Assembly (NCBI GenBank): GCA_035471805.1
Contig: DATIPS010000015.1
Span: forward strand, 1 to 64,000
Length of the DNA stretch: 64,000 nucleotides
From: Acidimicrobiia bacterium
Lineage (GTDB): Bacteria > Actinomycetota > Acidimicrobiia > Spongiisociales > JAHEDJ01
Direction of reading: 5' to 3'
Under the pieces are notes generated by a model, which saw only the letters and a program-made list of their open reading frames with translations, was not told where the DNA came from and ran no database searches. Of the stretch, positions 1-64,000 are shown in pieces. Position numbers and translations under genes: made by a program. The first letter of the stretch is position 1. Every line of letters starts with the position of its first letter.

Positions 1-1262
1 TGGTCGATTCCAGTGCCCATCAGATAGCGCTCGTATGAACCTGCCGCGTTCAGGGTGGTGAACTCGCCTCGCTCGGCGGTCAGCTCCTCGAGGCGGCTCG
101 CATACATCTCCATCGAGTCCGTCCCGACGGTGATGATCACGTCGTTGGCGCCGAGTTCGTAGTACTTGGCCATCTTGACGGCCGACAGCATGTTGCCGAC
201 ACCGGAGATACCGAGCAACGGCAGTTTCTCTATGACGTCGTCCGGCACACCTCGATCGGCGAGATGGGCGACCCCGGCCGGTTCGTTGAACAACCGGATG
301 AGGCTCATCGTCGCTTCGTCGTCGAGGCCGATGGCGAGGTCGGTGTTCCGAACGTTGTGTACCCACGGGATGTGCTTGTCGCCGATTCCTTCGATCCGAT
401 GCTCGCCGAAACCGTTGTAGAGCATGGTCGGGCACTGCGCTGCCTCTCCCGCCGCGATCTTCGATGTCGGATACACCTGCTTCAGGTAGTCGCCGGAGCC
501 GATCGTCCCGGCAGAGCCGGTTGTCAACGTGACCCCCCGGAAGACGTCCTTCGGACCCATCACCGCCTCGAGTACCTCGGCCATGGCCGGTCCGGTGACC
601 GCGTAGTGCCAGAGGTAGTTGCCGAACTCGTCGAACTGGTTGAAGATCATGAGATCTTGGCCTGAGGCACGAAGCTCGTTGCACTTGTCGAAGATCTCCT
701 TGACATTCGACTCGGAGCCCGGAGTCTTGATGATCTCGCCGGCGACCGACTCCAGCCACTCGAACCGTTCCCGGCTCATGCCTTCCGGCAGGATCGCAAT
801 GGACTCGCACCCGAGCAGGTTCGAGTCGTAGGCGCCACCGCGGCAGTAGTTGCCCGTGGAAGGCCAGACGGCCTTGGTCCTCGCCGGATCGAACTGACCG
901 GTCACCAGCCTGGGCACCAGGCATCCGAAGGCCGCACCGACCTTGTGCGCGCCGGTGGGGAACCACTTCCCTTCGAGGACGAGGATGCGGGCTTTCGTTC
1001 CGGTCAGCTCGGGAGGTAGCTCGAGGAAGTTGACCGGGCCGTACCCGCCGCCCGCCGGTGTCGGCGCGTTGTGCCAGTTGATACGAAACAGGTTGCGGGG
1101 GTCGAGGTCCCACAATCCGACCTCGCTCAGCTCCCGCTTGACCGAATCGGGGATGAGCGAGGGGTCCCGCATCTGCTTGAAGGTCGGAATACGAATCGCC
1201 TTCTCGCGTGCGACCTTGACGGCCGACTCCAGCGTCGCTTCGTGCATGGTGAGATCGATCAT
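1..1262 (-). CDS. PLP-dependent fold-type II enzyme (YgeX / cysteine-synthase-like), 3' part outside window
   Basis: The gene starts with ATG at 1262 and runs off the left edge after 420 visible codons with no stop. The likely PLP lysine is Lys107 in GAHKVGAAF. A substrate-binding segment PSTGNYCRGGAYDSN follows, then a glycine-rich phosphate-binding loop TTGSAGTIGSG, so this is a beta-family (fold type II) PLP lyase or synthase. An AAGGA ribosome-binding site lies about 5 nt before the ATG, in a 15-nt gap after the preceding gene. It is the last visible gene of the ATCase-like / carbamate kinase / PLP operon. Context suggests an amino-acid ammonia-lyase comparable to YgeX, but the substrate is not identifiable. 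Fold is confident, function is inferred. Confidence 0.8.
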   Translation of the reverse strand, partial: MIDLTMHEATLESAVKVAREKAIRIPTFKQMRDPSLIPDSVKRELSEVGLWDLDPRNLFRINWHNAPTPAGGGYGPVNFLELPPELTGTKARILVLEGKWFPTGAHKVGAAFGCLVPRLVTGQFDPARTKAVWPSTGNYCRGGAYDSNLLGCESIAILPEGMSRERFEWLESVAGEIIKTPGSESNVKEIFDKCNELRASGQDLMIFNQFDEFGNYLWHYAVTGPAMAEVLEAVMGPKDVFRGVTLTTGSAGTIGSGDYLKQVYPTSKIAAGEAAQCPTMLYNGFGEHRIEGIGDKHIPWVHNVRNTDLAIGLDDEATMSLIRLFNEPAGVAHLADRGVPDDVIEKLPLLGISGVGNMLSAVKMAKYYELGANDVIITVGTDSMEMYASRLEELTAERGEFTTLNAAGSYERYLMGTGID

Positions 1263-1266
1263 GTCA

Positions 1267-1287
1267 GTCCTTAGCCGTTAGTCGTTG
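1267..1287. repeat. three heptads spanning a gene junction
   Basis: GTCCTTA, GCCGTTA and GTCGTTG follow one another with a 7-bp period across the stop codon of the upstream PLP gene and the ribosome-binding site of the downstream one. It is short and degenerate, and is listed because longer tracts with the same period occur elsewhere in the window. Confidence 0.35.
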
Positions 1288-2558
1288 GCCCTCTGAGCAA
1301 GGGCGTCTTTCAATGCTTCGAGGGTCGGGGCAATCACCATCGGTTCGGTGCCGGCGGCCGTGACCGCCTTCATCGCAGAAGCGACGTCTTTCAAACCGCT
1401 ACCGGTGGAGAGGACCACGACGCGATCGGACGCTCCGACGAAGCCGCGCTGAACTGCGGCTTTCAAACCGGCATAGGCTGCCGCTCCGGCAGGCTCGGCG
1501 AACACACCGGAACCGCGTGCGAGCAGCGGAACCGCCGCGAGAATCTCGTCGTCCGATACACGCAGGTAGGCCCCATCGGTGTCTCTGACCGCAGCCATTG
1601 CCTTGATCCGGTCGCGCGGCAGATCGGCGCTGATGGAATCGGCGACCGTGTCGGCGGCAATCGGTGGTTTGGTCAGGACGTCTTCGTCATTCTCGAAGGC
1701 CTGGACCAGATAGTCGCTGCCGGCAGCCTGAATCCCGAAGATACGCGGACTGCGGTCTATCCACCCCAGCCCCAGCGCATCCTTCATCGCTTTGTGGATA
1801 CCGCCGATTATCGACCCGTCGCCGACACTCACGAAGACCGCATCGGGCACTTCCCACTCGAGTTGCTCCAGGATCTCGAGCCCAGCGGTCTTCTTGCCCT
1901 CAGTCATGTAGGGGTTGAAACCGGTGTTGCGGTTGTACCAGCCGTACTCTGCCGAGGCCTTCATGCACAGGTCGAAGGCGTCCCCGTAGTTGCCCTGCAC
2001 GAGAGCGACGGTGGAACCATATGCAAGAAGTTGTGCGATCTTGGCCTGCGGCGCCGACTCGGGCACGAAGATGACGTTCTTCTGTCCGACGGAAGCCGAC
2101 AGGCCGCTCAAGGCTGCTGCGGCATTTCCCGTGCTGGCCGTCGTCACGACCTCTGCCCCTGCTTCCCCGGCTTTGACGATCGCCATCGCGCTGGCCCGAT
2201 CCTTCAGTGACGCCGTGGGTTGCCGTCCTTCGTCCTTCACCCACACCTTTGCCAGGCCGAGCGCGCCGGCGAGCCTCGGGGCGTCGTAGATCGGAGTCCA
2301 CCCGACCGTGAGCGGCGGGACCACCGCATCGGCGGCGACCGGCATGACGGGGCGGTACCGCCACATGGTCATGTTCCGGTCGGCGGCCAGGGATTCCCTC
2401 GAGAGGCGCTCCCCTACCAGGTCGTAGTCGTAGCGAACGTCGAGGATTCCTTCGTTGCCGCATTCGCGACAGACGTACCCGGCGTATTCGGCCGGGTACG
2501 CCTGTTCGCAGATCACACAGACGAGGCCCGTCACGTGCTCCAGACGACCGTCAGTCAT
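1278..2558 (-). CDS. threonine synthase-like PLP enzyme with N-terminal zinc ribbon
   Basis: Fold-type II PLP enzyme of 426 aa related to threonine synthase. Visible features are an N-terminal zinc ribbon (C14-x2-C17-x12-C30-x2-C33), the PLP lysine Lys119 in TASLKDRASAM, the asparagine loop TASTGNAAAALS and the glycine loop SVGDGSIIGGI. The ATG at 2558 overlaps the end of the carbamate kinase gene (ATGACTGA), implying translational coupling; an upstream in-frame start at 2588 would give a longer overlap. Its place between carbamate kinase and another PLP enzyme, with no homoserine genes nearby, suggests a catabolic lyase (for example on threonine or diaminopropionate) rather than biosynthetic ThrC. 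The family is clear, the substrate is not. Confidence 0.82.
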   Translation of the reverse strand: MTDGRLEHVTGLVCVICEQAYPAEYAGYVCRECGNEGILDVRYDYDLVGERLSRESLAADRNMTMWRYRPVMPVAADAVVPPLTVGWTPIYDAPRLAGALGLAKVWVKDEGRQPTASLKDRASAMAIVKAGEAGAEVVTTASTGNAAAALSGLSASVGQKNVIFVPESAPQAKIAQLLAYGSTVALVQGNYGDAFDLCMKASAEYGWYNRNTGFNPYMTEGKKTAGLEILEQLEWEVPDAVFVSVGDGSIIGGIHKAMKDALGLGWIDRSPRIFGIQAAGSDYLVQAFENDEDVLTKPPIAADTVADSISADLPRDRIKAMAAVRDTDGAYLRVSDDEILAAVPLLARGSGVFAEPAGAAAYAGLKAAVQRGFVGASDRVVVLSTGSGLKDVASAMKAVTAAGTEPMVIAPTLEALKDALAQRAND

Positions 2559-3495
2559 GAACGATACGAGTTCCGGTCGCGCCTGCAACGGCGAACTCGA
2601 GATTGGTCGGGTTGGTGATCAATGCTTCCTTTCCGCCTGCCTCGAGGAACTGCACGACGGCTCGCATCTTCGGAGCCATCGAACCTTCTGCGAAGTGACC
2701 GCCGTCCTCGAGGTACGCCTTGACCTCCGAAAGCGTCAGACGGTCTACCCACTGCTGATCCGGCTTCCCGAAGTTGAGGGCGACCTTCTCGACCGCAGTT
2801 GAGATCAGCAGCATGTCGGCGTCGATCAAGTTGGCGAGCAGCGCCGAGGCGAGGTCCTTGTCGATCACGGCGGCAACGCCGTACAAGTCGCCGTTCTCGT
2901 CCGCGACCACCGGTATCCCGCCGCCGCCGACGCAGATCACCACCACACCGGAGTCGATCAGCTGCCGGATCACGTCGATCTCGACAATCCGCTGTGGCTG
3001 CGGAGAGGCGACCACTCGACGCCACCCGCGCCCGGCGTCTTCCTTGATCGCCCAACCTTCCTCGTCACGACGCCGCTTTGCCTCTTCTTCCTCGAGGAAG
3101 GTCCCGATCGGCTTTGACGGGTTCAGCATGGCCGGGTCTGTGGCGCTCACTTCGACTTGCGTGACCACCGTGACGACCCGCTTGTCGATGCCCATCGCCC
3201 GGAAGTCGTTGATCAGGTTCTGCTGCAGGGCATAGCCGATTGCCCCCTGCGTGTCGGCCCCGGCGACATCCATCGGAATCTCGTGCAGTTCCCCACGGGC
3301 GAGCTCGGAACGTCGCATGATGAACCCGACTTGCGGGCCGTTGCCGTGAGAGATCGCGACGTCCCATCCGTCCTTGACCAGCTGCGCTATGTGCTGATCG
3401 GTTTCGGCGGCGGCGTTGTACTGATCCTGAACGGTTTGGTGGTCTTTGTCCGCGATAAGGGAGTTGCCACCGATGGCAATGACGACTTTGGGCAT
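2551..3495 (-). CDS. arcC: carbamate kinase
   Basis: Carbamate kinase (314 aa, normal length) of the amino-acid kinase fold. In the catabolic direction it makes ATP from carbamoyl phosphate and ADP, releasing ammonia and CO2. Family motifs are AIGGNSL near the N-terminus, SHGNGPQVGF around residue 50, GAIGYALQQ and the CVGGGGIP loop. The ATG shares one base with the stop of the ATCase-like gene (TAATG). Between two carbamoyltransferases and two PLP enzymes it resembles YqeA of the E. coli yge cluster as much as arginine-deiminase ArcC; no arcA is visible. The role is most likely substrate-level phosphorylation at the end of a catabolic route. Confidence 0.93.
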   Translation of the reverse strand: MPKVVIAIGGNSLIADKDHQTVQDQYNAAAETDQHIAQLVKDGWDVAISHGNGPQVGFIMRRSELARGELHEIPMDVAGADTQGAIGYALQQNLINDFRAMGIDKRVVTVVTQVEVSATDPAMLNPSKPIGTFLEEEEAKRRRDEEGWAIKEDAGRGWRRVVASPQPQRIVEIDVIRQLIDSGVVVICVGGGGIPVVADENGDLYGVAAVIDKDLASALLANLIDADMLLISTAVEKVALNFGKPDQQWVDRLTLSEVKAYLEDGGHFAEGSMAPKMRAVVQFLEAGGKEALITNPTNLEFAVAGATGTRIVHD

Positions 3496-4445
3496 TACTC
3501 CATCACTCCGAGGACCGAGGCGAGGAGGGCCATACGCATCACGACGCCGTTGTATGCCTCTTGCCAGTAACGGGCGTGCTTGAGCTGGTCCACCTCCGGG
3601 AGCAGCTCATCCATCCGTGGCAGCGAGTGGAGAATGATCGAGTCACCCTTGGCCCGCTTCATCACCTCTTTGGTGATCTGGTAGTTGGAGGGGGTCATCC
3701 CGTACTCGTCCTGCTTCTCCTGACGGGACTGGGTGTAGTCGGGTTGCACGACCGGCTCCATGTAGATGACGTCGGCCTCGTGAATCACCTGGTCGATGTG
3801 CTCGGCGATCCGGTAGCTCGTGCCCTTCTCGTCGAGTTCCGCCAGGAACTCGGGAAGCGGCGCCATCTCCTCCGGCGCCAGGATGACCATCTCTGCATCG
3901 AACTGGGACAGGGCGTAGCCGAGGGAATGCATCGTGCGCATACGGTGATCACCGATGGCGACAAATGTCTTCCCGTCGATTGAACCCATCTCCGACTGGA
4001 CCGTGTACAGATCGGTCAGAACCTGCGTGGGGTGCTCTCCCCAGCCGTCTCCGGCGTTTATGACGGGAATCGACGCCCACTTGGCGGCCTCATGCGGCGC
4101 GCCCTGCTGGAAATGGCGCATGACCAGGACATCGCCGTAATACTCGAGCATGTGAACGGTGTCCTTGATGGACTCCTGATAGAAGTCGCCTGCACGGGTC
4201 ATCTTGGCATCGGAGAAGCCGGTGACATGTCCGCCGAGACGATGCATAGCGGCCTCGTGAGCGAGTCGGGTACGAGTCGACGGCTGGTAGAAGGCGGTGA
4301 CCAGCGTCTTCTCGGACAGAAGATCGATGTTCCGGCGTTCACGGGCAACGGGCTCGAGTTCGTCTGCAATCTGGAAAAGGTGCTCGAACTCATTCCTCTC
4401 GAAATCCCTGAGCGAAAGGATGTCTCTTCCGGCAAAGCTGCGCAT
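3495..4445 (-). CDS. aspartate carbamoyltransferase-like protein
   Basis: Transcarbamylase of 316 aa. The carbamoyl-phosphate motif STRTR is at residues 56-60, followed by INAGDGWGEHPTQVLTDL and the ATCase-type HSLPRMDEL (ornithine enzymes have HCLP). The start was placed at ATG 4445 because AGGAG lies 8 nt upstream and the 36 codons before it look non-homologous. It is not beside pyrimidine genes but is translationally coupled to carbamate kinase, so it may work in the phosphorolytic, carbamoyl-phosphate-generating direction. A biosynthetic PyrB role cannot be excluded. It is divergent from the GntR regulator gene. Confidence 0.8.
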   Translation of the reverse strand: MRSFAGRDILSLRDFERNEFEHLFQIADELEPVARERRNIDLLSEKTLVTAFYQPSTRTRLAHEAAMHRLGGHVTGFSDAKMTRAGDFYQESIKDTVHMLEYYGDVLVMRHFQQGAPHEAAKWASIPVINAGDGWGEHPTQVLTDLYTVQSEMGSIDGKTFVAIGDHRMRTMHSLGYALSQFDAEMVILAPEEMAPLPEFLAELDEKGTSYRIAEHIDQVIHEADVIYMEPVVQPDYTQSRQEKQDEYGMTPSNYQITKEVMKRAKGDSIILHSLPRMDELLPEVDQLKHARYWQEAYNGVVMRMALLASVLGVME

Positions 4446-4592
4446 TTGGCACTCCTGCTCTATGTCGTGTGGATTCTCCGGAGGCCCCTCATTTGCCTCC
4501 ACCCGAATAGGGGTGGACAGCCGGGAAGGCCTCCTGTACGATTTGTCATACAATCATACAACAGTATCACTGGACGTGCTACCCGTACCCTC
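4446..4592. promoter_or_regulatory. divergent control region with candidate GntR operator
   Basis: This 147-bp gap separates the divergently transcribed ATCase-like operon and GntR gene. It carries an exact 8-bp direct repeat, TCATACAA twice, at 4546-4561, continuing as CAGTATCAC; the stretch is AT-rich against the surrounding DNA. GntR regulators usually bind sites in their own divergent promoter, so this is the natural operator candidate. Promoter boxes were not assigned. Confidence 0.5.
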
Positions 4593-5324
4593 ATGATCAC
4601 TCGCAGCCCCTCCCTCACCGACCAGGTCAAAGCGCACCTCAAGGAGCGCATTGTCTCCGGTGCGTTCGAGGAAGGTCGGATTCCGTCTGAGATCGAGTTG
4701 GCCAACGAACTCGGGGTCAGCAGGACGACTATTCGAGACGCGCTGAGCAGGCTCGAAAACGAAGGATCGATCTATCGGAAGCAGGGCGCCGGCACCTTCG
4801 TCAACGAACCGGGGCTCCAGATCAAATCCCGACTCGAGGAGATGTGGTCTTATGAGGAAGTGCTCCGCGATCACGGGTTCACACCCTCCATCCGTGTCGT
4901 TGCCGTCACTTCTGAGCCGGCAGCCGAGCCGCTGGCAGCGGATCTCGAAATCGAACCCGGGGAGCAACTGCTGGTGGTCGAGAAGGTCTTCCTCGAGGAT
5001 GATCTTCCCGTTGCCTTGACGTACAACCGGGTGCCCGCGCGGCTCGTTTCCGGCGAGATCGCGGAAGTTGAGGGAGCCCTGCCCCTCTACGACCTCCTCG
5101 ACCGCCACTGCGATCGGCAGCTCTCCTACTACCTGTCCGAGATCGTCCCGGTCGCCTTGCCGACTCATGAAGCTGCGGAGTTGGGAGTCCCCCGCCGCAC
5201 GCCGGCGCTCAGTTTCGAGGAGATCGGTTTCGACCAGAACAACGACCCGGTCGCTCAATCCACCTCTTTCTTCCGTGATGACCTGCTCCGTTTCCGTCTG
5301 ATCAGGCGGAAAGCCGGGGCTTGA
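4593..5324 (+). CDS. GntR-family (HutC subfamily) transcriptional regulator
   Basis: Regulator of 243 aa. The N-terminal winged helix (about residues 8-72) has the GntR pattern IPSEIELANELGVSRTTIRD followed by the wing KQGAGTFV. The C-terminal part (about 90-240) is a UTRA-type ligand domain, as in HutC/FarR proteins, with typical segments EPGEQLLVVEKVFL and the closing DLLRFRL. The start is ATG 4593; longer reading frames upstream only cover the divergent gene. It sits between the two transcription units of the carbamoyltransferase cluster and probably controls both; the inducer is unknown. Confidence 0.9.
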   Translation: MITRSPSLTDQVKAHLKERIVSGAFEEGRIPSEIELANELGVSRTTIRDALSRLENEGSIYRKQGAGTFVNEPGLQIKSRLEEMWSYEEVLRDHGFTPSIRVVAVTSEPAAEPLAADLEIEPGEQLLVVEKVFLEDDLPVALTYNRVPARLVSGEIAEVEGALPLYDLLDRHCDRQLSYYLSEIVPVALPTHEAAELGVPRRTPALSFEEIGFDQNNDPVAQSTSFFRDDLLRFRLIRRKAGA

Positions 5325-5345
5325 CCGATACCCAAAGGAGCATCG

Positions 5346-6320
5346 ATGCAAACCTATCTGCACGGTCGAGACATGATCACCACCCAGGAATGGACCAAGG
5401 ACGAGCTCGACACGGTGATCGACGTCGCCCTCGACCTGAAACGGCGCCGCGCCCTCGGCGAGCAGCACGCACTCCTGAGCAACAAAGTCCTGGCAATGCT
5501 GTTCTTCTTCTCGAGCACGAGAACCCGAGCCAGCTTCGAGGCGGGTATGGCCCAGCTCGGCGGGCACGCCATGTTCCTCGACAGCACCACCACGCAGATC
5601 GGCCACGGCGACACGTGGAAGGAGATCGGCGAGATCCTCGGACGTTACGACGACGGCATCGCCATCCGCAACGTCGACTGGGGTATCGGCAACAAGTACA
5701 TCCGTGCAGTCGCCGAGGCGAGCCGCACTCCCGTCCTCAACATGCAGTGCGACGTGTACCACCCGTTCCAGGCACTCGCCGACCTGCTCACGGTCATCGA
5801 GCAAAAAGGCGACCCGCGCAAGCTCACCTTCAACATGAGCTACGCGTACGCGGCCAGCTATCAGAAACCCATCAGCGTTCCGCAGAGCGTCATCCTGCTG
5901 ATGACCCGTTACGGCGCCAACGTTCGCCTCACGCGGCCACCCGAGTTCAAGCTCATGCCCGAGATCGTCGCCCAGGCAGAAGAGAATGCCAGAGCAGCAC
6001 ACGGCAGCTTCGAGATCCTGGAGGACTTCGAGGAAGGGATGCGAGGCGCCGACGTCGTCTACGCCAAGGCCTGGGGTTCGATGCTGACCACGTCCGATCA
6101 TGAGGAGTCGGCCAGGATCTCTGGTAAGTACAAGGACTGGATCGTGGACGCCCGCCGCATGGAAATGGCCGACCAGGACGCGATCTACATGCACCCGCTT
6201 CCGGCCGACCGCAACATCGAGGTCGCCGACGAGGTAATCGACGGCCGTTGGAGCAGGGTCTTCGACCAGGCCGAGAATCGCCTGCACGCCCAGAAGGCAG
6301 TCATGGCGTTGACTATGTGA
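5346..6320 (+). CDS. ygeW: YgeW-type (knotted) carbamoyltransferase
   Basis: Transcarbamylase of 324 aa. STRTR near residue 58 binds carbamoyl phosphate. Unlike classical OTC or ATCase, it carries segments characteristic of YgeW: LHGRDMITTQEWTKDELDTV at the start, LNMQCDVYHPFQALADLLT, AYAASYQKPISVPQSVILLM, and YMHPLPAD near the end. YgeW is the unknown-substrate transcarbamylase of the E. coli yge region. AAGGAG stands 5 nt before ATG 5346, 21 nt after the GntR stop, so the two genes are probably co-transcribed. The partner of carbamoyl phosphate is not known; association with carbamate kinase implies a catabolic (phosphorolytic) direction. Confidence 0.85.
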   Translation: MQTYLHGRDMITTQEWTKDELDTVIDVALDLKRRRALGEQHALLSNKVLAMLFFFSSTRTRASFEAGMAQLGGHAMFLDSTTTQIGHGDTWKEIGEILGRYDDGIAIRNVDWGIGNKYIRAVAEASRTPVLNMQCDVYHPFQALADLLTVIEQKGDPRKLTFNMSYAYAASYQKPISVPQSVILLMTRYGANVRLTRPPEFKLMPEIVAQAEENARAAHGSFEILEDFEEGMRGADVVYAKAWGSMLTTSDHEESARISGKYKDWIVDARRMEMADQDAIYMHPLPADRNIEVADEVIDGRWSRVFDQAENRLHAQKAVMALTM

Positions 6321-6340
6321 GCTTCGCTCGCATAGTCAAC
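6308..6340 (+). terminator. hairpin overlapping the ygeW stop codon
   Basis: GTTGACTATG pairs with CATAGTCAAC and the inner TGAGC/GCTCG extends the stem to about 15 bp with a TTC loop. The ygeW stop (6318-6320) lies in the left arm. No clear U-tract follows, so it may be a weak or factor-assisted terminator or a 3' mRNA stabiliser. Confidence 0.6.
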
Positions 6341-6393
6341 GATGGGAGATTCTCCGGTCGAAAGGGCAAAATAGAGAAGGCGGCTCTCGCCGG

Positions 6394-7839
6394 CTACGAC
6401 TTCGTCTTGCCGGCTTCCTTGGCGATCCTTCTGACCATGGGACCGAAGATGATGCCGTGTGCCGGCTTCATCAGCAGCCAGTAGAGGCGTCCCGCCAGCC
6501 CGCGCGGATAGAAGAGGGCTATCTGGGTCAGGGTGCGCGACTCCTCATCATCTGTCACTCGCCACTCGAGCCAAGCATCACCGGGAAGCTTCATCTCTGC
6601 GTGCAGCAACAGGCGGCGGTCCTTCTCCAAGGCAGCCACACGCCAGAAATCGAGTGCATCGCCGACCCGCAAGTCGGCGGGATGGCGCCGGTTGCGGCGC
6701 AGGCCGAAGCCTCCGGCGAGTTTGTCCAGCCAACCCCGAATGCTCCAGGCCCAACCTGCGGAGTAGTACCCGGCGTCTCCTCCGATGCTGGTCAAAGCCC
6801 GGAACAGATCGGCTGCAGTGGTCAGGGTGATCACCTGCCGCTCGTCCTTGTACACCTTGCCGCCGGACCACTGCGGGTCGCTCGGGAGAGCAGCGGCCGG
6901 ATACATCACGGCATCTGACCATCTCGTCTCGACTTCGAGTTGGTTGACTCTTTGGAGAGCTCTCTGCACTGCTTCTTCATAGGTGAACGGAGCGAAGTCT
7001 GGAAGGAGCTCCCTGATGGTGTCGTTTTCGACGATCGCCCTGTCCCCGAGAGAGTCGATGAGGCTTCTGGTGATCGATATGGGCAATGGAGTCACCAACG
7101 CCACCCACCATGCCGAGAGAGCCGGTCCCGTCGGGGGGAAGCGAACCATTCGCCGATGGGATAGTCCGGCTTGCTCGGCGTAGATCCGCATCATTTGCTC
7201 ATATGTGAGGACTTCGGGCCCGCCGAGTTCGATGATGCGATGGCCTTCGTCCGGAACCTCAATGATGCCGGTCAGAACTTCGAGCACGTTCCGTACCGCG
7301 ATCGGCTGGGTTGCCGTCTGCGTCCAGGACGGGGTAACCATCACCGGCAGGACTTCCGAGAGGTAGCGCACCATCTCGAATGTGATCGATCCGGAGCCGA
7401 TGATCGCCGAAGTCTGAATCTCTGTAACCGGCGTCTCCCCCGATCGCAGGACTCGTCCGATCTCATGTCGAGCGGCCAGGTACCCGGAGATCTTTCCCGA
7501 TGCCGAACCGAGGCCGGAGAGATATACGACTCGCCGAACTCCGGCGCGCGTTGCAGCATCTCGCATGTTCAGCGCCGCCACCCTGTCCTGGTCGGCGCCC
7601 GGGTCGGTGCTCAGAGGACGGGCGAGGTTGTAGACGACCTCGCAATCCTCATGTGCACGCGCCAGCGACTTGGGATCCAACATCGACCCCTCCAGAGCGG
7701 TGACCCGGTCGCGCCAGCGATAACCGTCGACTCGCCCCAGCTGTCGAGTCATACACCGCACCTCGTGGCCCGCATCGAGGAGGCGAGAAATGAGCCTTCC
7801 ACCGATGTAACCGGTTGCTCCTGTTACGAGTATCCGCAT
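6394..7839 (-). CDS. NAD(P)-binding SDR-family protein with C-terminal DUF2867
   Basis: Protein of 481 aa. Residues 1-300 form an atypical SDR / NmrA-like Rossmann domain opening with VTGATGYIGGRL and containing VVYLSGLGS. The C-terminal part (about 320-475) matches the DUF2867 pattern of such fusions, with GDALDFWRVAALEKDRRLLL and FYPRGLAGRLYWLLMKPAHG. These proteins are annotated as nucleoside-diphosphate-sugar epimerase-like, but the reaction is unknown. It is monocistronic: a 116-bp gap separates it from the redox operon and the ygeW hairpin lies beyond its 3' end. Nothing links it directly to either neighbour. Confidence 0.85.
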   Translation of the reverse strand: MRILVTGATGYIGGRLISRLLDAGHEVRCMTRQLGRVDGYRWRDRVTALEGSMLDPKSLARAHEDCEVVYNLARPLSTDPGADQDRVAALNMRDAATRAGVRRVVYLSGLGSASGKISGYLAARHEIGRVLRSGETPVTEIQTSAIIGSGSITFEMVRYLSEVLPVMVTPSWTQTATQPIAVRNVLEVLTGIIEVPDEGHRIIELGGPEVLTYEQMMRIYAEQAGLSHRRMVRFPPTGPALSAWWVALVTPLPISITRSLIDSLGDRAIVENDTIRELLPDFAPFTYEEAVQRALQRVNQLEVETRWSDAVMYPAAALPSDPQWSGGKVYKDERQVITLTTAADLFRALTSIGGDAGYYSAGWAWSIRGWLDKLAGGFGLRRNRRHPADLRVGDALDFWRVAALEKDRRLLLHAEMKLPGDAWLEWRVTDDEESRTLTQIALFYPRGLAGRLYWLLMKPAHGIIFGPMVRRIAKEAGKTKS

Positions 7840-7955
7840 CGTCGCTCAGCGAGTTCCCTCTGCTCGGGGTGTGACAACTGCAACATCTGGCTGGAAACGT
7901 AGCGATACGCAGCGGATAACGGAAAACGGATATACCGGGAATGCGGTGGACCCGT

Positions 7956-9608
7956 TCAGACGACCTCGAGGTATCCGCACGGACACACCTCAATACACTT
8001 GCCGCACTCCTCACATTCTTCCAGTGAGAGGGTGTAATAGAGTCCCGGCTCCGGATTGAGGACCTTGGTGAAACTCATCGAGGTGCAATACATCCAACAC
8101 TGCTGACACCCCATGCACAGACCGCAGGAGAAGCATCGGCCGACCTCGGTGAGGAACTCCTCCTCGGTGATGGTCGCGGTGGGTTCCGCCGTCGGATTCG
8201 ACAGCGCCTCTTCGACCGTCAGGTGGGGTGGCTGGACGGGAGGCCGGCCCTCCTTGAAATCGAAGTTCACACGGTCGGCTTCGATGGGAGTGGACCGGCG
8301 ACCGTCCGGTGGTGGATTTCCCCTCAGTTTGGCGTGAACGTGCTCGGCCGCTCGCCGGCCGTGAGTTATGGCAGATCCGGCGATGTCCAGCCCGCGCACA
8401 TCTCCGCCCGCCCACATTGCTCCGTCCATTCCTCCGGCATCGGAGGTAGCGATCCAGCCATCCTGGATATCGAAACCTTCCAGGGCCGTCCAATCCGGTT
8501 GCTGGCTGACTGCCGCGATCACGGTGTCCGCCGCCATTTCGAAAACAGCGCCCGGCTCCGGCTCCGGTCGCCGCCTGCCGTCCGGCCCCGCCTCGCCGAG
8601 GCGCATACGCTGCATCCTCAGACCGGTCACCTTGCCGTCGGCACGGACGACCTCGACCGGCCCTGTGAGTAGCTCCAGCGTGATCCCTTCCGCGAGTGCC
8701 TCGTCCACTTCTTCGGGAATGGCAGGCATCTCCGCGCGAGTGCGCCGGTAGACCAACGCAACCTCGGCGCCGGACCGACGAGCCACACGGGCGGCATCGA
8801 CGGCCGTGTTGCCACCACCGACCACGATCACCGTGGATCCGACTTCGACGGTTTGACCATCATTCACGCGGCTCAAGTAGTCGGTGCCCGTGAACACGCC
8901 CGGCCCATCTTCTCCCGGGATACCGAGCATTCGAGGCTGCTGGGCGCCGATGCCCAAATAGAGAATGTCGTGTGCGGCTCGCAGGTCCTCCATCGAGATG
9001 TCGACGCCTATCGAGGTGTTGGTACGAATCTCCACACCCAGTGCGATGATTCGGTCGATCTCCGCGGACAACACCTCCGGCGGGAGCCTGTAGTCGGGTA
9101 CGCCGTAGCGAAGCATTCCACCGGCCATCGGCCGTCGTTCGTACACGGTGACGGAATAGCCGCGCCGCGCCATCTGGTAGGCAAACGACAACCCTGATGG
9201 CCCGGCACCAATCACACCCATGGTCTCGGGCTTCGGCTCTGCGTCGATTACCTCGAGACCCAGACCCTCCTCGATTGCCCAATCACCGAGGAACCGCTCG
9301 AGGGCGTTGATCGCCACTGCTCCGTCGTTCTCCGACCGGTTGCAGCCGAACTCACAGGGATGAGGGCAGATACGGCCGAGAACGCTCGGGAACGGGTTCG
9401 CGTCCGTAATCGTCTGCCAAGCCCGGGCGTAGGCCTGTTGCGTGTCGAGACCCGTCCGGTCACGCTGGGCAACCAGGCCGATCCAGGTGCGGATGTCGCT
9501 GCCCGATGCACAACCGGCCTCGCAAGGAGCGGCCTTTTCAGCCTGCCGCGGCCGGTACTTCGGAATGCCGGTGCTGGTCGCGACCTCGGGACTCACCGGT
9601 TGCATCAC
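7956..9608 (-). CDS. GltD-like FAD/NAD(P) oxidoreductase fused to Fe-S cluster domains
   Basis: Protein of 550 aa. N-terminal cysteine segments (CEAGCASG and CPHPCEFGCNR) are as in glutamate synthase small subunits. The FAD Rossmann motif is GAGPSGLSFAYQMARRG (about residue 134) and the NAD(P) motif VVGGGNTAVDAARVARRSG (about 265). The C-terminus carries a ferredoxin-type part with CFSCGLCMGCQQCWMYC and CEECGKCIEVCPCG, able to hold 4Fe-4S clusters. It probably moves electrons between NAD(P)H and an iron-sulfur partner; no large GltB subunit is present. The start is GTG 9608 (GTGA overlap with the upstream stop) or ATG 9605. It is the last gene of a three-gene operon. Confidence 0.85.
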   Translation of the reverse strand: MMQPVSPEVATSTGIPKYRPRQAEKAAPCEAGCASGSDIRTWIGLVAQRDRTGLDTQQAYARAWQTITDANPFPSVLGRICPHPCEFGCNRSENDGAVAINALERFLGDWAIEEGLGLEVIDAEPKPETMGVIGAGPSGLSFAYQMARRGYSVTVYERRPMAGGMLRYGVPDYRLPPEVLSAEIDRIIALGVEIRTNTSIGVDISMEDLRAAHDILYLGIGAQQPRMLGIPGEDGPGVFTGTDYLSRVNDGQTVEVGSTVIVVGGGNTAVDAARVARRSGAEVALVYRRTRAEMPAIPEEVDEALAEGITLELLTGPVEVVRADGKVTGLRMQRMRLGEAGPDGRRRPEPEPGAVFEMAADTVIAAVSQQPDWTALEGFDIQDGWIATSDAGGMDGAMWAGGDVRGLDIAGSAITHGRRAAEHVHAKLRGNPPPDGRRSTPIEADRVNFDFKEGRPPVQPPHLTVEEALSNPTAEPTATITEEEFLTEVGRCFSCGLCMGCQQCWMYCTSMSFTKVLNPEPGLYYTLSLEECEECGKCIEVCPCGYLEVV

Positions 9609-9988
9609 GAAGAGTCGTCCCTTCGTGCGGAGACTTGATCGTTGAGGTCGCGAACCCGTGAAGACATAGCCCGGAGCAGGTTGTATGCAAGAAGGGGATC
9701 CTCGCTGATCCGCTTCAGGAGGGTCCGCTTGTCGATGGTCAGCACTCTTGCCTCACCCAGAGCCCGGACCGTGGCCGAGCGGAGTTCCTTGTCGAACAGG
9801 GCCATCTCACCAAAGAAGTCACGGGATTCCAACACCGAAACCCTTCTTTGAAGACCGTTCGACTCCAGCACGACCTCGACCTTACCCGACTGCACGACGA
9901 ACATCTGCTCACCGACATCGCCCTGTTGCACTATCACTTCGCCGTCGCCGAAGACCTTGCCTAGTTCACCTCTCCGTCTGCTGGGCAT
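9605..9988 (-). CDS. cyclic nucleotide-binding domain protein
   Basis: Small protein of 127 aa consisting of one Crp-type cyclic nucleotide-binding domain with no DNA-binding domain. The phosphate-binding cassette FFGEMALFDKELRSATVRAL is intact, including the glutamate and arginine that contact the nucleotide, so ligand binding is plausible. ATG 9988 has AAAGGAG about 12 nt upstream, inside the 3' end of the preceding flavoprotein gene; the next gene starts within its stop. Sandwiched between two flavoproteins, it may be a regulatory subunit of a redox complex, which is an inference from context only. Confidence 0.85.
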   Translation of the reverse strand: MPSRRRGELGKVFGDGEVIVQQGDVGEQMFVVQSGKVEVVLESNGLQRRVSVLESRDFFGEMALFDKELRSATVRALGEARVLTIDKRTLLKRISEDPLLAYNLLRAMSSRVRDLNDQVSARRDDSS

Positions 9989-9993
9989 ATGAG

Positions 9994-11334
9994 TCAACTC
10001 TCCTTTTGTTGGCGCCGGACGCCGGTTGCCAGGCTCTTGGCCAGACCGAGCAGGAATCCCGGGCGGAGGGCGTTGAAGAAGACGTCGCGGTAGGGTGCGC
10101 TCCCCGTGAACATGTTCCACAGCACACCGCTCATGTGGCGGCCCTTGGGACGCCGCTGCTCCCCTGCCGTCATGCGCAACACTGCTTTCCGGACGTACTT
10201 GCTCTTCCGCACGGCAATCGTGAAGAAGAAGATCAACTTCCCAAACATATTGTCGGTGGCGATCGCCCGGCAGGTCGGGAAGTAGTGGGTTTCGAAGTCG
10301 TCCGTCGAGATTCCATGGACGACCGCCGTTTCGGCCGCCGCCTTCCCAGTCCGATACGCGGCGCCGATCCCGTCCTTGTAGAGACGCGTTATCCCCGCGT
10401 CCCCGACCAGGACAACCCGTTCGCCGAAGGGGCGTTCGGGGCCCTTGACATTGATAACCGGGGCGCAGGAGCAGACCGCAGGGACAGAATCGGCGGGGAG
10501 GACTTCCCTCACCTCCGGCGAATCCAGGAATCGCTTGACCAGATCGTCGTCGATCTCCTCGCCGAGCATTGCCAGCGTCACGTAGTCGCCCTTTGGAATC
10601 AGAGCGGCGAACTCGAGGCGGGGAATATCGAGTAGGAACACGTGCATCGAATCCCCGAGCGTTTCGAGGATTCTGTCCGCGCCGAGTTTGAACTCGGTGA
10701 TGAATGTGCGGGAGACTTCCGGCTTTCCCTCCGCAGCACTCCCGTCGAGGAGCATGTGGAAGTTGCTGTTCACGCCGCAGGCGACGGCAACGAGGTCGTA
10801 GGTGGTGCGTCCCTCGTTCGTGATTACGACGGGTAGATCGCCGGCGCGCTCGAGGCCGACGACCAACTGGTGAACGAGCAGGGCACCTTCCTTCTCGCAG
10901 ATCTGCTGAAGGTACCCGTCGAAACTGTCCCAGGGCATGTCCACGGCCGTGCGCGGTCCGTTGCCACGATAGATGGCGGCAATTCGTTGCTCTTCGACGG
11001 GGGACTCGATTTCGACGCTGCCGGCGTCCATATGCAATACGTAGGAGTAGATGCCCCTTTGCACCACCGAGGGCGGGAGGTTGATCCCCTCGGTTGCCAG
11101 CATCTGCACGAGGGACTCGGAGACTATGCCTCCGCAGTGGTTGCAGCCGGCCGGTCCACAGTGTGTGAAGTGACGGGGCTCGTAGATGTCCACGCTGATG
11201 TCGAGATCGATGGTATTGGCGAGACGGAGAAGGAAGTAAGCGAAGAAAGACCCGGCGGGTCCGCCTCCGATCACCGCGACCCGGGAACCGTCGTTGAGTG
11301 TTGCACCACCATCCGAAGACGAACTCTCCGCCAA
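9994..11334 (-). CDS. FAD-dependent oxidoreductase, geranylgeranyl-reductase family
   Basis: Flavoprotein of about 446 aa from the assumed start. The FAD dinucleotide motif AVIGGGPAGSFFAYFLLR is near the N-terminus. A distinctive cysteine segment, CGPAGCNHCGGIVSESLVQ, follows, and the second FAD contact GERVVLVGDAGITRLYKDG lies in the C-terminal half; this is the layout of GGR/UbiH-like oxidoreductases. TTG 11334 is a working choice because an open frame continues upstream without family similarity; the start is uncertain. It is the first gene of the operon with the cyclic-nucleotide-binding and GltD-like proteins. The substrate is unknown; CxxxC-xx-C may hold metal or be redox-active. Confidence 0.75.
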   Translation of the reverse strand: MAESSSSDGGATLNDGSRVAVIGGGPAGSFFAYFLLRLANTIDLDISVDIYEPRHFTHCGPAGCNHCGGIVSESLVQMLATEGINLPPSVVQRGIYSYVLHMDAGSVEIESPVEEQRIAAIYRGNGPRTAVDMPWDSFDGYLQQICEKEGALLVHQLVVGLERAGDLPVVITNEGRTTYDLVAVACGVNSNFHMLLDGSAAEGKPEVSRTFITEFKLGADRILETLGDSMHVFLLDIPRLEFAALIPKGDYVTLAMLGEEIDDDLVKRFLDSPEVREVLPADSVPAVCSCAPVINVKGPERPFGERVVLVGDAGITRLYKDGIGAAYRTGKAAAETAVVHGISTDDFETHYFPTCRAIATDNMFGKLIFFFTIAVRKSKYVRKAVLRMTAGEQRRPKGRHMSGVLWNMFTGSAPYRDVFFNALRPGFLLGLAKSLATGVRRQQKES

Positions 11335-11659
11335 ATGGCGAATCGACCGCCTCGCACCTCGCGTCCGCTGCCGCAACCCACTCACCCGACTCTCCCGGTC
11401 TGGATGGCTCCCTTTTGTCCTCACCGGTTGGCCGACGACCGAAAACCCGCCCGATCGACCAACGGATCGCCCTAGGCTAATCGAACTAGTGCTTCGCGTG
11501 TCGACGGTTTCAGCTCCTGGAGCCGGAAACGGAAGACCGTCGAGGTCCGGTGTATCTGCCCCCGGACGGCGCCCGGATCGACCGGCCGGATGGGACGATG
11601 CGGAACCGACCATCGGCCTCGCACCCCGGGACGGCAAGTCGCGATATCGTGTCTCGATC
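11335..11659. other. 325-bp gap between divergent genes
   Basis: It contains the leader regions of the flavoprotein operon (minus) and the acetyltransferase (plus). A hairpin at 11507-11530 pairs GTTTC/GAAAC and GCTCC/GGAGC. Reading frames through this gap show no protein-family similarity that I recognise. Promoters could not be assigned with confidence. Confidence 0.4.
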
Positions 11660-12211
11660 ATGGAGATCCACCCCGCAACACCCGACAGGTGGCCGGACCT
11701 GGAGCAACTGTTCGGCCCGAACGGTGCCTACTCCGGTTGCTGGTGCATGTGGTGGCGGGTGTCGAACAGGGAGTTCGAATCCCAAGCTGGTTCCGGCCTG
11801 AGGGCCCTCTTGAAGGAGCTCGTTGACCACGGCCCGGTCCCCGGCCTTCTCGCCTACCGGAACGGAGAGGCGGTGGGGTGGGTATCGCTCGGAGACCGTA
11901 GCGAATTCGGCAGGCTGAATCGATCCCCGAAACTCAAGCCCATCGACGATCGCCGGGTCTGCTCGGTTGTGTGTTTCTTCATCCGCCGGGACCAGCGGCG
12001 GAGTGGTGCCGCGTCGGCGCTACTCGATGGTGCTGTGGAGGTGGCGCGAACGCGCGGATACGACCAGATCGAGGGTTACCCCATCGACACATCCGCGGGA
12101 GCCCGGGGCGCGGCTGAGCTGTTCACCGGCACCCTCGACCTGTTCGAGCGGGCCGGATTCGTCGAGACGCTGCGGCGGGGAGGACGTCCCATCGTGCGCC
12201 GCCAACCGTGA
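11660..12211 (+). CDS. GNAT-family N-acetyltransferase
   Basis: Protein of 183 aa beginning at ATG 11660. The acetyl-CoA-binding region is recognisable as VCSVVCFFIRRDQRRSGAAS followed by an ALLDGAVEVARTRG helix, and the C-terminal FERAGF segment is typical of GNAT enzymes. The early GCWCMWWRVSNREFE segment recalls small actinobacterial GNAT proteins of unknown substrate. It stands alone, divergent from the flavoprotein operon and convergent with the DMT exporter. The acceptor substrate cannot be deduced. Confidence 0.8.
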   Translation: MEIHPATPDRWPDLEQLFGPNGAYSGCWCMWWRVSNREFESQAGSGLRALLKELVDHGPVPGLLAYRNGEAVGWVSLGDRSEFGRLNRSPKLKPIDDRRVCSVVCFFIRRDQRRSGAASALLDGAVEVARTRGYDQIEGYPIDTSAGARGAAELFTGTLDLFERAGFVETLRRGGRPIVRRQP

Positions 12212-12237
12212 GTCGAGCCGGAGCCGGCCGCCACCCC

Positions 12238-12257
12238 GGACCGGTTGGGCCGGTTCC
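12238..12257. terminator. possible bidirectional hairpin between convergent genes
   Basis: GGACCGG and CCGGTTCC pair with one bulge around a short loop, touching the stop of the DMT gene. There is no U-tract. Position between convergent genes is the main support. Confidence 0.3.
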
Positions 12258-13207
12258 TACGACTTCGCACCTGGCGGGAGTTCCCTTCCGGCGGTGGCTT
12301 TCCCTCCGGCCTCCAGCCGGGCAGCACCCGGCCGTCGCCCGCTGAGAATCAACCCGAGGGCGATCACCACCGTCCCCGCCACGTGATATAGCTCCAGAGA
12401 CTCCCCGAGAAAGACCACCGCCAGCAACGCCGCGAACACCGGCATGAGACTCATATACGGCCCGGCTCGAACGGCGCCGATCAGCTCCACACCCTTGTTC
12501 CATGCCAGATAGGCCAGCACCGAGGCAAACAGCCCGACGTAGACGATGGTCAGCAGATGCCCCGGAGTGACGTCGAAGCCTCCCTGCGTGGCGAGTTCAA
12601 CGAGGTACAACACGAGCAGAATCGGGATTCCCAGCACGGTGATGGCGAGCACGAAACCGAGGGGGCTCAAATCGTCACGGCGATCCCGGAGAACCACCGA
12701 ATAGAGGGCCCACGCCACCACCGCGGCAAGGATCAGGAGATCTCCCGACGAGAAGGCGAAAGAGGCCAGAACCTCGAGATCGGCACGAGTCAGGATCAGC
12801 AATACGCCGAGTACCGAAATGGCGATGCCCAGCGCCTGCATCACGTTGATCCGGTCCCGATGCACCAAGACCGCCACGAGAGGAATGATCACAGGTGAGG
12901 TGGCAACGAGAAGCGTGGCGTTGATGGCAGTCGTAGTGGCGAGACCCACGTACACGAAAACATGGAACAAAACGGTTCCGGTTAGCGCGACGAGCGCAAA
13001 CCAGCCTGGATTGTCCCGAACCTGACTCCGCTTCGACCAGACCTCCCTACCGGCGAGAGGCACGAGCACCAGGAGGGCGACGACCCACCGGTAGAAACTG
13101 AGAGTGAGGGGCGGCAAAGACGATGAAACGGCCCGGGCGACGATGAAGTTGCCGCCCCAGAACGCGGCGGCCGCGCTCAACAGCACGGGAGCGGGCAGAC
13201 GCTTCAT
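12257..13207 (-). CDS. EamA/DMT-family transporter
   Basis: Integral membrane protein of 316 aa with about ten hydrophobic helices in two EamA repeats (about residues 8-140 and 152-290), the usual drug/metabolite-transporter length. The first repeat opens with FWGGNFIVARAVSSSLPPLT, a common DMT signature, and the second ends with FLGESLELYHVAGTVVIALG. It probably exports amino acids or another small metabolite; the substrate cannot be told from sequence. It is a single gene, in the same direction as mfd, with about 46 bp separating its start from the mfd stop. Confidence 0.9.
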   Translation of the reverse strand: MKRLPAPVLLSAAAAFWGGNFIVARAVSSSLPPLTLSFYRWVVALLVLVPLAGREVWSKRSQVRDNPGWFALVALTGTVLFHVFVYVGLATTTAINATLLVATSPVIIPLVAVLVHRDRINVMQALGIAISVLGVLLILTRADLEVLASFAFSSGDLLILAAVVAWALYSVVLRDRRDDLSPLGFVLAITVLGIPILLVLYLVELATQGGFDVTPGHLLTIVYVGLFASVLAYLAWNKGVELIGAVRAGPYMSLMPVFAALLAVVFLGESLELYHVAGTVVIALGLILSGRRPGAARLEAGGKATAGRELPPGAKS

Positions 13208-13253
13208 CGGCGCAGCGTAGCGAGCGGGGTACTTCTCGCGGCGTCCGCGCTCC

Positions 13254-16200
13254 CTATCCCTCTTCGGGCCACATCTTCTTGAAGAAGGCGATCAGATCGC
13301 CCACGACTCTTGCATCAGGCGGAGCCGGCAGGAACACCAGTCCTTCCTCCGCCTTGAGCACGGATTGTGGAGCTATGCGCTGCAACCTGACTTCCTGGCT
13401 CGCGGAGAGATCGACGGGAGAGAGCCGCACCTCCCGTCGGAGTTGCACGATTTCGGCAATACCGGTGCGGATCGCTTCCGCCCGCAATCGGGCGATATCG
13501 ATCAGCGCCAGTGCGGCGTCGGGCAATGGTCCGTAGCGGTCGGCCCACTCGGTGACAACGTCGTCCACCTCTTCGTTGGTGGCGGCTGCGGCCAACCTGC
13601 GGTAGGCCTCGATGCGAGCGAGCTGATCCTCGATGTATCCGTCCGGGAGATGTGCGTTGACCGGCAGATCGATTCTGATCTCCGCTTCGCCGGCCTTGTC
13701 TACCGGCGTTCCCTCGAGCTCTCCCACTGCCTCCGCCACCAGCTGGGTGTACAGGTCGAAACCGACCGCACTTATGTGCCCCGACTGCACCTCGCCGAGC
13801 ATCGATCCGGCTCCGCGGATCTCGAGGTCGCGAAGGGCCAAGTGGAAACCGCTGCCGAGGTCGGTGTGCTCGCCGATGGCTTCGAGACGGCGATAGGCAT
13901 CCTCGGAGAGAGACTGCTCGGGAGGGTGGAAGAGGTAGGCATAGGCGCGCTGACTCGACCGACCGACCCGTCCCCGGAGTTGGTACAGCTGTGCGAGGCC
14001 GAGCAGATCCGCCCGCTCGACGATGAGCGTGTTGACCTGCGGCAGATCCAGACCGGACTCGATGATGGTGGTGGCCACCAGAACGTCGTATTTGCGGCTC
14101 CAGAAGTCGAGCATCACCTGCTCGAGCTGGCCTTCGGACATCTGACCGTGGGCAACCGCGCACCGGGCGTTGGGGACCAGTTGCCGGATCCGTGCCACCG
14201 CCCGGTCGATCGATTGCACTCGATTGTGTACGTAGAACACCTGCCCCTCCCGCAGCATCTCCCGGCGGATCGCCGCCGAAACTGCCTGCTCATCGAAGGG
14301 CCCCACGTAGGTGAGGATCGGATGGCGATCTTCAGGAGCAGTTCGAATGTGGCTCACGTCGCGGATTCCGGTCAGGGCCATCTCGAGAGTTCGAGGGATT
14401 GGTGTGGCGGTCAGCGTGAGCACGTCTACCCCTACGCGGAACCGCTTGATCTGATCCTTCGCCTTGACTCCGAAACGCTGCTCCTCGTCGATGATGAGCA
14501 GTCCCAGATTCTTGAACTGGATGTCCTGTGACAGGAGCCGATGCGTCGCTATGACAACGTCGGTCTCCCCCGTGGCGAGTTTGGCCACGACCTCCCGCTG
14601 TTGCTTCGATGTGAGGAAGCGGCTCAGCATCTCGACCCTGGTCGGGTAGGCATCGAATCGTTCGGAGAAGGTCTGGAAGTGCTGCTGTGCCAGGAGGGTC
14701 GTCGGGCACAGGACGGCTACTTGCTTCCCGTCCATGACGGCTTTGAATGCGGCCCGCACCCCCACTTCGGTCTTGCCGAAACCCACATCACCGAATATGA
14801 GCCGATCCATGGGCTTGTCGGCTTCCATATCGACCTTCACGTCGCCGATGGCGACCAGTTGATCGGTCGTCTCTTCGTAGGGAAAGGCGGCCTCCATCTC
14901 GCGCTGCCACGGCGTGTCGGGGCTGTGGGCATGCCCGGTCGCGGCGGCTCTGGCCCTGTGCAGCGCCACCACCTGCTCGGCAACCGCGGCGACCGCCTTG
15001 CGAATCCGACTCCTCGTCTTCGCCCAGTCCGAGCCGCCCATCCGCGACAACCTCGGAGCCTCTCCTCCCGTGTACTTCTTGACTGCAGCCAGTTGATCCG
15101 TCGGCACATAGAGCTTGTCCTCGGCGGCATAGGCGACGACCAGGTAGTCCCTTTCGATCCCGGCAATCGTCCTCGTGGCGAGACCTTCGAAACGGCCGAT
15201 CCCGTGGCGGAAATGCACCACATAATCGCCCTCTGTGAGATCCCGGTAGCGAGCTCCGTCGTCGGCTTCGCGACGGGCGGTAACCCGGCGGTGAGCGCGC
15301 CGCCGTCCCGCGATCGATTGCTCGCCGAGCACCCCGACCCGCAGCTGGGGCAACATGAAACCTTGATGGATACCGACACCGATGGCCGCCGTCTCGACAC
15401 GTTCGAGAGAATCTCTGCGGGGCACGTCGAGACCGGCCTCGCCGAGCAGCCGGACGACCCGATCGGCTGCAGCATTGCCGTCCATGGCGATGACGACCTC
15501 GTTGCGGCCGGCGATCCAACGGTTGATGGCTTTGGCGACCGACTCGGCATCGCCGGGAGTGGCATCGAGGGAACGCATCTCGAGCACCGTGTCGTCCGGC
15601 CCGGCCGCCAGAGGCGGTGCTTCAACGATCTGCCTGCCGCGGAGGGAATCTTCCAGGGCGAGATACAGAGCCGGATGGTCGCCTGCCTCCGGCGCTCCGT
15701 GGCCCCACGTCGGAGCGAGAGCGGCGGCCATCTCTGCTTCCTCCTTGAGGAGGTCTCGACTCCGATCCACCGACCGGACCGGATCGAACAGAATGATCGG
15801 CGACCCCGCGGCCAGTTCCGTCACCACCGTGTTCTCGGGCGCTATCCACGGCAGCCACGATTCCATGCCCGAGAAGAGATGGCCTTCCGCCATCCGCTCC
15901 CACGTTGCAGCCGCCCAGGGTTCTCGCTGCAGCAGAGCCCCGGCCGCCGCCCGAGCATGCGCGTCCGGCCGCAACTCTCTGGCGGGATAGGCGATCAATC
16001 CATCGACCGAATCGGTCGAGCGCTGAGTGCCGATCGAGAACTGTCGGACGGACTCGACCTCATCACCCCAGAACTCCAGCCGAACCGGATCGTCGGCCTG
16101 TGCGGGGAAGACGTCGATCAAACCACCTCGCACGCTGAACTCGCCACGGCTCTCCACACGATCCGTGCGGTGATAGCCGAACTCGGCGAGTCGCGTGACG

Positions 16201-16625
16201 AGCAGATCGAATCCGGCTTCCTTTCCGGCGGCGGCGATGATCGGGCGCACCGAGGAGGGGCTGACACGCTGCGTGGCCGCCCGTACCGAGCCGACGACGA
16301 TCGTCCCGGGCTCGCCGACGTCCAGAAGGTCTCTTGCTCTCGCCCGCGCGGCCATTGTCGTCACATTGGGTGAGACATGCTCGAACGGCAGCGTCTCCCA
16401 CGCCGGAAGCAAGGCGGCCGTTTCCGTGAACAGGGCAAGATCATCGACCAGGTCGACGGCGTCGAGTTCACCCGGAACGATGACGAGAAGGGGCCGGTCG
16501 GCTCTGGCGGCCATCCCGGCGACCAGATAGGCGCGAGCGCCCGGAGCGACGACCAGCCGGGCAGACGGCTTCGGAAGAAGATCAGCGCGCCAGCGGTCGA
16601 CGAGCGGGGCAAGCGGAGCGGGCAT
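13254..16625 (-). CDS. mfd: transcription-repair coupling factor Mfd
   Basis: Mfd of 1123 aa, normal length. It displaces stalled RNA polymerase and recruits UvrA to template-strand lesions. Order: UvrB-like N-terminal region (about 1-350), RNAP-interacting CarD-like domain ([17 protein letters not shown]), RecG-type ATPase with Walker [21 protein letters not shown] box (IIDEEQRFG), [16 protein letters not shown], the R-rich motif [16 protein letters not shown], and a C-terminal TRCF domain. ATG 16625 begins [12 protein letters not shown]; longer upstream frames run into the divergent ABC promoter. It is transcribed divergently from the ABC exporter. Confidence 0.97.
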
Positions 16626-16816
16626 GCGAGCAAGCGTAGCGAGTGAAACGCGACCGGGAACAACGCGAGCCGGAGGGTCGGGCGGGTTCCACGCGGCAAC
16701 CGGCGATTTGTCGGCGACACCCGGATGGAGGTGCCGGTGGATGCTCGGAGAATCCACGGAGGCGCCAAGAAAACACCGACCTGCGCCGAATACGGTCGGC
16801 CTAATCTGCTCCCTTG

Positions 16817-18628
16817 ATGGAACGCCCGACCACCCTTGCCTCTCCCTGGAGTGTGCTGCGTGACGGCACGCGGCTGATCGCCCGTTTCGTACGGCGCCAC
16901 CCATGGGCTTTCGGCCTGGCCGTGTTCGGTGCGGCCTCTTATGCGGCGGCGATAGTTGCCTCCGCGCAAGTAGTCGGATGGCTCACGGACACTGTGATCA
17001 TTCCGGTATTGGACGGTGGCGCCGATTACCGCACAAAGATCTGGGCGGGTGTTGCCGCCCTGGTCGGTGTGTCACTCTGGAAGGCTCTCGGAATTGTGCT
17101 GCGTCGAACGGCTGCCGGGTGGCTGCAGTTCCGGACCCGCCAGGACGTTCGCAACCGGCTCCTCGAACACCAACTCGACCTGGAGCTGGCGTGGTTTTCT
17201 CGCCAGTCGATCGGTGACCTGCTCGCCGTAGCCGATTCCGACACCGATCGGGGTACGGGAGTCCTTGCCCCGCTCCCCTACGCGACCGGGGTGATACTGC
17301 TCCTCTTCGGCTCCGCGGCGATGGTCACAGGCATAGACGTTTGGCTCGGGCTGTGGTCCCTCGTCGGCCTGGTCGTCATAGTGGCCGTCGACATCAAGGG
17401 AGCCTGGACCGTCTATCCACTATGGGAGGAAGTTCAGGAGCAACGCGGACGTCTCTGGTCGCTGGCCCACGAGGCATTCGACGGGGCGCTGACCATCAAG
17501 TCCTTGGGACGCGAGCAGATGGTCTCTGATCGCTTCGGCGTCTCTTCCGATGATGTGCGCGACGGCATCATCGACGTCAACTCTCGCTGGGTCTCCTACC
17601 AGGCACTCATTCGCGCGCTTCCGTCGGCGCTGATTCTCATCCTCATATATGCGGGAGCAGCCCGCATTCGAGCAGGAGCGATCAGCGCCGGCGACCTCGT
17701 GACCATCACCTATCTCCTCTCGCTGCTGGCGTTCCCGGTTCAGCTGATCGGCTTTGTGCTGTTCGATCTATCGGCCAGCATCGCCGGCTGGAAACGGGTC
17801 CAGCGGGTGTTCGATGCCGACGACTTCACGGCCTACGGCGATCTCACCGCCCGCGGCCCGGGCGCAGCCGCCGCGCTGGACGGCCGGAACGTGTATTTCC
17901 GCTATCGGACCGACGAACTGATCCTCGAAGGCGTCGAGATGGACCTGAGAGCCGGCACCACCCTCGCCGTGGTAGGGCCCACCGGCTCCGGCAAGTCAAC
18001 ACTTGCGATGTTGCTGGCTCGCCTATGGGATCCGAGCGATGGTGCCATTCATCTCGACGGACGCGACATCCGTTCATTCGCAAGGTCGGAGCTGCCCCAC
18101 GAGGTGGCATACGTGGCGCAGAACGCATTCCTGTTCGACGACACCGTGGCCGGCAACATCACACTCGGCGAAGAGTTCTCGGAAGAGGATCTCACGAGGG
18201 CGCTACGGCTCTCCGGGGCGGAAGGGTTCGTCGCAGATCTACCGGACGGATACGACACCCGGCTCGGAGAGCGCGGCGCCTCGCTGTCCGGGGGCCAACG
18301 CCAGCGGATAGCTCTCGCCAGAGCGCTGATCCGGAAGCCGCGCCTGATGATTCTCGACGACGCAACCTCGGCCGTAGACCCATCCGTGGAAGCCGAGATA
18401 CTCCGGTCGCTGAAACGGGCGGAGCTGCCGTCCACGATCGTCATGGTCGCCTACCGCCCGGCCACGATCCGGCTGGCGGACGAGGTGATGTTCATCGACG
18501 ACGGGCGGATAGCAGCGCATGGGACCCATTCCGAGCTCCTGGCCGGCTCGTCGGGTTACGCCGAGCTGGTGCAGGCCTACGAGGACGACGCCCGGCGTCG
18601 AGCAGCCGAACCGGGGAGGCCGCGGTGA
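16817..18628 (+). CDS. ABC exporter half-transporter with degenerate ATPase site
   Basis: Half-transporter of 603 aa: six-helix exporter membrane domain (about 20-320), then an ATPase domain with Walker A GPTGSGKST and the canonical signature LSGGQRQRIALARAL. The residue after Walker B is aspartate (MILDDATSAVD) instead of catalytic glutamate, and the switch histidine is replaced (MVAYRPAT instead of IAHRLST). This is the pattern of the degenerate subunit of heterodimeric exporters such as BmrCD or TM287/288. It starts at ATG 16817, just after a TTG at 16814. The next gene overlaps by GTGA and encodes the partner. The substrate is unknown. Confidence 0.92.
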   Translation: MERPTTLASPWSVLRDGTRLIARFVRRHPWAFGLAVFGAASYAAAIVASAQVVGWLTDTVIIPVLDGGADYRTKIWAGVAALVGVSLWKALGIVLRRTAAGWLQFRTRQDVRNRLLEHQLDLELAWFSRQSIGDLLAVADSDTDRGTGVLAPLPYATGVILLLFGSAAMVTGIDVWLGLWSLVGLVVIVAVDIKGAWTVYPLWEEVQEQRGRLWSLAHEAFDGALTIKSLGREQMVSDRFGVSSDDVRDGIIDVNSRWVSYQALIRALPSALILILIYAGAARIRAGAISAGDLVTITYLLSLLAFPVQLIGFVLFDLSASIAGWKRVQRVFDADDFTAYGDLTARGPGAAAALDGRNVYFRYRTDELILEGVEMDLRAGTTLAVVGPTGSGKSTLAMLLARLWDPSDGAIHLDGRDIRSFARSELPHEVAYVAQNAFLFDDTVAGNITLGEEFSEEDLTRALRLSGAEGFVADLPDGYDTRLGERGASLSGGQRQRIALARALIRKPRLMILDDATSAVDPSVEAEILRSLKRAELPSTIVMVAYRPATIRLADEVMFIDDGRIAAHGTHSELLAGSSGYAELVQAYEDDARRRAAEPGRPR

Positions 18629-20373
18629 AAGACGACCGAACCCTCCGGGTCCTGAGGAGAGCGTTACGAGAGGCGCCGGTGCTCCGTCGCGGGCTCGGCC
18701 TCACGGTGCTGATGGCTGCGGCCGGGACCGCCATACAGGTCATCGTCCCGGTCGTGATGCAACAGATCATCGACGACGAGCTGCTCACCCCTGCTCAGAT
18801 CGACCTCGGCAGCGTCGGACGGAAAGTGTTGCTCGCCGGCGTGGCACTGGTCCTCGGTACCTGGATCGGCCGGACCGCCCTCCTCCGTCTGGTCCTGGCC
18901 TCATCGACCGGTCTCTCCGATCTTCGCCAGATGACGTTCGCGCACCTCCTGCGCCGCTCGGTTTTGCACGTCGACGCCGAGCGGAGGGGTTCGCTCGTCT
19001 CACGCGTCACATCGGATATCGCGACCCTCCAGGGATTCATGGACTGGGGAGGTGTCGGCTTGCTCACCTCCGGGTCGCAGGTGCTGCTGGCTCTCGCTGC
19101 GATGTATTGGTACCAGTGGCAGCTGGCGGTGCTGGTGACGGTGGGAATCATCGTCTACTCCGCTCTCATGGTTTGGTTCCAGCGCATCCTGCAACGGAGT
19201 TACGACCGCGTCCGCAGGCGCGTCGCCAACAGCCTCTCTGTGCTGTCCGAGGCCATCTCTGCGCTGCCGATCGTCCGCGCCTACGGCGTGGAGACCGGTA
19301 CCAAGACGCGGGTCGCCGAAGCTCTCGAGGACCGATTCCAATCGGAGTACAGGACGATGCGGTTCGGCAACATATTGTTCAGTTCGGCCGAACTCTTCGC
19401 GGGCGTGCTCATGGCCGCGGTCGTCGCAATGGGCCTGGCAGTAGGCACTTCGCCCGGGCGCCTGCTGGCTTTTCTGTTCCTGGTCAACCTTCTCACAGAG
19501 CCGGTGCAGATGGTCGTAGAGGTTCTCGAGACTGCGCAGTCGGCTGCTTCGGGAATGCGCCGGATTCTTGGTGAGATCGACTCGGCGGTCGAGATCCCCG
19601 ACCCGGTGGACGGGCGAGAACTTCCCCCGGGAGCCCTCGATATCACATTCGACGGCGTGAGTTACAGCTACGGCGACGGACCGGAGGTCCTCACCTCCGT
19701 CAGCGTTGCGGTGCCCGCCGGTTCCCGCGTCGCCGTTGTCGGCGAGACGGGGTCGGGCAAGACCACCTTCGCAAAGCTGGCCGTGCGCCTTCTGGAGAGG
19801 AACGATGGGAACATCGCCATCGCCGGTGTCCCGCTCGAGCAGATCGCCTTCTCTGACCTGCGTTCCCGAGTTGCCTTCGTGCCGCAGGAAGGGTTCCTGT
19901 TCGAGGGGACCGTCTCCGACAACGTCCGCTACGGCAAACCCGAGGCAAGTGAGCGTGAAATCCGGACGGCTTTCATAGAACTCGGACTCGACGGGTGGCT
20001 CGACCGGCTTCCCAACGGCCTCTCCTCCCTCGTTGGTGAACGCGGCGGGGACCTGTCTGCCGGCGAACGGCAACTCATCGCCCTGGTCCGGGCGTGGATC
20101 TCCACTCCCGATCTCCTCGTGCTCGACGAGGCCACCTCGGCCGTCGACCCGGCGCTCGACGTGCAACTGCGACGTGCCATGGAGAGGCTCACCGCCGGAA
20201 GAACTGCGGTGACCATCGCGCACCGTCTGGCCACAGCCGAGGCATCCGACGAGATACTCGTCTTCGACAGAGGCCGCCTCGCCGAACGTGGAACTCACAC
20301 CGAGCTCCTCGACTCCGAAGGGGTGTACGCGGGCCTTCACGCCGATTGGGCCAGCGGGACGAAGAGCGTTTGA
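18625..20373 (+). CDS. ABC exporter half-transporter, catalytic partner
   Basis: Second half-transporter, 582 aa from GTG 18625, which overlaps the stop of the first (GTGA) and follows GGGGAGG. Membrane domain about 20-310; ATPase domain with Walker A GETGSGKTTF, Walker B LLVLDEATSAVDP with normal glutamate, and switch IAHRLATA. Its signature is altered (LSAGERQLIALVRAW). In a heterodimer this altered signature would pair with the Walker site of the first protein, forming the inactive site, while the intact site combines this Walker site with the partner's LSGGQ. Probably a multidrug or lipid exporter. Confidence 0.92.
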   Translation: MKDDRTLRVLRRALREAPVLRRGLGLTVLMAAAGTAIQVIVPVVMQQIIDDELLTPAQIDLGSVGRKVLLAGVALVLGTWIGRTALLRLVLASSTGLSDLRQMTFAHLLRRSVLHVDAERRGSLVSRVTSDIATLQGFMDWGGVGLLTSGSQVLLALAAMYWYQWQLAVLVTVGIIVYSALMVWFQRILQRSYDRVRRRVANSLSVLSEAISALPIVRAYGVETGTKTRVAEALEDRFQSEYRTMRFGNILFSSAELFAGVLMAAVVAMGLAVGTSPGRLLAFLFLVNLLTEPVQMVVEVLETAQSAASGMRRILGEIDSAVEIPDPVDGRELPPGALDITFDGVSYSYGDGPEVLTSVSVAVPAGSRVAVVGETGSGKTTFAKLAVRLLERNDGNIAIAGVPLEQIAFSDLRSRVAFVPQEGFLFEGTVSDNVRYGKPEASEREIRTAFIELGLDGWLDRLPNGLSSLVGERGGDLSAGERQLIALVRAWISTPDLLVLDEATSAVDPALDVQLRRAMERLTAGRTAVTIAHRLATAEASDEILVFDRGRLAERGTHTELLDSEGVYAGLHADWASGTKSV

Positions 20374-20405
20374 GGCGGCACCGGCGCCCGGGATTCACAT
20401 CAGGA

Positions 20406-20429
20406 GCGGCCACTCGGGAGTCCGGCCGC
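20406..20429. terminator. hairpin between convergent ABC and CNNM genes
   Basis: GCGGCC/GGCCGC with inner ACTC/GAGT forms a strong GC-rich stem in the 87-bp convergent gap. There is no U-tract on either strand, so the terminator role is inferred from position. Confidence 0.4.
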
Positions 20430-20460
20430 AGGCGCCCGGGTCAGCGGCCCCGTGCGGCGT

Positions 20461-21696
20461 TCAGAGAAGCGAGACCTCGATGCGGGTTATGCGTCTACGC
20501 CTCGTGGAGATGACCTTGAAACTGCAACCCGGTACACGGATCTCATCGCCGACATCCGGAACCCGTCCGGCAAGCGCAAACACCATGCCGGCAACAGTGT
20601 TCCAATCGCCCTCCGGCAGCGGCGAGCCGATCAGTTCGGCCAGGTCCTCGACGGGCAGAGCGGCATCGACCGACCACCTACCCTCAGATATCTCGGAAAC
20701 GGCCGTCGGCTCCGGCGCTTCGCTCATCGACCCCAGCAACTCTTCGGCAATGTCCTCCACGGTTACCAGCCCGGCAGTCCCACCGTATTCATCGACGATC
20801 ACGGCCAGATGCGTACGCGACTCCTGCATCTCGCGCAGCAGGTCGAGGACGCGCTTGCTGTCCGGCACCACCAGAGGGGCGAGGGCGAGCGATGCAACCG
20901 CCAGCAGCTCTCGCCTCGGCTCGGGTACTCGAATCATGTCACGGAGCCGCACCATCGAGACGATGTTCTCGACCGTCTCTTCGTAGACGGGCAGGCGCCG
21001 ATGGCCGGCCTCCAGAGCGATAGCGAGAGCAAAGTCGATGGTGACGTCCGCGGGAACGGCGACGATGTCGGCTCTCGGCACCATGATGTCGTCCACGCGC
21101 CGGTCGCCGAGCCGAAAAGCCCGATCTATCAGCGCCAGATCCTCCCCGGTGATCTCCCCCTCCCTCTCCGCCCGCGTCGCCAGTCGACGCAACTCGTCCT
21201 CGGTGACGGTGGGGGCCATCGATATCCCCTTGCCCGGCGCTTGGAGATCGGCGATCCAGACCAGTGCCCGGACGATCGGACGGAGCATGCGTTCTAACAA
21301 AGCGAGCGAGGACGCCAGCGCCAACGCCACCCGGTCCGAATGACGCACCGCGAAGGTCTTGGGGATCGCTTCTGCATAGATGAAGAGGAAGAGGGTGAGC
21401 ACGATCGACGCAACGGTGACTCCGATACTGCCGAACCACCGCTGCGCCAGGATGCCGGTGATGGTCGCTGCTGCGATCTGGCTGAGCAGGGCGGTGAGCA
21501 GGACGGCGTTCAGAACAGCCGGGAGTTTGCCGAGGAGGGCTGCCAGCCGCACAGCCCGCCGATCTCCCCCCGCCCCCAGCGACGCCGCCCGTATCGGCGA
21601 CACGCGGAGCAGGGCGGTCTCGCCTGCCGCCACGAACACCGCTACGGCGAAGGCCAGTACCAGGAGAGCGATCAGCCAGACGTCGTCGCCGTCCAC
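20461..21696 (-). CDS. CNNM/HlyC-CorC family membrane protein
   Basis: Protein of 411 aa with an N-terminal DUF21/CNNM membrane domain of about four helices (1-170), a pair of CBS domains (about 195-320; VDDIMVPRADIVAV opens the first and HLAVIVDEYGGTAGLVTVED closes the second), and a C-terminal CorC_HlyC domain (330-411). Relatives are described as magnesium/cobalt efflux or Na-dependent Mg transporters; the old name hemolysin is historical. It is probably a single-gene unit: the upstream gap holds a palindromic element and its 3' end is convergent with the ABC genes. Confidence 0.9.
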   Translation of the reverse strand: MDGDDVWLIALLVLAFAVAVFVAAGETALLRVSPIRAASLGAGGDRRAVRLAALLGKLPAVLNAVLLTALLSQIAAATITGILAQRWFGSIGVTVASIVLTLFLFIYAEAIPKTFAVRHSDRVALALASSLALLERMLRPIVRALVWIADLQAPGKGISMAPTVTEDELRRLATRAEREGEITGEDLALIDRAFRLGDRRVDDIMVPRADIVAVPADVTIDFALAIALEAGHRRLPVYEETVENIVSMVRLRDMIRVPEPRRELLAVASLALAPLVVPDSKRVLDLLREMQESRTHLAVIVDEYGGTAGLVTVEDIAEELLGSMSEAPEPTAVSEISEGRWSVDAALPVEDLAELIGSPLPEGDWNTVAGMVFALAGRVPDVGDEIRVPGCSFKVISTRRRRITRIEVSLL

Positions 21697-21710
21697 TCGC
21701 TGCTCCCCTC

Positions 21711-21764
21711 ATTTTCTCGGCAATGCAACATACGATTAACCGTACAGAGTATTGCTGAGAAAAT
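21711..21764. repeat. palindromic element copy 1
   Basis: A 54-bp inverted repeat in the gap between the TipAS stop and the CNNM start. The outer arms ATTTTCTCGGCAATGC and GTATTGCTGAGAAAAT match the family consensus, while the inner part (around TACGATTAACCGTA) is the most divergent of the eight copies. Confidence 0.85.
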
Positions 21765-21772
21765 TCTGGAAA

Positions 21773-22201
21773 CTACTGCTCGCTCTTTGCGCGCCCCGCG
21801 TTGGCCTGCAACGCGTCCCGGACAAACAGTGCCAGGCCGGGCCGAAAGCCTTCCCAATACCTCGTGAAGCGGGGGTCGGCCACGTACATGTCGCCGAGAC
21901 CTGCGTGAACCTCGTACGAGCAGGTATAGAACCATCTGGAGATGTACCGGCGATGCTGCTCGGCGAGATCCATGGCCGTCCGGTCCGTTGCCTCCGCACC
22001 GGACCCCATCAGGTCCGCGAACCTCCTGCCGATCGCCCGGCCCTCGGCGCCCGCCTCTTTCCACTGATCCTTGCCGTAAGACTTCGTCCGGCGCACCGAC
22101 TCCTCGTAGAGGTCCGTGTGACCCCATCGGTCCCTGGCCTCTTCCTGGTACTCGGACGGATCGAACTCTCCGAACACCTCGAGCATCTCTTCTACGTTCA
22201 T
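21773..22201 (-). CDS. stand-alone TipAS-domain protein
   Basis: Protein of 142 aa corresponding to the TipAS antibiotic-recognition domain normally found behind a MerR DNA-binding domain in TipA-type regulators; here no DNA-binding domain is present. Visible TipAS-like segments are YQEEARDRWGHTDLYEESVR and, later, HRRYISRWFYTCSYEVHAGL followed by MYVADPRFTRYWEG. In TipA this domain covalently traps thiopeptide antibiotics; a free domain could sequester a ligand or act as a small-molecule sensor. ATG 22201 with GAGGGAGAG upstream was preferred to the in-frame ATG 21 codons earlier. Confidence 0.8.
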   Translation of the reverse strand: MNVEEMLEVFGEFDPSEYQEEARDRWGHTDLYEESVRRTKSYGKDQWKEAGAEGRAIGRRFADLMGSGAEATDRTAMDLAEQHRRYISRWFYTCSYEVHAGLGDMYVADPRFTRYWEGFRPGLALFVRDALQANAGRAKSEQ

Positions 22202-22337
22202 CGTCTCTCCCTCACCGGTGGCCGGGAGCGGCTCACTCGATGAGCCGTAGAAGCAGTGCGCCACCCGGGTCGGCTGATCGGTCGCGGCGGGTGAGCCATC
22301 TACGTTAGACCCTCACGTAACGTGAAGTCGGGCTGAT

Positions 22338-22745
22338 TCAGCCGGGCCGGGCGTAGGTGCCGGTGGCATGGGCAACCGGCCTGTCCTCACGACCGTCGAC
22401 CCACAGATCGACCACTCCGAAGACCCTGGTTCTGCCCACCTGGAGGAGTTCGGCGCGCGCAAACAGGTCTCCACCGGAAGCCGGACGGAGAAACCTGATC
22501 GAGAGATCCACCGTGACTGCCATCGGCTCAATACCGATCGCACCAAAGACGGCGAAGTACAGGGATGTATCCGCCAGACTGAACTGAGTTGGCCCGGAGA
22601 TCAGCCTTCCCGGCCGCAGACCCGATGAGTCAAGAGCCCAACGAGCGATCGCGTGCCGGTTCCCAACCTCGATGCACTCAATGCCAGCAGCAGCGGGGAA
22701 CTGGTCGGCCAGGAACTGATGTATCTCGTCGGGTGTCGGCGGCAT
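22338..22745 (-). CDS. PaaI-like hotdog thioesterase
   Basis: Protein of 135 aa with the layout of a small 4HBT/PaaI hotdog thioesterase: GRLISGPTQFSLADTSLYFA in the position of the catalytic helix, then VTVDLSIRFLRPASGGDLFA, the common central strand-turn of the family, and a final AHATGTYA. Such enzymes hydrolyse acyl-CoA thioesters as housekeeping or in aromatic-acid pathways. The neighbours give no pathway hint, so the substrate is unknown. Confidence 0.82.
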   Translation of the reverse strand: MPPTPDEIHQFLADQFPAAAGIECIEVGNRHAIARWALDSSGLRPGRLISGPTQFSLADTSLYFAVFGAIGIEPMAVTVDLSIRFLRPASGGDLFARAELLQVGRTRVFGVVDLWVDGREDRPVAHATGTYARPG

Positions 22746-22805
22746 GCGCCGAGCGTAGTCCCTGACAAAGCTCGCAGGCTTCGGATGTTCCGGCTTGAGT
22801 GAAGA

Positions 22806-23777
22806 TCATCGGAGAAGGCCCTCCGACGCAAACCAAGACACAGTTCGGCGAATAGTGTCTTCGGGTGTCCGGTACTCGAGTCCCAAGTCTCTCGTCGCCC
22901 TCGAGCCGTCGTAGGTGTGGCCGTGCAGCAGCACCCGCACCATCTCGCCACAGAAGACGGGCCCGGTCCGCCGCAGCTTGGCGAAGACTGCTCCGGCGCC
23001 ACCCCCCACCGATGCCAGCCAAGCCGGGATGAATCTGACGGAGAGATCGTGTCCGATGACCCGAGCAAGCAAGTCCACGGCATCTCTGGCGCTCATCGAG
23101 AAACCACTCACAACGTACCGTTCCCCGGCAGAGCCATGCCGCCAGGCAAGTAGATGACCTTCGGTGCAGTCCTCGATGTCGACGATGCTCACGTTGGTGT
23201 CGACCATCACGGGTAGTCGACCGTTAAGTACGTCCAGAATCAGTTTGCCGGTCCCGGTGGCACGCCCCGGACCCTGAACCGACGACGGGTTGACGGCCAC
23301 GACCTCGACGGCCCCTGCTTCTGCAAACGCCACCTCCTCTGCGAGGGCTTTCGAACGCTCGTAATGGGACAGCGCGTAGCCTCTGTGTTCGGTCCGCTCG
23401 TGCCCTATCTCACCTTTTCGTTCACCCAGAACGACCGCCGAGGAGGTGTAGACGAGACGCCGAACCTCCGCGGAGTTGGCAGCGCGCACGGTGTTCCTCG
23501 TCCCGTCGACGTTGGCTCGATACATCGGACTTGGATCGGCCGGACACATCTCGTTCATGCCGGCAACGTGGAAGACGGCCTCTACGTTGCGCATCCCGGT
23601 GACGAGTGCCCGAACGTCCGACAGGTCTCCCTCGACCGGTTCGGCTCCCTGTTCACGAAGGCTGGCGGCGGCACCGGCAGAACGGGCCAAAGCGCGCACA
23701 TTGTTTCCCTCCGCGATCAGCCGCGCTACCAGCGACCGGCCGACCGTGCCGGTGCCCCCGGTGACGAAGACGGTCAC
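22806..23777 (-). CDS. NAD-dependent epimerase/dehydratase (extended SDR)
   Basis: Extended short-chain dehydrogenase of 323 aa. The N-terminal nucleotide motif is VTGGTGTVGRSLVARLI; the catalytic YxxxK is in HYERSKALAEE, preceded by VYTSSAVVLG, and VAVNPSSVQGPGR is the usual strand after the active site. Relatives act on sugar nucleotides, 3-beta-hydroxysteroids or dihydroflavonols; the exact substrate is not deducible. GTG 23777 lies 2 nt after the pgsA stop, so both are on one transcript. The association with a phospholipid gene suggests, but does not prove, a lipid or envelope role. Confidence 0.85.
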   Translation of the reverse strand: MTVFVTGGTGTVGRSLVARLIAEGNNVRALARSAGAAASLREQGAEPVEGDLSDVRALVTGMRNVEAVFHVAGMNEMCPADPSPMYRANVDGTRNTVRAANSAEVRRLVYTSSAVVLGERKGEIGHERTEHRGYALSHYERSKALAEEVAFAEAGAVEVVAVNPSSVQGPGRATGTGKLILDVLNGRLPVMVDTNVSIVDIEDCTEGHLLAWRHGSAGERYVVSGFSMSARDAVDLLARVIGHDLSVRFIPAWLASVGGGAGAVFAKLRRTGPVFCGEMVRVLLHGHTYDGSRATRDLGLEYRTPEDTIRRTVSWFASEGLLR

Positions 23778-23779
23778 GC

Positions 23780-24304
23780 CTACGCGTTTACCTTGCGGAC
23801 GACGTGCCAGAAACCTGCGGCGTACTGCCAACCGGAGGCAACTGCGACAAAAGCGGCCAGCCACATGAGCCACTCGTCGAAGTACAGGGGGCCCCAGGAT
23901 TGCGAGAACCGCAGCATGGCGAAGAAGATGGCACCGAACTGAACACCCGCCTTGATCTTGCCCCAAATCGAGGGCTTGACGATGTGTCCCTCCATGGCGG
24001 TTATTCCCCGCAAAGCCATCACGGTGAACTCGCGCATGATGATGATCAGAACCGGCCAGATAGAGGCGCGTTCGATGGCGACCAGCGCAATCAGGGTTCC
24101 GGATACGAGCATCTTGTCTGCAGTCGAATCGAGGAATGCTCCGAGCACGGTGGTGATACCCCAACGGCGGGCCAGATATCCGTCGAAGAAATCCGTCGCC
24201 GCGGCGAAGGCAAACAGGACGGCTGCGCCGCCGAGCGCATGTTCGCGACTCGAGGTGACGAGCCACATGATGATCGGCACCGACACGATTCGGGCGAACG
24301 CCAA
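23780..24304 (-). CDS. pgsA: CDP-alcohol phosphatidyltransferase, PgsA-like
   Basis: Membrane enzyme of at least 174 aa that makes phosphatidylglycerol phosphate from CDP-diacylglycerol and glycerol 3-phosphate. The CDP-alcohol motif DG-x2-AR-x8-G-x3-D-x3-D is visible as DFFDGYLARR followed by GAFLDSTADK. Three to four helices follow. The best standard start is TTG 24304, but family similarity (ISLPDLL, compare NLPNLL) continues upstream to an in-frame TGA at 24341-24343, where AAGGA precedes an ATC codon at 24322. The true start is therefore unclear. glpK upstream supplies glycerol 3-phosphate. Confidence 0.88.
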   Translation of the reverse strand: MAFARIVSVPIIMWLVTSSREHALGGAAVLFAFAAATDFFDGYLARRWGITTVLGAFLDSTADKMLVSGTLIALVAIERASIWPVLIIIMREFTVMALRGITAMEGHIVKPSIWGKIKAGVQFGAIFFAMLRFSQSWGPLYFDEWLMWLAAFVAVASGWQYAAGFWHVVRKVNA

Positions 24305-24459
24305 CAGATCCGGCAGAGAGATACGTTTTCCTTCTTCGACTCATTCGATTGTATCGCGCCGGGCTCAGTGTGATCGGTCACCGCCGAAGATGGGATGGAT
24401 TCAACAGAAAGACCGCTACTCGAGACACCACCGGGCGCCTCGCAATCGGCTCGACAGCT

Positions 24460-25956
24460 TCAATCGACCCAATCGAGCGTGCGCTGCACTGCCTTTCGCC
24501 AGGCAGTGAGGAGCTCCTGCCTGCGCTCACCCGCCATTGCCGGCTTCCACGTCTGACCGACGCCCCAGTTATCCTTCAGGTCTTCCGTGCTCGCCCAGAA
24601 CCCGACTGCCAGACCGGCGGCGTACGCGGCACCCAGCGCAGTGGTTTCGGCAACCAATGGTCGCACGACGGGCACCTCCACGATGTCGGCCTGGAACTGC
24701 ATCAGGAGATCATTGACGACCATGCCCCCATCGACCTTGAGCTGAGTCAGCTTCACGCCGCTGTCTGCATACATCGCATCGAGCACCTCACGAGTCTGAA
24801 AAGCCGTCGCTTCGAGAGCTGCCCGTGCGAGATGGGCCTTGGTGGCGAATCGGGTGAGACCGGCAATGACGCCGCGCGCGTCGCTCCTCCAATGCGGGGC
24901 GAATAGTCCGCTGAAGGCCGGCACGAAGTAGACGCCGCCGTTGTCATCGACACTCCCGGCAAGCGCCTCGACATCCTCCGAGTTGTCGATGATCCCCAGA
25001 TTGTCTCGCAGCCATTGCACGAGCGCCCCCGTGATGGCAATCGACCCTTCGAGCGCATAAACCGGGGGCTGCTCTCCGATCTGATAACCGACCGTCGTCA
25101 GCAACCCGCTATCGGACGGCACCCGCGTCGTGCCCGTGTTGAGCAGCATGAAACAACCAGTGCCGTAGGTGTTCTTCGCGTCGCCGGGTTCAAAGCAGGT
25201 CTGACCGAAAAGCGCTGCCTGTTGATCACCGAGTATCCCGGCGACCGGGACGCCATCGAGAGAACCGACTGCCGTGCCGAAGAACCCCACGGACGGGCGA
25301 ATCGCCGGCAACATCGAAGGGGGAACCCTCATCGCGGCGAGCAGTTCGTCGTCCCACTGAAGGGTTTCGAGATCCATGAGCATCGTCCGGCTGGCATTCG
25401 TGACGTCCGTCGCATGCAGACCACCGTTCACGCCGCCGGTGAGATTCCAGAGCACCCAGGTGTCGACCGTCCCGAAGATGGCATTGCCGGAAGCCGCCCG
25501 CTCTCGCAGCTCCGCAACGTTGTCGAGCATCCAGGAGATCTTCGGCCCGGTGAAGTAGGTCGCCAAGGGGAGCCCGGTTTTGGCGCGAAAGCGATCCTGT
25601 CCCTCAACTCTGCCCAGCTCGGCAACGAGGTCGGCCGTTCGGGTGTCCTGCCACACAATGGCGTTGTGAAGCGGCAAACCGGTAGTTGGATCCCAGACGA
25701 CCGCCGTCTCACGCTGATTCGTGATTCCAACCGCGGCGAGATCGATTGCCGACAGGCCTGCTTCGGACAGAGCTCCTTCGATGACCTCGAACATCCGATC
25801 CCGGATTTCGAGAGGGTCATGTTCGACCCAGCCGGGTTTCGGAAACACCTGACGGTGTTCCTTTTGATCGATCGCCACGACCTCACCGCGGTGATCGAAC
25901 ACCATGAAACGTGTGCTGGTGGTACCGGAATCAAGAGCGCCTACGTAATCAGCCAT
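24460..25956 (-). CDS. glpK: glycerol kinase
   Basis: Glycerol kinase of 498 aa, typical length, converting glycerol and ATP to glycerol 3-phosphate. FGGY-family landmarks are the N-terminal [15 protein letters not shown], the substrate region [20 protein letters not shown] with [28 protein letters not shown], and the C-terminal [20 protein letters not shown]. It lies upstream of pgsA on the same strand, with 150 bp between, so carbon from glycerol may feed phospholipid synthesis. It begins 10 bp after the stop of the unknown membrane-protein gene. No glpF or glpD is visible. Confidence 0.96.
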
Positions 25957-25965
25957 GGCCCCAGG

Positions 25966-27162
25966 CTATCGGGCCGGGAGGGATCGCGATGTTGCTCCCG
26001 CGTTCTCCAAATGGCCACGGCGGATCCAGAGACGGCGCGCTGCGGCAACCGTGACGAGGGCTATTGCGAGCACCAGTCCATCTGCCAACAGGCGCGGCCC
26101 GATCCAACCCCACACCCACAGCGGGTACACCGCCAAGGCCAACACAGCACCGACTACCAGAATCGCAACCAGGACCAGCCAATCCAACAGCGCCAGCGGC
26201 CACCTGCCGATCTGATCGCGGGCAGCCACTCCGCCCGCACCCAGGACGATGAGACCTATGACGGTGAGCACGATGCCGAAACTGAAATCGGCGTGCGACA
26301 TCTCCACGGCTGCCCCTCCGACGGCGGCACCGACTCCGAGGAAGCCGCCGACCATGACTTCGGCGATGTCGCAGTATCGGCCGCTGCACCATATGCCCAA
26401 TCCGACCAAGGGAAGCATCGCCAGCAACAGCAGGCCCAGTACAGAACGAACCCCCAGGTTCTGCGCGACGATCCAGACGCCGGCGGCGCCGGCGAATCCG
26501 ACGAAGGCTCCCAGAGTCGCTCTGGCGACCTCGGAGCGGTCATGAAACCCGAAGACAACCGCAAGACCTGCCAGTACGAGGGCGGTGGTCAGCAACTCCG
26601 GAACGAGGTAGACGTCGGTCAGGCCGGCATCCTCCTGGGCGGGGACCGTGTATACATCTCGAACCCATTCACCGTCGGAATCGAGGCCCATTACGCCGTC
26701 GGCGCCGGCCGCTACCACCAGCTGCCAACGACTGCCTTCGTAGGTCGGCGCCATGCCGGCCAGTCCCAGGTCTGCGTGTCCGTCGCCGCACGGGCCGGGG
26801 AGTTGCCTGGCGAGATAGCCGACACGACCCGTTGGATACTCCCAGGAAGTCGTCCAGGAGCCATCCCCGCCTACTTCGATACCGAGTCGATCGGCTCTGA
26901 TTCGATAGCAATCCCCCGAGCCGAGACAGACCTCATCACTGTATTTGGTTCGTTCGCGCGGGAGGCTCCGGGCCGGCTCCCAACTGTCGCCGTCATCGGT
27001 GGTGCCGAAGAGGGCGCCGGTCGAGTCGATGATGATGAAGCCGTCGGCGTGTGTAAAGACCTTCCAGGCACCGGATCCGAAACAGATAGCTGCCACGTTG
27101 AACAGCCCGAGCAAGACAATTCCTGCGAACAACAACCGGAGCCTGTCGGGCCGTTTGGTCAT
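25966..27162 (-). CDS. membrane protein with N-terminal extracytoplasmic domain, function unknown
   Basis: I do not recognise a named family. The 398-aa protein starts with a short basic segment and a hydrophobic helix (LRLLFAGIVLLGLFNVAAIC, a signal anchor), followed by about 160 residues that look extracytoplasmic, with paired cysteines (VCLGSGDCYRI, LPGPCGDG) and BNR-like segments such as IIIDSTGALFGTTDDGDSWE. From about residue 185 to the end there are some seven to eight hydrophobic helices, ending in a basic tail. ATG 27162 overlaps the pth stop (ATGA), so it is co-translated with pth. Confidence 0.75.
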   Translation of the reverse strand: MTKRPDRLRLLFAGIVLLGLFNVAAICFGSGAWKVFTHADGFIIIDSTGALFGTTDDGDSWEPARSLPRERTKYSDEVCLGSGDCYRIRADRLGIEVGGDGSWTTSWEYPTGRVGYLARQLPGPCGDGHADLGLAGMAPTYEGSRWQLVVAAGADGVMGLDSDGEWVRDVYTVPAQEDAGLTDVYLVPELLTTALVLAGLAVVFGFHDRSEVARATLGAFVGFAGAAGVWIVAQNLGVRSVLGLLLLAMLPLVGLGIWCSGRYCDIAEVMVGGFLGVGAAVGGAAVEMSHADFSFGIVLTVIGLIVLGAGGVAARDQIGRWPLALLDWLVLVAILVVGAVLALAVYPLWVWGWIGPRLLADGLVLAIALVTVAAARRLWIRRGHLENAGATSRSLPAR

Positions 27163-27728
27163 CGGGCACGCCGCTGTGAGGCCATCTCGACGGCAGACTC
27201 GGGGTCGGTCGGGAAGAGCTCGACAACGTCGGCAGCATCGCGTACCAGGAAATCGACCTCTTCCCGTTCCGACTGCCCAAACGGACGGAGCACGAAGTCG
27301 GAGGGATCCATCTGCCCCGGAGGACGACCGACGCCGACCTTGAGTCGCCAGAAATCCTGAGACGATGTGGCGCCGACGATCGACTTGATGCCGTTGTGGC
27401 CACCGGACCCTCGGCCCGAATGCAGGCGGAGACGCGCAAACGGTAGATCGATGTCGTCGTGAACGACCAGCAAATCCTCGATGCCCGCCTTGAAATAGCG
27501 CAAAGCGGACACCACGGAGCCGCCCGACTCGTTCATGTAGGCGTACGGCTTGACCAGCACCAACTGTCGATGCTCGAGGCGGTGAACGGCGACTTCGGCG
27601 TTGACCCGGCCCGGGCCGCCCTTGAAAGGCGCCGCCCAACGCTCCGACAGAATGTCGACGACTTCAGCACCGACGTTGTGACGGGTGCCCTGGTACTTTC
27701 GACCCGGATTGCGAAGCCCGACAACCAC
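27159..27728 (-). CDS. pth: peptidyl-tRNA hydrolase
   Basis: Pth of about 189 aa, which recycles peptidyl-tRNA released from stalled ribosomes. Family motifs are VVGLRNPGRKYQGTRHNVG (catalytic His in the HNVG part), KPYAYMNESGGSV, the HDDIDLPFARLRL segment with the active aspartate, and GRGSGGHNGIKSI. GTG 27728 gives the family-typical length; the frame remains open into rplY, so the start is not certain and no strong ribosome-binding site is visible. It lies downstream of rplY, a very common bacterial pair. Confidence 0.93.
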   Translation of the reverse strand: MVVGLRNPGRKYQGTRHNVGAEVVDILSERWAAPFKGGPGRVNAEVAVHRLEHRQLVLVKPYAYMNESGGSVVSALRYFKAGIEDLLVVHDDIDLPFARLRLHSGRGSGGHNGIKSIVGATSSQDFWRLKVGVGRPPGQMDPSDFVLRPFGQSEREEVDFLVRDAADVVELFPTDPESAVEMASQRRAR

Positions 27729-27753
27729 CAGGGGCGGCGTCAGCAGATCGCGA

Positions 27754-28410
27754 CTACTCGTCGCTGCTCTCCCCGGCCTCAGCAGACTCACCAGCCTCTT
27801 CACCCTCTTCACCTTCTTCGAGGCCCTCTTCCGCTTCTTCCTCGGAGATGACCGCGGCCGGGATTGCAACGGTGACGACCGGGGCATCCGGATCGTCGAG
27901 GTAGTCGACACCCTCCAACACGGGTAGGTCGGAGATCTTGACGATGTCACCGATGTCGAGGTCGCTTATGTCGACGACGATGGCAGACGGAATTCCCCTG
28001 GGCAGAGCTTCAATTGTCACCGAGCTCCTGAGGGTTTCGACGATTCCACCACTGGTGCGGACACCGACAGGTTCTCCCTCGAGGTGCACGGTCACGTCGG
28101 TGGTGACCTTCTCTGTGAGAGAGATCGCCAGGAAATCGACGTGGTAGTACTCGGAGCGGAACGGGTGCCTCTGAATTTCCTTGGCCATCGTGAGCAAACT
28201 GCCGCTGCCTTCGATGTCAAGGGTGATGAGAGCGTTCAGGCCGGCCTCTGTGTGAAGCACGGAGTAGAGCTCGCGGGCGTTAACCGCGACGGACACGGGT
28301 TCGGCCTCACGACCGTAGACGGTTGCCGGGACAAGGCCCTCGCGACGCAGCCGGCGCGCGGGTCGGCTACCCATGGGGCGACCGGTCTCGGCGCGCAGAG
28401 TGAGTTCCAT
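27754..28410 (-). CDS. rplY: 50S ribosomal protein L25 (CTC form)
   Basis: L25/CTC protein of 218 aa binding 5S rRNA. The N-terminal L25 domain (about 1-90) has RAETGRPMGSRPARRLRREG and VYGREAEPVSV; the C-terminal TL5 domain (about 95-185) follows, ending in an unusually acidic tail of alternating Glu/Gly/Ala (about 190-218). ATG 28410 has AAGGAG nearby; upstream frames overlap the palindromic elements and are not family-like. It is followed by pth. The 200-bp gap upstream holds two palindromes and then the DUF559-type gene. Confidence 0.95.
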   Translation of the reverse strand: MELTLRAETGRPMGSRPARRLRREGLVPATVYGREAEPVSVAVNARELYSVLHTEAGLNALITLDIEGSGSLLTMAKEIQRHPFRSEYYHVDFLAISLTEKVTTDVTVHLEGEPVGVRTSGGIVETLRSSVTIEALPRGIPSAIVVDISDLDIGDIVKISDLPVLEGVDYLDDPDAPVVTVAIPAAVISEEEAEEGLEEGEEGEEAGESAEAGESSDE

Positions 28411-28495
28411 GAGGTGACTCCTTGGGAAAAAGGGGGACCACGCATTATGCCCGGGACGGCCGCCGTAGGCAAAGCGCGACACCCTGATGAGTCGG

Positions 28496-28544
28496 TTTCT
28501 CGGCAATACTATTGCGCGTGGACGACAACAGTATTGCTGAGAAA
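28496..28544. repeat. palindromic element copy 2 (first of a tandem pair)
   Basis: Arms TTTCTCGGCAATACTATTG and CAACAGTATTGCTGAGAAA (17 of 19 complementary) around the loop CGCGTGGACGA. It lies in the gap between the nuclease gene and rplY. Confidence 0.92.
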
Positions 28545-28557
28545 GCCGGGTTCGGGA

Positions 28558-28605
28558 TTCTCGGCAATGTTGTTGTCCTCTGAGCTCAACAGTATTGCTG
28601 AGAAA
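28558..28605. repeat. palindromic element copy 3 (second of a tandem pair)
   Basis: Arms TTCTCGGCAATGTTGTTG and CTCAACAGTATTGCTGAGAA; it starts 62 bp after copy 2 and ends 2 bp before the stop codon of the nuclease gene. Confidence 0.9.
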
Positions 28606-28607
28606 GC

Positions 28608-29519
28608 TCAGGCAAGGGACCGGACAAGATCGGCTACAACGCGATCGGGATTCTGTCGAAGGTCGGTCGCCGTGTATCGAAGAATCCGATATCCGGCCAG
28701 GAGCAGTCGATTCTGGCGATTGCGATCGCGGGCAAACGCCTCCGGATCACTGTGAAACCGGTATCCGTCGAGCTCGATCACGAGACGCCGTTCAGGGTAG
28801 GCGAAATCGACCCGTCCGATCAGGACACCCCAGTCGTCGCGTATCTCGTATTGAGCAACCGGTATCGGCAGCAGCGCCTTGTCGACAATCCGGCGAAACT
28901 CATCTTCGAGAGCGCTTTCGTTTGTACCCACCCACTTGGCCCTTTCCTCTACGAGTCTCCGGATCACGCCGACTCCGGCGCGACCTTGCCGCCCAATATC
29001 ACCAAGCAGGGTTTCAAACTCATTCAACGTGACGAGACGATCGCGCAGGACCTGGTTGAAAGCCCCCACGGCCATCCTCGGAGCAGATGCACCCAGGTCC
29101 ACCACGGTTCGAGCGGGAGTGGTCGTCGGGATTCCGCGGACACTGGTGATGTGTGAGTCCGCAAGGTCCGTGGAACGGTGGACGTGGAAGGGTTTGGGTC
29201 GCCATCGCCCAGCGGATGTGGTCACATGAGGTTGTTCGGGACGCCGGTTGAGAAGACCCCATAGATGAGCTGCAGACTGGTGGGAGACTACAGCAGCGCC
29301 TCCGATGCCCAGAACAGCCGCCATCAGAGATTGCTCAACCGACGGCGGTGCCATCCTCGCCCGATACACGCCTCGATCGACGGGTACAAGTGCCCCGGTC
29401 CGCATCCGATGGTTGATAACACCAAGGCCGATGCCGGCGTTGATGAGCTGCCGGCGTGAGATGACCCCGTACTGAGCGGCAATCAGGTCGTCAACAGTTG
29501 CTCCAAAGCCACGATCCAT
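28608..29519 (-). CDS. AbiEi-like / DUF559 nuclease-fold protein flanked by palindromes
   Basis: Protein of 303 aa. The N-terminal 130 residues resemble the AbiEi-type winged-helix antitoxin domain (AAQYGVISRRQLINAGI, then GVYRARMAPPS and VVSHQSAAHLWGL). The C-terminal 110 residues are a DUF559/Vsr-type PD-(D/E)xK nuclease fold: D238 in RVDFAYPERR, E249 and D251 in LVIELDGYRFH, and the closing YRILRYTATDL. Such fusions are common and often multicopy in Actinomycetota; their function is unsettled (phage defence, repair or mobile DNA have been proposed). Both flanks carry a tandem pair of the same palindromic element, which no other gene here shows. No clear ribosome-binding site. Confidence 0.82.
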   Translation of the reverse strand: MDRGFGATVDDLIAAQYGVISRRQLINAGIGLGVINHRMRTGALVPVDRGVYRARMAPPSVEQSLMAAVLGIGGAAVVSHQSAAHLWGLLNRRPEQPHVTTSAGRWRPKPFHVHRSTDLADSHITSVRGIPTTTPARTVVDLGASAPRMAVGAFNQVLRDRLVTLNEFETLLGDIGRQGRAGVGVIRRLVEERAKWVGTNESALEDEFRRIVDKALLPIPVAQYEIRDDWGVLIGRVDFAYPERRLVIELDGYRFHSDPEAFARDRNRQNRLLLAGYRILRYTATDLRQNPDRVVADLVRSLA

Positions 29520-29563
29520 GAAATGGAGATACCACGGACAAACGGCTCCCGGAAGACCCTTGG

Positions 29564-29612
29564 TTTCTCAGCAATCCTGATGCGCGTGGAGGACAACAGT
29601 ATTGCTGAGAAA
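29564..29612. repeat. palindromic element copy 4 (first of a tandem pair)
   Basis: Arms TTTCTCAGCAATCCTGATG and CAACAGTATTGCTGAGAAA around CGCGTGGAGGA, 45 bp upstream of the nuclease start codon. It may therefore lie in the promoter of that gene. Confidence 0.92.
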
Positions 29613-29623
29613 TCCGGTCGGCC

Positions 29624-29672
29624 TTTCTCGGCAATGTTGTTGACCGTGGAGAACCATTCCATTGCTGAGAAA
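29624..29672. repeat. palindromic element copy 5 (second of a tandem pair)
   Basis: Outer arms TTTCTCGGCAATG and CATTGCTGAGAAA are complementary with one G-T pair; the inner arms are degenerate. It starts 60 bp after copy 4 and ends 7 bp before the Nudix stop codon. Confidence 0.9.
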
Positions 29673-29679
29673 ACCGAAG

Positions 29680-30222
29680 TCAGTGGAGGCCCACCAGGTC
29701 CCGCACCATCCTGGCGGTGGCTCCCCACAGAACCTCGCCGTCCAGATCGAAGAACCACACCTTGCGGCCCTGCCACAGTTCGAAACGCCAAGCAGATTCG
29801 TCGGCGAGGTCCGCGACTCGGGGCAGGAAGACCCTCTCGACCTCCCGCGGGGAAGGACGCAACTCGGGCACTCCCTGGATCCGACCGACCACCGGCACCA
29901 CGAACAACGTGAACTCGACCGTGTGAATCACCGGCAGGAAACCCAAGAGCTCCACCGACGCCGGATCTATCCCGACCTCCTCCTCAGCCTCGCGAAGCGC
30001 CGTCGCGATCGGCCCGCTGTCTTCCGGATCGGGGCGCCCGCCGGGGAAGGCGATGTGGCCTGCGTGAGTCGGCATGGTCATCGGCCGCTTCGTCAGAATG
30101 ACCCGAACGACGCCCGACTCGTCCGCGAAGAGTGGTACCAGCACCGCGGCGCGGTCCGAGCCAGTGCCTGCCGGTTCATCCGTCTCGATTCCTGGAAGTC
30201 GATCCCACATGCGGCGCCCCAT
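29680..30222 (-). CDS. Nudix hydrolase, CoA pyrophosphatase type
   Basis: Nudix protein of 180 aa. The Nudix box has the longer form seen in CoA/ADP-ribose pyrophosphatases of the NudL group: HIAFPGGRPDPEDSGPIATA followed by LREAEEEVGI. PTHAGHIAFPGG and the later EVERVFLPRVADL also fit that group. It probably hydrolyses the pyrophosphate of CoA derivatives. Divergent from the acetyltransferase, with 26 bp between start codons; the palindrome pair follows its stop. Confidence 0.87.
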   Translation of the reverse strand: MGRRMWDRLPGIETDEPAGTGSDRAAVLVPLFADESGVVRVILTKRPMTMPTHAGHIAFPGGRPDPEDSGPIATALREAEEEVGIDPASVELLGFLPVIHTVEFTLFVVPVVGRIQGVPELRPSPREVERVFLPRVADLADESAWRFELWQGRKVWFFDLDGEVLWGATARMVRDLVGLH

Positions 30223-30248
30223 GGTACGACCAGATAGGCTCTTTCCGA

Positions 30249-30869
30249 ATGGAACTCGAACCAGACCCGTTATTCACCGGCCAGCTCATACTCAGGCCCT
30301 TTCGCCGGCGTGACGTCGATGCCCTCACCGGCGCGGTTCGAGCCTCCATCAACGACCTCCACGAGTGGTTGCCGTGGGCACACCTCGGCTACGGCCGAAT
30401 CGAAGCCGCCCACTTCGTGCGCGAGTCGATCAAGGCCTGGCGCGAGACTCGCGCCTACGACTACTGCATCCGCGATCGCCAGGATGAAGAGAGCCTCCAC
30501 CTCGGCAACGTCTCTATCTGGTTCGTCTCCAGAGGGTTCCGAACGGGCGAGATTGGGTACTGGGTTCGATCGGACCAAGCATCCCGTGGAATCGCCACCC
30601 AGGCAACCGCCCGACTGGCCCAGGTGGGGTTCGACCAGCTCAAGATGCATCGCATCGTGCTGCGAATCGCAGTCGGCAACCGTGCCAGTGAAAGGGTCGC
30701 CGAGAAACTCAACTTCGTGCGCGAGGGCATATTGCGGGAGGAGCTGAAAGTACGCGGTTCGTGGCTCGATCACACTGTGTACAGCATGCTCGATCACGAG
30801 TTCGACAGGCAGCGCCGGCACATCGCCGACCTGGTCGCCGGCGAGCAACCGTCAGTCGAGGGTGCCTGA
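30249..30869 (+). CDS. RimJ/RimL-type GNAT acetyltransferase
   Basis: Protein of 206 aa. It opens with the usual family strand (GQLILRPFRRRDVDAL), the acetyl-CoA site is in EIGYWVRSDQASRGIATQAT, and NRASERVAEKLNFVREGILR is the conserved C-terminal strand-helix. RimJ/RimL enzymes acetylate N-terminal amino groups of proteins; many relatives modify other amines, so the target is open. Start at ATG 30249. The gene runs convergently toward groEL and ends before a strong hairpin. Confidence 0.85.
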   Translation: MELEPDPLFTGQLILRPFRRRDVDALTGAVRASINDLHEWLPWAHLGYGRIEAAHFVRESIKAWRETRAYDYCIRDRQDEESLHLGNVSIWFVSRGFRTGEIGYWVRSDQASRGIATQATARLAQVGFDQLKMHRIVLRIAVGNRASERVAEKLNFVREGILREELKVRGSWLDHTVYSMLDHEFDRQRRHIADLVAGEQPSVEGA

Positions 30870-30930
30870 CCGCAAGGAGAGTCTCGTGCGGGCGGGTCCG
30901 AGCGCTCCGGGAGCACCACCACCCGAACGC

Positions 30931-30960
30931 GAAGCAGGGGCCCCATTGGGCCCCTGCTTC
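30931..30960. terminator. bidirectional terminator hairpin between acetyltransferase and groEL
   Basis: GAAGCAGGGGCCC pairs perfectly with GGGCCCCTGCTTC around a CATT loop (13-bp stem). On the plus strand it is followed by TCTCTGT, a weak U-rich tail. It lies in the convergent gap, so it can serve both genes. Confidence 0.75.
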
Positions 30961-30995
30961 TCTGTACCGGTTGCTAGTTGCGAGACACTCGCTTC

Positions 30996-32627
<1,632 letters not shown>

Positions 32628-32647
32628 TCAGAATCCTTCCTTATGTC

Positions 32648-32938
32648 TCAGCCGACGATGGCGAGAAGGTCGCGTGATGACAGGATCAGGTATTCCTGCC
32701 CATCCACCTTGACCTCCGTGCCACCAAACTTCGAATACACGACAACATCGCCTTTGCTCACGTCCATGGGCATGCGATCGCCATCTTCATTGAGTGCGCC
32801 CGGCCCAACGGCCAGAACCTCACCAAATTGCGGCTTTTCCTTGGCGGTGTCGGGAATCACCAGGCCGGAAGGAGTCCGCGCGTCGTCCTCCTCCTTCGCC
32901 TTGACGACCACTCGGTCGCCGAGAGGCTGAAGCTTCAT
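32648..32938 (-). CDS. groS: co-chaperonin GroES
   Basis: GroES of 96 aa, full length, which caps the GroEL folding chamber. [18 protein letters not shown] opens the fold, the mobile loop is in [20 protein letters not shown], and [18 protein letters not shown] follows. The start codon is preceded by a strong AGGAGG. It is first in the groES-groEL operon; the leader holds two CIRCE elements, so HrcA repression and heat induction are expected. Confidence 0.98.
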
Positions 32939-32963
32939 GCCGAATCCTCCTAAAGATTGCGGG

Positions 32964-32990
32964 TTAGCACTCTCTGTATGAGAGTGCCAA
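32964..32990 (-). promoter_or_regulatory. CIRCE operator (HrcA site), promoter-proximal to groES
   Basis: TTAGCACTC, 9-bp spacer, GAGTGCCAA: one mismatch from the CIRCE consensus TTAGCACTC-N9-GAGTGCTAA. It lies 26 bp upstream of the groES start codon. Confidence 0.95.
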
Positions 32991-32995
32991 CAACG

Positions 32996-33022
32996 TTAGC
33001 ACTCTCCCGCGATGAGTGCTAG
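32996..33022 (-). promoter_or_regulatory. second CIRCE operator upstream of groES
   Basis: TTAGCACTC, 9-bp spacer, GAGTGCTAG, starting 5 bp after the first CIRCE. The tandem arrangement suggests tight HrcA repression. Confidence 0.95.
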
Positions 33023-33110
33023 TCCGCCGTCCGGCGGCTGAGAAGGCCCCGCAGTCAGTTAGTCTCCGCCGCGCCCGGACCAGACCATCCGTCCGGGAAG
33101 GAGACATTGA

Positions 33111-34316
33111 GTGACGTTCAGCCAAGGCTTCCTGGATACTGAAGCAACCCACCTCGCTCACAATTACGCACCCCTCCCGGTCGTACTTGCCCGCGGCGAG
33201 GGCAGCTGGGTGTATGACGTCGACGGCCGTGCATATCTGGACTTCCTCGCCGGTTACTCGGCCCTCAACTTCGGCCATCAGAACCCGCGCCTCATCGCCG
33301 CGGCGCGACACCAGCTCGAAACGCTGACTCTGACCAGCCGGGCGTTTCGCAGCGACAGGTTGGCCCCTTTCGCGAAGGCACTGACCGCCTTGTGCGGCAA
33401 GGAATCCATGCTCCCGATGAACACCGGCGCGGAGGCGGTCGAGACCGCCATCAAGATCGCCCGCAAATGGGGCTACGTTCGAAAGGGCGTCGGTCACGAT
33501 CGTGCCAAGATCATCGTCAGCGACGGGAACTTCCACGGCCGGACCACCACCATCGTCAGCTTCTCATCCGACGAGGATGCTCGTACCGGCTTCGGCCCCT
33601 ATACGCCGGGGTTCGTGTCGATCCCGTTCGGCGATGCCGCTGCCCTTGAGGCAGCAATCGACGAAGACACGGTGGCTTTCGTGCTCGAACCCATACAGGG
33701 CGAAGCAGGCGTGATCTTGCCGCCCGACGGCTGGTTGCGCGACGTTCGGCGGATCTGCTCCGATAACGAAGTGCTCATGATCGCCGACGAGATCCAGTCC
33801 GGACTCGGACGCAGCGGAGCCACATTCGCATGCGACCTCGAAGACGTCACACCCGATGTCTACATACTCGGGAAGGCTCTCGGCGGGGGGATTCTCCCGG
33901 TCTCAGCCGTCGTTGCGAACTGGGACATAATGAGCGTCCTCTCCCCCGGTCAGCATGGAAGCACCTTCGGTGGAAATCCCCTTGGAGCGGCAGTCGGACT
34001 GGAAGTGGTGGAGATTCTCGGCGAGGGCGAGATCCAGGCAAGAACGGTCGAACTCGGGAGGATCTTTGCCGACGGGCTCGCCTCGATAGCAGCCGAGTCC
34101 CGGGCCATCGCCGACATCCGTGTCCGTGGCCTGTGGGCCGGGGTGGACATCGCCGCCGGGGGCCCCACGGGCAAAGAGGTGACCACCCGGTTGGCGTCCA
34201 ACGGTGTGTTGGCCAAGGAAACGCACGGTCGGACGATTCGATTCTCGCCGCCGCTGACCATCAGCGGCGGTGACCTCGCGCTTGGCCTGGAGAGAATCGC
34301 GCAATCCCTGGCATAG
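33111..34316 (+). CDS. rocD: ornithine aminotransferase (class III)
   Basis: Class III PLP aminotransferase of 401 aa, best matching ornithine--oxo-acid transaminase, which converts ornithine to glutamate semialdehyde. Conserved segments: YLDFLAGYSALNFGHQNPRL, MNTGAEAVETAIKIARKWGY, NFHGRTTTIVSFS, EPIQGEAGVILPPDGWL, LMIADEIQSGLGRSG, and the PLP lysine in DVYILGKALGGGILPVSAV. GTG 33111 is preceded by AAGGAG at 7 nt. It is divergent from groES; a 3' gap of only 21 bp separates it from the DUF1295 gene. It could join the ornithine/carbamoyl-phosphate theme of the left end, but there is no physical link. Confidence 0.88.
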   Translation: MTFSQGFLDTEATHLAHNYAPLPVVLARGEGSWVYDVDGRAYLDFLAGYSALNFGHQNPRLIAAARHQLETLTLTSRAFRSDRLAPFAKALTALCGKESMLPMNTGAEAVETAIKIARKWGYVRKGVGHDRAKIIVSDGNFHGRTTTIVSFSSDEDARTGFGPYTPGFVSIPFGDAAALEAAIDEDTVAFVLEPIQGEAGVILPPDGWLRDVRRICSDNEVLMIADEIQSGLGRSGATFACDLEDVTPDVYILGKALGGGILPVSAVVANWDIMSVLSPGQHGSTFGGNPLGAAVGLEVVEILGEGEIQARTVELGRIFADGLASIAAESRAIADIRVRGLWAGVDIAAGGPTGKEVTTRLASNGVLAKETHGRTIRFSPPLTISGGDLALGLERIAQSLA

Positions 34317-34337
34317 CTTTGCGCGGTCGGGACGGGG

Positions 34338-35117
34338 TCACCGGCTCTTCTTTGGACCGGGGAAGAAGGCGTTGGTGGTCCGAACGTACTCCTCGTATCC
34401 GGACCGGGCCTTCACGAGCTTCTTCTCCAACGGCGCCACCCCGGAAACGCGCAACAGGAGAACCGACATCACGATCGGGCCGTAGATACTCCACCATCCG
34501 CCCGCATCCGCGGCGACCAGGAACAGGCCCCACCACACCATGAAGTCGCCGAAGTAGTTGGGATGACGTGTCAATCCCCACAATCCGGAGTCGAGCACTT
34601 TCCCATGGTTGGAAGGGTCCCGTTTGAAGATCGAGAGTTGCCAGTCGCCGACCGCTTCGAAAAACAAACCCACCGCCCATACGGCGATCCCGACGAAGGC
34701 GAGAAGACCAGGATCGTCGGATCCGTCGACTCCGGCCAGCAGTGGAGCGGAAACCAGCCAGGCCAGGAAGGCGTTGACCCAGAACACTGTGATCAGGTTC
34801 CTGTAAGGCCAGGTCGGGCCGCCGCGCTCACGCATGCGCCGATAGCGGAAGTCCTCGGGTTCCCCCCAGTTGCGCCAAGTGAGATGTCCGGACAATCGGA
34901 GCCCCCACGCCGTCACCAACGCCAGCGTCAAGGTGGTTCGTCCGCCTGCCGGAGCATCCGTGGCCGTCGCGTAGACGACCGCGACCACTATGAAGGTCAG
35001 ACTCCAGAAGAGGTCGATGATCCCCGCATCCCGGCGCACCAGGCTGGCCACCCAAACGAGGAGGGTGATGGCGGCAAGAACGGCAAGGCCGAGAAGAGAT
35101 GCGGTTGAGTCGAACAT
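34338..35117 (-). CDS. DUF1295 membrane protein (steroid-reductase / ICMT-like fold)
   Basis: Integral membrane protein of 259 aa with about six to seven helices. The family core is visible: FWSLTFIVVAVVYAT, LWGLTRHPNYFGDFMVWWGL (the RHPNYFG motif binds cofactor in the related isoprenylcysteine methyltransferase and steroid 5-alpha-reductase folds), and the C-terminal YEEYVRTTNAFFPGPKK. DUF1295 proteins are predicted reductases or methyltransferases of lipids; none of the neighbours identifies the substrate. It lies downstream of tsaD in the same direction, 54 bp away. Confidence 0.88.
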   Translation of the reverse strand: MFDSTASLLGLAVLAAITLLVWVASLVRRDAGIIDLFWSLTFIVVAVVYATATDAPAGGRTTLTLALVTAWGLRLSGHLTWRNWGEPEDFRYRRMRERGGPTWPYRNLITVFWVNAFLAWLVSAPLLAGVDGSDDPGLLAFVGIAVWAVGLFFEAVGDWQLSIFKRDPSNHGKVLDSGLWGLTRHPNYFGDFMVWWGLFLVAADAGGWWSIYGPIVMSVLLLRVSGVAPLEKKLVKARSGYEEYVRTTNAFFPGPKKSR

Positions 35118-35171
35118 TCCTTCACTCGTCTGGCTCTTATATCACCGGCGCAGTTGCCGGAGGTTCTCCGG

Positions 35172-36188
35172 TCAGGCCGTGTCGAGGCGCAGATTGGTAT
35201 CGACCTGGCTGTCCCAAGCCGAGTAGACGCCCTGCGCCAACCAGTGCGCTCCGGCCACACCAATCATCGCCGCGTTGTCAGTGCAGAGGGCCAGAGCCGG
35301 TAAGAACAGTTCGACCCCTCTCCTGGCGGCCTCTTCCTCCATTCTCTGCCGGAGACGCCGATTGGCGAGAACTCCACCTCCCGCCCCGACCATCCGAACG
35401 CCGGTGTCCTCGACGGCGTTGAATGTCTTCTGGATGAGCACATCGACGATCGCCTCTTGGAAGGATGCGGCAACGTCCTCGATCGGCGGGAGAGAACCGG
35501 AGGCTTTGGCCTTCTCGATGAATGTGACGGTTGCGGTCTTCAGCCCGGAGAACGAGACGTCGTACCTGCGCTCGCGCAAGGGACGCGGCAGGGCGATAGC
35601 CTGCGGATCGCCGTCGGAGGACATCCGATCGATGGCCGGACCACCCGGATATCCGAGACCCATGAAGCGAGCGATCTTGTCGAACGCCTCACCGGCGGCA
35701 TCGTCGATGGTCTGCCCGAGAACCTCGTAATCACCCCAGCCGCGTACATGAACGACCTGGCTGTGTCCTCCGGAGGCAAGCAAGACAACTGCCGGTGGAG
35801 CGAAGCCTTCGAACTCGAGGCGGGGAGCCATCAGGTGCCCCTCCATGTGATCCACTCCAACGAACGGCAACTGTCGTGCCCATGCGGTGGCCTTGGCGAA
35901 GGAGAAACCGACCAGCAGCGCTCCCACGAGACCGGGCCCCTGGGTTGCAGCTATGCCATCCAGGTCGTCGGGATGGATACCGGCCTCGACCAGAGCCCGG
36001 TGGGTCAGCGAGCGGATCGACTCCACGTGTGCCCTTGCCGCAATTTCGGGCACAACCCCACCGAATCTGGCGTGCATGTCCACCTGGGACGACAAAACGT
36101 TCGACAGGATCTTGGAGCCGCGCACCACCGCCACCGCCGTCTCGTCGCAGCTCGTCTCGAAAGCCAGAACCGTTGGTTCGATTGTCAC
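35172..36188 (-). CDS. tsaD: tRNA t6A37 threonylcarbamoyltransferase TsaD
   Basis: TsaD of 338 aa, which transfers threonylcarbamoyl to A37 of ANN-decoding tRNAs together with TsaB and TsaE. ASKHA fold with the N-terminal [15 protein letters not shown], metal-binding [38 protein letters not shown], and the phosphate loop [17 protein letters not shown] 36188 overlaps the rimI stop (GTGA) after GGAGGAACT. It is last in the tsaE-tsaB-rimI-tsaD run, a conserved actinobacterial order. Confidence 0.97.
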
Positions 36189-36664
36189 AGTTCCTCCCGA
36201 ATCGACTGCAGTCGTTCCTGGTAGTCGGGCTCGTTGATGCCGCTCGCCCACATGATCAGCGCATCCTCGTTCAGGTAGTAATCCTTGCGGACTCCCACCG
36301 GCGCAAAGCCGAACTTCCGGTACAGGGCCTGGGCGGAATCGTTGGACATCCTCACCTCGAGCGTCAGATGCTCTGCGTCGGAGGCCAGCGCCGCTTCGAC
36401 GAGTCGCATCATCAGGCGTTTGGCGATTCCCCCGCCCCGTGTCTCCGGCGACACCGATACGGTAGTTATATGGGCATCCTCGAACACGATCATCATGCCC
36501 GCATAGGCGACCGGCCTGTCGCCATCAACCGCTATGAGGTATACCCGGTTCGGCTGCGAGAGCTCGTCCCGGAAGACACCCTCCGACCAGGGCTCGGGAT
36601 ATACCCGGCGTTCCAGTTCGGCCACCAGGGGAATGTCGGCGGGTGTCATCGCCCGGATCTCCAT
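36185..36664 (-). CDS. rimI: ribosomal-protein-alanine N-acetyltransferase RimI
   Basis: GNAT enzyme of 159 aa: the acetyl-CoA motif is in [20 protein letters not shown], followed by [20 protein letters not shown] and the strand [20 protein letters not shown], as in RimI, the acetylase of ribosomal protein S18. ATG 36664 was chosen over an in-frame start 8 codons upstream because it begins with [11 protein letters not shown] and lies 5 nt after the tsaB stop. The position between tsaB and tsaD is the classic one. Confidence 0.93.
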
Positions 36665-36669
36665 CACGC

Positions 36670-37383
36670 CTACGCCGTGCCGTCCCACGGCCCCTCCTGA
36701 CGGAACTGCTTCCAGGCGATGGACACGTCCGGTTCTCTCAAATAGAGCGGGCGCAGGTCTTCAGGTGAGGGGAACACACCCTTCTGGAGTGGCCCGGCAG
36801 CCAGATCGAGCAACGCCGAGGCATCCGGATAACGAGGCCGACCCGACTTGACCCGATGCAATCCGCGGAAGGTCGCCTCCGGAACGCTCTGGGTGTCTCC
36901 AACGATCAGCACCTCGCCCGCATCCGACTCGAGCATCGCCCGCAGATGATCCGGGGACATGATCTCAGGCGGTCCATCCTTGACGACCCCGCCGGGAACC
37001 GGCCGGTAGGACGCCACTGCCAGCTCACCGCGCCGCACATCGACGACCGCATATATGTGCCGATGTCCGGTAGCCGCCCGCAGGGCAACGGCGTCGAGAG
37101 ACGTAACCGGGATGACGGGGATTCCGAGCGCGGCCGCCATGCCCTGTGCGGTCGAGAGACCCACCCGGATCCCGGTGTAGAGGCCGGGGCCGACGTCGAC
37201 GGCTATGGCATCCAGATCGGCGGGATTCCATCCGGCCTGATCGAAACAGAAATCAACCGCAGTCACGATGAACCCTCCGTGCCCCTGCCGGTCGACCCGT
37301 TTGGCCGAGGCAACAGTGGCACGCCCATCCCCCAGTGCGACCGACGAAGCCGGCGTCGCGGTCTCGATTGCCAGAACCTTCAC
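36670..37383 (-). CDS. tsaB: t6A biosynthesis protein TsaB
   Basis: TsaB of 237 aa, the inactive ASKHA partner that dimerises with TsaD. It starts with VLAIETATPASSVAL and contains VDVGPGLYTGIRVGLSTAQG, the most conserved stretch of the family. The C-terminal SPEDLRPLYLREPDV is also typical. Its ATG overlaps the tsaE stop (ATGA), and rimI follows after 5 nt, so the four genes are translated from one message. Confidence 0.95.
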   Translation of the reverse strand: MKVLAIETATPASSVALGDGRATVASAKRVDRQGHGGFIVTAVDFCFDQAGWNPADLDAIAVDVGPGLYTGIRVGLSTAQGMAAALGIPVIPVTSLDAVALRAATGHRHIYAVVDVRRGELAVASYRPVPGGVVKDGPPEIMSPDHLRAMLESDAGEVLIVGDTQSVPEATFRGLHRVKSGRPRYPDASALLDLAAGPLQKGVFPSPEDLRPLYLREPDVSIAWKQFRQEGPWDGTA

Positions 37384-37838
37384 TCGGACATCTCCTCGAG
37401 AGGCCGCTTCGCCCAGTCGCCGTTCGGCTCGAGACGGACGCGTCGATCAGTCTCGCCCGTGATCTCAATGAGAACCTTCAAGTGATCACCGGGAAGGCTG
37501 GCTACCACCGCATCACCCCACTCGACTACCAGCACGGAGCTCAGCGACTCTTCGTATACATCGAGAGCGTCGAACTCTCCAAGGGAGCCAATCCGGTAGA
37601 CATCGACATGAACGAGAGGGAGGAACCCGGACGTGTACTTCTTCATCAGAACGAAGGATGGGCTGGTCACGTGTTCGTCGATGCCGAGACCATCGGCGAT
37701 TCCGCCGACAAAAGCAGTCTTACCGGCGCCCAATGTGCCGCACAGCACCACGACGTCTCCGGCGCGTAGCAGCCCGGACAGTCGGCGCCCGATTGCCCGA
37801 GTGTCCGCGTCGGAACCAGAGTTGAGATCAACAGTCAC
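37380..37838 (-). CDS. tsaE: t6A biosynthesis ATPase TsaE
   Basis: P-loop ATPase of 152 aa, resetting the TsaB-TsaD complex. Walker A is LCGTLGAGKTAFVGGIADGL; VTSPSFVLMKKY and LVHVDVYRIGSLGEFDAL are the following conserved blocks, and VVEWGDAV ends the core. The start is GTG 37838 within the UDG stop (GTGA). Length is normal for the family. Confidence 0.96.
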   Translation of the reverse strand: MTVDLNSGSDADTRAIGRRLSGLLRAGDVVVLCGTLGAGKTAFVGGIADGLGIDEHVTSPSFVLMKKYTSGFLPLVHVDVYRIGSLGEFDALDVYEESLSSVLVVEWGDAVVASLPGDHLKVLIEITGETDRRVRLEPNGDWAKRPLEEMSE

Positions 37839-38491
37839 GCAAAGAACTCCAACTGCGTTGTTTCCTGGAGGCTAGTTGCCCGGGGGCCCGCCTCCGTGCG
37901 TTCCCGGGTAGCTATGACCGGATCTTCGACGGACCCTTCGTCGAGGACCCGGCGGGCCAGCGCGAAGTCTTTGCGCATGTCGTTGAGGACTCGCTCACCG
38001 CCCCGCAACGCCGCCGCCGGGTGGAACGTGGGAACCACGAATCTCCCCCACCACGGGTAGGCGGTTCCCCGCAGCCGGGTGATCCCGGTCGATGTCTTGA
38101 GGAGCAGTTTGGATGCGAAGTTGCCCAGCGTCATCACCACCGCCGGGTCTATCAGCTTTATCTGTCTTGCCAGATAGCCCTTGCACGCCTCGATCTCCTC
38201 CTCCCTGGGATCGCGGTTGCCCGGCGGACGACATTTCAGAACGTTGGCGATGTATACCTCATCGCGGGAGATCCCCACCTCTTCGGCCAGGCGGTCGAGG
38301 AGTCGACCCGCCGCCCCGACAAAGGGCTCGCCGCTCAGGTCCTCGTTGCGGCCCGGCGCCTCGCCGATGAACATGAGATCGGCATTGGCACCGCCGACAC
38401 CGAACACGACGTTCGTTCTCGTTTCGGCGAGGCCGCACGCAACACAGGCGGCCGCCTCTTCCGCCAGGAGCCGAAGCTCGTTGTCACTCAC
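37835..38491 (-). CDS. uracil-DNA glycosylase, family 4 (Fe-S type)
   Basis: UDG of 218 aa that removes uracil from DNA. Four cysteines positioned for a 4Fe-4S cluster are C16, C19 (ACVACG), C87 (NVLKCRPP) and C103 (EACKGY). The active-site motif is GEAPGRNEDLSGEPFVGAAG and the second motif is in VPTFHPAAAL; both are of family-4 type. GTG 38491 overlaps the end of the P1-peptidase gene by 8 nt. It sits in the middle of an otherwise t6A/cell-wall operon. Confidence 0.93.
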   Translation of the reverse strand: MSDNELRLLAEEAAACVACGLAETRTNVVFGVGGANADLMFIGEAPGRNEDLSGEPFVGAAGRLLDRLAEEVGISRDEVYIANVLKCRPPGNRDPREEEIEACKGYLARQIKLIDPAVVMTLGNFASKLLLKTSTGITRLRGTAYPWWGRFVVPTFHPAAALRGGERVLNDMRKDFALARRVLDEGSVEDPVIATRERTEAGPRATSLQETTQLEFFA

Positions 38492-39365
38492 CTGATGTTC
38501 CTCGTCGGATCGCCGCCTCTATCGCTCGCGCGGTGGCAACAAAAGCAGCCTCGGACAGCCGGTCGACGTCGCCCGGGCGGGCCCCGCACGAAACTGCAAA
38601 CGCCGCATCGCCATCATATCGAGTGTGTGCAGGCCGAAGACAGGCTGCCAGAGCGTCCTGGGCGCGGACGGCCAGCCGCCGGGTAGACGGGCGGTCGAGA
38701 GCCGCGTCCGTGACGACCACCACGAGGGTCGTGTTGACCGCCGTCATCGTCGCCGGGTTGAAATCGGGAGCGACCTGACCTCCGGTGAGGGACTCCCCTT
38801 CGAGAGTGAACACATCACCGAGCGCGTTGACCACCGCGAGCGCGGCAACCGTGACGCCGTCGAGATCCACCGAAGCAGACCCCAACCCGCCCGGGCGTAT
38901 GTGCTCCAAACCCCGCCACTTGGAAACGGTTGCACCTGCGCCGGCCCCGACGGGCCCGTTCTCGACCGGATCGGCGGTGGCCGCCCGGTAGGCGAGCGAT
39001 CCCTGCGCCGGGCCGGGCCGGGCGTCGGCATCGCCCGCCGCCATGTCGAAGATCACGGCGGCGGGGACGATGGGAACCGGGCCGAGCGGCGTGGGGTGCC
39101 CGCGACCATCTGCAAGGAGTTCCCGCATCACACCGTCTGCGGCGGCCAGGCCGAATGCGCTTCCGCCGGTCAACAGCAGAGCCTGGATCGTCTCGACCCG
39201 CATACCCGGCTCGAGGAGAGCCGTTTCACGGGTTCCCGGTGCACCGCCGCGAATCTCGACTGCGGCCACATTCGGCTCCGGCAACACGACGACGGTACAG
39301 CCGGTGATCCCGGTCGGGTGGGTCCAATGACCCACCTTCACTCCCTCGACGGCCGTGAGGGTCAT
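38484..39365 (-). CDS. P1 (S58, DmpA-like) family peptidase
   Basis: Protein of 293 aa of the P1/DmpA family of Ntn-type self-processing aminopeptidases. It opens with VEGVKVGHWTHPTGITGCTV, then GGAPGTRETALLEPGM and LLLTGGSAFGLAAADGVMR, all standard for the group; AALAVVNALGDVF is in the region of the nucleophile-bearing subunit. DmpA relatives release N-terminal D- or L-residues or cleave beta-peptides; the in vivo substrate is unknown. ATG 39365 overlaps the alr stop (ATGA). Being coupled to alanine racemase, a D-alanine-related role is possible but unproven. Confidence 0.88.
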   Translation of the reverse strand: MTLTAVEGVKVGHWTHPTGITGCTVVVLPEPNVAAVEIRGGAPGTRETALLEPGMRVETIQALLLTGGSAFGLAAADGVMRELLADGRGHPTPLGPVPIVPAAVIFDMAAGDADARPGPAQGSLAYRAATADPVENGPVGAGAGATVSKWRGLEHIRPGGLGSASVDLDGVTVAALAVVNALGDVFTLEGESLTGGQVAPDFNPATMTAVNTTLVVVVTDAALDRPSTRRLAVRAQDALAACLRPAHTRYDGDAAFAVSCGARPGDVDRLSEAAFVATARAIEAAIRRGTSGE

Positions 39366-40456
39366 GGCAAGTACCTCCTCGGCATGCGCGGCCCGATCTG
39401 GCACACGATCTCGTAGTTGATGGTCCCGATCAGATCCGCCCACTCCTCAACCCTGATTTGCTCATCACCCTGACGGCCGATCAGAACGACCTCATCTCCT
39501 ACCTCGATCTCATCGTTTCCGACGTCGACCACGATGTAGTCCATCGTCACCGTGCCTGCCAGCGGATATCGCCTTCCTCGAATGAGGACCTCTCCGACCG
39601 AGGAGAGCAAACGCGGCATGCCGTCGGCATAGCCGATCGGGACGGAGGCAACCCGACCGTTGGAAGGCAACGGACGTCGCCTGCCGTACGAGGGGCGGGT
39701 GCCGGCCGGGTGCCGCCGGATATGCGCCACCTTGGAGACGACACTCATCGCCGGCCGCAACCCGAGATCGGCACCAACGGACGGAGAAGGCTGCAGTCCG
39801 TAAGTCCCGATTCCAACCCTCACCATGTCGTAGCGAGCCTCCGGAAACAGAATCGCTCCCGCCGTGTTGGCCGCGTGGACCAGTGGAACTCGTATGCCCT
39901 CGGACCGCAGGACGTTCAACGTCTCCTCGAAGCGCTCGATCTGGGTTCGTGTGAAGTCGGCATCCTCCTCAGCGACGGCGAAGTGGGTCCACACCGCTGC
40001 GAGGTCCAGACCGGGAGAATCACAGATGAGGCGGGCAAAGTGGAGGGCATCGGCCGCCGAAGCACCGACCCTGTGCATGCCCGTGTCTATCTTCAGGTGC
40101 ACCGAGACGGGGGATGTGGCCAGGGAGGCCAGCGCCTCGATCATGGGGAGCGAATAGACGGTGGGTGTCAGGTCCCATTGCAGTAGCGCGGGGGCCGATC
40201 CGACCGGGGGCTCCGACAGCAGCAGGATCGGTGCATCGATACCGGCCTCCCGCAGGCGAGCACCTTCGGATACCAGTGCCACCGCCAGGCGGCCGGCTCC
40301 AGCGTCGATCGCAGCCTCGGCGACCGGCACATCCCCGTGACCGTAAGCATCGGCTTTGACGACTGCACAGACTTCCGCCGGCGCCACCAGGCCGGCCAGC
40401 GCGGAAACATTGTGCGCCACCGCGTCGAGATCGACGTCGACCCAGGTAGGCCTCAC
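39362..40456 (-). CDS. alr: alanine racemase
   Basis: Fold-type III PLP enzyme of 364 aa interconverting L- and D-alanine for peptidoglycan. The PLP lysine is K34 in VVKADAYGHG, the other catalytic residue is the tyrosine of PIGYADGMPR, and HLKIDTGMHRVG and MVRVGIGTYG are conserved. The start overlaps the stop of the NAD(P)HX repair gene by 4 nt. The nnr-alr-tsaE order is common in Actinomycetota; here P1 peptidase and UDG are inserted between alr and tsaE. Confidence 0.96.
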   Translation of the reverse strand: MRPTWVDVDLDAVAHNVSALAGLVAPAEVCAVVKADAYGHGDVPVAEAAIDAGAGRLAVALVSEGARLREAGIDAPILLLSEPPVGSAPALLQWDLTPTVYSLPMIEALASLATSPVSVHLKIDTGMHRVGASAADALHFARLICDSPGLDLAAVWTHFAVAEEDADFTRTQIERFEETLNVLRSEGIRVPLVHAANTAGAILFPEARYDMVRVGIGTYGLQPSPSVGADLGLRPAMSVVSKVAHIRRHPAGTRPSYGRRRPLPSNGRVASVPIGYADGMPRLLSSVGEVLIRGRRYPLAGTVTMDYIVVDVGNDEIEVGDEVVLIGRQGDEQIRVEEWADLIGTINYEIVCQIGPRMPRRYLP

Positions 40457-41865
40457 CGGACGACCCTCCCGATTTCTCGTACCAGCGACATTGCCGTGAC
40501 GTTCTCTCGCTCGGCAAGTGTCGCACCGGCGATGCCATGCCAGTAGGCGGCACTTCTCGCGGCCGTCTCATGGGGCATACCCGAGGAGACAAAAGCCGCC
40601 GTCACGCCGGTCAGCACGTCACCCGTCCCGATAGTGGCCAATTCCGGGCCACCGGAGTCCACGACCCACAGCTCTTCTCCGGCAACGAAGGTCGGGTTGC
40701 CCTTGAGAACCACTGTGGCACCGGTCTCCCTGGCCAGAGAGGTTGCCTCCGAGTAACCGGCGTCGTGCCCGGTCAGACGCCGGAACTCCCCCGCGTGCGG
40801 GGTGATGATCGTCGGGGCACGGCGGGTTGCGAGCAGATCGACGCCGGACAGGGTGTTGATGCCGTCCGCATCGAGCAGAAGCGGACCGGTCCAACGCTCG
40901 AGGAGCAGCCGAACGAACCCATCAACCCCGGGGCCGAGCCCGGGGCCGACCGCCAACACGTCGAAGCGGGCCGCGTGGTCGAGCACTTCGATGGCGTCCT
41001 CGGTGGCGGGGACTCCACCTTTGCCGAAGGCGTGGGTGAGGACTCCGGGAGCCGATGAGGCATAGATCCCCTGCGTGTCGGCCCGGCAGATGATCGACGT
41101 AGACCCTGCACCGGCGGCAAGAGCCGACCAGGCGGCGAGGAGAGCTGCTCCGGTCATCCCTGGTGCACCGCCCACAACCGCCACCGATCCGGCCGACCAC
41201 TTGTGCACGGTCCGACCTCGTTCGGGGAGAGGAGCGTCGGATCGTTCACACTCAAAGAACTCGGAATCACCCTGCGGCAGGCCAATGGCGACAACATTCA
41301 CGACACCGCATACGTCCGGCCCGAGGCCGACGAGGTGGCCGACCTTCTTCGCCTGAAAAGTCACGGTCCGTTCGGCCCGGAAACAGGAACCGGCCGAAGT
41401 GCCGTCGGTGGCGTTCAATCCGCTTGGAACATCCACCGATAGAACCCGCCCGGCAAACTTCGCCCAGGAGATGGCGGCTTCCGGGAGGTTGCCCCGGAAT
41501 CCGGCGCCGAAGAGAGCATCGACGACGAGATCGACGGGAACGGGATCGGCCTCCCACGGCCGGATCGGCACGCCTGCAGACCGAGCCAGGCCGGCCGCCC
41601 ATTTTGCGCCGGTCGAACGCGGCTCGGCGAGCGCCAGTACCCGGACCGCCACGCCCCGCTCACGTAAGTAGCGGGCTGCCACATAACCGTCACCACCGTT
41701 GTTGCCGGGCCCGGCGAGGACGACGACCTGCGAGCCGTAGCCGATCCCCATGTCGACCGCCGCGAGTGCAACGCCGAGTCCGGCGCGCTCCATGAGCACT
41801 TGAACCGTTTCGGTCGAAGCCTCGTCGAGTGCGGCCGCCTGCGCTGCCGTTAGAACGGGTTTCAT
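40453..41865 (-). CDS. nnr: bifunctional NAD(P)H-hydrate epimerase / dehydratase
   Basis: Fusion protein of 470 aa that repairs hydrated NAD(P)H. The N-terminal epimerase domain (about 1-200) has VLAGPGNNGGDGYVAARYL; the C-terminal ADP/ATP-dependent dehydratase (about 220-470) has AVGPGLGPG, IITPHAGEFRRL, VLKGNPTFVAG and TIGTGDVLTGV. ATG 41865 begins MKPVLTAAQAAAL, the usual start of the epimerase domain; the open frame reaches upstream into a palindromic repeat, which is not part of the gene. It heads the run nnr-alr-P1-udg-tsaEB-rimI-tsaD. Confidence 0.95.
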   Translation of the reverse strand: MKPVLTAAQAAALDEASTETVQVLMERAGLGVALAAVDMGIGYGSQVVVLAGPGNNGGDGYVAARYLRERGVAVRVLALAEPRSTGAKWAAGLARSAGVPIRPWEADPVPVDLVVDALFGAGFRGNLPEAAISWAKFAGRVLSVDVPSGLNATDGTSAGSCFRAERTVTFQAKKVGHLVGLGPDVCGVVNVVAIGLPQGDSEFFECERSDAPLPERGRTVHKWSAGSVAVVGGAPGMTGAALLAAWSALAAGAGSTSIICRADTQGIYASSAPGVLTHAFGKGGVPATEDAIEVLDHAARFDVLAVGPGLGPGVDGFVRLLLERWTGPLLLDADGINTLSGVDLLATRRAPTIITPHAGEFRRLTGHDAGYSEATSLARETGATVVLKGNPTFVAGEELWVVDSGGPELATIGTGDVLTGVTAAFVSSGMPHETAARSAAYWHGIAGATLAERENVTAMSLVREIGRVVR

Positions 41866-41935
41866 GGAAGGGGGCTGATTGCGGGCACGACATTGATGAT
41901 AGGGAAGACTCGCGGCCGCCACCTGAACCCCCCGT

Positions 41936-41984
41936 TTTCTCAGCAATACTGTTGATCCCCACGCGCATCAGCATTGCTCGGAAA
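41936..41984. repeat. palindromic element copy 6 (first of a tandem pair)
   Basis: TTTCTCAGCAATACTGTTG with the imperfect partner CAGCATTGCTCGGAAA. The loop reads as the reverse complement of the loop in copies 2 and 4, so this copy is in the opposite orientation. Confidence 0.9.
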
Positions 41985-41995
41985 CGGTCTTCAAC

Positions 41996-42042
41996 TTCTC
42001 AGCAATACTGTTGATCCCCACGCGCATCAGCATTGCCGAGAA
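41996..42042. repeat. palindromic element copy 7 (second of a tandem pair)
   Basis: It repeats copy 6 after 60 bp with about 40 identical bases, differing mainly in the right arm (GCCGAGAA instead of GCTCGGAAA). It ends 15 bp before the acpS stop. Confidence 0.92.
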
Positions 42043-42057
42043 TACCGGGCCTGCCGT

Positions 42058-42432
42058 CTAGTGCTCCCCGACCGCCACCGCCATCACCATGGCCGTGACG
42101 TCCGTGTGGGTGATGGTGACGAGCACTTCGGTGATTCCGAGCTGTGCGGCACGTGCTTTGGCTGTGCCGAAGAGGTTCACGCGAGGGGCTCCCCCTCCTG
42201 TGATCTCCACGTCCTGCCATCGGATCCTGCGCCATCCCGTTCCCATGCTCTTCATGACCGCTTCCTTGCCGGCAAAGCGAGCCGCGTACCGTCGAGCCGG
42301 ATTGGCGAAGCGCGACGCGTAGGCACGCTCGTGCTCGGTGAAAACACGTTCAGGAAACCGCTCGTACTTGTCGAGCAACCGCTCGACCCTATCTATTTCC
42401 GCGAGGTCGACCCCGAGTCCGATTATGCGCAT
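42058..42432 (-). CDS. acpS: holo-[acyl-carrier-protein] synthase
   Basis: AcpS of 124 aa attaches 4'-phosphopantetheine to acyl carrier protein. Conserved: IIGLGVDLAEIDRVERLL with the Mg-binding aspartate, FTEHERAYA, and RRYAARFAGKEAVMKSMGTG. ATG 42432. It lies downstream of glmS, separated by a hairpin, and upstream of nnr, separated by two palindromes; a similar glmS-acpS-nnr order is known in Actinomycetota. Confidence 0.95.
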   Translation of the reverse strand: MRIIGLGVDLAEIDRVERLLDKYERFPERVFTEHERAYASRFANPARRYAARFAGKEAVMKSMGTGWRRIRWQDVEITGGGAPRVNLFGTAKARAAQLGITEVLVTITHTDVTAMVMAVAVGEH

Positions 42433-42446
42433 CGGAGAAGCTTACG

Positions 42447-42466
42447 CCCCCGCCGTGAGGCGGGGG
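42447..42466 (-). terminator. GC-rich hairpin between glmS and acpS
   Basis: CCCCCGCC and GGCGGGGG form a perfect 8-bp stem with GTGA loop, 45 bp after the glmS stop. No U-tract follows on the minus strand; it may only attenuate read-through into acpS. Confidence 0.5.
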
Positions 42467-42510
42467 ACGAGAAACAAATGCTCTCGAACCTGCCTGCATG
42501 GCCGGCAGGC

Positions 42511-44337
42511 CTATTCCACCGTCACCGTCTTGGCCAGGTTGCGTGGTTTGTCCACGTCGAGTCCGCGCTGTTTCGCCAGCCAGTAGGCGAGCAGCTGCAA
42601 CGGCACCACCGCAGTGACCGGGCTGAGCAGCTCCGGCGCCCACGGAACAGAGATCACCTCGTCGGCCACGGCTTCACCCTCGCTATCACCCTCGGTGAGC
42701 ACCAGAAGAATGGTCCCGCTGCGGGCTCGCATTTCCTGCATATTGGAGAGCATCTTGCCCTTCACGTGGCTGTTCGTGGCAACGCCGACGACCACCACGC
42801 CCTCCTCAATCAGCGCGATGGGGCCGTGCTTCATTTCGCCGGCCGGGTAACCCTCGGCGCGCAAGTAGGCGATCTCCTTGAGCTTGAGCGCGCCCTCCAT
42901 CGCCACCGGGAAGGCGGCGCTTCTTCCCAGGAAGAAGAAATCACGGCGGTCGGCCCACTGCTCGGAAATCTCACGGATACGGTCGGACTGCCGGAGCACT
43001 TCTTCGACCTGATCGGGCAGGACGAACATCGCCTTCACAGCATTCTGGATGGCAGCGTCGTCGAGTGAGCCTCGCGCATGGGCCAGCCACAGGGCCAGCA
43101 GCTGCATTGCGGTCAACTGGGTAGTAAACGTCTTCGTGGCGGCAACTCCGATCTCCGGCCCGGCCCGCGTGTAGAGCACGGCGTCGGCCTCCCGGGCCAT
43201 CGCCGAGTCGACGACGTTCGTCACCGCGATCAGCTTGGCTCCTTGCGCCCTGGCATAGCGGACGGCTGCCAGGGTGTCCAGCGTCTCGCCCGACTGGGAG
43301 ATTCCCACGACAAGCGTGTTGGTATCGAGTACCGGGTCGCGGTATCTGAACTCGGACGCGATGTCGGTCTCAACAGGCAATCGCGTCCATCGTTCGATCG
43401 CGTACTTGGCCATCATCGCTGCGTGATAGGAGGTCCCGCAGGCAACCACGAATACCTTGTCGAAGGAGCGGGCGGTTCCGACATCGAGGTCGAGTTCGCG
43501 CAGCCGGACCAATCCGTCTGAGTCGAGCCGGCCGCGCAACGTGTCGCGGATCGCCTTGGGCTGTTCGAAGATCTCCTTGAGCATGAAGTCGGGAAAGCCG
43601 CCCTTCTCGGCCGACTCGAGATCCCACTCGATTTCTCGCATCTGCGGTTCAACGATCGTTCCGGATAGGTCGCTGATGGTGATACTTCCTGGCCGTACGG
43701 CCACGATTCGATCGTCGTCGAGGACCGCCATCCGCCTGGTGTATTCGAGGAAGGCCGGAATATCGGACGCCAGGAAGTTCTCGCCGTCTCCCAGGCCTAT
43801 CACCAGCGGGCTGCCACGACGGGCACCGACGATGAGCTCCGGTTCATCGGTCCTGACGACGGCCAGCGCCAGAGCGCCTTCCGCCAATTGCATGACTTCC
43901 CGTACGGCCTCTTCGAGGGGGAGATCGGCCCGATCCTCGATCAGGTGAGCGACCACTTCGGTGTCGGTCTCGGACCGGAACGAATGCCCCGCTTCGATCA
44001 GTTCGGCCTTCAGGTCCGCCCAGTTCTCGATGATCCCGTTGTGGACGACCGCCACGCCTCCAGCGCAGTCCGCGTGCGGATGGGCGTTGATCGTGTTGGG
44101 AGCGCCGTGGGTTGCCCAGCGTGTGTGCCCGATCCCGGTGGTGCCCTGGCTGATCCGTCCTTCCAGTTCGGACTCGAGGTCGGCGATGCGCCCGGCCTTG
44201 CGGGTTATCTCGACTCCGATTTCTTCGAGGATCGCCATGCCGGCAGAGTCATATCCCCGGTATTCCAGACGTCGGAGTCCCCCGATCAGCAGCGCTTGGA
44301 CCGGACGCGGCCCTACATACCCGACGATGCCACACAT
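42511..44337 (-). CDS. glmS: glutamine-fructose-6-phosphate aminotransferase (isomerising)
   Basis: GlcN6P synthase of 608 aa, normal length. The nucleophile is Cys2 (MCGIVGYVGPRP). The N-terminal glutaminase domain (about 1-230) has GIGHTRWATHGAP and VVHNGIIENW; two SIS domains follow (CGTSYHAAMMAKYAIE; ISQSGETLDTLAAVRYA), and the end NLAKTVTVE is invariant in the family. It makes GlcN6P for peptidoglycan. A glmS ribozyme lies in the 5' leader, so the product should switch the mRNA off. Ribosome-binding site AAGGAAAG. Confidence 0.98.
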   Translation of the reverse strand: MCGIVGYVGPRPVQALLIGGLRRLEYRGYDSAGMAILEEIGVEITRKAGRIADLESELEGRISQGTTGIGHTRWATHGAPNTINAHPHADCAGGVAVVHNGIIENWADLKAELIEAGHSFRSETDTEVVAHLIEDRADLPLEEAVREVMQLAEGALALAVVRTDEPELIVGARRGSPLVIGLGDGENFLASDIPAFLEYTRRMAVLDDDRIVAVRPGSITISDLSGTIVEPQMREIEWDLESAEKGGFPDFMLKEIFEQPKAIRDTLRGRLDSDGLVRLRELDLDVGTARSFDKVFVVACGTSYHAAMMAKYAIERWTRLPVETDIASEFRYRDPVLDTNTLVVGISQSGETLDTLAAVRYARAQGAKLIAVTNVVDSAMAREADAVLYTRAGPEIGVAATKTFTTQLTAMQLLALWLAHARGSLDDAAIQNAVKAMFVLPDQVEEVLRQSDRIREISEQWADRRDFFFLGRSAAFPVAMEGALKLKEIAYLRAEGYPAGEMKHGPIALIEEGVVVVGVATNSHVKGKMLSNMQEMRARSGTILLVLTEGDSEGEAVADEVISVPWAPELLSPVTAVVPLQLLAYWLAKQRGLDVDKPRNLAKTVTVE

Positions 44338-44420
44338 CGCGTTCTTTCCTTCCCACGTTCCGCGCCGACCTAATGCCGGCTATCACCGGGACGGTTCGTA
44401 TGCCGCAGCATCTGACTGTG

Positions 44421-44566
44421 GCACCCACATCGGACCGGACTTTGTGGCACCGGTCGCCCGGTGGCTTTGATCCGCTCCGTCACGATCGTGGGAACCGAGA
44501 GGGCATCCGCCGAAGGTTCGATACTCCCTCTTCCTCGTCACCCCTTGCGGGGCCAGGCGCTCCAAT
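44421..44566 (-). ncRNA. glmS ribozyme (GlcN6P-activated self-cleaving riboswitch)
   Basis: The minus-strand leader of glmS carries the conserved blocks of the glmS ribozyme in order. The cleavage-site context is GGA/GCGCC (cut between 44561 and 44560). A short P1 follows (CCCC-GCAA-GGGG), then UGACGAGG (44533-44540), GAGGGAGUAUCGA, UUCGGCGGAUGCC (44502-44514) pairing back through GAGGG/CCCUC, a P3-like GUUCC/GGAGC stem, and P4 CCACCGG-GCGA-CCGGUG (44446-44464) with the same GCGA loop as the Thermoanaerobacter ribozyme. AGUCCGG follows P4. About 83 nt separate it from the glmS start. Sequence and position agree; activity is inferred. Confidence 0.92.
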
Positions 44567-44639
44567 GTTCTGAATCCCGGATTGCACAGAACGATAGTCG
44601 CCGCCACCGGCTCCGGATATGAGGAGCGGCATACGGGCT

Positions 44640-45971
44640 TCAGGCCAACTCGGCTCGCACAACACCGATCAAATCATCGGCGATTGCCGCCGCGCCGTCC
44701 TTTGTCGATGCCTCGACCATGACCCTGATCAACGGTTCGGTCCCGGAGGCTCTGACGAGAATCCTCCCATTCCCGGCGAGCTCCTTTTCGGCTCGCTCGA
44801 CCGCAGACCAGATCACCTCGGACTCCTCCAGACCTTTGGTCTCCCCCACTCTGACATTTCGGAGAATCTGCGGAAACTCGGTGATCGTCTCTCTGCGGAG
44901 GTCTGCGAGCCGCCGACCGGACGCGGCCACCACCTCGACGAGCCGAAGTGCCGTCAGGAGACCGTCTCCGGTCACCAGATCGTTGAGGAAGATGACGTGC
45001 CCCGATTGCTCGCCGCCCAAGGACGCGCCGTGCTCACGCATGCCCTCGAGAACATAGCGATCACCGACCTGGGTCTGAATCAGGTTGACGCCGATGGACT
45101 CCATCGCCTTGCGGAAACCCAGATTGGACATCACGGTGGCAACCACGGTGTTGTTCTTCAGCCGACCGCGCTCGTGCATATGACGGGCGATGACCGCCAT
45201 GATGACGTCGCCGTTGGCGGGTACCCCCTCCTCATCGACCGCAATCAGCCGATCTGCGTCACCGTCGAAGGCGAGGCCCAGGCGGCCTTTCGCCTCCCTG
45301 GCGAGAAACGCAGGGGATGTGGCCCCAACGCCATCGTTGATGTTGGTTCCGTCCGGATCGGCGGCCAGGACCCTGACGTCTGCCTTCAAGCGGTGGAACA
45401 ACTGAGGCGCCGCCTTGTATGCGGCGCCGTTGGCACAGTCGAGTGTCAGCGCGAGGCCGCGGAAGGAGTACTCGGCGAGTCCTGCCAGGAAGTCGAGATA
45501 CTCCGCGAGGGCATCCGTGTTCAAGAACCTGGTGCCGACCGCCTCCCCGACGGCGACGTTGAAGGGGCGATCAGTTCGAAGCCGGGCCTCGATCTCATCC
45601 TCTTCGGCGTCGGAGAGCTTGGCCCCCGTCGCGCCCAGCAGTTTGATGCCGTTGTCCGAGGCTGGATTGTGTGAGGCACTGACGACGGCTCCCATCATTG
45701 CACCGCTGGTACCGGTGAGACGGGCGACCCCTCCGGACGGGAGCACGCCGACGTCGACCGTGTCGATGCCGACGCTGTGGAACCCGGCCTGAAGCGCGGA
45801 GGACAGCATCTCGCCCGACCTCCTGGTGTCGCGACCGACGATCACCGGCCCGCGCGGAAGAGCCTCACCGGCGGCTCGGCTCAGCCGCATTACGAAGTCG
45901 GGCGTCAGTTCGGTGTTCGCGACACCGCGGATGCCGTCGGTTCCGAAGAGTCGGCGACCCTCCTTGAGCAT
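44640..45971 (-). CDS. glmM: phosphoglucosamine mutase
   Basis: GlmM of 443 aa converts GlcN6P to GlcN1P, the step after GlmS. The catalytic phosphoserine is S100 in VVSASHNPASDNGIK; the metal loop is LAFDGDADRLIAVDEEG and the sugar-binding loop GEQSGHVIF; the phosphate-binding C-terminus has RILVRASGTEPLIRVMVE. It starts with KEGRRLFGTDGIRGVAN. The start codon directly follows the rpsI stop. rplM-rpsI-glmM is a conserved operon. Confidence 0.97.
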   Translation of the reverse strand: MLKEGRRLFGTDGIRGVANTELTPDFVMRLSRAAGEALPRGPVIVGRDTRRSGEMLSSALQAGFHSVGIDTVDVGVLPSGGVARLTGTSGAMMGAVVSASHNPASDNGIKLLGATGAKLSDAEEDEIEARLRTDRPFNVAVGEAVGTRFLNTDALAEYLDFLAGLAEYSFRGLALTLDCANGAAYKAAPQLFHRLKADVRVLAADPDGTNINDGVGATSPAFLAREAKGRLGLAFDGDADRLIAVDEEGVPANGDVIMAVIARHMHERGRLKNNTVVATVMSNLGFRKAMESIGVNLIQTQVGDRYVLEGMREHGASLGGEQSGHVIFLNDLVTGDGLLTALRLVEVVAASGRRLADLRRETITEFPQILRNVRVGETKGLEESEVIWSAVERAEKELAGNGRILVRASGTEPLIRVMVEASTKDGAAAIADDLIGVVRAELA

Positions 45972-46364
45972 CTAGCGCTTTGTGTACTGCGGAGCGCGAC
46001 GGGCCTTGCGGAGGCCGTACTTCTTGCGCTCAACCCTGCGAGCGTCTCTGGTCAGCAGGCCGTTGCTCTTCAGCTGCGGCCGGAGTTCAGGGATCAAGTC
46101 AAGGATCGCACGGGCGATGCCGAGACGAATCGCGTCGGTCTGCCCGGTCGTGCCGCCACCATGGACCGTGACGTACACGTCGTAGCGGCCTTCTATTTCG
46201 CCCACTCGGAGCGGTTCGAGAACACGGATACGCTGCGCCATCGTCGGGAAGTAATCCTCCAACGACCGGTCGTTGATGACAACACGGCCCGTCCCCTCAT
46301 GGAGTCGGACACGGGCTACCGAGGACTTGCGACGCCCGGTTGCCTGAACGAGTGGCTTGGACAT
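45972..46364 (-). CDS. rpsI: 30S ribosomal protein S9
   Basis: S9 of 130 aa, full length without the N-terminal extension some actinobacteria have. [20 protein letters not shown] opens the protein, [20 protein letters not shown] is the core, and the end RRAPQYTKR has the basic tail whose last residue contacts P-site tRNA. Overlaps the rplM stop by one base. Confidence 0.98.
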
Positions 46365-46819
46365 CAGGCGTCCACCTTTCGGATATCGAACACGAGTGGT
46401 TGCGGCGACTGCGCCTCGTGTGGATGGTCCGCCCCGGCATGAACCTTCAGCTTCTTGAGCATCTGGCGTCCGAGACGATTCTTTGGAAGCATTCCCCTGA
46501 CCGCCCGCTCCATCACCTGCTCCGGACGGCGGTCGATGAGCGATGCGAAGGACTCTTCCTTCAACCCGCCCGGAAAACCGGAATGGCGGTAGTAGATCTT
46601 GCGCTCGGATTTGGCCGATGTGACCGCCACCTTGTCGGCGTTGACTACGACGACGAAGTCACCAACGTCGAGATGCGGTGCGAATTGCGGCTTGTGCTTG
46701 CCGCGCAGCACCTGAGCGATCTCTGACGCCAGCCGCCCGAGTGGGAGGCCCTCTGCGTCCACGACATACCAGGCGCGTTGCACGTCGTCGGGTTTTGGTG
46801 AATAGGTCTTCTGCATCAT
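46364..46819 (-). CDS. rplM: 50S ribosomal protein L13
   Basis: L13 of 151 aa, early 50S assembly protein. [40 protein letters not shown], and [20 protein letters not shown] are diagnostic. It heads rplM-rpsI-glmM. Its leader is the divergent gap with ilvA, which holds palindromic copy 8. Confidence 0.98.
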
Positions 46820-46906
46820 CGAATCCTCGCGAGGGAAAGACCCCGCGATAGCGGAGCCGACGCATGGTATCGAATTACACCGTCAATCGTCAATCTCGCA
46901 ACCCGT

Positions 46907-46958
46907 TTTTCTCAGCAATGCTATGTACCGTTGGGGATGCACAGCATTGCTGAGAAAA
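46907..46958. repeat. palindromic element copy 8, in the rplM-ilvA divergent gap
   Basis: The best-conserved stem: TTTTCTCAGCAATGCT and AGCATTGCTGAGAAAA are exact complements (16 bp), with further pairing inside. It is a single copy. Its right edge lies 15 bp before the ilvA start. Confidence 0.95.
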
Positions 46959-46972
46959 CGAGGAACACCGAA

Positions 46973-48181
46973 TTGACCGACAAACTGATCTCCCTCGACG
47001 AGATTCGCGCGGCGAGAGCCCGCATGGGATCGACCGTAATCGTGACTCCTTCCGTCCACTCGACATCGTTCTCACGGATGACGGGACGCGATGTCTGGTT
47101 CAAAGCGGAGAACCTGCAGCGGACCGGATCGTTCAAGATCCGGGGAGCGATGAACGTCCTCTCACAGCTCGACCCCGAGGAACGCTCCGCCGGGGTCGTT
47201 GCCGCCTCGGCCGGGAACCATGCCCAGGGTGTAGCCCTCGCCGCTCAGTCGACCGGAGTTCGGGCAACGGTCTTCATGCCCGAGGCGGCGCCGCTGCCCA
47301 AGGTTTCGGCGACCAGGGAGTACGGAGCGGAGGTCCGACTCACCGGCACGAGCCTCGAAGACGCGGTGGTCGCCGCCAGGGCATACGCCGGCGAGACGGG
47401 TGCCCGTTTCATCCACCCATACGACGACGCCGCAATCGTGACGGGTCAGGGGACGCTGGGGATCGAGGTGGCCGAGCAGGTCCCGGAAGCCGGAACGGTC
47501 GTCATTCCCGTCGGTGGTGGTGGCCTCATGGCCGGATCCGCCGCCGCGCTCAAAGCGCTGCGGCCCGATGTCCGCATCGTCGGCGTTGAGATCGTCACCG
47601 CCAACACCTACGAGCTCAGCAGGAAGGAGGGTTCACCAACGCCGGTGGCGCCCCGGCCGACGGTTGCCGACGGGATCGCCGTCCACGAGCCCTCCCTCCT
47701 CGCCTTCAGGCACATCGAGGCTTTCGTGGATGAACTGGCGACGGTCGACGACCCCCAGGCAATGCAGGCCGTCGCCTTCCTCCTCGAACGCACGAAGCTG
47801 CTGGTTGAGGCGTCGGGCGCGGTCGGCGTCGCAGCTCTCATGGAGGGCCGGCTCGACCACCTGCCGGATCCGTTCGTCATCGTCCTCTCCGGCGGCAACA
47901 TCGACCTGCTCCTCCTCAATCGCGTCATTCGAGGGGGCCTCGCCGCCGCCGGACGCTTCGCCTGGTACCGGGTACGGATTCCCGATGTGCCCGGTCAGCT
48001 GGCCGGCCTGCTAAACGTGATCGCTTCCCACGGAGGCAATGTCGTCTCCGTGGAGCACTACAGGGAGGAAGGCGGGGTGCCGGTCGGCTTCACGGATGTT
48101 CTGATTGCCGTGGAGACTCGCGGCCCGGAGCACTCGGACGAACTGCGTTTGGCGCTGGGCGAGTACGGACTCGTCGGCTAG
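46973..48181 (+). CDS. ilvA: threonine ammonia-lyase with ACT domain
   Basis: Threonine dehydratase of 402 aa. Fold-type II PLP domain (about 1-320): the lysine is in RTGSFKIRGAMNVL, SAGNHAQGVALAA binds the substrate, VVIPVGGGGLMAGSAAAL is the phosphate loop. The ACT domain (about 330-402, YRVRIPDVPGQLAGLLNVIA) suggests allosteric control. TTG 46973 is chosen because GAGGA sits 8 nt upstream; the ATG 14 codons earlier lies in the palindrome. It makes 2-oxobutanoate for isoleucine or for catabolism. Single gene, divergent from rplM. Confidence 0.93.
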   Translation: MTDKLISLDEIRAARARMGSTVIVTPSVHSTSFSRMTGRDVWFKAENLQRTGSFKIRGAMNVLSQLDPEERSAGVVAASAGNHAQGVALAAQSTGVRATVFMPEAAPLPKVSATREYGAEVRLTGTSLEDAVVAARAYAGETGARFIHPYDDAAIVTGQGTLGIEVAEQVPEAGTVVIPVGGGGLMAGSAAALKALRPDVRIVGVEIVTANTYELSRKEGSPTPVAPRPTVADGIAVHEPSLLAFRHIEAFVDELATVDDPQAMQAVAFLLERTKLLVEASGAVGVAALMEGRLDHLPDPFVIVLSGGNIDLLLLNRVIRGGLAAAGRFAWYRVRIPDVPGQLAGLLNVIASHGGNVVSVEHYREEGGVPVGFTDVLIAVETRGPEHSDELRLALGEYGLVG

Positions 48182-48207
48182 CGGCAGGCCGCCAACGCCC
48201 GGCGACC

Positions 48208-48227
48208 GGCTCCCGGTTGAAGCCGGG
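48208..48227. terminator. possible hairpin between convergent ilvA and acs
   Basis: CCCGGTT and AGCCGGG can pair around GA in the 111-bp convergent gap. There is no U-tract; support is mainly positional. Confidence 0.3.
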
Positions 48228-48292
48228 TCCCGAGCCATGGGCAAAGAGTCATCGACTGTTGCCTGCTACCGATTCGCAACTCGGGATACCTC

Positions 48293-50254
48293 TTACTCGT
48301 CGCCGGCACCCGTCTGCGACATGGCGGCTATCTCCCGCACGACGTCTGCATTGGCCAAGGTGGTCACGTCACCGAGTTGCCTTTCCTCCGAGATGTCCTT
48401 CAGCAACCTTCGCATGATCTTGCCCGATCGCGTTTTGGGCAGATCATCGGTGAAGACAATGCTCTTCGGTTTGGCAATCGGACCGATCGTCGCAGCCACA
48501 TGGTCCCGCAGTTCGTGGAGTAGTTTGTCGTCGCCGACCTCCCCTGCGCGGAGCGTGACGAAGGCGGCGATCGCCTGCCCGGTCAACTCGTCCTTGCGCC
48601 CTACGACGGCCGCCTCTGCCACCGCTCTGTGAGAGACGAGCGCAGACTCGACCTCTGTCGTGGAAATGTTGTGCCCGGCCACGAGCATCACATCGTCAAC
48701 CCGGCCGAGAAGCCAGAAGTATCCGTCGTCGTCTCGTTTGGCACCGTCGCCAGGGAAGTACGATCCCTCCATCCGCGACCAGTAGGTCTGCACATAACGA
48801 TCCGGGTCACCGTAGATCGTTCGCAGCATCGAGGGCCACGGCCTGGTGATGGTGAGGAAACCGCCTCCGCCGAGTGGGACCGAGTTGCCTTCCTCATCGA
48901 TTACGTCCGCCGAGATGCCCGGGAAGGCAAGTGTCGCCGATCCCGGCTTGGTGGCAACGGCGCCCGGGAGCGGCGTGATCATGATTGCCCCGGTCTCCGT
49001 CTGCCACCAGGTGTCTACGATGGGGCGGCTGCCTCCGCCGATGTTCTCGTGGTACCAGATCCATGCTTCCGGGTTGATCGGCTCGCCGACGGTACCGAGA
49101 ACGCGCAGTGAGCTGAGGTCGTGGCCGGCCGGGAACTCATCACCCCACTTCATGAAAGCCCGAATCGCGGTCGGTGCCGTATAGAAGATCGTGACCTTGT
49201 AGTCCTCGATGATCTGCCACAGACGGTCCTTGCCCGGCCAGTCGGGGGCTCCTTCGTACATGACGCCGGTCGTGCCGTTGGCGAGAGGTCCGTAGACGAT
49301 GTAGGAATGGCCGGTGACCCACCCGATGTCGGCGGCGCACCAGTAGACATCATCGGGTTTGATGTCGAACACCAGGCTGTGCGTCGTCGTGACTCCAGTC
49401 AGGTAGCCGGCCTGCGTGTGGACGATTCCTTTCGGTTTCCCGGTCGTCCCGGACGTGTAGAGGATGTACAGCATGTCCTCGGCGTTCATCACTGCAGGTT
49501 CGAACTCCGTCGGCTTCCCTTCGACAACATCGTGGTACCAGGCGTCCCTGCCTTCGGTCATCGTTATCTCGTTGCCGGTCCGTCTGACGACGACCACATG
49601 CTCGATCGAGGGGCTCTGCGCGACGGCCACGTCGACATTGGCCTTCAACGCCACGACACTCCCCCGGCGCCAGGCCCCATCCTGAGTGATCACGACTTTG
49701 GCTTCGGCGTCGTTGATGCGGTCGGCAAGAGCGTCTGATGAGAATCCTCCGAACACGACCGAATGGGCGGCGCCGATGCGAGCGCAAGCCAGCATCGCGA
49801 TCGGGAGTTCCGGGATCATGCCCATGTAGATCGCCACTCGATCACCTTTGGCGACACCCATTCCGGCCAGCCCGTTGGCGAATCGGTTCACCTCCTGGTA
49901 CAGCTCGCGAAATGTGAAAGTCCTGGTGTCTCCCGGCTCGCCGATCCAGTGGTAGGCAATCTTGTCTCCCTCGGTGTCGAGGTGGCGGTCGAGGCAGTTG
50001 TAGGTGAGGTTCAGTTCTCCGTCCTTGAACCACTTGAAGAACGGTGGATTAGAGTCGTCCAGCACCTCGGTCGGCTCTTTGAACCAGGAGATCCGGCTCC
50101 GAGCCTGTTTCTCCCAGAACCCGAGCCAATCCTCCTCCGCCTGCTCATGAATGCCCGGCCGGGCATTGGCCTGCGCGGCGAATTCGTCGGACGGCGGGAA
50201 GACTCGGTCCTCTGTGCTGAGGTTTTCGATGGCCTGACGCCTGAGGTCTGACAC
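48293..50254 (-). CDS. acs: acetyl-CoA synthetase (AMP-forming)
   Basis: Acs of 653 aa, full length, activating acetate through acetyl-AMP. Adenylate-forming signatures: [39 protein letters not shown], and [20 protein letters not shown]; the C-terminal [13 protein letters not shown] has the lysine that is acetylated in Acs enzymes. GTG 50254 has AAGGAG upstream. It is probably a single-gene unit convergent with ilvA. No acetyltransferase or deacetylase regulator gene is adjacent. Confidence 0.97.
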
Positions 50255-50442
50255 AAAGGCTCCTTCCTACCGCCCTTTGAGCGGACATGACTCCGTGCGA
50301 CGTACGTTTTCGGTCGACATGGTACGAAAACGCCGGCTCCGTCGCCATGGGGGCCGAAGATCGGTCGACCCGGGCGGTGGGCCGACTTCTTCCGCCACGA
50401 TCCCTCCACAGTCGGGATTGGTGATGCAGGGCCGGTGATTTC

Positions 50443-51177
50443 TCAGTAGCCGACGCTCCACAGAGTCAGTCCGTGCGGCGGGGCAACGGCGCCGTCGGTG
50501 GCCGCCCGGTTGCGAGCTTCGATGATGAGAGGCACTTCGCTCGCGTCGATCTTGCCAAGGCCGACCTCGACGCACAGACCGACCAGAGAACGCACCATTT
50601 GCTGACAGAACGACGAGGCGACCACCTCGAACTCGAGCACACGGTCGTTCAAGTTCCGCCATTCGGCGGACATGACATCCCGCACCGTCGTACGGCCTTC
50701 GGAGACCCGGCAGAAAGTGGCGAAATCATGCCTGCCGATGAAGTGATCCGAGACCGAGCACAGCACACCGACGTCCAGCGGTTGCCCAACGTGCCATGCC
50801 CGCAGCCGCCACTGCGGATCGAGCACCCGACCGTTATCGATCCGATATCGATAGGTCCTGGAAGTCGCCGAGAAGCGGGCACTGAAGCCGTCCGGAGCGA
50901 CCGAAACTGCGCCTACGGCTATCTCGGGGTTGAGCATCTTGTTGAGAGAGCGAAGCAGACGGTCGGTGTCTGGGAACTCCTCGACCTCGAAGCTGACAAC
51001 CTGGCCGTCTGCATGTACCCCGGCATCGGTCCTGCCGGCAACCACCGTTTCGATGCCGGGAAGAATCTTGTGCAGAGCTGCCTCGAGGTCACCCTGCACG
51101 GTCCGCACCTGCAACTGCCGGGCGTAGCCGCGGAAGCCGGATCCGTCGTAAGCGATGTCCAGGCGATAGACCGGCAC
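50443..51177 (-). CDS. truA: tRNA pseudouridine38-40 synthase TruA
   Basis: TruA of 244 aa modifies U38-U40 in the tRNA anticodon arm. The catalytic aspartate is D51 in VVAGRTDAGVHADGQVVSFE; LDIAYDGSGFRGYARQ starts the protein and ARFSATSRTYRYRI is the next family motif; SFCQQMVRSLVGLCVEVGLG is in the C-terminal half. GTG 51177, one base after the Yip1-gene stop. In many actinobacteria truA follows rplQ directly; here three genes are in between. Confidence 0.95.
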   Translation of the reverse strand: MPVYRLDIAYDGSGFRGYARQLQVRTVQGDLEAALHKILPGIETVVAGRTDAGVHADGQVVSFEVEEFPDTDRLLRSLNKMLNPEIAVGAVSVAPDGFSARFSATSRTYRYRIDNGRVLDPQWRLRAWHVGQPLDVGVLCSVSDHFIGRHDFATFCRVSEGRTTVRDVMSAEWRNLNDRVLEFEVVASSFCQQMVRSLVGLCVEVGLGKIDASEVPLIIEARNRAATDGAVAPPHGLTLWSVGY

Positions 51178-51178
51178 T

Positions 51179-51712
51179 TCAGAAGAAGCGGATCAAGGAG
51201 GCGAGCCCATCGCCTATGCCGATCGATTGCACAACCCACCAAAGGGCCACTGCCAGCAAGGCGCTGCCGACCGACTTTCTCGTGTCGAAGTCGAACAGCA
51301 CTCGGGCCGCTGCCGAAATCGCCGCGATGAACCAGATGAGCGCGGCCGCAACCACGACATCGGTGAGGATCGAACCGACAAAGGGGGCGGCTAGGAGCAG
51401 CACGAGCGGCACATGGGTGAATCCCGTCAGGCGGATCACCGTTGCTCCTCTTGCGGAACCCTCGAAGATCTTCGTTCCCGCCAGCCAGAGCCCTCCGGAT
51501 ACGATCAGCCAGCCGATCAGGCCCGAGAGCAGTATGCCGATGAACGAGACGACGCTGAACCCGAGATTGCTCCCCAACACGAGGGCGAGATAGATGGCAC
51601 CGTAGATTCCGGCCACGATCAAGACGGCGTCTCCGGTCGCGGCGTTGTCGAAGAACACCTCGGTGTAGAGCCTGCGGTCGAGCCTGGCGGCTCTCATCAT
51701 CCGGTCGAACAT
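51179..51712 (-). CDS. Yip1-domain membrane protein
   Basis: Membrane protein of 177 aa with about five hydrophobic helices, matching the Yip1 family outline (short cytosolic start, AATGDAVLIVAGIYGAIYLA, a central GGLWLAGTKIFEGSARGATV loop, RLTGFTHVPLVLLLAAPF, and a closing helix). Bacterial Yip1 proteins are uncharacterised. It is co-transcribed with truA. Confidence 0.75.
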   Translation of the reverse strand: MFDRMMRAARLDRRLYTEVFFDNAATGDAVLIVAGIYGAIYLALVLGSNLGFSVVSFIGILLSGLIGWLIVSGGLWLAGTKIFEGSARGATVIRLTGFTHVPLVLLLAAPFVGSILTDVVVAAALIWFIAAISAAARVLFDFDTRKSVGSALLAVALWWVVQSIGIGDGLASLIRFF

Positions 51713-51815
51713 GGGACCGCCAGAGTAACAGCGGCGGGTTATTTGCAGGCCATTGGGAGAGTGCCGGGCAACGGGCCGATCGGCAACCGGCCCATCGCCG
51801 TCTGGCAGCCTGGTG

Positions 51816-52364
51816 TCATCGAACCAGGGCGTGGAGTGCTTTCGACGGGCGGGTGACGCTCCGGTCTGCGCTCCAGCGATCCAGCTCGTCGAACGGTATC
51901 CATCGAGCGTCGAGCACCCCTTCGCCGGCTTCGATGAGTCCGGATCGTGCTCGGAATCCGTATCTCAGGTCGAAGTGCAGATGTGCCGGGTCGTCCGCCC
52001 GAAGGGGAAACTGGTGGATGTCGATGTCGATCAGACCGAATGATTGAATGGCGCCCAGGCCGGTCTCTTCTGCAATCTCGCGGCGGCTCGCCGCTTCGAT
52101 CGATGCATCGTCCGGTTCGATGTGCCCTCCGGGCTGCAGCCACTTGCCGATCTTCTCATGATGAATGAGCAGAACGCCGGCGCCGTTGGGCGACGCGACG
52201 AAACCGCTGGCAGTGAAGTGCCCGGGATCGAACCGGCTGCGGGACGTCGGATCGCCGGCGGAGGCGCAGAGATCCAGCATGCGACGGCGATAGGAAGCCT
52301 GTTGAGGATCTGGGGGATCGAAGGCGGCAAGAAGCTGACGAATGTGCGTACGAGAATCCGGCAT
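51816..52364 (-). CDS. Nudix hydrolase
   Basis: Protein of 182 aa with a canonical Nudix box (GX5EX7REUXEEXGU) reading GHIEPDDASIEAASRREI then AEETGL. LLIHHEKIGKWLQPGGHIEP and the later HLHFDLRYGFRA are frequent in actinobacterial Nudix proteins of unknown substrate. No ribosome-binding site is visible at the assigned ATG 52364: a fourfold heptamer abuts it. An alternative start is Met28. Downstream of coaA in the same direction. Confidence 0.85.
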   Translation of the reverse strand: MPDSRTHIRQLLAAFDPPDPQQASYRRRMLDLCASAGDPTSRSRFDPGHFTASGFVASPNGAGVLLIHHEKIGKWLQPGGHIEPDDASIEAASRREIAEETGLGAIQSFGLIDIDIHQFPLRADDPAHLHFDLRYGFRARSGLIEAGEGVLDARWIPFDELDRWSADRSVTRPSKALHALVR

Positions 52365-52392
52365 TAGGCAGTAGGCAGTAGGCAGTAGGCAG
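52365..52392. repeat. TAGGCAG x4 tandem repeat abutting the Nudix start codon
   Basis: Four exact copies of TAGGCAG (CTGCCTA on the coding strand), with a degenerate fifth (TCAGGAG) at 52393-52399. The tract replaces the expected ribosome-binding region of the Nudix gene. Confidence 0.97.
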
Positions 52393-52525
52393 TCAGGAGC
52401 CTAGAGCCTCCGGCCCGGAGACCATGCCTCCGGAGCATGGCTTGCTGCCCCGGCCTCAACAGGGAACCACTTGCCAATCGCCCCGGCCGGCGGCCGCCGC
52501 GGCGAAGTGGCGGCCGGCACCCGCC

Positions 52526-53473
52526 TCATATCCGCCGCAACCGCACTTTCTTGATCGTGTGATCGGCATCCTTCTCGATGATGAGATGGGCACGCTCGCG
52601 GGTCGGGAGGATGTTCTCCCGCAGATTCGGGCCGTTGATTCGATTCCAGATGTCCCTGGCCGTCTCGACAGCCTCATCTTCGGAAAGCCCGGCGTATCGA
52701 TGGAAGTACGAGTCGGGATTCTGAAAGACGGTGTCGCGCAGGGTCAGGAACCTGTCTATGTACCACTGCAGTACGTGCTCCTCATGTGCATCCATGTATA
52801 TGGAAAAGTCGAAGAAATCGCTGACGAATACCCTGGCCCGGGTCGCCCCTCCGTCACCGGTCTGCAGAACGTTGAGGCCCTCGACTATCAGAATGTCCGG
52901 CCGATCCGTCTCGCGTTTCTCGCCGGGGAGCACGTCGTAGGCCAGGTGCGAGTAGACGGGTGCGCCGATGTTTCTCTCCCCTGCTTTGACGGCCGCCATG
53001 AACCGGACCAGTTGGCGGACGTCATAGCTCTCGGGAAATCCCTTGCGATCCATGAGGTCTCTTTCTTCCAGAACCTCATTTGGAAATAGGAAACCGTCCG
53101 TGGTGACCAGATCGACCTTCGGATGGTCCGGCCACCTGGCCAGAAGCGCTTGCAGGACGCGAGCAACGGTCGACTTGCCGACTGCCACGCTCCCGGCCAC
53201 GCCGATCACATAAGGGACTCGTTCCGCCGGTTGACCCAGGAATGTGTCCGTAACCTTGTAGAGCTGCTGCGAGGCTGCCACATAGAGGTTCAGCAACCTG
53301 GACAGCGGAAGGTATATCTGGGCCACCTCATCGAGGGAGAGCTCCTCGTTGATACCACGCAGTCGTTCCAGATCCCCCTCATCGAGAGTCATCGGGGTGT
53401 TGGCCCGCAGCTCCGCCCACTCGTCGTGGTCGAAGTCGATGAACCGGGCGTCCAGGTGCGAGTCGGGAGACAT
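52526..53473 (-). CDS. coaA: pantothenate kinase, type I
   Basis: CoaA of 315 aa phosphorylates pantothenate, the first step of CoA synthesis. The P-loop is [60 protein letters not shown] and [14 protein letters not shown] are family blocks; it ends with the short basic VRLRRI. Type I enzymes are feedback-inhibited by CoA. ATG 53473. It follows the terminator of the ribosomal cluster, so it has its own promoter in the 129-bp gap or depends on read-through. Confidence 0.97.
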
Positions 53474-53543
53474 GAGAGGAGGCTAGCCCATGGGCAGCCG
53501 GCAGCACCTGCCGGCCTCCGGCCCGAAGCCGATCGCCACAAGC

Positions 53544-53565
53544 AAAACGGGCCCAGAAGGGCCCG
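53544..53565 (-). terminator. intrinsic terminator of the ribosomal-protein cluster
   Basis: On the minus strand CGGGCCC-TTCT-GGGCCCG forms a 7-bp perfect stem followed directly by TTTTGCTTGT. It lies about 40 bp after the rplQ stop. Confidence 0.85.
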
Positions 53566-53602
53566 CCTGCCTACTGCTCTTGCCTGGAGCGCGCGTTGCC
53601 CG

Positions 53603-53953
53603 TCAAACCAACTCGATGACGGCCATTTCGGCATTGTCACCGCGACGGGGACCGGTGCGGACGATCCGGGTGTATCCACCCTGGCGATCCTCGTATCGGG
53701 GACCGATCTCGTCGAACAGTTTGGTCACGATCTCGTTGTCGCGAATCTGCTTCCGCACCTGCCGGCGATCGTGCAAGCTTCCGCGCTTGCCCTTGGTTAT
53801 GAACTTCTCCGCCAGCGGCCTTACCGCTTTTGCTTTGGCAAGCGTGGTGGTCACCTTGCCTTCCCAGATCAAGGATGCGGCCAGGTTGGCGAGGAGGTGC
53901 TTTTCGTGAGTGGGGCCCGACCCGAGGCGGGCTCCCTTCCGTGGACGAGGCAT
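53603..53953 (-). CDS. rplQ: 50S ribosomal protein L17
   Basis: L17 of 116 aa, near the polypeptide exit region. [20 protein letters not shown] and [20 protein letters not shown] are the family start; [20 protein letters not shown] closes it. Overlaps the rpoA stop by one base and is the last gene before the terminator. Confidence 0.98.
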
Positions 53954-54894
53954 TAGCTTTCAGCTCCTCCGGCGGCGAGGCTCAAGCCCAGCTCGTCGAG
54001 CTTGGCGATGACCTCTTCGAGGCTCTTCTGCCCGAAGTTGGTGATGTTGAGAAGATCCTCTTCCGTCTTCTGGACGATCTCCCCAACGGTCTTGACCTGC
54101 GCCCGGCGCAAGCAGTTGCGAGGACGCTCCGACAGGTCGAGGGCTTCGATCGGGAGGTCGAGATCGGGTGAGGCCGACTCGGCCGTGGCAACTTCACCGA
54201 GCTCCAGGCCGATGCCCTCGCCGATATCGGCGAATAGGTTGAGAAGCTCTCCCAGGGTCTTGCCTGCCGATGAGATGGCCTCACCGGGAGAGAGCGAGCC
54301 GTCGGTCTCAACGTCGAGGATCAACCTGTCGAAGTTGGTCATCTGGCCGACCTGGGTCGGCTCGACGCGATACGACACCTTGCGCACCGGCGAATAGATG
54401 GCATCCACCGGCATGACACCGATGGCGTCGACGCCGGGAATGCGCAGAGCGCTCCGGTAGCCCACACCGCGCTCGACGCTGAGCTCGGCCTCGAGGCGAC
54501 CGCCGGACGACAGGGTCGCCAGGTGCAGGTCGGGGTTGATGATCTCGACGCCGGCGGGAACCTTGAGCTGGCCGGCAGTCACTTCACCCGGGCCCTTGGC
54601 CGAGAGGTAGACGGTCTGCGGCTCGTATTCCTCCATGCGGACGACGATCTGCTTGATATTCAGAATGATGTCGACGACATCTTCAACGACGCCTTCCACC
54701 GTTGAGAACTCATGCTGCACACCTTCGATCTGCAGCGTGGTAACGGCGGCGCCTGGAATGCGGGACAGGAGCGTGCGGCGCAGGGTGTTGCCCAGCGTAT
54801 AGCCGAAGCCCGGCTCCAGCGGCTCTACAACAAACCTGGACCGGTAATCGGATACGGTCTGTTCCTCTATTTGTGGACGTTGAACAATCAACAA
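53953..54894 (-). CDS. rpoA: RNA polymerase alpha subunit
   Basis: Alpha subunit of 313 aa. The N-terminal dimer domain (about 1-230) includes [20 protein letters not shown] and [20 protein letters not shown]; a short linker leads to the C-terminal domain (about 245-310), [20 protein letters not shown] and [19 protein letters not shown], which contacts UP-element DNA and activators. Located as usual after rpsD. Confidence 0.98.
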
Positions 54895-54908
54895 AGCGGT
54901 TCCCCTCG

Positions 54909-55514
54909 CTACTTGGAGTAGAGCTCGACGATGAGCTGTTCCTGAATCGGGGTATCGATCTGTGCACGATTAGGAAGATCGTGCACGACCACCCGCTTGG
55001 CCGTCGTGTCAACCTCGAGCCATTCCGATGGCGTGCGGCCGCTCGTATCGACGGAGTGCTGGACGATGATGAGCTCCTTGCTTCCATCGCGCAACGCAAC
55101 CACGTCGTCCTTGCGAACGCGGTAGGAGGGGATATCGACCTTCCTGCCGTTGACCTCGAAGTGGCCGTGGTTCACCAGTTGACGAGCCTGCGGCCGTGTG
55201 GCGGCGAGACCGGCCCGATATACGACGTTGTCCAGACGACTCTCCAGAATGCGAAGCAGGTTGTCACCTGTGATGCCCTTCTGGCGAGCGGCTTCCTGGT
55301 AGTAGCGGCGGAACTGGCGCTCCAGGATGCCGTACATAGTGCGGAGCTTCTGCTTCTCACGGAGCTGGATCAGATAGTCGCTCTCCCGAACGCGGGCACG
55401 GCCGTGTTCGCCGGGAGGATACGGTCGCTTGTCGACCGGGCAGCGCTTTGACTGGCACAGGGGCGTACGCGCCCTGCGGCATGCCTTGTGGCGGGGACCT
55501 GTATAACGAGCCAT
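54909..55514 (-). CDS. rpsD: 30S ribosomal protein S4
   Basis: S4 of 201 aa, primary 16S rRNA binder. Starts MARYTGPRHKACRRARTPLC; KRPYPPGEHGRARVRESDYL and LRTMYGILERQFRRYYQEA are typical. The S4 RNA-binding domain contains SRLDNVVYRAGLAATRPQAR. The N-terminal cysteines (KAC, PLC, KRC) suggest a zinc-type S4 with one ligand changed. ATG 55514; the open frame upstream belongs to rpsK in another phase. Confidence 0.97.
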   Translation of the reverse strand: MARYTGPRHKACRRARTPLCQSKRCPVDKRPYPPGEHGRARVRESDYLIQLREKQKLRTMYGILERQFRRYYQEAARQKGITGDNLLRILESRLDNVVYRAGLAATRPQARQLVNHGHFEVNGRKVDIPSYRVRKDDVVALRDGSKELIIVQHSVDTSGRTPSEWLEVDTTAKRVVVHDLPNRAQIDTPIQEQLIVELYSK

Positions 55515-55516
55515 TC

Positions 55517-55903
55517 TCAGCCTCCCCGGCGCTTCTTGGGCCGGCAACCGTTGTGCGGGACGGGAGTCACATCGCGAATGCCTGTGATCTCCATTCCCAT
55601 GTTCTGAAGAGTGCGAACGGCCGTGTCCCGGCCGGAGCCGGTGCCGCTGACAATCACATCGAGTTTGCGAACCCCATGCTCGCCGGCACGGCGAGCAGCC
55701 TCTTCGGCTGCCACCTGCGCGGCGTAAGGAGTCGATTTCCTCGAACCTTTGAAACCAACCGAACCGCCCGACGTCCATGCGATGGAGTTGCCGGTCTGAT
55801 CGGTGATCGAAATAATCGTGTTGTTGAAGCTGGCCTTGATGTGCGCCACCCCGTGTGGGATGTTCTTGCGCTCACGACGGCGTACTCGCCTCTGCTCCGC
55901 CAA
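55517..55903 (-). CDS. rpsK: 30S ribosomal protein S11
   Basis: S11 of 128 aa, platform protein binding near the 690 loop and mRNA exit. [40 protein letters not shown] and the C-terminal [20 protein letters not shown] are diagnostic. Start 55903, two bases between its stop and rpsD. Confidence 0.98.
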
Positions 55904-55922
55904 GGGGACCTCCGCGACCTAT

Positions 55923-56300
55923 CTACTTGCCGACTTGTTTCTTGCCGGCGATGGCAACCCTTGGACCCTTGCGGGTACGGGCGTTGGTGTGCGTCCGCTG
56001 CCCGCGAACCGGCAACCCGCGCCGGTGCCGAAGGCCCTGGTATGAACCAATCTCAACTTTTCGCCGGATGTTCTGTTGTACCTCACGCCGAAGGTCACCT
56101 TCGATGCGCAGGTTTTGGTCGAGGTGCCGACGAATACGCAGCACCTCATCGTCCGTGAGATCTCGCACTTTCGTGCCTGCGTCGATACGAAGTTCCTCAC
56201 ACGTGTTCAGCGCAGTAGTACGACCAATGCCGTAGATATAGGTCAATGCGATCTCGAGACGTTTGTCTCGAGGAAGATCGACGCCTGCGATACGAGCCAT
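55923..56300 (-). CDS. rpsM: 30S ribosomal protein S13
   Basis: S13 of 125 aa, head protein that contacts P-site tRNA and the 50[21 protein letters not shown] and [20 protein letters not shown] are invariant blocks; the tail [17 protein letters not shown] is basic. ATG 56300 is preferred to a TTG one codon earlier. Confidence 0.98.
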
Positions 56301-56303
56301 CAA

Positions 56304-56417
56304 CTACCCCTGTCGCTGCTTGTGGCGCGGGTTGGGACAGATGACCCAGACGCGTCCGCGCCGCCGGATGATCCGGCACTTTTCACACATTTTCTTCGTA
56401 GAAGGCCGAACCTTCAT
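56304..56417 (-). CDS. rpmJ: 50S ribosomal protein L36
   Basis: A 37-aa gene directly before rpsM. The zinc ligands are C11, C14 (MCEKCR), C27 (VICPNP) and H32 (PRHKQRQG), the zinc-binding form of L36. It begins [14 protein letters not shown]. Translation comes from reading the minus strand at 56417-56304. In most bacteria infA precedes it; here only a non-coding gap does. Confidence 0.96.
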
Positions 56418-56580
56418 GGTGTCTCCAGACACTTTCAAATGGAAACCGCCGGCGTTCCCACAGCCTCAGACCGCACACAAAGCGGATGAGGGAATGATTG
56501 GGATCACGAGCGAACCGCCTACTTGGAGCCGAACACGCTCAAACCGGCCCGTAAGCCAGACGGGAATCTTAGTCGCCGGT

Positions 56581-57342
56581 TCAACCGGAGGACAAATCGC
56601 TTGCCGTGAACACTATCGGCCCCTCTTCGGTGATGCCGATCGTGTGCTCGAAGTGCGCCGAGAGAGAACCGTCGGCGGTAACAACGGTCCATCCGTCGGC
56701 CTCGACCCTCGTCTCCGCGCCACCGAGATTGAACATGGGCTCTATGCAAACTGCCATCCCCGTCCGGAGCTTCATTCCGGTCCCCTTCTTGCCGAAGTTC
56801 GGGACCTGGGGCTCTTCGTGCATCTGTCTCCCGATGCCGTGCCCGACGTATTCGCGAACGATGCCTAGACCGACACGTTCTGCTTCAGCCTGGACGGCGC
56901 TGCCGATGTTTCCGAGCCTGGCACCGTCGGCGACCTCCTGGATGCCGGCCCACAGCGCCGCTTCGGTCGTCTCGATCAGGCGCCGGGCAACGGGACTGAC
57001 CTCACCTATCCCAAAGGTGATGGCCGCGTCGCCGTGGAAACCTTCGTAGATGGCCCCCGCGTCCACCGAGAGCACATCTCCCGCCTTGAGCCGATACGAG
57101 TCGGGTATACCGTGAACGATCACCGAGTTCGGCGAAGTACAGATGTGTGCCGGGAATCCGTGGTAGCCGAGGAACGAGGGCGTGCAATCCCGCGAACGGA
57201 TGACATCGGCCGCGACGGCGTCCAGTTCCTTCATGCTGACTCCCGGTGCAGCGGCTTCTTTGACCGTCCGCAGCACGACTGCCACCGTGGCTCCTGCAAT
57301 AGCCATCTTCTCGAACTCGTCCGGTTTCTTGATCGTGATCAT
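56581..57342 (-). CDS. map: methionine aminopeptidase type I
   Basis: MAP of 253 aa removes N-terminal methionine. The five metal ligands are readable: VLSVDAGAIYEG and GDAAITF (two Asp), EYVGHGIGRQMHEEP (His), AVCIEPMF (Glu) and the C-terminal Glu following FEHTIGITE. HGFPAHICTSPNSVIVHGIP is the family motif. ATG overlaps the adk stop (ATGA). No SH3 extension. Confidence 0.97.
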   Translation of the reverse strand: MITIKKPDEFEKMAIAGATVAVVLRTVKEAAAPGVSMKELDAVAADVIRSRDCTPSFLGYHGFPAHICTSPNSVIVHGIPDSYRLKAGDVLSVDAGAIYEGFHGDAAITFGIGEVSPVARRLIETTEAALWAGIQEVADGARLGNIGSAVQAEAERVGLGIVREYVGHGIGRQMHEEPQVPNFGKKGTGMKLRTGMAVCIEPMFNLGGAETRVEADGWTVVTADGSLSAHFEHTIGITEEGPIVFTASDLSSG

Positions 57343-57977
57343 CGACGCAGTGCCGCCAATATCGAGTCCGTGATCCTCTCGGGGTCCCCGACTCCTTCGA
57401 TGACGTGCATGGTCGTACCGCCATCACGATAGAAAGTGATCAAGGGTTCGGTCAGAGCCTGGTAGACGTTGAGTCGATTCCTCACCGTTGATGCGAAGTC
57501 GTCTTCTCGCTGATAGACCTCTTCGCCGCACTGGTCGCAGCTCTCCCCGTCGGCCGATGGTGCGTCGTCGACATGGAATACGTGCCCGTTGCCGCAGACC
57601 CTGCGCCCCGAGATGCGCCTGACGATCTCCTCGGAGTCCACGTCGATGACGACGGCCGCATCGAGACCTCCGTCACCGAATCGCTCTTGGAGAGCCTCGG
57701 CTTGGGCGATGGTTCGTGGGAATCCGTCGAGGATGAAACCGTCGGCGGCATCATCCCGGGCAACCCGGTCCAGGAGCATGGCGATGACCAGGTCGTCCGG
57801 GACCAGGTCACCTCGCTCCATGATCGCCCGTGCCTTGAGCCCGAGCTCGGTGCCTTCCGAAACGGCCTGGCGCAGCATGTCCCCCGTGGCGATGTGTGGG
57901 ATACCGAGATGCGCGGCTACACGTTTGGCCTGGGTCCCTTTGCCGGCCCCGGGCGGCCCCAAAAAAAGCAGCCTCAT
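57339..57977 (-). CDS. adk: adenylate kinase
   Basis: Adk of 212 aa balances AMP, ADP and ATP. P-loop FLGPPGAGKGTQAKRVAAHL, AMP site DMLRQAVSEGTELG and FILDGFPRTIAQAEAL. The long LID carries CGNGHVFHV followed by ESCDQCGEEVYQREDD, the zinc-binding type. Follows secY; 61 bp with heptad repeats separate the two. Confidence 0.97.
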   Translation of the reverse strand: MRLLFLGPPGAGKGTQAKRVAAHLGIPHIATGDMLRQAVSEGTELGLKARAIMERGDLVPDDLVIAMLLDRVARDDAADGFILDGFPRTIAQAEALQERFGDGGLDAAVVIDVDSEEIVRRISGRRVCGNGHVFHVDDAPSADGESCDQCGEEVYQREDDFASTVRNRLNVYQALTEPLITFYRDGGTTMHVIEGVGDPERITDSILAALRR

Positions 57978-58003
57978 CGGAGCCGAGCTCCGGTGAGGCC
58001 GCC

Positions 58004-58038
58004 GTACCCGGTAATCGATACCTGGTACCCGGTATTCG
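58004..58038. repeat. five heptads (GTACCCG type) between secY and adk
   Basis: GTACCCG, GTAATCG, ATACCTG, GTACCCG, GTATTCG follow each other with a 7-bp period and end exactly before the secY stop codon. Confidence 0.8.
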
Positions 58039-59364
58039 TCACGTCAAGAAACCTTCGTAGTTCCTCATTGTCAGCTGGCTCTCGATCTGCTTCATCGTTT
58101 CGAGTGCTACACCCACGACGATCAGAATCGACACGCCGGAAAACCCGATCTGGAAGCCCCAGATCACCGACGCGATGGCCGGGAGCACCGAGATCGAGGC
58201 CAGGAACATGGAGCCGGGCAAAGTGATCCGATTGAGGATGTACTCCAGATGACGCACGGTTGCCTTGCCGGGACGGATTCCGGGAACGAACCCACCCTGA
58301 CGCTGGATCGTTTCGGCCTGACGAACGGGATCGAACTGGATCGCCGTATAGAAATAGGTGAAGAACACAATGAGCAGGAAGAGGATGATCACGTAGGTCC
58401 AGGTCGAGCTGCCTCCTGAACCCAGGTACTCGTTGACCCAGTTGCGGATCCCCTCGAGCACGCTGTTGGTCGAGTTCGGAATCATCGTCACGATGAGCGC
58501 CGGGAAGAACAAGACGCTCGTCGCGAAGATCACGGGGATTACGCCTGCCGTGTTGACCTTCAGCGGAATATAGGTCGCCTGGCCACCCAGTACCCGCCGG
58601 CCCCGGACTCGTTTGGCGAACTGAATGGGTATGCGCCGCTGTCCCTGCTCCACGTAGAGGATCGCAACCACCATTGCAACGAAGATGAACACCATCAGAA
58701 CGAAGAGAAGCGGCTGTGAAGCACCGACTGTCTGCTGATAGATCAGCGAGAAGCTGGCCGGTAGCTGGCTGATGATGCTGGTGAAGATGATCAGCGACAT
58801 ACCGTTGCCGATACCGCGCTGAGTGATCAACTCGCCGAGCCACATGATGAATGCGGTTCCGGCCGTCATCGTCAGCACGATGAGTGCTGCTTTTCCGGTG
58901 CTCGAATCGGTGATCAGCGGTTGGCTCAGTCCGAGCTGCGCGGCTCCCCCGGCACTGGCGAACAAGGCGGTGAGCGCCGTCGACTGCAGCAGGGCCAGGA
59001 CGACGGTCAAGTACCGGGTCCACTGGGTGATGACCTTGCGGCCCCTGTCACCCTCGTCTTGCAAAGCCTGCAGGCGAGGAATGACCACAGTGAGCAGCTG
59101 CATGATGATGCTCGCCGTGATGTAGGGCATGATGCCGAGCGCGAATACCGAGAAGCGCTCGAGTGCGCCACCGGAGAAGAGGTTGAGCAAGCCGAAGATT
59201 CCGCCCACCTCTGCTCCTTCGGCGATCGCCTGGACGGCGTCGAGGTCTGTTCCCGGAACGGGGATATTCGTCCCGAGCCGGTACACGCCGAGAATCATCA
59301 GCGTGAAGAGGATCTTCCGACGCAAGTCGGGAATCGTGAACATGTGGCGGTAAACGGCGAGCAT
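58039..59364 (-). CDS. secY: preprotein translocase subunit SecY
   Basis: SecY of 441 aa, ten-helix channel of the Sec translocase in the cytoplasmic membrane. FTLMILGVYRLGTNIPVPG is helix 1 with plug region; MPYITASIIMQLLTVVIPRL, GIGNGMSLIIFTSIISQLPA, and the cytosolic loop RIPIQFAKRVRGRRVLGGQA are conserved. It lies between rplO and adk as in the standard spc operon. Confidence 0.98.
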   Translation of the reverse strand: MLAVYRHMFTIPDLRRKILFTLMILGVYRLGTNIPVPGTDLDAVQAIAEGAEVGGIFGLLNLFSGGALERFSVFALGIMPYITASIIMQLLTVVIPRLQALQDEGDRGRKVITQWTRYLTVVLALLQSTALTALFASAGGAAQLGLSQPLITDSSTGKAALIVLTMTAGTAFIMWLGELITQRGIGNGMSLIIFTSIISQLPASFSLIYQQTVGASQPLLFVLMVFIFVAMVVAILYVEQGQRRIPIQFAKRVRGRRVLGGQATYIPLKVNTAGVIPVIFATSVLFFPALIVTMIPNSTNSVLEGIRNWVNEYLGSGGSSTWTYVIILFLLIVFFTYFYTAIQFDPVRQAETIQRQGGFVPGIRPGKATVRHLEYILNRITLPGSMFLASISVLPAIASVIWGFQIGFSGVSILIVVGVALETMKQIESQLTMRNYEGFLT

Positions 59365-59375
59365 GAAAATCCTGA

Positions 59376-59438
59376 GTTCTAGGTTCTAAGTTCCAGGTTC
59401 CGAACCGGGTGCCAGTTGCCGGTTGCCAACTGCCACCC
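59376..59438. repeat. nine heptads in the rplO-secY gap
   Basis: From 59376 the sequence runs in 7-base units: GTTCTAG, GTTCTAA, GTTCCAG, GTTCCGA, ACCGGGT, GCCAGTT, GCCGGTT, GCCAACT, GCCACCC. The unit drifts from a GTTCTAG to a GCCAGTT type while the register stays constant. It fills most of the 109-bp gap just upstream of secY. Confidence 0.85.
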
Positions 59439-59473
59439 GGGGCATTCTTGCAGCTGACGGGCTAAACGCACCT

Positions 59474-59941
59474 TCAGCCTTCGACCACTTCTGCTGTTCC
59501 CCCGGCTGCTTCGATCTTGGCGACTGCACCCTTGCTGAAGGCATGGGCCTTCACCGTGAGCTTCGTATTGAGTTCTCCGTCGGCGAGGACCTTCACCCGG
59601 CCGCGCTTCTTCACCATGCCTGCAGCACGGATGTCCTCCGGCGTGACGGTAGAACCGGCTGCGAACTCGCCGAGGCGCTCGACGTTCACGACGGTGAAGT
59701 ACTCCTTGTTTGGATTCTTGAACCCGCGCAGATGCGGAAGGCGGCGTTGCAAAGGCATGCTGCCACCCTCGAATCCGGGACGGACGGTCCCACGGGCTTT
59801 CAGACCCTTGGTACCGCGACCGGCGGTCTTTCCGCGCCGTCCGCCTTCACCACGTCCAACCCGAATAGCCTTCTTTTTGGATCCGGGTGCCGGCTTCAGG
59901 TGATGAAGCTGGAGTTTGGTCTTCTTCTGCTTGTCAGCCAT
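59474..59941 (-). CDS. rplO: 50S ribosomal protein L15
   Basis: L15 of 155 aa. LHHLKPAPGSKKKAIRVGRG and GGRRGKTAGRGTKGLKARGT form the basic glycine-rich N-terminus inserted in 23S rRNA; PLQRRLPHLRGFKNP and VKVLADGELNTKLTVKAHAF are core blocks. ATG 59941. Confidence 0.98.
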   Translation of the reverse strand: MADKQKKTKLQLHHLKPAPGSKKKAIRVGRGEGGRRGKTAGRGTKGLKARGTVRPGFEGGSMPLQRRLPHLRGFKNPNKEYFTVVNVERLGEFAAGSTVTPEDIRAAGMVKKRGRVKVLADGELNTKLTVKAHAFSKGAVAKIEAAGGTAEVVEG

Positions 59942-59956
59942 TGGTTCCTCTTCGTG

Positions 59957-59991
59957 GTACGTAGTACGCAGTACGAGCTACGTACCAGCTA
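59957..59991. repeat. five heptads (GTACGTA type) between rpmD and rplO
   Basis: GTACGTA, GTACGCA, GTACGAG, CTACGTA, CCAGCTA in a 7-bp register; the last unit contains the rpmD stop codon (59989-59991). Confidence 0.85.
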
Positions 59992-60180
59992 CTTCTTGTT
60001 CTCGACTACGTCGACGAGATGCTTCACTTTGTGCAACATCCCGCGGATCGCTTCGGTGTCGTCGTGTTGGACGGTCTGGTTCATCTTCCGGAGGCCGAGG
60101 CCTCGCACCGTTGCACGGGTCTTTGGCTTTTCTCCGATGAGGCTCCGGCGGAGCGTCACTAGCAGTGTCTTCGCAGCCAT
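59989..60180 (-). CDS. rpmD: 50S ribosomal protein L30
   Basis: L30 of 63 aa. [20 protein letters not shown], then [20 protein letters not shown] and [10 protein letters not shown], the standard small beta-alpha-beta protein. ATG 60180, 7 bp after the rpsE stop. Confidence 0.97.
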
Positions 60181-60187
60181 GGATAGG

Positions 60188-60760
60188 TCACTCCCCCGCT
60201 TGGGCGCGGATCATCTCGGTCGACCGGTATGACGCCAGGAGAGCCGGAGGGGTCACCTCTTCAGGGCTCTTGCCGCGCATCTTGGCGATCACGTCCGGAC
60301 GATGCTGGCCGAGAAGGGCATTCATCGTCGCCTTGGCGACGTTGAGGTGCGTCGGTGAACCAAGGGATTTCCCCAGGGCGTCCCGAACTCCAGCCGCCTC
60401 GAGGATCTGCCGCACTGCACCGCCGGCGATCACGCCGGTACCCGGTGCTGCCGGCTTGATCAGGACACGGGAGGCGCTGTGCTCGCCGATGATCTCGTGG
60501 ATCGTCGTGGTCCCTGCCATCGGAATGGAAACCATCGCCTTGCGGGCAGTCTCCATTCCCTTCTGGATGGCGGCCGGAACCTCTTTGGCTTTTCCGTAGC
60601 CGACGCCGACCTTTCCTTTCCCATCACCCACTACTACGAGCGCGGTGAAAGAGAACCTGCGGCCACCCTTGACCACCTTGGCTACACGATTGATCTGAAT
60701 GACCCGCTCGTCGAGCTGAGGTCCCTCGGTTTCTTGCTGCTGACGCTGTTGTCTCGCCAT
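60188..60760 (-). CDS. rpsE: 30S ribosomal protein S5
   Basis: S5 of 190 aa, accuracy protein at the decoding region. The dsRBD-like N-terminal domain has [20 protein letters not shown] and [20 protein letters not shown]; the C-terminal domain has [20 protein letters not shown]. The tail beyond residue 160 is somewhat long. Confidence 0.98.
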
Positions 60761-60768
60761 CGTCTCTC

Positions 60769-61122
60769 CTAAAAATCCAACCCGGCTTCGCGAGCAGCAT
60801 CTGCCAGGGCCTTGACCCGTCCGTGGAACGGGAAGCCTCCCCGGTCGAACACCACTTTGCCAACACCGGCGCTTTGAGCACGCTCGGCGATCAACTTACC
60901 GATCTTCGAGGCGGTCTCGATGCTGAGCCGCTCTCCCCGGAGATCCTTTTCCGTCGACGACGCCGACGCAAGCGTGTGGCCTGCTACGTCGTCGATGACC
61001 TGCGCATAGATGTAGCGATTGCTCCGGAACACGGCCAACCGCGGACGGGCGGGCGTCCCGGAGACGCGCTTCCGAACTCGATAATGGCGGATCTTCCGCG
61101 CAGACTCTCTCGACTTGCTCAT
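60769..61122 (-). CDS. rplR: 50S ribosomal protein L18
   Basis: L18 of 117 aa binds 5S r[23 protein letters not shown] and [20 protein letters not shown] are conserved, and [20 protein letters not shown] ends it. ATG overlaps the rplF stop (ATGA). Confidence 0.98.
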
Positions 61123-61661
61123 CGCGAGACACCTGCCTTTCCGGCCTTGCGCCGCACCTGCTCGTCTACATACCGAATTCCCTTGCCCTTGTAGGGCTCG
61201 GGGGGACGGATTGCCCTGATCTCGGAGGCAATCTGGCCGACGGCTTCCTTGTCTATTCCGCTCACAATGATCTTCGTCGGCTCCGGCACCTCGAATGTGA
61301 TGCCGGCAGGAGCTTCAACGCTGACCGGATGACTGAAACCGAGCTGCAGATCGAGGCCGGTGCCTTTCATCGCCGCACGATATCCGACACCGACGATCGC
61401 TAGTTCCTTGCTGAATCCGTCGGCAACCCCGGCCACCATGTTGGCGAGCAGAGCCCGGCTCAGCCCGTGCAGGGCTCTCGACTGCCGTTCGTCGTCGACT
61501 CTTCCGACGGTGAGCACACCGTCTTCCTGACTGATCGAAACACGATCGTGAAACTCGCGATCCAGCTGGCCCTTGGGCCCTTTGACCGTCACCTTCTGAC
61601 CATCGATGGCGACATTGACGCCGGACGGGAGAGTGATCGGTACTTTTCCTACACGGCTCAT
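61119..61661 (-). CDS. rplF: 50S ribosomal protein L6
   Basis: L6 of 180 aa. [19 protein letters not shown] begins the first of two similar domains; [20 protein letters not shown] lies in the second and [20 protein letters not shown] is the C-terminal signature. ATG 61661 was chosen over an in-frame start five codons upstream; it comes one base after the rpsH stop. Confidence 0.98.
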
Positions 61662-61662
61662 C

Positions 61663-62058
61663 TCACCAAACCTCACACACGATCTCGCCGCCCAGCTGGC
61701 GGCGGCGGGCTTCGCGATCCGGCAGGATCCCCTGTGAAGTCGAAACCAGGACTACACCGAGGCCGCCGTTGGAACGAGGAAGCTCACCGGCTTTGCGGTA
61801 GACACGACGACCGGGCTTGGAAACCCGCCGAAGACCGGAGATGATCTTCTCGCGACGCGGCCCGTACTTGAGCTGAATCGTCATCTCACGCGCCGGTCCT
61901 TTCGGCTCGACATCGAATCCCTCTATGAATCCCTCGGCGGCGAGGATGCCGGCGACGGCCTCCTTGACCTTGGAAGACGGCATGGTCACTGTCACGTGCC
62001 CCGCCTGTACGGCGTTGCGGATTCGAGTCAGCATGTCGGCAATGGGATCGGTCATCAT
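61663..62058 (-). CDS. rpsH: 30S ribosomal protein S8
   Basis: S8 of about 131 aa, 16S central-domain binder and known translational regulator of the spc operon in E. coli. [20 protein letters not shown] is the start, [20 protein letters not shown] the middle, and [20 protein letters not shown] the C-terminal signature. ATG 62058 or 62055. Confidence 0.97.
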
Positions 62059-62060
62059 GA

Positions 62061-62246
62061 TTACCACGAAGCCTTTCTCACACCGGGTAGCTCACCCCTG
62101 CGGGCGAGTTCACGCACACAGATGCGGCACATGCCAAATTTCCGCAGGTAAGCGCGCGGCCGACCACACCGCTTGCAGCGGTTGTAGGCGCGCGATTTGA
62201 ACTTGGGCGTGCGATTGGCTTTCGCAATCAGAGATTTCTTCGCCAT
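62061..62246 (-). CDS. rpsN: 30S ribosomal protein S14 type Z
   Basis: Zinc-type S14 of 61 aa with ligands C24, C27, C40 and C43 (RCKRCGRP and GMCRICVRE). It ends with the universal [11 protein letters not shown]. The Cys4 form is usual for the spc operon copy in Actinomycetota. Confidence 0.98.
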
Positions 62247-62256
62247 GAACTAGCTC

Positions 62257-62814
62257 CTACACCTGCGCTTGTTGTTTGCGGAACGGGAAGCCGAACGCAT
62301 TCAGCAAGGCCCTCGCATCTTCATCGTTGTCGGCCGTCGTGCATATGGTGATATCCATTCCACGAACGGTTGAGACCTTGTCGTAGTCGATCTCCGGAAA
62401 TATCAGCTGCTCGGTGACTCCGAACGAGTAGTTGCCGCGCCCGTCGAACGACTTCGGGTTCAGGCCGCGGAAGTCACGCACACGGGGAATCGCCACAGCC
62501 ACGAGCCTGTCGAAGAACTCCCACATGCGCTTGCCGCGCAACGTCACAGAGGCGCCGACCGGCATACCTTTGCGTACCTTGAAGTTGGCAATCGACTTCT
62601 TGGCCAGGTTCATCTTCGGCTTCTGGCCCGTGATGATGGCGAGTTCGTCCATCACCGAGTCGATCGCCTTCTTGTCGGCAACGGCTTCGCCCACGCCAAC
62701 GTTGACGACGATCTTCTCCAAACGCGGCACCAGCATGGCGTTCGGCGCGTTGATCTCTTCCATCAGCTTGGGAGCGATCTCATCGTTGTACTTCTGCTTC
62801 AGTCGCGGAATCAC
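62257..62814 (-). CDS. rplE: 50S ribosomal protein L5
   Basis: L5 of 185 aa binds 5S rRNA and contacts P-site tRNA. Starts [59 protein letters not shown] and [20 protein letters not shown] are diagnostic. Overlaps the rplX stop by 4 nt. Confidence 0.98.
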
Positions 62815-63116
62815 AGTTCACCTCCGCACTTCACGCAGGTGCGAGTCTTCTTGCCGTCACCGTCGATTCGGTATCCGATGCGGGTCGGGCCGCATTCATC
62901 GCAGATGATCATGACATTGGAAGCGTCCAGCGGCATGTCCTTGTCGATGATGCCACCCTGCATCGTCTGTCCGCGCGGCTTCATATGCCGCTTGGCGGTA
63001 TTGACGTTCTCGACGATTACCTTGTTCTTCTTGGGAATGACGCGGATGATGCGAGACTCCCTACCGGAGTCCTTGCCTGCCATTACCTTGACTTTGTCGC
63101 CTTCGCGCAACCGCAT
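62811..63116 (-). CDS. rplX: 50S ribosomal protein L24
   Basis: L24 of 101 aa. The KOW motif is in [40 protein letters not shown] is conserved. The C-terminus has a Cys4 zinc-like pair, [13 protein letters not shown] and [12 protein letters not shown] 63116 shares one base with the rplN stop (TGATG). Confidence 0.97.
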
Positions 63117-63484
63117 CACAGCACCTCCGGAGCCAGCGAGACGATCCTCATGAACTTCTTCTCGCGGAGTTCTCGAGCCACCGGGCCGAAAATACGAGTA
63201 CCGCGGGGCTGCTGGTTGGCGTCGATGAGCACACACGCGTTGTCATCGAAGCGAATGTAGGTGCCGTCTTGCCGGCGGTGTTCCTTGGCCGTGCGAACCA
63301 CGACTGCTTGAACGACCTCACCACGTTTGACTGCAGCACCCGGAATCGCTTCCTTGACTGTGCCGACGATCACATCGCCGACACCGGCGTACCGGCGCTT
63401 CGAGCCGCCGAGCACGCGAATGCACAGCAACTCCCGAGCGCCGCTGTTGTCGGCCACTTTGAGGCGGGATTCCTGCTGGATCAT
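63116..63484 (-). CDS. rplN: 50S ribosomal protein L14
   Basis: L14 of 122 aa. [40 protein letters not shown] and [20 protein letters not shown] are invariant blocks. It sits at the intersubunit face and binds the silencing factor RsfS in other bacteria. Overlaps the rpsQ stop by 4 nt. Confidence 0.98.
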
Positions 63485-63738
63485 CGGGCCCGCTCCACAA
63501 CTTCGACCACGCGCCAGCGCTTGGTCTTCGATAGCGGCCGCGTCTCTGCGATCAACACGGTATCTCCCATGCGGGCATCGTTTGCCTCATCGTGAGCATG
63601 GAATCGAGACCGACTGCGTACGATCTTGCCGTACAGCGGATGGCGCCGGGAGCCCGTGACCTCGACCGTGATCGTTTTGTCTCGCTTGTCCGACACCACG
63701 ACCCCGAGGCGCGTCTTGCGACGTGTTCGGTCTGCCAT
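63481..63738 (-). CDS. rpsQ: 30S ribosomal protein S17
   Basis: S17 of 85 aa. [20 protein letters not shown] opens and [20 protein letters not shown] and [20 protein letters not shown] are the family signature. It shares one base with the rpmC stop. Confidence 0.98.
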
Positions 63739-63971
63739 TACGCACCTTCCTTGTCGGCAACCGCTGCTTGCGCCTGCCAGGCTTCGATTTCTTGTTCTCT
63801 CATAACCGTCATGATGCGAGCCACTTCGCGCCGGACCTGTCCGAGCCGGGCGGTGTTGTCCAACTGGTTGGTTGCCAGCTGAAAACGCAGGTTGAAGGCC
63901 TCAGCCTTCGCCTCTGCGAGCGCCTCGAGCAGTTGTGCGGTCGAGAGCTCTCGGAGTTCCTCGGTAGTCAC
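63738..63971 (-). CDS. rpmC: 50S ribosomal protein L29
   Basis: L29 of 77 aa, two-helix protein at the exit tunnel where nascent-chain factors dock. [20 protein letters not shown] and [20 protein letters not shown] followed by [19 protein letters not shown] fit the family. GTG 63971 overlaps the rplP stop (GTGA). Confidence 0.96.
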
Positions 63972-64000
63972 CCTTCCTCCCGCGTCACAAATCGTGTCCG
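63968..64000 (-). CDS. rplP: 50S ribosomal protein L16, last ten codons only
   Basis: The right edge of the window reads, on the minus strand, [10 protein letters not shown] and TGA in a frame open to position 64000. It matches the end of L16 (compare KTKFVVRE) and is the gene expected before rpmC. The rest lies outside the window. Confidence 0.75.

Follow-up and report, generated by a model that had tools for sequence, protein, structure and literature searches.

A complete glmS ribozyme between glmM and glmS in an acidimicrobial actinobacterium

The glmM-glmS spacer

The window (by which we mean the whole stretch of 64,000 nucleotides that was analysed) carries rplM, rpsI, glmM, glmS, acpS, nnrDE and alr in that order on its minus strand, on which all of the window features described below also lie; rplM, rpsI and alr are named here on the strength of their sequences. 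The phosphoglucosamine mutase gene glmM (44640-45971; TIGR01455 512 bits, above cut-off) and glmS (42511-44337) are separated by 302 nt, counted from the glmM stop at 44640 to the glmS ATG at 44337. The product of glmS, the gene that would be regulated, is a glutamine--fructose-6-phosphate transaminase (isomerizing) of 608 residues. It scores 803.5 bits with TIGR01135 (cut-off 418) and 828 bits, likewise above cut-off, with NF001484; its best solved match is E. coli GlmS (4amv, E 6e-155), and by these sequence comparisons it is a canonical GlmS. A ribosome-binding site, GGAAGGA (44347-44353), precedes the ATG. The surroundings of the leader yielded no sigma-70-like promoter, and a promoter and terminator scan of the coding strand gave no usable result; since the genes share one strand and no promoter-like site was recognised, co-transcription of glmM and glmS is plausible.

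The middle of the spacer, from 67 nt past glmM to 84 nt ahead of the glmS ATG, is taken up by a glmS ribozyme/GlcN6P riboswitch (44422-44572). It is the one gathering-level match that cmscan (Rfam 15) returns for the whole window: RF00234 at 84.9 bits, twice the curated cut-off (gathering score 37), with an E value of 4.5e-18, spanning model positions 1-167 and not truncated. It is also the sole copy in this 2.85-Mb, 97% complete genome. The conserved blocks follow one another as in the known core: AGCGCC at 44561-44556 (its GCGCC at 44560-44556), GACGAGG at 44539-44533, UAUCGA at 44523-44518 and UUCGGCGGAUG at 44514-44504, and then a GCGA tetraloop in P4 (44457-44454) and ACAAAG (44445-44440). 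The cleavage site of glmS ribozymes is defined as A-1/G1 (PMC7125110, PMC11602151), and alignment of the AGCGCC block to RF00234 places the predicted cut between 44561 and 44560.

Most of this had been anticipated by the sequence-only reading, which claimed a glmS ribozyme core in the right order and strand within the leader of glmS, put the cut at the same phosphate and looked to the RF00234 model for a decision. Every block that it quoted is in place, the model matches above threshold over its full length, glmS does lie directly downstream on the same strand, and the assignment of the host, an uncultured bacterium, to Actinomycetota holds, its class being Acidimicrobiia. Only the 5' boundary moves: the match begins 6 nt upstream of the 44566 given there. 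Judged by sequence, then, the element is a real and complete glmS ribozyme of the RF00234 class, ordinary in kind, and its biology is that of the known family.

Fold, covariation and the predicted switch

Of the 44 pairs that result when the known helices P1, P2, P2.1, P2.2, P3, P3.1, P4 and P4a are written onto the window sequence, 43 are standard; the exception is a G.G in P4. The helices were also placed on a MAFFT alignment (30 ribozymes, all from the window's order) that was not fitted to structure: 93.5% of cells are paired (82% in shuffles, 35-45% when the partners are slid), and there are 166 two-sided compensatory cells, where shuffles give 53 and the slid versions no more than 36. 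P1 (44540-44553) is a 5-bp stem with a GCAA loop (arms 44553-44549 and 44544-44540), 94% of its pairing being kept in the 30 relatives, with two-sided changes in three of the pairs. P2 (44498-44531; AGAGGG at 44531-44526 with CCCUCU at 44503-44498) is paired in 100% of cells, and compensatory changes (GC/AU, AU/GC) occur in three pairs. P3 (44483-44497; CGGUU/GAUCG) is paired in 99% of cells, and its CCCAC loop (44492-44488) forms with GUGGG (44428-44424) the P3.1 pseudoknot (44424-44492), which is paired in 82% and has 17 and 11 two-sided compensatory cells in columns 129/197 and 130/196 of the alignment. P4/P4a (44431-44479), with its GCGA tetraloop and A-rich internal loop, shows two-sided changes in eight of nine P4 pairs and five of six P4a pairs.

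The core is another matter: the covariation sits in P2, P3.1, P4 and P4a, while P2.1 and P2.2 are invariant, as expected for an active site. The GACGAGG block (44533-44539), whose C and G pair in P2.1, is the same in all 30 sequences, and so are all pairs of the segment from UAUCGA to UUCGGCGGAUG (44504-44523), which supplies the 3' strands of P2.1 and P2.2 to the core double pseudoknot; in P2.2 the CGCC that follows A(-1)G1 pairs with GGCG, and all five pairs are invariant. The homologues of A40 and G41, which come after the P2.1-pairing C and G of GACGAGG, line the active site (PMC11602151). A-1, G1, C2, GACGAGG, AUCGA, UCGGCGG, the GNRA loop L4 and the A-rich internal loop of P4 are active-site or docking positions (PMC7125110, PMC11602151), and all of them are present in the window. 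At bulge position 6, where A is usual, the window has U, which is tolerated in vitro in the Thermoanaerobacter tengcongensis core (PMC7125110).

We consider it very probable, arguing for ligand binding, cleavage and decay from the family, that this is a functional ribozyme acting as a GlcN6P-dependent off-switch and inherited with its locus within Actinomycetota. The glmS leader RNA, transcribed by itself or within an rplM-rpsI-glmM-glmS message, would fold into P1-P4 together with the pseudoknots P2.1/P2.2 and P3.1. When abundant, GlcN6P, which is the product of GlmS, would bind the preformed pocket and serve as the acid catalyst, and the RNA would cut itself between A-1 and G1; GlcN6P is the cofactor in the mechanism of the class (PMC11602151). 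Breakdown of the downstream glmS fragment, which would have a 5'-OH end, would follow, with the RNase J homologue of this genome as the likeliest agent, and less GlmS would then be made. In B. subtilis it is RNase J1 that degrades the 5'-OH glmS fragment left by cleavage (PMC3997798). This genome encodes homologues of both RNase J (TIGR00649 475 bits, cut-off 400) and RNase E/G (486 bits, above cut-off), so that either decay route is possible, the Bacillus-type route by the RNase J homologue included. The genome also encodes a second SIS-domain protein (G000:C31:87548-88564, minus strand; L213), 36% identical to the isomerase half of GlmS, which may be a GlcN6P deaminase or a sugar isomerase and as such also influence the GlcN6P level.

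Distribution and a giant GlmS

The ribozyme is present in 56 of the 59 nearest relatives and, by a hand count from the class-sample table, in 68 of the 71 genomes of the window's order. Within the class it is found in 107 of 247 genomes, namely the 68 of the window's order, the ~1-Mb genomes of g49/f12, and parts of f11 and f13. A phylum-wide sample yielded 75 carriers in 396, in at least seven families outside Acidimicrobiia. A pattern scan of named genomes, which offers examples and not frequencies and includes chance matches (Xanthobacter and Sphingomonas, for example), was used only for loci with both the core motif and GlmS. Among the matches listed, the named carriers of both are Acidimicrobiia including UBA5794 (the NCBI order Candidatus Spongiisociales), OCS155/Candidatus Actinomarina (Actinomarinales), Rubrobacter, Thermoleophilia, Coriobacteriia and Anaerosomatales, and also Chloroflexota and Bacillota; at those with a glmS start the ribozyme lies 124-355 nt upstream on the same strand. 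The suggestion of the sequence-only reading that the element would have an unusual distribution finds no support here, the ribozyme being nearly universal in its order and common in several other actinobacterial lineages.

Four negatives in the order were examined. In three (G027, G168 and G224) full-length glmS is absent from the assembly, so they are uninformative about loss of the ribozyme alone; in the fourth (G054) GlmS is present and the leader is different. Three other loci of Acidimicrobiia (L193, L198 and L200) have a canonical glmS without a ribozyme, the gene following so closely on the end of glmM that there is no space for a leader.

McCown et al. 2011 and 2012 are the main distribution papers of the class. 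These surveys lay outside the scope of our full-text search, in which no glmS ribozyme report for Acidimicrobi- or Rubrobacter and no Actinomarina riboswitch was found; the literature thus covered deals with glmS ribozymes mainly from Bacillota, with none in Acidimicrobiia. The class has been ascribed to "numerous Gram-positive bacteria" (PMC11477304).

Many Acidimicrobiia have instead a giant GlmS-like protein of ~1,130 residues. A class-wide search found it in 99 of 247 genomes, none of them among the ribozyme carriers, and a GlmS search of 13 ribozyme-negative Acidimicrobiia gave such a giant as the best GlmS-like protein in nine (~1,120-1,190 residues; loci L202-L210, for example L206:520-3879 on the minus strand and L202:736-4134 on the plus strand). 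It starts with MCGIVG and has a GATase-SIS core resembling that of GlmS, scoring 234 bits with TIGR01135, for which the cut-off is 418; it also has an insert of roughly 170 residues before the GATase domain and a C-terminal part without assignment. In both loci that were read completely, its gene adjoins acpS. Because each trait is confounded with descent, their mutual exclusion amounts to a pattern and does not prove replacement. It is conceivable, and in our estimate rather doubtful, that Acidimicrobiia have two mutually exclusive forms of GlmS feedback, an RNA switch with a 600-residue GlmS or a switchless giant whose ~500 extra residues may carry protein-level control, with the ribozyme ancestral and replaced when the giant arose.

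Origin, alternatives and known relatives

Outside the window's order the ribozymes lie mostly within one conserved locus: rplM-rpsI-glmM-[ribozyme]-glmS-acpS-nnrDE-alr recurs, among the named loci listed as matches, in Acidimicrobiia, Thermoleophilia and Coriobacteriia. In the GlmS tree (this and the GlmM tree are quick trees with some long branches) the window belongs to a 24-row set with an SH-aLRT of 95 that contains Actinomycetota only, and most Bacillota rows form a separate supported group. The tree rows L041, L042, L056, L192, L195 and L196 are labelled ribozyme-positive by the covariance model, the regex pattern having missed them. Near-universality in the order, presence in other lineages, a shared locus and an Actinomycetota-only GlmS clade indicate an old, mainly vertically kept element; the simplest reading of these sequence comparisons is that the ribozyme has long been present in Actinomycetota, some lineages having retained it and many having lost it. 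Presence at one locus in Actinomarina (a marine lineage with streamlined genomes), Rubrobacter, Thermoleophilia and Coriobacteriia, together with nearly all of an order, suggests old age in Actinomycetota.

Acquisition of the ribozyme together with glmS had been raised as a possibility by the sequence-only reading; the alternative of a recent acquisition of this kind, for instance from Bacillota, is very improbable. What can be said for it is that the window's order holds two GlmS clades without a clear mirror of that split in the GlmM tree: the window's GlmS groups with family f3 and with other classes, and it shares ~67-69% identity with some relatives, ~50% with many members of its order and 55-58% with GlmS from some other classes; in the GlmM tree more of the order stays in one group. 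This pattern makes exchange among actinobacterial lineages, or old paralogy inside the phylum, possible, and hints at exchange of glmS within the phylum. The prevalence of the ribozyme in the order and the recurrence of its locus in three classes speak against a recent arrival, and a transfer from Bacillota with glmS is left unsupported by the synteny and the GlmS tree.

Two further alternatives concern function. The structure could have been kept and the GlcN6P switch lost, leaving a constitutive processing site within the operon that separates glmM and glmS messages, as would suit a ribozyme that lies between two same-strand genes where no promoter-like site was recognised. We think this scarcely credible: every residue of the ligand pocket and the active site is conserved, and in B. 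subtilis only a few active-site mutations abolish the GlcN6P requirement (PMC11602151). Least probable of all is an inactive look-alike, decayed or due to chance; the one P4 mismatch and the unusual bulge base might be cited in its favour, against an E value of 4.5e-18, compensatory changes across relatives and a core intact at all positions. A chance or partial match is ruled out by the covariance-model score and the covariation. The GlcN6P-dependent off-switch, inherited with its locus, remains our preferred reading.

The actinobacterial set extends the natural GC-rich and core-insertion variants that are available for structure-function work. The glmS leaders L195 (G061) and L186 (G063) hold ribozymes with extra sequence between the 5' strand of P2 and AUCGA, a hairpin in L195 and roughly 75-100 nt in L186; the latter has all core blocks intact and scores 35.5 bits, below the Rfam cut-off, so that standard searches miss it. 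In f70, another actinobacterial lineage (L042:1501-1692, L056:1501-1672), an extra hairpin separates AUCGA from UUCGGCGG, parting the 3' strand of P2.1 from that of P2.2.

The nearest named relative that was found, bacterium isolate Ww198 (L098, JAHEDJ010000006.1), has GlmS 95% and GlmM 93% identical to those of the window and a nearly identical leader, with G-C in place of the P4 G.G mismatch and GCAA instead of GCGA in L4. The ribozymes of Rubrobacter, Thermoleophilia, Coriobacteriia and Candidatus Actinomarina (L073, L104, L131, L183) share core motif and gene with the window, and often the locus rplM-rpsI-glmM-[ribozyme]-glmS-acpS; some Actinomycetota differ from it in the extra core hairpins of f70 and in the shorter, AU-rich stems of Actinomarina. 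With the ribozymes of Bacillus subtilis, B. anthracis and T. tengcongensis the window has in common all of the helices named above, the cleavage dinucleotide, the GNRA loop L4, the A-rich internal loop of P4 and the position in the glmS leader. In contrast with these three, its stems are GC-rich, its P1 is very short and closed by GCAA, it has one extra base between P2 and P2.1, U6 for A6 and one G.G in P4, and its host is an acidimicrobial actinobacterium.
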